A stretch of 40,800 bases of DNA. It comes from Microcaldota archaeon (lineage in GTDB: Archaea; Micrarchaeota; Micrarchaeia; Micrarchaeales; CABMGC01). Both the position numbers and the translations under genes were made by a program. The DNA lies in the NCBI GenBank assembly GCA_027345185.1, contig DAHWIK010000027.1:1-40800 (forward strand). Reading direction: 5' to 3'. Positions 1 to 40,800 of this stretch are shown here, piece by piece; within the stretch, counting starts at the first letter, position 1, and each line of letters opens with the position of its first letter. Under the pieces are notes generated by a model. The model had not been told where the DNA came from, did no database searches, and saw only the letters and a list, made by a program, of their open reading frames with translations.

Positions 1-110
1 TGTCGGTGAAAACATAATACAGAATTACATCCGAAGACAGGATGTCTCCTACGAACCGTTTCTGCAACACGAGGAGGAAGGGCATCAGATGAAACTGCAA
101 TTCAACTGAT
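1..110 (+). pseudogene. tnpA: C-terminal end of an IS200-type (Y1) transposase TnpA, truncated by window edge
   Basis: Frame 2 reads VGENIIQNYIRRQDVSYEPFLQHEEEGHQMKLQFN*. The YIRRQ context and KLQFN* ending resemble the TnpA at 20162-20674, which ends QQKLQFN*. Cannot tell whether the full gene is intact upstream. Confidence 0.6.
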
Positions 111-168
111 TCGGGCGGGTGAGATACCGCTAGCTTGCTGCAGAGGAACCCGTCCGTGCTTAGGGTTT

Positions 169-189
169 ATAAGGGGCGAAGCCCCTTAT
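169..189. terminator. Hairpin between tnpA end and glnA stop (terminator or IS end hairpin)
   Basis: Perfect inverted repeat ATAAGGGG-cgaag-CCCCTTAT between convergent genes, followed by T-rich sequence. Confidence 0.5.
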
Positions 190-201
190 TTCATATCTTG
201 C

Positions 202-1620
202 TCAGCCGTCAAGATAATGGTAGACCTCTATGGGATGCGGATATGCGGCCATATCCCTACACTCGTCCCTCTTTATATCTATGTAAGTCTGGACAAGTTC
301 CTTGTTGAATACGGGCTTTAGGAACTCGCTGTCGGATTCCAACTCATCGAGGGCTTCGTTAAGGCTTCTCGGTATCTCTCCTATCCCAAGCTCATTTCTC
401 TTTGTTGCGCTCATGTGCCATATGTTCTCGTCAACTACCGGCGCACCAGGATCTGTCTTCTTCTTCAGACCATCCAATCCTGCCATGAGTATTGCAGAGA
501 ATGCCAGATACGGGTTGCATGTTGGATCCGGCGCCCTGTACTCTACTCTCTTCGCCTTTTCCACTCCCTTGTAATATGTAGGGACTCTGACCACTGCACT
601 CCTGTTCGACTTGCTCCATGCAAGGTAGACCGGCGCTTCGTATCCCGGTATAAGCCTGTGATAGCTGTTTACTGTAGGAGATACTATTGCTGACAGGGCT
701 CGTGCATGCTTGAGCAGCCCGCCTATTACATATCTTCCCTCCTTGCTTATCTCAGCGTATTTGTCATCTTTGTCATACATTACGTTCTTTCCCTTGGAGG
801 TCCAGAGGCTGAAATGAGTGTGCATTCCCGTCCCATTGTCACCGAAGAATGGCTTGGGCATGAATGTTGCAAGCATGTTGTGTGAATGCGCCACGTTCTT
901 GACAACGTACTTAAGGGTCTGAAGCTTGTCGGCTGTGTCAACCAGAGTCGAATATCTGAAGTTTATCTCGCTTTGGCCGGCAGTTGCAACTTCGTGATGC
1001 GCAGCCTCTATGTCAAACCCGAAATTATCTGTTAGTATTGTAACCATTTCCCGCCTTATCTCCCCAAGCTGGTCCACGGGCTCTGCAGGATAGTATCCTT
1101 CCTTGTGTCTTATCACAAACCCACCAGTATTCTCCCACGGGGCTTCTCTGGCATGGATCTTGTATCCTGTTCCAGAGCTGGGCTGCGAAACGTCAAGGTT
1201 CACAGAATCGAATATGAAGAATTCTGGTTCAGGGCCATAATAGCTCGTGTATCCCAGCTCCTTCTGGTGCTCCTCGGCCTTTTCTGCTATGCCTCTAGGA
1301 TCCCTCTCGAAACGACCTTCACCAGCGCCACGGTGCACCTTTGCAAGTATCCTTGCAGTTCCCGAAGACCATGGTATCAGCCTTGTGGATTCTGGTATTG
1401 GGAAGAGGACCATGTCGCTCTCGAATATCTCCGTGAATCCGCGTATGCTGCTTCCATCGAGTTTTCCAAATCCATCAGAGAATCCGTTTCTGTCAAACTG
1501 GTTTGCAGGTATGGTTATGTGTTGTAGATGCCCAAACAGGTCTGTGAACTGTAAATCAATCCACTTGATCTTGCGCGACTTCAACAACTTTATCGCTTCA
1601 TCAACTTTATCCTTAGGCAT
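202..1620 (-). CDS. glnA: Glutamine synthetase
   Basis: 472 aa; conserved GS motifs such as [28 protein letters not shown] and [25 protein letters not shown]. Confidence 0.96.
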
Positions 1621-1699
1621 TTTACCACGTTTTTCAACAAACCATATAGTTATAACATTTTATAAACAGCACACAAAGAGGTTATCTTAGTTGCCAGAA

Positions 1700-2368
1700 T
1701 CAAGAATTAGTATTATTTCCCTTCCTGTTCTGCACTGCTTCAGTTATTATCTTCTTGTCCTCCTTCTTTATCCTGTAGCTGTTTGCTATAAGTTCAGCAT
1801 ACTTCTCATTTCCAAGAACCAACTCGTTCTCGAATATTAGAAGACCTATCTTGTAGAACACGTCCTTTCCCAACCCGCTCTTCTTCGCTGCATCCTGTGC
1901 CCTGAAGAAATAGCCGCTCCATAGTGGACATGATGACACAACCTTTTCACCGTCCTTCTTCAATCCTATCTCTCTAAGATGATGCAACCTTGATTTTCCA
2001 CTGTCATCTCCCGACCTATCCGGAGACATGCTGCGTTCTATATCATCAGCCTGCGCCCTGAGAGCCTGAGCATTCTCTATGAACTTGTAAGAAACATCCT
2101 CTATGTCCATTGCCCTTAGCCTGAGCTCTTCTACCATTGCGTGCTTGATGTATTGCTCCGGCAGACTGAACTTCACGGCTATGTCGTATGCGAGCTTAGG
2201 ATTTCTTTCGTTCAACAGCCGGTCATACCACCCCATTGCGGCTTCAGTTATCCTCTTCTCACCAAGGTTTCTCTTGCATGCCACAAAAGTGGCTAAGTCA
2301 TACTTCTCTTCGCTCATCAGGGTTTCGTAATCATCTGCGTATCTCTTGCCGAACATACTTCCTATCAT
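1700..2368 (-). CDS. Hypothetical helical protein
   Basis: 222-aa ORF, good coding character, no family recognised. Confidence 0.75.
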   Translation of the reverse strand: MIGSMFGKRYADDYETLMSEEKYDLATFVACKRNLGEKRITEAAMGWYDRLLNERNPKLAYDIAVKFSLPEQYIKHAMVEELRLRAMDIEDVSYKFIENAQALRAQADDIERSMSPDRSGDDSGKSRLHHLREIGLKKDGEKVVSSCPLWSGYFFRAQDAAKKSGLGKDVFYKIGLLIFENELVLGNEKYAELIANSYRIKKEDKKIITEAVQNRKGNNTNS

Positions 2369-2486
2369 ATGTACCTATATCACTATGACATATACCTTTT
2401 AATGCCTAATCTACAAATTTTCTGTCAAAAGCCGAAGTGCCCTACAAGTAATATAAATCTTCAAGTGTAATGTGTATCGGATATAA

Positions 2487-3740
2487 ATGGCTATTACTAA
2501 GGGTGGAAATAAGGACAAGGACGAAAGGCTCCTTGTGCTTGCTATAGACGTTGACAATGACTTATACAGGAAGACTAAGATATCCGGTCCACTTACAGGA
2601 AGGGCGCAGGTACTGAACGGTGCAAAAGAACTTGCGCTTGCAGACCCCCAGGATCCAGATTCAAACACCATGTTCTATGCTGTCAAATTCTACGACAAGC
2701 TCAAGGACGAAGGCTATCTTGCTAATGTGGCAACAATAACTGGATCCGAACTCGAAGGATACCATGCGGACAGGGAGGTCGCAAGGCAGCTAGAGCTGGT
2801 TCTCGAATCAAACAAGAGCGATGCGTGCATACTAATAACCGATGGGGCCAGCGATCAGAGGGTTCTTCCTATAATAGAGTCAAGGCTCAAGATAAACAGC
2901 GTTCAGGTGGTGACACTCAAGCAAGCTGAGAGTCTTGAAAACACATACTTCACAATACTCGAGAAACTGAAGGAGCCGCATTACGCAAGGATAGTATTCG
3001 GACTTCCTGCAGTCCTACTGCTCCTATTTGCCATAAGCTACGCAATAGGAACTGGATGGCAGCTACCCGTTGCCCTGATAGGCCTTTACCTGCTGATTAA
3101 GGGATTCGGGCTTGAGGAAGCATTCATAAACTCTTTCAGGGGATTCGGGTTCAGCATGGACAGGATGAGTTTTGTCTTCTATCTAACATCCATGATGTTT
3201 CTGGTTGCCGGAATATTTATATCATACGGAAATTACACTTCGACCATGAAGATAACCGGAGCACAGTCGCTTGCAATAGCCAACGCTATAGAGGGCTTTC
3301 TCATAGTCCTCCCAATAGTTCTACTGCTCTTCTTGATAGGCAGGATAATAGATGTGAGGTCATCAAGGCATGTATTCAGGACCTTCAAGTACGGGATCTA
3401 TATGGGCTCCTCTGTCATACTGTGGGTCATACTGTACGCATTCACAGAATGGCTGAACAGCCAGATATACTTCGGCCAGCTGCTTGGATTCACGCTAGCC
3501 TCAATAGTACTAGGGGTAGCGATATCCTCAGGTGCAGGATTCCTAAGGAGGCAGGTGCTGCTCTCAAAGAGACTGAAGGACAAACAGGTGGTCAACGAGC
3601 TCGGAGCTCTTATAGGCAGGATATCAAAGGTTGACGTCAAGCACGGCAGGATACTAATAAATACTAGTTTTGGAAATCCTGTGACGTATGGCGTTGACAG
3701 GATAACGGATATACTTCCAGACAGGGTTGTAATAAACTGA
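2487..3740 (+). CDS. DUF373-family membrane protein
   Basis: N-terminal RLLVLAIDVDNDL...NTMFYAVKFYDKL, DACILITDGASD, several TM segments; DUF373-like. Confidence 0.85.
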   Translation: MAITKGGNKDKDERLLVLAIDVDNDLYRKTKISGPLTGRAQVLNGAKELALADPQDPDSNTMFYAVKFYDKLKDEGYLANVATITGSELEGYHADREVARQLELVLESNKSDACILITDGASDQRVLPIIESRLKINSVQVVTLKQAESLENTYFTILEKLKEPHYARIVFGLPAVLLLLFAISYAIGTGWQLPVALIGLYLLIKGFGLEEAFINSFRGFGFSMDRMSFVFYLTSMMFLVAGIFISYGNYTSTMKITGAQSLAIANAIEGFLIVLPIVLLLFLIGRIIDVRSSRHVFRTFKYGIYMGSSVILWVILYAFTEWLNSQIYFGQLLGFTLASIVLGVAISSGAGFLRRQVLLSKRLKDKQVVNELGALIGRISKVDVKHGRILINTSFGNPVTYGVDRITDILPDRVVIN

Positions 3741-3748
3741 GTGTTCAA

Positions 3749-4030
3749 GTGTACGGAACCGCAAAGCTCAAGGTGCACGGTGGAAAGCTCGTATCCGTAA
3801 AAGTTACGTACTGGAAGTCAATAGACGAGATCCAGATACTAGGAGACTTCTTTGTCTATCCAGAGGAGTCATTGTCTATAATAGAGAAATCACTTCTAGG
3901 CACAGATGTTAAGTCAGGGGAAGAGGAGATATCAAGGAATGTCCAGTCAGTGGTCGATAAGAACGGCATAACTCTGGTGGGAATTACTCCAGAATCCATA
4001 GCCCAGGCTATAAAGATGGCGATTAGATGA
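3749..4030 (+). CDS. lplB: Lipoate-protein ligase accessory subunit (LplB-like C-terminal domain)
   Basis: GTG start; 93 aa resembling the separate C-terminal lipoate ligase domain known from Thermoplasma; stop overlaps the lplA start. Confidence 0.75.
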   Translation: MYGTAKLKVHGGKLVSVKVTYWKSIDEIQILGDFFVYPEESLSIIEKSLLGTDVKSGEEEISRNVQSVVDKNGITLVGITPESIAQAIKMAIR

Positions 4031-4773
4031 CCGAGTGGCGAGTTATACAGCTTGAGGAGCACGACGCTTATGTAAACATGGCAATAGACGAGTCCATCAT
4101 GGAGCATATAAGGGATGGCAAGGCAAACCCTACTATAAGATTCTATAGGTGGAAGCCAAGTGCAGTATCAATAGGCAGGTTCCAGAGCATGAATGACGAA
4201 GTTAACATTTCAAGATGCCGCTCCGAAGGGATTGACTGCGTAAGGAGGATAACCGGTGGAGGAGCAGTATATCATGATTACGACGGCGAGCTTACCTATA
4301 GCATAATAGGGCAGGAGAAGCTCTTTCCAAAGAGCATATGGGAGAGCTACAGGATGATATGCGGCAGCATAATAAACGGGCTTAAGAGGATAAATATAGA
4401 GGCAGAGTTCGCCCCGATAAATGACATACTGCTGAAAGGTAAGAAGATATCCGGTAACGCGCAGACAAGGAGGGAAGGTGTGCTGCTGCAGCATGGCACA
4501 ATAATATACAAGCTGGACGTGGCAAAGATGTTTTCAGTACTGAACGTGAGCAAGGAGAAGGTTTCAGACAAGATGATAAAGAACGTGGAGGAGCGAGTAA
4601 CGTCAGTATATTCGGAGAAGGGGGTTTCATTCCAGGAGCTGTACGAGTCTATCCTATACGGAATGACTGAATACAGGGAGTACAAGTTCGCTACGCTGAG
4701 TTCCGGAGAGTCAAAGAGATCGGTAGAGTTGGCTAAGACCTACTCTTCTGAAGACTGGAATTTCTCAAGGTAG
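4027..4773 (+). CDS. lplA: Lipoate-protein ligase A, catalytic subunit
   Basis: RFYRWKPSAVSIGRFQ, RRITGGGAVYHDYDGELTYSII, KKISGNAQTRREGVLLQHGTI motifs. Confidence 0.92.
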   Translation: MTEWRVIQLEEHDAYVNMAIDESIMEHIRDGKANPTIRFYRWKPSAVSIGRFQSMNDEVNISRCRSEGIDCVRRITGGGAVYHDYDGELTYSIIGQEKLFPKSIWESYRMICGSIINGLKRINIEAEFAPINDILLKGKKISGNAQTRREGVLLQHGTIIYKLDVAKMFSVLNVSKEKVSDKMIKNVEERVTSVYSEKGVSFQELYESILYGMTEYREYKFATLSSGESKRSVELAKTYSSEDWNFSR

Positions 4774-4784
4774 TGCAGTCTTAA

Positions 4785-5261
4785 TTACAGGCAAGATATA
4801 ACCCAACCCCTTGGGGTGGTTGATTCCTGCCTGGGATTATCCGGGAAGTTAACTGCATCGAATAGGACAAACATGGAAGGTCGTATCCTGTAAAACCTGT
4901 GATTTCCATTTTCCATCAGGTCCTTGATCTTCTGTCTTGGGAATATCCTGACCGCGTAAACAGAGATCGCCTTATCGATGTCCACCTGTTCCGTAAGAAG
5001 GCTTGCTGAGCCCTGGAACTGAATGCCTCTTGTCGCATCATCAGGAGTTTGTGGAAGTGAAATTGCACCTGCAACTTTGGGATTTTTTGCCACTTCTGCA
5101 GAATACCTCCTGATCGGCGAGGAAAACCAATATATATTGAGCTTCTCGTCAGCAGCAGATCAGATGCTGCATGCCCACGGCTGGCCATCTACCGATGTCG
5201 AAAGTTGCATCAGTTTTGCCTCCTTTAAGTATCCGGCCACCAGTTCGAGCAGATCTGCCAT
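4785..5261 (-). pseudogene. Pyridoxamine 5'-phosphate oxidase-like (flavin split-barrel) protein interrupted by in-frame TGA
   Basis: Minus-strand frame from ATG at 5261: MADLLELVAGYLKEAKLMQLSTSVDGQPWACSI*SAADEKLNIYWFSSPIRRYSAEVAKNPKVAGAISLPQTPDDATRGIQFQGSA... The TGA is at 5162-5160. The listed 102-aa ORF is only the downstream part, from an internal GTG. Confidence 0.75.
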
Positions 5262-5265
5262 CAAG

Positions 5266-6135
5266 TCAACCCCTTGCCTTTACTATGGAGCTTATGAAGT
5301 ACTCCCCTGCTCTGTACGAGCTTCTTACAAAAGGCCCAGCAGCAACGTACTTAAAACCCATCCCAAGCGCAATGTTCTTTATCTCCTCGAATTTCTCAGG
5401 TCTTACGTACTCCTTTACTGCCATGTGTCGTTGGCTAGGTCTGAGATACTGCCCTATTGCAACGAAGTCTACGCCAGAGTAGCGCAGGTCCTTCAACGAG
5501 TTCACCACTTCATACTCTTGTTCACCTATGCCAAGCATTATCGCAGATTTTGTATATATCGATCTGTCAATCTCCTTTGAGCTCTTGAGCAGAAGAAGTG
5601 ACTGCCTGTAACTGGCCCTCCTGTCCCTAGCGTATGGTGTAAGTCTTTCCACAGTTTCTATGTTGTGGTCAATTACGTCAGGATGTGACCTTGCTATGTT
5701 GTTGAGGCAATCGTTGCTGCCACGGAAATCCGGTATCAGTACCTCCACCATGGTGTTGGGGTTCATCCTTTTTATCTCCGACACGCAATTTGCAAAATGG
5801 ACAGATCCCTGGTCAGGAAGATCATCCCTTGCTACAGAGGTTATGACCAAGTAGTCAAGACCCCACTCGTTCACCACTGTTGCGAGTTTCTCTGGCTCAT
5901 TATGGTCTATTGCAGACCCTTTTGCGTTCTTGTTCACAGCACAGAATGTGCATCCGCGTGTGCAGAGGTCACCCAGTATCATAAATGTAGCAGTCCCACT
6001 GCTCCAGCACTCGCTCATGTTGGGGCAATGTGCTTCTACGCAGACGGTATGCAGTCCAAACGAGCTTATCGTGTTTTTTATGTCTCTGTATTTTTCAGTA
6101 GAGGCAGGTTTTATTGAGAGCCATTCGGGTAGCAA
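5266..6135 (-). CDS. lipA: Lipoyl synthase (radical SAM)
   Basis: CVEAHCPNMSECWSSGTATFMILGDLCTRGCTFCAV, VLIPDFRGS, LMLGIGE-like motifs. Confidence 0.95.
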   Translation of the reverse strand: MLPEWLSIKPASTEKYRDIKNTISSFGLHTVCVEAHCPNMSECWSSGTATFMILGDLCTRGCTFCAVNKNAKGSAIDHNEPEKLATVVNEWGLDYLVITSVARDDLPDQGSVHFANCVSEIKRMNPNTMVEVLIPDFRGSNDCLNNIARSHPDVIDHNIETVERLTPYARDRRASYRQSLLLLKSSKEIDRSIYTKSAIMLGIGEQEYEVVNSLKDLRYSGVDFVAIGQYLRPSQRHMAVKEYVRPEKFEEIKNIALGMGFKYVAAGPFVRSSYRAGEYFISSIVKARG

Positions 6136-6175
6136 TCAATCACGGAAGTAAGTCTCAACCAAAGTATAAAAAGCT

Positions 6176-6724
6176 TCAAACCAAACCCTTGCCCGAAAGG
6201 AAACGGCGTAACTTTACAAAGGCTATCTGCCTCATAGATATCGCATTCTTTTCCTTCATCGACATCTCAGCAAATGTCTTTGTCGATCCTTCAGGTATGA
6301 ATATGTAATCCCATCCAAAATCTCTTTTGCCCTTAGGATGCATTGCTATCCTCCCCTTCACCTTCCCAACGAATGTCTTTGTTGTCTTTCCATTGCAGAA
6401 TGCTATGCAAGTTTCTGCGTATGCACGTCTGTTTCCGCAGATATCAACAAGTCTGCATATCTTTTCGTATCCAAGTCCGTGCGCAAGCCATTTTACAAGT
6501 GCTCCAGGAAAACCGTTCAGTTCATTTATATACAGTCCAGTATCCTCTACAATAACCGGCAATCTAAGTTTGGCGTATGCCTGCGCTGCCTTGTGTTTTG
6601 CTACCTGTTCTGTATGAATTGACTGTATTTCATCCAGTTCTATGTTCTTGCAATCAACATCAAATCCCATCTTCCTGGTCTCCTTAAGCTTGTTGATGTT
6701 TGACGTGGCAAATATTAACTTCAT
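6176..6724 (-). CDS. Non-canonical purine NTP pyrophosphatase (HAM1/RdgB family)
   Basis: MKLIFATSNINKLKE, VEDTGLYINELNGFPGALVKW, FGWDYIFIPEGSTKTFAEM. Confidence 0.95.
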   Translation of the reverse strand: MKLIFATSNINKLKETRKMGFDVDCKNIELDEIQSIHTEQVAKHKAAQAYAKLRLPVIVEDTGLYINELNGFPGALVKWLAHGLGYEKICRLVDICGNRRAYAETCIAFCNGKTTKTFVGKVKGRIAMHPKGKRDFGWDYIFIPEGSTKTFAEMSMKEKNAISMRQIAFVKLRRFLSGKGLV

Positions 6725-6771
6725 ATCTTCATTAAAGCAGGCAAGCTATTTATATGGATTTGCGCTCGCGT

Positions 6772-7136
6772 GGCTTTGAGACAGAATAAGTGAGAGCTTT
6801 CCCCCGACCTCGTCGGGGGTGCCTACCTACTCCTACAATAAATATACGCCTTGCCATCGAAAAATTAGTGACGTGATGTTCGTCGCGCCGAAGTGTCAAC
6901 GATGAGTCTAACTCATGAAAAAAATATAAAGGAATTGGACTGGGGGTACAATTTTCAACACGTTGTGTTGGTATCTAAGTACCGAATGAAATAAGGAAGA
7001 AACTTGGTGAAAGAAAGTACACCGAAGAATCATTGAAGTTCAATATACACAACATTAGGCAGATAGGATATCTACAGTATCTTGCTCCGCGCCTGTTAAG
7101 ACCAGAGGTGTTAGTCGGTTAATCTGTCTCAAAGCC
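6772..7136. mobile_element. 365-bp TIR element (MITE-like) with 14-bp perfect TIRs and 9-bp TSD
   Basis: Left TIR GGCTTTGAGACAGA (6772-6785), right TIR TCTGTCTCAAAGCC (7123-7136); flanked exactly by the direct repeat CGCTCGCGT (6763-6771 and 7137-7145). Confidence 0.85.
6801..7110 (+). pseudogene. Degenerate IS200-type tnpA remnant with end hairpin, nested in the TIR element
   Basis: Hairpin CCCCCGAC-ctc-GTCGGGGG at 6801-6819; then a broken frame giving KELDWGYNFQHVVLVSKYR, resembling the N-terminus of Y1 transposases, with stops following. Confidence 0.5.
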
Positions 7137-7208
7137 CGCTCGCGTTACTATAAAATAACTTTGTAGAAAATGTTTTTAAAGCACCTGTGAGCTAATACTC
7201 TAGATTCA

Positions 7209-8318
7209 ATGGCACTAAATAAGACTGTTACCCAAAAAACGACAGTAATTGGTAAGGAGACCGAGCTCAGATCACAGATTGTAGAGCTATACAGAGAAAG
7301 GGTTTTGGGAGTGGATTTTAATGCGCTTGATCTGAAAAGCACCATTGAGGCCTTAAAGGACAGAGAGGCTCTTGCAGTACACCTCTCTAATCAAGGAAAG
7401 GAGAGGGAATCAAACACGCTTAGAAAGGAGACAATACGTGTTTTAGTAACAAAGGCAGAGGCGGCCGAGGCTAAGCTATTCGAAGCAATGAGGGTGCTGA
7501 CTGAAAATGCAGAGAAGACAAATGAAAAACGCACTGCGCTTGGTGAAGAGCTAAAACTGGTAAAGCAGGACATTGCGCAGGTACAGCAGGACTTCAAAAA
7601 GAAGAAAGCACAGCTGGAGAAGCTTGACCCAGAATCAAAAGAGGCAAAGGACCTTCAGGCTGAAATGGGGGAGCTTAATGAAACATTCAAGGTCTCTGCA
7701 CAAAAGGGAACTGAGATTCAGATACAGCTTCAGCAGATGGCACAATCAGCACAGGTTGCCAGTGCTACTGCAGAGCAGGCAAGTCAAGAAGCCCTGACAT
7801 TTAAAAGTGGCGCAGTAGGTGTGATGATGGTAATGGGAAATTCGGATGGTGCGTTCGCACTCGCCCTGGAAACTGTAGATAAGTTCCATGAAGCAGGAAT
7901 ATTCGGACTCGCGGAGAACCTAGTAGCCAATGCATTAAATGCGGCAGAGGGAAGAGCAGAAAATCTGTTCAAGGAGCATACGCGGCAGTCTGACATGCAC
8001 AAGCTGCTTGAGCTTGGCATAGAGGCTGCGGTTGATGTCGCATCACGCTTAGAAAAGGCCGTATTTACTGGCACCGCACATCCCGAAGTCATTGAAGAGG
8101 CAAGTCAATTTAGATTAAAGGCAGCGGATCTTTCAGCAAAGAGTGGAAACTTTGCAGACGCAAAATCGCTGCTTCTCACCGCATCAAAAGAGTATAGGGA
8201 GAAGGGCTACTCCGGGCAGGCAGTAAAGTTTCTGGAGTTCGCTCTGAATCTTGACGAGGCAAACCTGTTTGCAGAGTCGAGGAGAGACAGTGAGCTGCTT
8301 AATGCAGGCTATCTCTAA
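7209..8318 (+). CDS. Coiled-coil protein of unknown function
   Basis: 369 aa; Lys/Glu/Gln-rich heptad-like centre and Ala-rich helical C-terminal half; T-rich promoter sequence just upstream. Confidence 0.8.
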   Translation: MALNKTVTQKTTVIGKETELRSQIVELYRERVLGVDFNALDLKSTIEALKDREALAVHLSNQGKERESNTLRKETIRVLVTKAEAAEAKLFEAMRVLTENAEKTNEKRTALGEELKLVKQDIAQVQQDFKKKKAQLEKLDPESKEAKDLQAEMGELNETFKVSAQKGTEIQIQLQQMAQSAQVASATAEQASQEALTFKSGAVGVMMVMGNSDGAFALALETVDKFHEAGIFGLAENLVANALNAAEGRAENLFKEHTRQSDMHKLLELGIEAAVDVASRLEKAVFTGTAHPEVIEEASQFRLKAADLSAKSGNFADAKSLLLTASKEYREKGYSGQAVKFLEFALNLDEANLFAESRRDSELLNAGYL

Positions 8319-8322
8319 TCTA

Positions 8323-8703
8323 CTAGGCTGGCGTGACGGCTATCACGCTTATTTCTATCTTAGCTCTGGCAGGCAGCTCCTTCACACATACAGTCTCACG
8401 CGCAGGAAAAGGATCTGAGAAATAGCTGCCGTATGCTGCATTTATTCTTGCATATACTGACATGTCAGTGACATAGATGGTCGCCTTAACAACATCCTTG
8501 AATGTGGCACCAGCTGCCTTGAGCACTGCCTGAAGATACTTCATTATAAGGTGCGTCTGCTCTTCTATAGTTCCATCTACAAGCTTTCCGTCAAGGCCCA
8601 TGTGGATCTGGCCAGCAGTGAATATTACATTCCCGTTTACTACCGCTTGGGAGTAAGGTCCTACGGCCTTCGGCGCCTCTTCAGTATATATTTTCGATAT
8701 CAT
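8323..8703 (-). CDS. RidA family enamine/imine deaminase
   Basis: 126 aa: EEAPKAVGPYSQAVVNGNVIFTAGQI, VKATIYVTDMS, FPARETVCVKELPARAKIEISVIA. Confidence 0.96.
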   Translation of the reverse strand: MISKIYTEEAPKAVGPYSQAVVNGNVIFTAGQIHMGLDGKLVDGTIEEQTHLIMKYLQAVLKAAGATFKDVVKATIYVTDMSVYARINAAYGSYFSDPFPARETVCVKELPARAKIEISVIAVTPA

Positions 8704-8719
8704 TCCATCACCAATAATA

Positions 8720-9202
8720 TTAATCGAGATTGAGCTGTTTTATTATTATGCTGAAATCCTTTATCAGTGCAATAAACTTGCTTATGTTCATTATCTTATC
8801 GCCCTTGGTGTGTATTCCAAGGTTCTCTAGCATTAGAGCATCCTTTGGGTTCACATGGTGTATCTCCACCGATTTTATATAATGACCTGCGATGTCGAAC
8901 ATGCCTGCAAGGTAGCTCCTTGACAGCCCATTGGAGGTCTTGAACACGAATGTCTCCCTATTTATTATGTCTTGGAGCTGCTTTGCAACCCTTGAGTGGT
9001 AGAATCCCGCACTGATCTCGCTCTCCCTGCCGAGTATTATCTTGCTCGGTGGGATTCCTAGATCGTTCACTGCAATCTCTATGAACCTTTGCTGAAGTTC
9101 AGTTATTTCAGTATTAACGGATACATAGTTCTTCTCCCTTCTAGATGATTTGCTGAACAGTCCAGCAATGTAGCAGATGTTTGGAGTCAGTTCTGATTTC
9201 AT
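8720..9202 (-). CDS. LAGLIDADG-like small protein, no host intein or intron visible
   Basis: 160 aa with two spaced helix motifs CYIAGLFSKSS and SYLAGMFDIAGHY, resembling degenerate LAGLIDADG repeats. Confidence 0.55.
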   Translation of the reverse strand: MKSELTPNICYIAGLFSKSSRREKNYVSVNTEITELQQRFIEIAVNDLGIPPSKIILGRESEISAGFYHSRVAKQLQDIINRETFVFKTSNGLSRSYLAGMFDIAGHYIKSVEIHHVNPKDALMLENLGIHTKGDKIMNISKFIALIKDFSIIIKQLNLD

Positions 9203-9235
9203 TCTTTCATCACTTCCAAAGGTTCTAATCTGAAG

Positions 9236-9775
9236 TCATAAGTTAAAACGGCTTTTTATGATTTCTGCCACCGCTTCGGGATCTAACCTTGTGTTGTCGA
9301 TATCAAGCACTTCTGCAAAATCCACCTTATAAAGATAGTTACTCTGGGACATCCATTTTACAAGCTCATTGACGTCCATCAGTTTTCCATAGTAGTCTCT
9401 TGAAGGGCTTACGACCCTTTTCTTCAGCTCATCAACGTTGCAGTTCAACCTTACAAAATACATCTCTCCACCATCACTCACCACAAGTTTTTTTAGCGCT
9501 TTTAGGAGTTTTTTCTGTTTTTTTGTGCCTGTATACGTGGTTGTCATTATAAGGCCCTGTTGACCATTCTTCCAGGTGAATTTCACGCAGTCATAGATTA
9601 TTTTAGACAGGAAGTCGGAATATTTTACGTAGTCCGAGTCTTCAGGTGTTATGGAGCTGACCAAGTCTATTGCCAGATGGCTGTGGAATGCGCAATATCC
9701 AGTCATCTCGCTCAGCTTTTTGGCTGTTGTCAGTTTCCCTACGGCAGGAGGTCCATAAATCACCAGGAGTTTCAT
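9236..9775 (-). CDS. P-loop NTPase/kinase-like protein
   Basis: Walker A GPPAVGKLTTAKK at N-terminus; 179 aa. Confidence 0.8.
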   Translation of the reverse strand: MKLLVIYGPPAVGKLTTAKKLSEMTGYCAFHSHLAIDLVSSITPEDSDYVKYSDFLSKIIYDCVKFTWKNGQQGLIMTTTYTGTKKQKKLLKALKKLVVSDGGEMYFVRLNCNVDELKKRVVSPSRDYYGKLMDVNELVKWMSQSNYLYKVDFAEVLDIDNTRLDPEAVAEIIKSRFNL

Positions 9776-9833
9776 ACCAATGCATGATTATTATGCAGGT
9801 CATAATTTATATTCATGTGCACAGCTAACACTT

Positions 9834-9850
9834 GAAAATAAAAAAAGAAG
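9834..9850 (-). terminator. T-rich terminator of the 16S transcript
   Basis: Minus strand reads CTTCTTTTTTTATTTT just beyond the 16S processing stem. Confidence 0.5.
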
Positions 9851-9851
9851 A

Positions 9852-9886
9852 GATGTAGTCTTGAGATCTTAGTGAGAAGCCCGCAA
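9852..9886. repeat. 3' arm of the 16S processing stem
   Basis: GATGTAGTCTTGAG (9852-9865), TAGTG (9870-9874) and GAAGCCCGCAA (9876-9886) are reverse-complementary to 11475-11488, 11470-11474 and 11454-11465. Confidence 0.85.
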
Positions 9887-9939
9887 TACTTTTGCATCTT
9901 CTGTAACGCACACTTATCTTGATCCAAAACTTCGTAAAG

Positions 9940-11432
9940 TTTTGAGGTGATCTATCCACAGGTTCCCCTACGGATACCTTGTTATGCCTTAGCCCCCCTC
10001 ACGGAACCTTAGTTCGAAAGCATCACTAGGATGCTGCGTCACTAAGGCCCCACTTGGATGACTTGGCAGGCGGTGTGTGCAAGGAGCGGGGACAGATTCA
10101 CCGCGCGTTGGTGACACGCGATTACTAGGGATTCCAGTTTCATGAGGGTGAGTTTCAACCCTCAATTCAGACCTAGATTGGTTTTAGGGGATTAGCGTCC
10201 CATTTCTGGGTAGCAACCCATTGTACCAACCTCTGTATGCCGCGTGTAGCCCTGGAGATTCGGGGCATACTGACGTACCGTCGCCCTCTCCTTCCTCCTG
10301 CTTAAACGCAGGCGGTCTCGACAGAGTGCCTGGCCCTTCGCAGGACCAGTAGCAACTGTCAACGAGGATCTCGTTCGTTACCGGACTTAACCGGAGAGTT
10401 CACACCACGAACTGACGATCGCCATGCACCACCTCTCGGCTTGTCAGGCAAGATCATTAGTCTGACCTTCACACTGCCGTCGCTCCAGGTAAAGTTCCCG
10501 ACGTTGAATTCAATTGAACCGTAGCATCCACCCCTTGTGTGCTCCCCCGCCAATTGCTTTAAGTTTCAACCTTGCGGCCGTACTCCCCAGGCGGCAGACT
10601 TAACAGTTGTCCTACGGTACTGCATTTATTCGTGATAAACGCAACACCAGAGTCTGCATCATTTACTGCCAGGGCTACTCGGGTATCTAATCCGATTCGT
10701 TCTCCTGGCCTTCGTCACTCACCGTCGGATGTGTTCTGGTTTGGCGCCTTCGCCACCGGTAGTCTTCATAGGATTACGAGATTTTACCCTTACCCCATGA
10801 ATACTCCAAACCTCTCCCACTCCCTAGCCGAAAGGTATCCTATGCACGTGTTGATGTCATGCACCAACATTTCACACAAGACTGTTTCAGCCGGCTACTA
10901 ACGCTTTAAGCCCAATAATTGTGAATACCACTTGTGCCGCCGGTATTACCGTGGCGGCTGCCACCGGTCTTACCCAGCACTTATTCTCCAAGCTTGCTAA
11001 ACTTGGCAAAAGGTTCACCGAAGTGAACCACTCAGATTCCCCCCATCACACGTATGTGCATTGTGGAGTTTGCGCGCCTGCTGCACGCCGTAGCGCTAGG
11101 GCCATTGTCTCAGTGCCCTTCTCTGGGCTCTTACTCTCATATCCCATACGGGTCAAAGGTATGGTGGGCCGTTACCCCGCCATCTGCCTGATCCGACGCA
11201 GTCTCATCGCAGAGCAGTAATGCTGCAATTTGCAACTTTTTGAATTAGGACTCTTTCCAGAATTCCTAACCTATGTGGCATTAGCCTCAGTTTCCCAAGG
11301 TTATTCCCCTCTCTGCGGTAGATTGACCACGCGTTACTGAGCCGTACGCCGCCCAACGAGGCCGTTGAGCTGACTTGCATGGCTGTCGAAATCTGATAGC
11401 GGTATCCTCCAGCAGCATCGACTGGAGTCAAA
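9940..11432 (-). rRNA. 16S ribosomal RNA
   Basis: Minus strand contains CTCCAGTCGATGCTGCTGGAG (5' end), GTGGCAGCCGCCACGGTAATACC, ATTAGATACCCGAGTAG, GCACACACCGCC, AACAAGGTATCCGTAGGGGAACCTGTGGATAGATCACCTC (3' end). Ends approximate. Confidence 0.97.
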
Positions 11433-11453
11433 ACTTAACTTTCGCAATTGTTC

Positions 11454-11488
11454 TTGCGGGTCTTCTTTACACTACTCAAGACTACATC
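11454..11488. repeat. 5' arm of the 16S processing stem
   Basis: TTGCGGGtCTTC, CACTA and CTCAAGACTACATC pair with the 3' arm at 9852-9886. Confidence 0.85.
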
Positions 11489-11571
11489 TAATTCCATCAG
11501 GAATTTTCACAAATTTGCACAGAATTTAGCATAGCTAAACTCTATTGCAAACTATATCATAGCATGGATAA

Positions 11572-11581
11572 GTTTATAAAC
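11572..11581. promoter_or_regulatory. Palindromic TATA box GTTTATAAAC between the divergent 16S and ankyrin genes
   Basis: 10-bp palindrome in the divergent intergenic region; plausible archaeal TATA on both strands. Confidence 0.5.
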
Positions 11582-11643
11582 CGTTACCATTTCTTAGGAG
11601 ACAAACAATATATAGACCAAAATACAATGGAAAAGCGATCATT

Positions 11644-12123
11644 TTGGCCAAAATATGCAGTAATGCTGAATTAGATGCAAGATTCATAAAGGCTACCAAG
11701 AAGTTCAGGCTTGTCGATGCTGAAGAGTTCCTGAACAGCGGTGCGAACATAGATGCAGTTGACAGGAAGGGTATGACAGCACTCATATACGCAGCGCGAG
11801 GAGGCAATCTCAGGGTCGTGCAGTTCCTTGTGGAGCTAGGTGCTGCTCTTGATGTCCAGGACCATGCAGGATACACGGCAGCCATGTACTCTGCCTACCA
11901 CAGGCGCCCAAAGGTCGCAGAATATCTTGCACACTCTGGAGCAAATCTTATATTGAAGAACAATAGGGGACAGAATGCATACGACATAGCCATGGGGAAG
12001 GGATACAAAGACGTAGCCACAATATTCCCGGAAATTGACCTAACCGCAGATCTAAAACGTGGCACGGATGCGCTTTCAAGGCTCCGCAGGGGAATAAGGC
12101 CAAGCAGGATTAATGCAACATAG
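11644..12123 (+). CDS. Ankyrin-repeat protein
   Basis: 159 aa (TTG start): NSGANIDAVDRKGMTALIYAARGGNLRVVQFLVELGAALDVQDHAGYTAAMYSA; C-terminal tail LKRGTDALSRLRRGI. Confidence 0.9.
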   Translation: MAKICSNAELDARFIKATKKFRLVDAEEFLNSGANIDAVDRKGMTALIYAARGGNLRVVQFLVELGAALDVQDHAGYTAAMYSAYHRRPKVAEYLAHSGANLILKNNRGQNAYDIAMGKGYKDVATIFPEIDLTADLKRGTDALSRLRRGIRPSRINAT

Positions 12124-12513
12124 GCTGATCTACTCCCTGAGCTGTTCCTTCATATTCTTTATCTCTTCACGGATGAAATACCCATGCGAGTTGACTATCT
12201 TGACTACAATCATTCCAGGCTGAAAAGCAACATTCTGCACTTTCAATAAGCTCTGACGCAAGTCACCTGCTGCCCTCAGACAGTGTATCCCTCGCAGTAT
12301 AGTAATAGTATTGCGATGCAGTTGGAGAGACAAATTCCGCGAAGACCTCTCTCGGCATTGCTAAGGCAACATTTTCCCTGGCCTTCTTGTAGCCTTTCTG
12401 TCTGCCGTACCTTGATGAATAATGCTTTATCAATCCTTAGTATCCCTTGTCTGCGCTTACTTTTTCAGCTCCCTTTACCTCGCTCTCGATTCCCATCATA
12501 TATGTTGACTTCA

Positions 12514-13824
12514 TCAGCTTCTCATTCGTGCTTTCATAGCCTCGTACAGGATCTCCTGAAGATAATGAATCATTGTTCCTGCAGTCCATGCCTGAGGATC
12601 ACATGGAGGCTCTTTCAGTTCCTCTGGCTTGATAAGTCTTCCATTCCTTGCTGCGCTCCAGTATTCTGGCGTGCTTCTAAGCTCTTCGTAGGCTCTAAGA
12701 ATTGAGTCACGCACAATGAAATACTCGCTCTTGAATCCCATCCTCTTCATGCCCTTTGATATTATCCAGTTGTCGTGCGGCCATATGGAGCCCAGCTGGT
12801 ACGCATATTCGTCAAAGTCGACATCAAGAGAAGAGTGTGTCCTTATTCCGTACTCCGTTAACATGTCGGGCTGCATAAGCCTTTTCACAACAGCTTCGGC
12901 GTGACTTTTATCCAGTATTCCTGTGAATAAGAGGTGCCCAGGATTGCTTGTGACCTTCATAATCTTGTCTCCGTTTCCATCTATCGCAAGATAGTAAAAT
13001 TTGTCCTTTTCAGACCAGAAATCCCTATCGAACCTCGCCTTCAGCTTTTCAGATGCTGTTAATGACCTGCTTGAAAGTTCATTCTCATTTCCGTATTCTG
13101 CAAGCTTTGCAAAGGCCCTTAATGCGTGATATGCGTAACCTTGCACCTCTACTACTGCTACAGGGCCGACTATTTTATCCATCATGTTTCCAACCCCATC
13201 CTTCCAGCTCTGGCTTTGCAGGCCGTTTCCATTTGCAGGTTTGCCGTATCTTAGAAGGTCATCCGTTATTCCATAGTCAAGAATCCACTTTGCTGCAGCT
13301 ACTAAATTAGGCCAGAGCTTGCACAGTAATTCCTCATCTTTTGTCATCGAATAATATTCTGCAAACGCTGTTATGAACAGCGGCGTGCTGTCAATAGAAA
13401 AATAATAAGGTACTTTTGACTTCCACCATCCAATTGATCCTTTGAGAGACTCAAGACCCTTGTTTTCTATCTCTGAGAACTCATGGAGTATCTTTCCAGG
13501 CTCCTCGCCTGTAATAGGATCTACCTTTGTACCCTGCAACTCTGCTAAGGCGATTAGCGTGCTTCTGGCTATCTCAGGCTGTGACTTAAGCAGCTGCAAC
13601 ATTGTTATCAGTGAGTCCCTGCCAAATATTTCATCGAATTTTGGTAGCCCTGCATGCAGGTATCCCCTCGGATGCGTAAGTCTGGCCACATCTTTCTTTA
13701 AGGTTTCAAGTAATAGCGCACACTTTTCTGGCGCTGTTGGATCTGCATAAGCTCCTGCGTTTGCCTTTTGGTCTGGAATTCCTTGCGAATTGATACTCTT
13801 TTGCATAGTCATTGTTATTGCCAC
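12514..13824 (-). CDS. Amylo-alpha-1,6-glucosidase/GH15-like glycoside hydrolase
   Basis: 436 aa: KFDEIFGRDSLITMLQLL, YYFSIDSTPLFITAFAEYY, YGIRTHSSLDVDFDEYAYQLGSIWPHDNWI, DPQAWTAGTMIHYLQEIL. Confidence 0.88.
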   Translation of the reverse strand: MAITMTMQKSINSQGIPDQKANAGAYADPTAPEKCALLLETLKKDVARLTHPRGYLHAGLPKFDEIFGRDSLITMLQLLKSQPEIARSTLIALAELQGTKVDPITGEEPGKILHEFSEIENKGLESLKGSIGWWKSKVPYYFSIDSTPLFITAFAEYYSMTKDEELLCKLWPNLVAAAKWILDYGITDDLLRYGKPANGNGLQSQSWKDGVGNMMDKIVGPVAVVEVQGYAYHALRAFAKLAEYGNENELSSRSLTASEKLKARFDRDFWSEKDKFYYLAIDGNGDKIMKVTSNPGHLLFTGILDKSHAEAVVKRLMQPDMLTEYGIRTHSSLDVDFDEYAYQLGSIWPHDNWIISKGMKRMGFKSEYFIVRDSILRAYEELRSTPEYWSAARNGRLIKPEELKEPPCDPQAWTAGTMIHYLQEILYEAMKARMRS

Positions 13825-14103
13825 ATCGAGTTATTTGTTGCTATTTTGAAAATCTGACTTAACCGGTAGCCTTTGTAGTTTCCCATAGTTTAGTAACACT
13901 GCATTTAATTGATATGTCAATTATCGGTTTAAAAGTGTTTTCTACAGAAACTAAATGACACTGAATCCCTTGTTCTTGTAAAGTAAGATGCACACATATA
14001 ACCTATTACTAACCAGTTCATCTCAGCATTAAAACGCGGTCAGACTTATTGACTTGCACATATTATTTTAAATACGCATATATCAATATCTATTAGTGCT
14101 TAG

Positions 14104-14463
14104 ATGCTAATTGGGCTGAAGAGGATATACGACAAACCAAGCATAACGGATGGTAAGAGGGTATTCATTGATAGGCTATGGCCTAGAGGCGTAAAGAGAA
14201 GCACCGCCAATATAGACTTATGGATGAAGGATATCGCACCAAGCGATGAATTAAGGCAATGGTTCAACCATGAGCCAGATAAGTGGGAGGGCTTCCAGAA
14301 GAAATACAGGAAAGAGCTCGAAGATAACAAGCACCTCGTTGAGCTTGTGGCCATGATAAAGACCACCGACATAACCCTCTTATATTCTTCAAAGGACAAT
14401 GAGCACAACAATGCGATAGTGCTTGAAGAGGTACTGAAAGGAAAATTGAAGCCCTCAAAATGA
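14104..14463 (+). CDS. DUF488 family protein
   Basis: 119 aa: LKRIYDKPSITDGKRVFIDRLWPRGVKRSTANIDLWMKDIAPSDELRQWFNHEPDKW. Confidence 0.95.
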   Translation: MLIGLKRIYDKPSITDGKRVFIDRLWPRGVKRSTANIDLWMKDIAPSDELRQWFNHEPDKWEGFQKKYRKELEDNKHLVELVAMIKTTDITLLYSSKDNEHNNAIVLEEVLKGKLKPSK

Positions 14464-14516
14464 CAACGCAGCAAATCTAAAGGTCAATTCTGCATCACTG
14501 CTTCTGCACAGAAAAA

Positions 14517-15080
14517 TCAGAGCATTATCTTTTTGAGTTCTAGCTTGTTCACGTGAGCGATGTTCGTTACTCTCCTTACAGCTTCAGACTGGAAGCTGTT
14601 GTCCAGTATGGCAGCGAGAAGCTCCTCTACAGTGTGCGATGTGGTGAATTCTTTTGTGAAGTCTGCAAGAGATTTTCTTATCGCAGTCTTCTTAGGTGTT
14701 CTTATCTTGTCCGCTGTCACTGCAAGAAGCTTGAGGACGAACTTCCTTCCGCGCTTGTCAGTGAGATTGTCAACAGTGTATATCGCGCTTGAATGCCTCC
14801 TTATCAACGAGTGTATGTAGCTGAATGTCTGCTCTATGTAGTCTATGTCTGTATTGACAGTGTTTCCGTTCACAGAATTTACCCTCAGTCCGACAAGCAT
14901 AAACGAGTGTTCAGGCCTGTGCGTTATCCATGACATACTTACCTTTATGACTCTGCCCATCACTCCTTTTTCATCGTTTGCTGGTATCTCGCCTATCGTA
15001 GACTCGCCGAGCAGCTTAGGCGGATACACGTTGAACCACACCTTGCTTTTCCATTTGTCTGCGGATTTCTTATCGGCCAT
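14517..15080 (-). CDS. rps3ae: 30S ribosomal protein S3Ae (eS1)
   Basis: 187 aa: WKSKVWFNVYPPKLLGESTIGEIPA, GRKFVLKLLAVTADKIRTPKKTAIRKSLADF. Confidence 0.93.
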   Translation of the reverse strand: MADKKSADKWKSKVWFNVYPPKLLGESTIGEIPANDEKGVMGRVIKVSMSWITHRPEHSFMLVGLRVNSVNGNTVNTDIDYIEQTFSYIHSLIRRHSSAIYTVDNLTDKRGRKFVLKLLAVTADKIRTPKKTAIRKSLADFTKEFTTSHTVEELLAAILDNSFQSEAVRRVTNIAHVNKLELKKIML

Positions 15081-15084
15081 ATAT

Positions 15085-15549
15085 TCAACTCTTGATTAAG
15101 AGTGCAACCTTCACTGGGTCGTACTTCCAGTCGACTGGCAGCTGCCCGTTTTCCCTGTAATAATTGCTAAGCCTCCAGATCTTTGCTTCCACCCTGTGCA
15201 GGCTTGTCTTGTTGTGAATGTCATTGTGGTTCCTCTCTATGTGCCTCCTAAGGTTTATAGCCTTGGTCAGAAGGTCCATCATGTCAGAAGGTATGTCCTG
15301 GCTGAATCCATTCTCCTTTAGTATGACTCCGAGTCTCTTGCCGAATACCTGCCTTACGTAAGGAACAGAGTGGTCATCCTTTAGCGTCTGTCCGATCTGC
15401 GCTTGGTGCATTCCTTGCTTTGCATATTCTACCACTAGCTTGACTATCTGGTCTTCGTTTAGCTCCATTCCCTCAGGTTTTGTGCCTAAAGGTACGTCTG
15501 GCTTTCTCGACTTTGACTTGCCATGTTTTCCAGTGTGCATCCTTGCCAT
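15085..15549 (-). CDS. rps15: 30S ribosomal protein S15 (uS15)
   Basis: Start reassigned to ATG at 15549: MARMHTGKHGKSKSRKPDVPLG...LTKAINLRRHIERNHNDIHNKTSLHRVEAKIWRLSNYYRENGQLPVDWKY. Confidence 0.95.
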   Translation of the reverse strand: MARMHTGKHGKSKSRKPDVPLGTKPEGMELNEDQIVKLVVEYAKQGMHQAQIGQTLKDDHSVPYVRQVFGKRLGVILKENGFSQDIPSDMMDLLTKAINLRRHIERNHNDIHNKTSLHRVEAKIWRLSNYYRENGQLPVDWKYDPVKVALLIKS

Positions 15550-15722
15550 TAAAACACTATAAATTGTACCAAGACAGATTAGGACTTGGTATATACAGAC
15601 TATAATATCTAGTGCCAATATTTATAAATCTGATCTAGGTCCATTCCGACCACCCGAACCAAGAATTGAGGCCTGGGATACTTTAATATTAAATACTTTA
15701 TAGCAATTGATATAGCGAGAAT

Positions 15723-18095
15723 ATGGTCAAATTCGATGAGGTTAAGAACTGGTCGCCGCAGATAGAGGCTGAAATAACCAAGTCTTGGAGGGAGTCTGAA
15801 CTCTTCCCCTTCGATCCGAAGAGCTCAAAAAAGATATACTCGATAGACACCCCGCCGCCGTACATAAACCAGCCCATACACATAGGGCAGGCAACAACCT
15901 ACTCATTCATGGACATGTTTGCAAGGTACAAGCGGATGAAGGGCTTTGAAGTCCTCTTCCCTCTGGGTCTTGACAGGAACGGGCTGCCGATAGAGATAGC
16001 AGCCGAGAAAAAGTTCAACATATCTGCTTTCAAGGTTAGTAGGGGACAGTTCATAGCAAGCTGTGAGCAGCTGCTCCAGGAAACCTCCCTCGAGTCTATC
16101 GACAGCTTCGAGAGGCTCGGAATATCCTTCACATCGTACAGGCAGGGAGACCATGCAGGGTCCGTATATTTGACCGATTCCCCAGAGTACAGGAAGCTTA
16201 CCCAGTCCACATTCATAGAGCTATACAAGCGCGGCCTAATTTACGAGGACAACAGGGTAAGTAACTGGGATCCAAAGCTTCAGACTACGGTAGCAGATTC
16301 AGAAATAGACTACGTAGACCTGAACTCCACATTCAACCACGTGCAGTGGAGTGTTAAGGAGACCGGGGAGAAGATAGTGGTTGCAACAACAAGGCCCGAG
16401 CTCATCACCACGTGCAAGATGGTCATCTATAATCCCGAAGATTCACGATACAAGCATCTGGATGGAAAGACTGCAATAACTCCTATATTCGGCAGGGAAG
16501 TAAAGATAAGGCCACATCCATTCGCCCAGATAGACAAGGGTACTGGGCTTGTTATGATGTGCTCTGCAGGTGATCTTACAGACATACGCTTCTTCAGAGA
16601 GATGAATCTCGAGATAGTGATAGCTATAAGCAAGGACGGAACGATGAACGAGAACGCCGGATTCCTCAAAGGCCTAAAAGTCAAGGAGGCAAGGAAGAGA
16701 ATGATAGAGACGCTAAAGGAGAAAGGGCTTCTAGTAAAGCAGGAGGAAATACTCCACAGAACGCCCATATCAGAGAGATCAAAGGCAGAGATCGAGTTCA
16801 TAGCCATGCCAGAGTTCTACCTCAAACAGTTGGAGTTCAAGAGATCAGTCATAGAAGCTGAAAAGAAGATCAACTTTTATCCGGAAGAGACAAGGAGGAT
16901 ACTCGAGTCGTGGATAGAGAACATCTCGATAGACTGGCCAATCTCAAGGAGGAGATTTTATGCTACAGAGATACCATTATGGACTTCTGGTGACATGACT
17001 GCATTGCCCAGACCAGGAAGGTACTACAGACCATGGAAGGAGGATCCGCCTTCCGATGCCGAAGTCATAAAGGGTGGCAGGGCGATAGGTAACGTATCCG
17101 ATTTCAACGATTCAAAATGGACAGGTGAAACAAGGGTGTTCGACACGTGGTTTGATTCCTCAATCACTGAACTTTTCATAACAAAGTACGGTTCAGAAAA
17201 AGAGGTATTCGAAAGTTCATATCCTGTAAGCCTGAGGCCTCAGGGAAAGGAGATAGTACGGACCTGGCTGTACTACACAATACTTCGAGGATACCTTGAA
17301 ACTGAAAAGCCGTGCTTCAGGGATGTCTGGATTCACCAGCATGTACTTGACGAGAAGGGCATAAAGATGTCAAAGTCGCTTGGCAATACAATAAATCCGC
17401 ATGACATAATAAAGGAGTTTGGGGCAGAACCTTTCAGGATCTGGGCTGCAAGCGAGGGAGATATATCAAAGCAGGATCTGTCGTGTTCAAAGGACAAGAT
17501 AAGGGGTGAACTCAAGACTATAAACAAGATATTAAACGTTGCAAGATTCGTTGGCCAGTTCAAGCCGCCTGAGACTACGCAGCTTACCGCATTGGACCAA
17601 CTTTTTGTGGATTACATAGAGGATCTCACAGAGTTCGCTGACAGAGAATATGCAAATTACAATTTTTTCCATCCATCCTCAAGATTGAAGAAGTTCCTGT
17701 GGGGTGAGTTCGCCTCCCACTTTGTGGAGATGGTGAAAAATAGAGCATACAACAAGGATGGGAAGTTCACCAGAGCTGAGGAGGACTCTGCCAGATATGC
17801 ACTTAACTACATATTCAAGAGGCTGCTCGTGCTCTTATACCCGATAATACCACAAGTAACCTCTGTTGTTGGCCAGATGTACGGAATAGATATAACAAAA
17901 CTTGAATTCCCATTACCTAACAAGGGCAAGTCAGATCTCCAGATAATACAGAAGATATCTGAGTTTAATTCGATGGTCTGGAAGGCAAAGAAGGAGAAAG
18001 GGCTCTCGCTCAATTCACCAATAAGCGGGATAAGGATACCTGGTGAACTCTCCGTATTCTCCAAGGATCTTGCGTCCTGCCACAACCTCTCCTAG
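15723..18095 (+). CDS. valS: Valyl-tRNA synthetase
   Basis: 790 aa: DTPPPYINQPIHIGQA, VATTRPELITTC editing-domain motif, GIKMSKSLGNTI. Confidence 0.9.
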   Translation: MVKFDEVKNWSPQIEAEITKSWRESELFPFDPKSSKKIYSIDTPPPYINQPIHIGQATTYSFMDMFARYKRMKGFEVLFPLGLDRNGLPIEIAAEKKFNISAFKVSRGQFIASCEQLLQETSLESIDSFERLGISFTSYRQGDHAGSVYLTDSPEYRKLTQSTFIELYKRGLIYEDNRVSNWDPKLQTTVADSEIDYVDLNSTFNHVQWSVKETGEKIVVATTRPELITTCKMVIYNPEDSRYKHLDGKTAITPIFGREVKIRPHPFAQIDKGTGLVMMCSAGDLTDIRFFREMNLEIVIAISKDGTMNENAGFLKGLKVKEARKRMIETLKEKGLLVKQEEILHRTPISERSKAEIEFIAMPEFYLKQLEFKRSVIEAEKKINFYPEETRRILESWIENISIDWPISRRRFYATEIPLWTSGDMTALPRPGRYYRPWKEDPPSDAEVIKGGRAIGNVSDFNDSKWTGETRVFDTWFDSSITELFITKYGSEKEVFESSYPVSLRPQGKEIVRTWLYYTILRGYLETEKPCFRDVWIHQHVLDEKGIKMSKSLGNTINPHDIIKEFGAEPFRIWAASEGDISKQDLSCSKDKIRGELKTINKILNVARFVGQFKPPETTQLTALDQLFVDYIEDLTEFADREYANYNFFHPSSRLKKFLWGEFASHFVEMVKNRAYNKDGKFTRAEEDSARYALNYIFKRLLVLLYPIIPQVTSVVGQMYGIDITKLEFPLPNKGKSDLQIIQKISEFNSMVWKAKKEKGLSLNSPISGIRIPGELSVFSKDLASCHNLS

Positions 18096-18149
18096 AATCA
18101 ACGCACCGCATTATAAATATTCTTAAGCCAAATTTAATTTCGGGAAATT

Positions 18150-26675: not shown

Positions 26676-28001
26676 ATGCCGCATGATAATATCGGTGTTA
26701 TTCTGCCAACCCTGTATAGGTCGCACTACATAAGCCAATTGAATCCTGAGATGGACGGTGATGTGGTAGTTCTGGGAGGGTGGGTGCATGAGGTAAGGAA
26801 CATAGGAAAAATAGTCTTCATACTCCTGAGAGATCACAGCGGGATAGCGCAGGTGATAGGAAAGGAGGGTATTGTTCCTGACGGAGTAATAAAGTCGATG
26901 AACCTCCCAAAGGAGAGCGTGATAATGGTCAAAGGAAAGATCAAGAAGAACGGAGAGAGCAAGAGCGGTTTTGAGATAGTTCCCTCAGAGATAGTCAACC
27001 TGAACCCTCTCGAATCCACAATACCTTTCGAAGTCACAGGGAAGGTACCAGCAGACATAGATGTCAGGCTTGATAACCGATACATAGACCTTAGGAGGCT
27101 TGAGACAACCTCGATATTCAATATACAGTCGACTGTTCTGGGCTCGTTCAGGGACACCATGGTAAAGGAGGGACTTACCGAGATAAGGACCCCTGCACTT
27201 GTAGAGGCTGCGACAGAAGGTGGTGCAGATCTCTTTAAGGTGGAATACTTCGAGAAGAAGGCATTCCTTGCGCAATCTCCCCAACTCTACAAGCAGCTGG
27301 CAGTGATTGGTGGGATGGATAGGGTGTTCATGGTTGTTCCGGTATTCAGGGCTGAGAAGCACAACACGGTTTTTCATCTTAACGAGATAACGCAGATGGA
27401 TGCTGAGATAGGGTTCGCTGACCACAATGATGCGATAAAACTGCTGAAGAAAACAGTAAAGAATATAATAAATGGCGTCTCGAAAAAGAATGCTGAGGAC
27501 CTAAAGCGCCTCGATGTTGTTGAAAGCGAACCTGTGGTAAAGGAGATTACATACAGGAAGGCACTCTCTCTGCTCAATGCGAATGGCCAAAAGATGGAAT
27601 TCGGAGAGGATTTCACAAGGGAACAGGAGGGCACTTTATGCAACGTTCTTGGGGATCTGGTGCTAGTCAAGGAATATCCAAGAAGCGTAAGGGCATTCTA
27701 CAGCATGCCAAACGAAAAGGACACGCAGGTCTGCAACAGCTTCGACCTGCTGTACAAAGGACTTGAGATCTGCAGCGGAGCTCAGAGGATTCACATACCA
27801 GAGATTCTGATCCGGTCGATAAAGGACCACGGACTCGATCCGGACAGCTTCGACTTCTATGTAAGTGCCTTCAAGCAGGGCGCGCCACCTCATGCAGGAT
27901 GGAGCCTAGGCCTTGAAAGAATTACAATGAAACTTACCGGGATGCAGAATATAAGGGAGTGCTGCCTGTTTCCAAGGGACAGAGTTAGGCTTAAACCGTG
28001 A
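26676..28001 (+). CDS. aspS: Aspartyl-tRNA synthetase (archaeal type)
   Basis: 441 aa: VVLGGWVHEVRNIGKIVFILLRDHSGIAQV, FLAQSPQLYKQ, GLERITMKLTGMQNIRECCLFPRDRVRLKP. Confidence 0.96.
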   Translation: MPHDNIGVILPTLYRSHYISQLNPEMDGDVVVLGGWVHEVRNIGKIVFILLRDHSGIAQVIGKEGIVPDGVIKSMNLPKESVIMVKGKIKKNGESKSGFEIVPSEIVNLNPLESTIPFEVTGKVPADIDVRLDNRYIDLRRLETTSIFNIQSTVLGSFRDTMVKEGLTEIRTPALVEAATEGGADLFKVEYFEKKAFLAQSPQLYKQLAVIGGMDRVFMVVPVFRAEKHNTVFHLNEITQMDAEIGFADHNDAIKLLKKTVKNIINGVSKKNAEDLKRLDVVESEPVVKEITYRKALSLLNANGQKMEFGEDFTREQEGTLCNVLGDLVLVKEYPRSVRAFYSMPNEKDTQVCNSFDLLYKGLEICSGAQRIHIPEILIRSIKDHGLDPDSFDFYVSAFKQGAPPHAGWSLGLERITMKLTGMQNIRECCLFPRDRVRLKP

Positions 28002-28005
28002 TGAC

Positions 28006-28491
28006 ATGGTTGAAATAAAAATTGTTAATATAGATTCAGGAGTAGGCAATCAGATAATAATTGGGCAGGCAGGTTTCATAAAAACGGTTGAGGACCTGTA
28101 TGAGGCTCTGATGGGCGCATCGACGGTAATAAAATTCGGTCTTGCCTTTTCTGAAGCAAGCGGGCCGTGCCTGATAAGAACGGAGGGAAACGATGTTGAG
28201 CTCCAAGGAATTGCAGAGAGAAATGCAATTGAAATTGGGTGTGGCCACACCTTCATAATCATTTTTAAAAACGCATTTCCAATAAACGTAAACAACGCAG
28301 TAAAGGTCGTGCCAGAGGTGGTGAATATATTCTGTTCAACAGCAAATGCTGTCCAGGTTGTTGTAGCAGAGACTGAGCAGGGACGAGGAGTGCTAGGTGT
28401 TATAGATGGATATCTTCCAAAAGGGACAGAAACTATGGATGACAGGTCAAAACGCAAGAAGTTCCTAAGGGATCTGGGATACAAGATGTAA
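28006..28491 (+). CDS. Adenosine-specific kinase-like (PF04008 type) protein
   Basis: 161 aa: IIGQAGFIKTVEDLYEAL, KFGLAFSEASGPCLIRTEGND, GCGHTFIIIFKNAFPINVNNAVKVVPEVVNIFCSTANAVQVVVAET. Confidence 0.85.
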   Translation: MVEIKIVNIDSGVGNQIIIGQAGFIKTVEDLYEALMGASTVIKFGLAFSEASGPCLIRTEGNDVELQGIAERNAIEIGCGHTFIIIFKNAFPINVNNAVKVVPEVVNIFCSTANAVQVVVAETEQGRGVLGVIDGYLPKGTETMDDRSKRKKFLRDLGYKM

Positions 28492-28494
28492 TCC

Positions 28495-29151
28495 ATGCAA
28501 TCGAAGCTCCTGAACAACGATGACGCACGAAAGGTTCTACATAAGCTTATAGAGAGCTATCCGGATGCGCACTACTACCTTAATTTCAAGACAGACTTGG
28601 ACCTGATGGTGGCAGCAATAATATCAGCACAGACAAGGGACGAAGTAGTGAATTCGGTAACTCCGGCGCTGTTCAAGAGATATAAGACGATAAACGATTA
28701 TGCAGATTCGAACGAGAAGGAGCTGGCAGTATACATACGCAAGGTTAGCTTTTCAGGGAACAAGGCCAAGAATATAATAAAGACCTGCAAGGCTGTAATG
28801 GATACACACGGCGGAAAGATCCCGAAAAGCATGAAGGATCTGACTGCACTACCAGGAATAGGAAGGAAGACAGCAAATACAATACTGATAAACGCATACG
28901 GAATCGTTGAGGGAATACCTGTGGACACATGGGTGATAAAGCTCTCTGGCAGGATAGGATTGAGCAAGTCGAACAACCCCGAAGACATAGAGCAGGACCT
29001 GATGCAGATATTGGAAAGGAGATACTGGAAGACTATAGCATATGTATTAAAATCACATGGAAAGGCGATATGTCAGTCGCAGATTCCCATATGCAGCATA
29101 TGTATGATAAATAAGCTGTGCCCAAGAAACGGAGTGACTTCAAGCAGATGA
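28495..29151 (+). CDS. nth: Endonuclease III
   Basis: HhH LPGIGRKTANTILINAYG, VDTWVIKLSGRIGL, 4Fe-4S cluster CQSQIPICSICMINKLC. Confidence 0.95.
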   Translation: MQSKLLNNDDARKVLHKLIESYPDAHYYLNFKTDLDLMVAAIISAQTRDEVVNSVTPALFKRYKTINDYADSNEKELAVYIRKVSFSGNKAKNIIKTCKAVMDTHGGKIPKSMKDLTALPGIGRKTANTILINAYGIVEGIPVDTWVIKLSGRIGLSKSNNPEDIEQDLMQILERRYWKTIAYVLKSHGKAICQSQIPICSICMINKLCPRNGVTSSR

Positions 29152-29155
29152 TATA

Positions 29156-30415
29156 ATGGAATGCATAGCTGACCTGCACATCCATTCCAAGTATGCAATG
29201 GCATGCAGCGAGCAGTTGACCTTGGAGAACATTGACGCAGCAGCAAGGGAGAAGGGAATAAGGATAATCAGCACTGGAGACTTTACACATCCCAGATGGA
29301 TCTCCGAAATAAAGAACAAGCTGAAAGACAACGGCTGCGGAATGTACTCGCTGAATGGAGGCTCGGAAAGCACAATGTTCGTGCTTGGATCAGAGGTATG
29401 CACTATATTCGAGGACAGAACCGGGAAGACAAGGAGGATACACAACTGCATACTTGCGCCAAGCATAGAGGTAGCAGAGCAGGTTAACTCACACCTATCA
29501 AAGTTCGGAGACCTTGCAAGCGATGGCAGGCCAGTATTGAACAAGATCAGCCCCAGCAAACTTGTTGAGGACCTTTTTAATATAGACAAGAACATATTTG
29601 TATTCCCTGCACATCTGTGGACTCCGTGGTTCGGGGCTCTAGGTGCATTTTCAGGGTTCAATTCCATTGAAGAAGCATACGAGGACCAGTCAAAGCACAT
29701 ATATGCTTACGAGACTGGACTGAGCAGCGATCCGCCGATGAATTGGCGGATATCAAAGCTCGACAAATACGCAATAATATCAGGCAGCGATGCCCATTCC
29801 ATCCCAAAGATGGGAAGAGAGTCAATAATTGCAGATATGGAGAAAAAGGACATGAGTTTTGTAGGGCTAACTGGCAAGATAAAGAGAAAGGAGCTTAAGC
29901 TTACTGTAGAATTCTATCCCGAAGAGGGCAAGTACCATTTTGACGGCCACAGAAACTGCAATGTATCCCTTTCTCCTCAGGCTGCAAAGAGGTATGGAGA
30001 CAGGTGCCCAAAATGCGGGAGAAAGCTGACTATAGGAGTGCTGCACAGGATTGACGATCTTGCGGACAGAGAGGAGGGATATCTGCCAAAAGGAGCGGTT
30101 CCATATGTCCATGCGATACCTTTGCAGGAGGTTATAGCTTACGTGACAAAAAAGAGCCAGACATCTTCATATGTAAAGGTCACATACGCGAAACTAATAC
30201 GTAAATTCGGCACAGAATTCAATGTGTTGATGAAATCATATCCGGAACAGATAGCGGAGGTTGACAGGGAACTTGCCAGGGCAATAAGGATTATCAGGGA
30301 GGACAGAGCCAACGTTGTTCCTGGATATGATGGAGTATTCGGAGTTATAGATATATTCAATGAGGTAAAGGCAAAACAGGATCAAGGAATGCAGAAAAGA
30401 ATAACCGAATTTTAA
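29156..30415 (+). CDS. PHP-domain endonuclease Q-like protein
   Basis: DLHIHSKYA, TGDFTHPRW, PAHLWTPWFGALGAFSGF, SGSDAHS, zinc site CNVSL...CPKCGRKL. Confidence 0.88.
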   Translation: MECIADLHIHSKYAMACSEQLTLENIDAAAREKGIRIISTGDFTHPRWISEIKNKLKDNGCGMYSLNGGSESTMFVLGSEVCTIFEDRTGKTRRIHNCILAPSIEVAEQVNSHLSKFGDLASDGRPVLNKISPSKLVEDLFNIDKNIFVFPAHLWTPWFGALGAFSGFNSIEEAYEDQSKHIYAYETGLSSDPPMNWRISKLDKYAIISGSDAHSIPKMGRESIIADMEKKDMSFVGLTGKIKRKELKLTVEFYPEEGKYHFDGHRNCNVSLSPQAAKRYGDRCPKCGRKLTIGVLHRIDDLADREEGYLPKGAVPYVHAIPLQEVIAYVTKKSQTSSYVKVTYAKLIRKFGTEFNVLMKSYPEQIAEVDRELARAIRIIREDRANVVPGYDGVFGVIDIFNEVKAKQDQGMQKRITEF

Positions 30416-30452
30416 AAAACAGTTTATATCCCTTTCCTTCAATAAAGATATC

Positions 30453-32216
30453 ATGAACCCATACAAATTAGCTGTATTGATATTCGTGCTGTTAGAAGTC
30501 CAGGCATACGCATACACGACCCACATAAAAGCTCCTGCAGTATTTCTTGATATTGACAGGGGTGTACTTACGAATATAACGCTTTCAGTTACTCCCGGAA
30601 ATGGGGCAATAATAGTGAACAACGGAAGCTCGTTGGTGGGGGCGGATACACTGCAATCTGTCCATACGGCAGTAGATTATGCTACAAACTACCTTAATGT
30701 AAGCGAAGACAAGTACAAGTTTGTCTTCATAATAGGAAACAATGACTCAAACGTATCTGGACCGAGCGCAGGACTTGCCCTGACTCTGCTTACCTTATCA
30801 GGACTTGAGCACAAGCCGCTTTACAGCAATTTCACAGTCACAGGCACGATAAGCTCAAATGGCTCTGTAGGCCAAGTGGGAGGGGTGTTCGACAAGATCC
30901 AGGCAGCAAGATCTATAAAGTCAAGATTCGTGCTTGTTCCGTATGCAAGCAATGCAACTTCAGAATATCTAATCTATTACCTATCCCAGCAGGCATACAA
31001 TACTCCGCTAGTGGAGGTTGACAATGTCTCTCAGGCGATTCCGTATGCTTTTGGTGAAGAGAGTCCAACATGGCTTAGCTTCAACATAACTACTGATTAT
31101 AAGCCAGGCCAGATACAAAATGCAAGTGTTGTGTGTCCATCGTGCAATGGAACTGGATTTGCGCAGCTAACCAACTTCACTTTCAACTTAACCAAAAATG
31201 AGATAAGTACGATAAACGGTACCATGTTCGGAAGCGTTAAAAGCCAGCTGTCAAGCCAGCTCCAGCAGTACAGGCAGCTTGCAGCGAAGGGATACTACTA
31301 TACTGGTGCAGACCTGGCATTCATCGAGGATCCCACTGCATTCCTGTTCTCAAACTATAACGCATCACCTTCTACAGCAGCGCAGATAATAGATAAAATT
31401 TCTACGTACTGTAGCTCCCTAAACTATACTCCAAATATGACTGCAGAGAATTATGAATTCGTAGTAGGGGGCGAGACGAGACTCTCCTGGGCCATGATAA
31501 CATTGTCAGCTGCTAAATCTTTGCTGAACGCGTCACAGACCAGCGACGGCGTGTTGCTATCGCTTCAGGAAGCTGCACCGGCGCTGTCGTGGTGCGCAGC
31601 TACTTCTGAAATGTACAATATCTCCGCTTCGATCGGTGGAAATACAATAACGATGTCAAACAAGATAAAGTCGCAGGCGCTGACACAGCTTTCCGATGAA
31701 AGGTCGGCATATGGAAACCTGCTTTATGTTGACGCAGCAAACTACAGCGCAAGCAATGATGACTATGCGGCAGCATTGTACTCCCTTGCCTATGCCAACA
31801 CGTTTTACAACACCAGCCAGATAGATTACAATGCGACTCAGGGACTGGTATCAAATACTCTTGCTTCAGCGCAGGGGATATGGCCAACACAATTTGCGCT
31901 CCAGAGCTCGTTTTATCTCAGTGAAGCGGGCTTGAATAAAAATAGTCCATATTATTTAGAATATGTTTCTAATGCGCATTCGACAGCTTTGCTTGCGTCA
32001 TCGCTTGACAGCGTTAATAATGAACTTCAAGCAAATTTTGTGCCTATGTCAGTAAGTGTTATTCCAAGCTCAGTTACAGAACAACTTGATCAAATATCTG
32101 CGGAATTGAGCACAATAACTTACATCCTAGTAATTATTATGACATTGATACTGATAATATTCGTGATTCTTCTTTACCTGATAGTTGGAAGCAGGGGTAG
32201 AATAAAGAGGAGATAA
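30453..32216 (+). CDS. Membrane-anchored extracytoplasmic Lon-like (S16) serine protease
   Basis: Signal-like N-terminus; GPSAGLALTLLTLSGLEHKPL (Ser) and NGSVGQVGGVFDKIQAAR (Lys); Ser/Thr/Asn-rich ectodomain; C-terminal TM and RGRIKRR tail. Confidence 0.85.
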   Translation: MNPYKLAVLIFVLLEVQAYAYTTHIKAPAVFLDIDRGVLTNITLSVTPGNGAIIVNNGSSLVGADTLQSVHTAVDYATNYLNVSEDKYKFVFIIGNNDSNVSGPSAGLALTLLTLSGLEHKPLYSNFTVTGTISSNGSVGQVGGVFDKIQAARSIKSRFVLVPYASNATSEYLIYYLSQQAYNTPLVEVDNVSQAIPYAFGEESPTWLSFNITTDYKPGQIQNASVVCPSCNGTGFAQLTNFTFNLTKNEISTINGTMFGSVKSQLSSQLQQYRQLAAKGYYYTGADLAFIEDPTAFLFSNYNASPSTAAQIIDKISTYCSSLNYTPNMTAENYEFVVGGETRLSWAMITLSAAKSLLNASQTSDGVLLSLQEAAPALSWCAATSEMYNISASIGGNTITMSNKIKSQALTQLSDERSAYGNLLYVDAANYSASNDDYAAALYSLAYANTFYNTSQIDYNATQGLVSNTLASAQGIWPTQFALQSSFYLSEAGLNKNSPYYLEYVSNAHSTALLASSLDSVNNELQANFVPMSVSVIPSSVTEQLDQISAELSTITYILVIIMTLILIIFVILLYLIVGSRGRIKRR

Positions 32217-32220
32217 GTGA

Positions 32221-32679
32221 ATGCCATTTGACCCGTTCTGCGTAAAGGATGAAATTGATAGGTCAATATTCTACAGTTCTAAGCACTTCGCAGTGCTTTA
32301 TGATATAAAGCCGGTGGTAAGGGGGCATTGTCTTTTCGTGCCAAGGAGACATATGATTGACATGCGTGAGCTGAATAATGAGGAGATAATAGATCTTCAC
32401 AGCGTGTTTGGCTTGGTAGTGCCTAAAATACTTAAGTTATATGGTGCAACAGAAAACTCCTACGACCTTGCCTCACAGATCGGACCTTACTCAGGAAGAA
32501 CAGTATCGCATCTCCACATACACATGCTTCCAAGGTCAAAGGATGATGAGTATCAGAAAGATAGTTCAAACATATTTGAGGACATAAAAATGAATAGGAC
32601 TAATTTTAGCTACGTCGAAGTAGAAAATGAGGTAAAGAAACTGAGAAAGGAATTTGGATTTAGACTACAGCAGAGATGA
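32221..32679 (+). CDS. HIT family protein
   Basis: 152 aa; histidine triad HLHIHMLPR. Confidence 0.93.
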   Translation: MPFDPFCVKDEIDRSIFYSSKHFAVLYDIKPVVRGHCLFVPRRHMIDMRELNNEEIIDLHSVFGLVVPKILKLYGATENSYDLASQIGPYSGRTVSHLHIHMLPRSKDDEYQKDSSNIFEDIKMNRTNFSYVEVENEVKKLRKEFGFRLQQR

Positions 32680-33508
32680 GTATGCCCACAAGTGCCAGTG
32701 CCATTCCTGCTAGGGATATGTTCCTTACCTTTCCGTAGCTCCTGCTTTCCAAGCACGCGTACACTGTACCTGAATAAAGGAGCATGATATCTGATATCGC
32801 GATGAGCACTGCGAATACGGCATTTCCCTCAAATGGCCGCACATTGAGGAAGAGGTAAAGTGTCAGTGCTATTGCTACACCATATAGCAAGAAAGCAAGA
32901 TATGCAGAATTTCTCCGCCCTATGATCTTAGGGAGAGTTATTGCCTTCCTCTTTATGTCCCCATTAAAGTCTCTCACGGAACCGTCTATCTCCCTTGCAA
33001 GCCCACTCAGGAATACAAGCGAAAAGATCAGAATTATCGGGAGGTATATGGTATTTGAGACAACATAGTTCCCAAATATGAATGGTATTGCCATTGAAAA
33101 TGCGACATAGGCGTTGCCTATAAGCGGCAACTCTTTGAGCTTGTAGCTGTACAATAGGGAGAGCACAGCAAATATCATGGCTATCACAAGACAGTAAACG
33201 CTTAGGAATATGCTTCCGCCTATTCCTATAGCCATTGCAATGACTGTGACGTAAACGGCGTCTGCAGGTCTTAACTCTCCAGTGACAAGGGGTCTCCTCT
33301 CCCTGTTAGCCCTGTCCACCTTTATATCGAAGTAGTCATTGATTGCAAATGCGCTCATGCTCAGAAATACCGGAGTTATTATGCTGAGCAGAAGGACTGG
33401 AAGACCGGGCAGGCCGCCTGCCAGAATCTCTGCGGCAATTACTGCTATTATTAGCATTATACTGTGCTCTATCCGGGTCAACTTCATTATGGATACTAAC
33501 TTTCTCAT
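32660..33508 (-). CDS. UbiA prenyltransferase (probable digeranylgeranylglyceryl phosphate synthase)
   Basis: 282 aa, multi-TM: MSAFAINDYFDIKVDRANRERRPLVTGEL; second Asp-rich motif LAREIDGSVRDFNGD. Confidence 0.9.
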   Translation of the reverse strand: MRKLVSIMKLTRIEHSIMLIIAVIAAEILAGGLPGLPVLLLSIITPVFLSMSAFAINDYFDIKVDRANRERRPLVTGELRPADAVYVTVIAMAIGIGGSIFLSVYCLVIAMIFAVLSLLYSYKLKELPLIGNAYVAFSMAIPFIFGNYVVSNTIYLPIILIFSLVFLSGLAREIDGSVRDFNGDIKRKAITLPKIIGRRNSAYLAFLLYGVAIALTLYLFLNVRPFEGNAVFAVLIAISDIMLLYSGTVYACLESRSYGKVRNISLAGMALALVGILISAVV

Positions 33509-33606
33509 GCTAAACCTTAGGATGGAGAGGTATATAAAGAAATAGAACCGACTGAAATATGGGCTAAAAGGATAATTTATTAATATTTGATAGGTAATCT
33601 TAATTC

Positions 33607-33804
33607 ATGCCGAATAACCCTGGTAGAATAGATGGAGATTACAGCATAGGCGAGATAGAAGAGGTGAAATACGTTGACCCTGGGAAATTCGGAGAAGTAA
33701 GAACAGGCAAGACCCAAAACATGCTTAAATTTGGCCTTCCTGTTGCAGTAATAGTGGTAATTGCGTTGTTGGTTTTGGCTGCATTTGGGTTGCATCTGCT
33801 ATGA
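33607..33804 (+). CDS. Small tail-anchored membrane protein
   Basis: 65 aa; soluble N-terminus, C-terminal TM LKFGLPVAVIVVIALLVLAAFGLHLL; stop overlaps next start. Confidence 0.75.
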   Translation: MPNNPGRIDGDYSIGEIEEVKYVDPGKFGEVRTGKTQNMLKFGLPVAVIVVIALLVLAAFGLHLL

Positions 33805-34145
33805 ATTCGGATCTGGAAATAGATCTTGAAAAGGCCAAGGAGCTTGTGAAGGATGGCCACAATGTCTTTGTCTTAATAAACAATTTCGGCGAGCTTGAGC
33901 TGGTCAGGGAGATCTTTGGCACCACGGGCTTTGTGCGCGATCTCGATTTTGGAGAGGCAAAACAGATAATATTCAAGGAAGGATATAGGTCGGAAATTGA
34001 AAAGAGCGCAAAGGAGTTTCAGGGTGCGGTGATAGTATGCCCTCACGGGCACACATCACTAAGGTTTGCAGTTGCACTGTCTGATATGGGAATAAAGACT
34101 TATAGCCTAAAGGGAGGCATAGAAGGACTGAAAAGCAGGGTCTGA
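33801..34145 (+). CDS. Rhodanese-like small protein
   Basis: 114 aa; VIVCPHGHTSLRFAVALSDMGIKTYSLKGGIEGL matches a rhodanese-like Cys loop and C-terminal GG helix. Confidence 0.6.
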   Translation: MNSDLEIDLEKAKELVKDGHNVFVLINNFGELELVREIFGTTGFVRDLDFGEAKQIIFKEGYRSEIEKSAKEFQGAVIVCPHGHTSLRFAVALSDMGIKTYSLKGGIEGLKSRV

Positions 34146-34276
34146 GCTATTTCTTATTGTAGGAAACCATTATAAACCGTTTATCAGCTTAAGGTTTTAC
34201 GATTGATAAGCATGCTGGGTAATGCTTTTAACTCGAACTATCTCAGGAGCTCTGCAGACAAGCGTAACTTCGCTGG

Positions 34277-35122
34277 TTGAAATTGAGGTCAAATGATCTT
34301 ATGAGCGATTTAATTGACGCTATAAACAGTTCATCCTTTGATGAAGTAGGCTCTCTTATAAAGTCTGGAGCAAATCCTAACGAATCAGATGCCTTAGGGA
34401 GAACTCCGCTAATGTGGGCAACAAAAAACGGCAACATTGAGATAATGGAATTGCTGCTCGCACACGGTGCAGATGCAAACGCCAGGGATAAGGCTGGCAA
34501 TGTTGATGTCGCAAAGTTTCTGCTGGATAACGGCGCAGAAGTGGATGGAAAGGATAGCAGAGGCATGACCGCTCTGATGAAATATGCAAGGGATGGAAAT
34601 ATGGCCTTTGTAGAATTGCTACTTGAAAAGGAAGCCAATCCAAACGAAACAGACGTGACAGGAAAGACACCTCTCATGCACGCTGATAAAAATGGCAATG
34701 CCAGAATAATCCAGCTGCTCATTGAAAATGACGCAGACGTGAATGCCGTAGAAAGCCAGGGCAGGACTGCTCTGATGTGGGCAGCAACGAAAAGAAATGA
34801 CCAGGCCGTAAAAATCCTTGCAGAGCACGGGGCGAAGATTGACACGCAGAGCGCCACTTCTGGGAAGACTGCACTGCTACAGGCAGTATCCCATAGCAAT
34901 ATCAGCACCGTAAAGTTGCTCCTGTCCCTAAATGCAAATCCTTTGCTTGCAAACAGTTCAGGTCAGACTGCGTATGACATTGCAAGATCACGTAATAACA
35001 TTGATCTCCAGACCCTGCTTCCTGATCCAAGAAGCATAGCTTCAGCGCTTAAACGTGGTGGAGATGCACTCGAGATGCTTCGCAGAGGAGTCAACCAAAG
35101 TAAGAGAAAGGTAGTGCAATGA
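34277..35122 (+). CDS. Ankyrin-repeat protein
   Basis: 281 aa, about 7 ankyrin repeats; C-terminal tail LKRGGDALEMLRRGV. Confidence 0.93.
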   Translation: MKLRSNDLMSDLIDAINSSSFDEVGSLIKSGANPNESDALGRTPLMWATKNGNIEIMELLLAHGADANARDKAGNVDVAKFLLDNGAEVDGKDSRGMTALMKYARDGNMAFVELLLEKEANPNETDVTGKTPLMHADKNGNARIIQLLIENDADVNAVESQGRTALMWAATKRNDQAVKILAEHGAKIDTQSATSGKTALLQAVSHSNISTVKLLLSLNANPLLANSSGQTAYDIARSRNNIDLQTLLPDPRSIASALKRGGDALEMLRRGVNQSKRKVVQ

Positions 35123-35994
35123 ACGAGATACGCCGCATGGCAATAAACGCAGTAAAAAATATTGATATTGACACCCTGCGCAGCATAGCCTTAACATATC
35201 TTTTAAAAGAAAAACTGCCTGTGGATTTCGCAGACTTGAATGGTGTCACACAGCTGATGTATGCTGCCATGGAACAGAAACTGTATTCGGTAAGCGAGCT
35301 TCTTAAGAAGGGCGCGAATATAGACGCAAGGGATCACCATGGGCTTACAGCACTCATGCACGTTGTGAAAAGAGGTGACAGTGCAACTGCAATCTATCTA
35401 ATTGATCGAAAGGCATCCGTTGACGCGCAGGACAACAGAGGGATGACTTCACTTATGGTTGCGGCTTCAGAGCTCTATGACGCACGGATTGTTAATATGC
35501 TTATTAATAGAGGAGCAGACCATTCAAAAACCGATCACAATGGAGCCACAGCATTAATACATGCCAGTGAAGCTAACCGTACAGGAAACATGACTGCACT
35601 TATAGATCATGGTGCAGATATAAATGCAAAATGTAGCAGTGGAAACAGTGCTTTGTCATGGGCTGTCAAGAATAACTGCAATGAGTCAGTAAAGTTGCTG
35701 CTAAAAAGGCATGTGAATATAGATCTACAGCATGAAAACGGATATACTGCGCTTATGTTCGCTGTGGCTGGAGGAAATCTAAACATAGTCACACTTCTTG
35801 TTGAAAACGGTGCAAATCTTATGCTGAGGAACAGCTTCGGAATGACTGCATACGACATCGCGAAAAGGCAGCACTACGCACTGATAGAGAATTTTATAGT
35901 TAAGCACATGATAGACAACCCATTAGAAAGAGGCATGCTTGCTCTAGCAAGGCTTAAAAGGAGCGCAACTGAATTAAAATCTAGAATTAGATAA
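35119..35994 (+). CDS. Ankyrin-repeat protein
   Basis: 291 aa, about 7 ankyrin repeats; start overlaps upstream stop; C-terminal tail LERGMLALARLKRSA. Confidence 0.93.
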   Translation: MNEIRRMAINAVKNIDIDTLRSIALTYLLKEKLPVDFADLNGVTQLMYAAMEQKLYSVSELLKKGANIDARDHHGLTALMHVVKRGDSATAIYLIDRKASVDAQDNRGMTSLMVAASELYDARIVNMLINRGADHSKTDHNGATALIHASEANRTGNMTALIDHGADINAKCSSGNSALSWAVKNNCNESVKLLLKRHVNIDLQHENGYTALMFAVAGGNLNIVTLLVENGANLMLRNSFGMTAYDIAKRQHYALIENFIVKHMIDNPLERGMLALARLKRSATELKSRIR

Positions 35995-36120
35995 GATTTA
36001 TAGCTAGACGGGATTATAATACTACACTTCTTGCCCGACAAGGTGTTGTATTACTTTCTAGGTATGCTATATATCTTTTTTTTCAAGATAACAAATAAAA
36101 TCCTAATTTTGTAATAATTA

Positions 36121-40800: not shown

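Follow-up and report, generated by a model that had tools for sequence, protein, structure and literature searches.

A Watson-Crick pair in place of the U1406·U1495 mismatch in the 16S rRNA decoding site of an order of Micrarchaeota

Introduction

Can the decoding site of a cellular ribosome do without the U1406·U1495 mismatch? The mismatch has been described as universally conserved in the three domains of life, organelles included, with the C1406-G1495 pair of trypanosomatid mitochondria as the exception (Hobbie et al. 2011, PMC3101183), which agrees with its being called near-universal in the original prediction on the DNA studied here. Clinical aminoglycosides make contact with it, and a change at this site is a matter for both ribosome and antibiotic specialists. 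The question is raised by a 16S rRNA gene within the window, i.e. the whole stretch of 40,800 nucleotides that was analysed (contig DAHWIK010000027.1 of the Microcaldota archaeon assembly GCA_027345185.1), for which a first reading of the letters had proposed that both C1404-G1497 and U1406·U1495 are replaced by other pairs. A literature search for C1406/G1495 in connection with archaea or free-living bacteria yielded no report; older rRNA compendia were not covered and priority is unproven.

Results

The gene is an archaeal 16S rRNA gene of full length on the minus strand (9942-11428), which matches the Rfam covariance model RF01959 over model positions 1-1478 with 1357.9 bits, against a gathering score of 50. 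It is contiguous, lacks the ~500-bp insert that is found in many of its relatives, and constitutes the single 16S match in the host assembly (923 kb, 49 contigs), a draft metagenome bin that is 83% complete. At the 3' end the covariance alignment places U1404 (10068; C in E. coli and in the outgroup) opposite A1497 (9985; elsewhere G), G1405 (10067) opposite C1496 (9986), C1406 (10066; elsewhere U) opposite G1495 (9987; elsewhere U), C1407 (10065) opposite G1494 (9988) and A1409 (10063) opposite U1491. A1408 (10064) and the monitoring adenines A1492 (9990) and A1493 (9989) are kept. Because the model itself pairs 1404-1497, 1405-1496 and 1407-1494, this placement is independent of hand alignment. 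The bases, coordinates and numbering given in the original prediction, for which a structure-based alignment to the archaeal SSU model had been proposed as the check, proved correct. The canonical arrangement, U1406-U1495 flanked by C1404-G1497, is thus absent from the window's gene, which has C-G and U-A instead. Judged by its sequence, the site is a departure within archaeal SSU rRNA that still lies inside the RF01959 family.

A degenerate pattern scan of 303 genomes of the phylum Micrarchaeota revealed the ancestral form CCCGUC outside the order to which the window belongs, and the forms UGCC, CGCC and UGUC within it. Both helix strands of the order and outgroup 16S genes were read via fuzzy anchors independent of the pair bases, and the counts refer to the order members that were readable at both strands (n=109) and to 61 outgroup Micrarchaeota. 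The tabulation of 1404, 1406, 1495 and 1497 that had been suggested for ARMAN/DPANN 16S genes at large was thereby carried out for the Micrarchaeota. Within the order, 1406-1495 is C-G in 93 members, U·U in 15 and G-C in one, 1404-1497 is U-A in 89 and C-G in 20, and 1405-1496 is G-C in 89 and A-U in the other 20, A1405 being accompanied by U1496 each time. A one-sided change at any of these pairs (e.g. U1406-G1495) was found in 0/109 members, whereas C1407-G1494, A1408, A1492 and A1493 are invariant in 109/109. The helix of the outgroup is the same, including these residues and A1409-U1491, in agreement with the RF01959 consensus, but it carries U·U in 61/61 genomes and C1404-G1497 in 60/61, the exception (G038) having U-A. 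The joint states at 1404-1406/1495-1497 in the order are CGU/UCG, UGU/UCA, UGC/GCA, CGC/GCG, UAC/GUA and CGG/CCG. These stepwise haplotypes are still extant, CGU/UCG for instance in G109. The G1406-C1495 pair was found only in L167, the 16S locus of a complete single-contig genome (G190) with a long 16S branch.

The C-G pair is therefore not confined to the genome of the window, and 1405-1496 is variable in its relatives as well. Nine further members of the window's genus have identical bases, and the named relatives with the same motif, of which there are many, are mostly Candidatus Micrarchaeota MAGs from different projects. The draft state of the host genome could by itself raise the suspicion of an assembly or sequencing error, or of a decayed pseudogene. 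However, the gene is single, full-length and high-scoring, identical bases occur in many independent genomes, and the changes are exclusively paired; with conservation and covariation across the order this explanation is refuted, and its probability is close to nil. The same evidence, the covariance alignment and more than 100 related 16S genes, bears out what had been predicted on this point, namely that both changes are paired, that A1408, A1492 and A1493 are retained and that neither error nor decay is involved.

To follow the changes through the order, a 16S tree was built from which the trait columns were omitted and misaligned, insert-bearing rows were dropped. Each of the two families of the order, and likewise the outgroup, is set apart from the remaining sequences by a supported branch. 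On this tree 12 changes are required at 1404-1497 and four at both 1405-1496 and 1406-1495 (for the latter, at least 3-4). Eight independent changes at 1404 lie on supported branches, each with a matching change at 1497 (p=0.008 in a sign test); for 1405-1496 and 1406-1495 the independent pairs are concordant as well, but too few for a test of their own. In a quick tree that included the insert-bearing rows, the U·U forms were mostly located near the base of family f1 and almost all of them already have U1404-A1497, which suggests that in this family the 1404-1497 swap probably preceded the change at 1406-1495.

A scan of genome contigs showed that C1406-G1495 is also present in genuine 16S genes of Clostridia/Christensenellaceae MAGs with genomes of 0.8-1.2 Mb. 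In the family of these carriers the site was readable in 48 of 149 genomes, with C1406 in at least 11 and U1404 in ~14. Wherever both strands could be read C1406 was accompanied by G1495, and the 30 loci that were fetched all have paired states. The full-length carriers constitute one clade with 98/98 support, which implies one origin for this full-length subset, and relatives with U·U and A1409-U1491 are present (G611, G511, G452). Thus, a Clostridia clade with genomes of ~1 Mb has acquired the pair independently. Among 311 evenly drawn Bacillota genomes no variant was found besides the seed genome itself and 53 had U·U, the effective denominator being 54 as most of the genomes gave no full-pattern match. 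Matches with A1406, G1404 or C1406 in four further Clostridia genomes (G553, G338, G328, G431) were chance 18-mers outside 16S genes, and motif matches in Gordonia, Comamonadaceae, Aquabacterium, Myxococcales and similar taxa lacked the partner strand and were rejected as chance. Some small-genome Clostridia relatives (L306-L328, family of G303) have U1404-A1497 with U-U retained, which echoes the archaeal first step.

The decoding site is not the only part of the order's 16S rRNA that has changed. In the central pseudoknot G18 (11416, minus strand) is the compensated partner of C917 (10556, minus strand; within the Arch915 probe/primer site), where C18-G917 is found elsewhere: 18-917 is G-C in 76/76 order members, and C-G in 44, U-G in two and G-C in three of the outgroup. 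Other order-wide compensated swaps concern 341-348 (C-G to G-C) and 963-972 (G-C to A-U); in addition, 245/283 went from U·U to C·C and 252-274 mostly from U-A to A-U. Considering these swaps, those in h44 belong to a general run of compensated changes in the 16S core. The 530 loop (10949-10964, minus strand), which reads GUGGCAGCCGCCACGG, adds a change of another kind. It contains G518 (10961), which is frequent in the order, and A527 (10952), which faces C522 uncompensated in 83/88 order members and 1/37 outgroups, so that not all changes are simple pair swaps. The 530-loop change is common to almost the whole order, the U-U members included. The apical loop of H69 in 23S rRNA is unchanged in the order, with swapped pairs in its stem (the window's own assembly, a draft bin, gave no 23S match), and the uS12 decoding loops did not consistently distinguish the order from the outgroup. 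In E. coli a loop of uS12 reads KKPNSA; the matching loop is mostly KQPHSG in Micrarchaeota, order and outgroups alike (uS12 genes L336-L348). C1400 stacks on the wobble base of the P-site tRNA in known structures, and a U replaces it in scattered Micrarchaeota (L167, L173, L175, L181, L207, L210, L213 and L157; L225, L236 and L248 in the outgroup).

Many 16S genes of the order contain inserts of ~500 bp (e.g. L157-L183, loci of 1.9-2.3 kb), which are probably introns. It could be argued that intron homing near the decoding site left the observed changes as scars, as a few of the inserts lie near E. coli positions 1360-1391 and a few near 910. However, 35 of the 43 inserts are near position 1100, inserts are lacking in carriers like the window, and the changes fall on both strands of the helix, as pairs, which makes such an origin extremely unlikely.

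Discussion

The U1406·U1495 mismatch, described as universal, has been replaced independently by a plain pair in an archaeal order and in one bacterial clade. The archaeal replacement is a real, order-wide exception that is convergent with the trypanosome mitochondria and with this clade. The result extends beyond the original prediction in three respects: the pair characterises the order as a whole, it has a G-C counterpart and is joined by A1405-U1496 in some members, and bacteria have converged on it. Since U·U was exchanged for C-G in the order as well as in the Clostridia clade, its base identity is not essential.

Very probably, the gene encodes a functional 16S rRNA in which the upper part of h44 was changed by compensatory pair replacement, within a wider compensated change of the order's 16S core. 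C1404-G1497 would have been converted to U-A and the U1406-U1495 mismatch to a Watson-Crick C-G in a coordinated replacement of base pairs. Double (compensatory) substitutions may be tolerated in small streamlined genomes, with the whole 16S core affected in this way, and the likeliest origin would be a replacement in which the pair itself was not under selection. Decoding would then depend on the helix geometry around A1408, A1492, A1493 and C1407-G1494, whereas it would matter little which bases form the three pairs above. Directly observed are the bases and the register in which they pair, their strict covariation within the order and the independent repeat in Clostridia. Reduced genomes are a trait common to the carriers in archaea, Clostridia and mitochondria, which is no more than suggestive.

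The known precedents differ from the archaeal case in several respects. The mitochondrial decoding site of Trypanosoma and Leishmania likewise has C1406-G1495 for U-U, and that of Trypanosoma also has A1409-U1491, as in the window (PMC3101183). However, these rRNAs are organellar, eukaryotic and of unrelated origin, and the pair was called unique there (PMC3101183), whereas the archaeal pair resides in the only 16S gene, together with U1404-A1497, and relatives of the window's genome have A1405-U1496 and G1406-C1495. Common descent with kinetoplastid mitochondrial rRNA is at odds with the score against the archaeal model and with the nesting of the window's gene among Micrarchaeota that have U-U outgroups. 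On these sequence comparisons, C1406-G1495 is a shared feature of independent origin. A Mycobacterium smegmatis mutant engineered to carry C1406-G1495 is viable, highly resistant to gentamicin and tobramycin, and susceptible to neomycin and paromomycin (PMC3101183). The pair is the same, but the mutant is a laboratory construct in a bacterial 16S rRNA and not natural variation; its viability nevertheless demonstrates that the pair supports translation. From this precedent, the sole 16S gene found and the order-wide conservation, we infer that the ribosomes of the carriers decode adequately. By analogy with the published mutants, carriers are predicted to have an intrinsic resistance to 4,6-disubstituted deoxystreptamines (gentamicin, tobramycin) but to remain sensitive to the 4,5-disubstituted ones (neomycin, paromomycin), although the drug data stem from a bacterial background and the window is archaeal with A1409-U1491.

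The resistance of this mutant (PMC3101183) also lends some appeal to selection by aminoglycosides, in which the C-G pair was fixed since neighbouring microbes make 4,6-linked compounds; judging from the genome names, the habitats of carriers include mine drainage and the gut, both densely populated by microbes. We consider this very unlikely. It leaves the covariation at 1404-1497, 1405-1496 and 1409-1491 unexplained, as well as the compensated swaps remote from the drug site (18-917, 341-348, 963-972), and trypanosomatid mitochondria have the pair even though it has been argued that aminoglycosides do not reach them (PMC3101183). An adaptive retuning of fidelity, in which the C-G pair, G518, A527 and U1400 jointly alter the dynamics of A1492/A1493 or the stringency of codon-anticodon recognition, would account for the fact that several positions of the decoding centre are altered in the same order, and in molecular dynamics simulations other U1406/U1495 mutants moved A1492 and A1493 outward (PMC3140962). 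Still, it is improbable: the 530-loop change extends to the U-U members and the two changes are thus separable, the Clostridia clade has an ordinary 530 loop, so that there the C-G pair is independent of the archaeal 530 changes, and neither the uS12 loops nor the H69 loop has an order-specific change. The broader idea of a decoding centre remodelled at many positions (by C1406-G1495 or G1406-C1495, A1405-U1496, A527, G518 and U1400) with dynamics and fidelity truly different from those of other cellular ribosomes is somewhat less doubtful, yet we regard it as unlikely. If it were true, the order would be a natural experiment on why U-U is otherwise retained.

The archaeal order and the bacterial clade make natural covariation available for 1404-1497, 1405-1496 and 1406-1495. 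With these natural ribosomes the question why U·U is kept elsewhere becomes testable, and intrinsic drug resistance can be predicted from sequence. Micrarchaeota have been grown in co-culture (e.g. PMC8975820). A literature search on primer mismatches in Micrarchaeota yielded nothing on the 1406-1495 pair. The altered bases of the order fall within the sites of the primers 515F, Arch915, 1391R/1406R and 1492R. Being located inside such standard primer sites, they may cause amplicon surveys to undercount the group (for the R1492 sequence, see PMC6627985).
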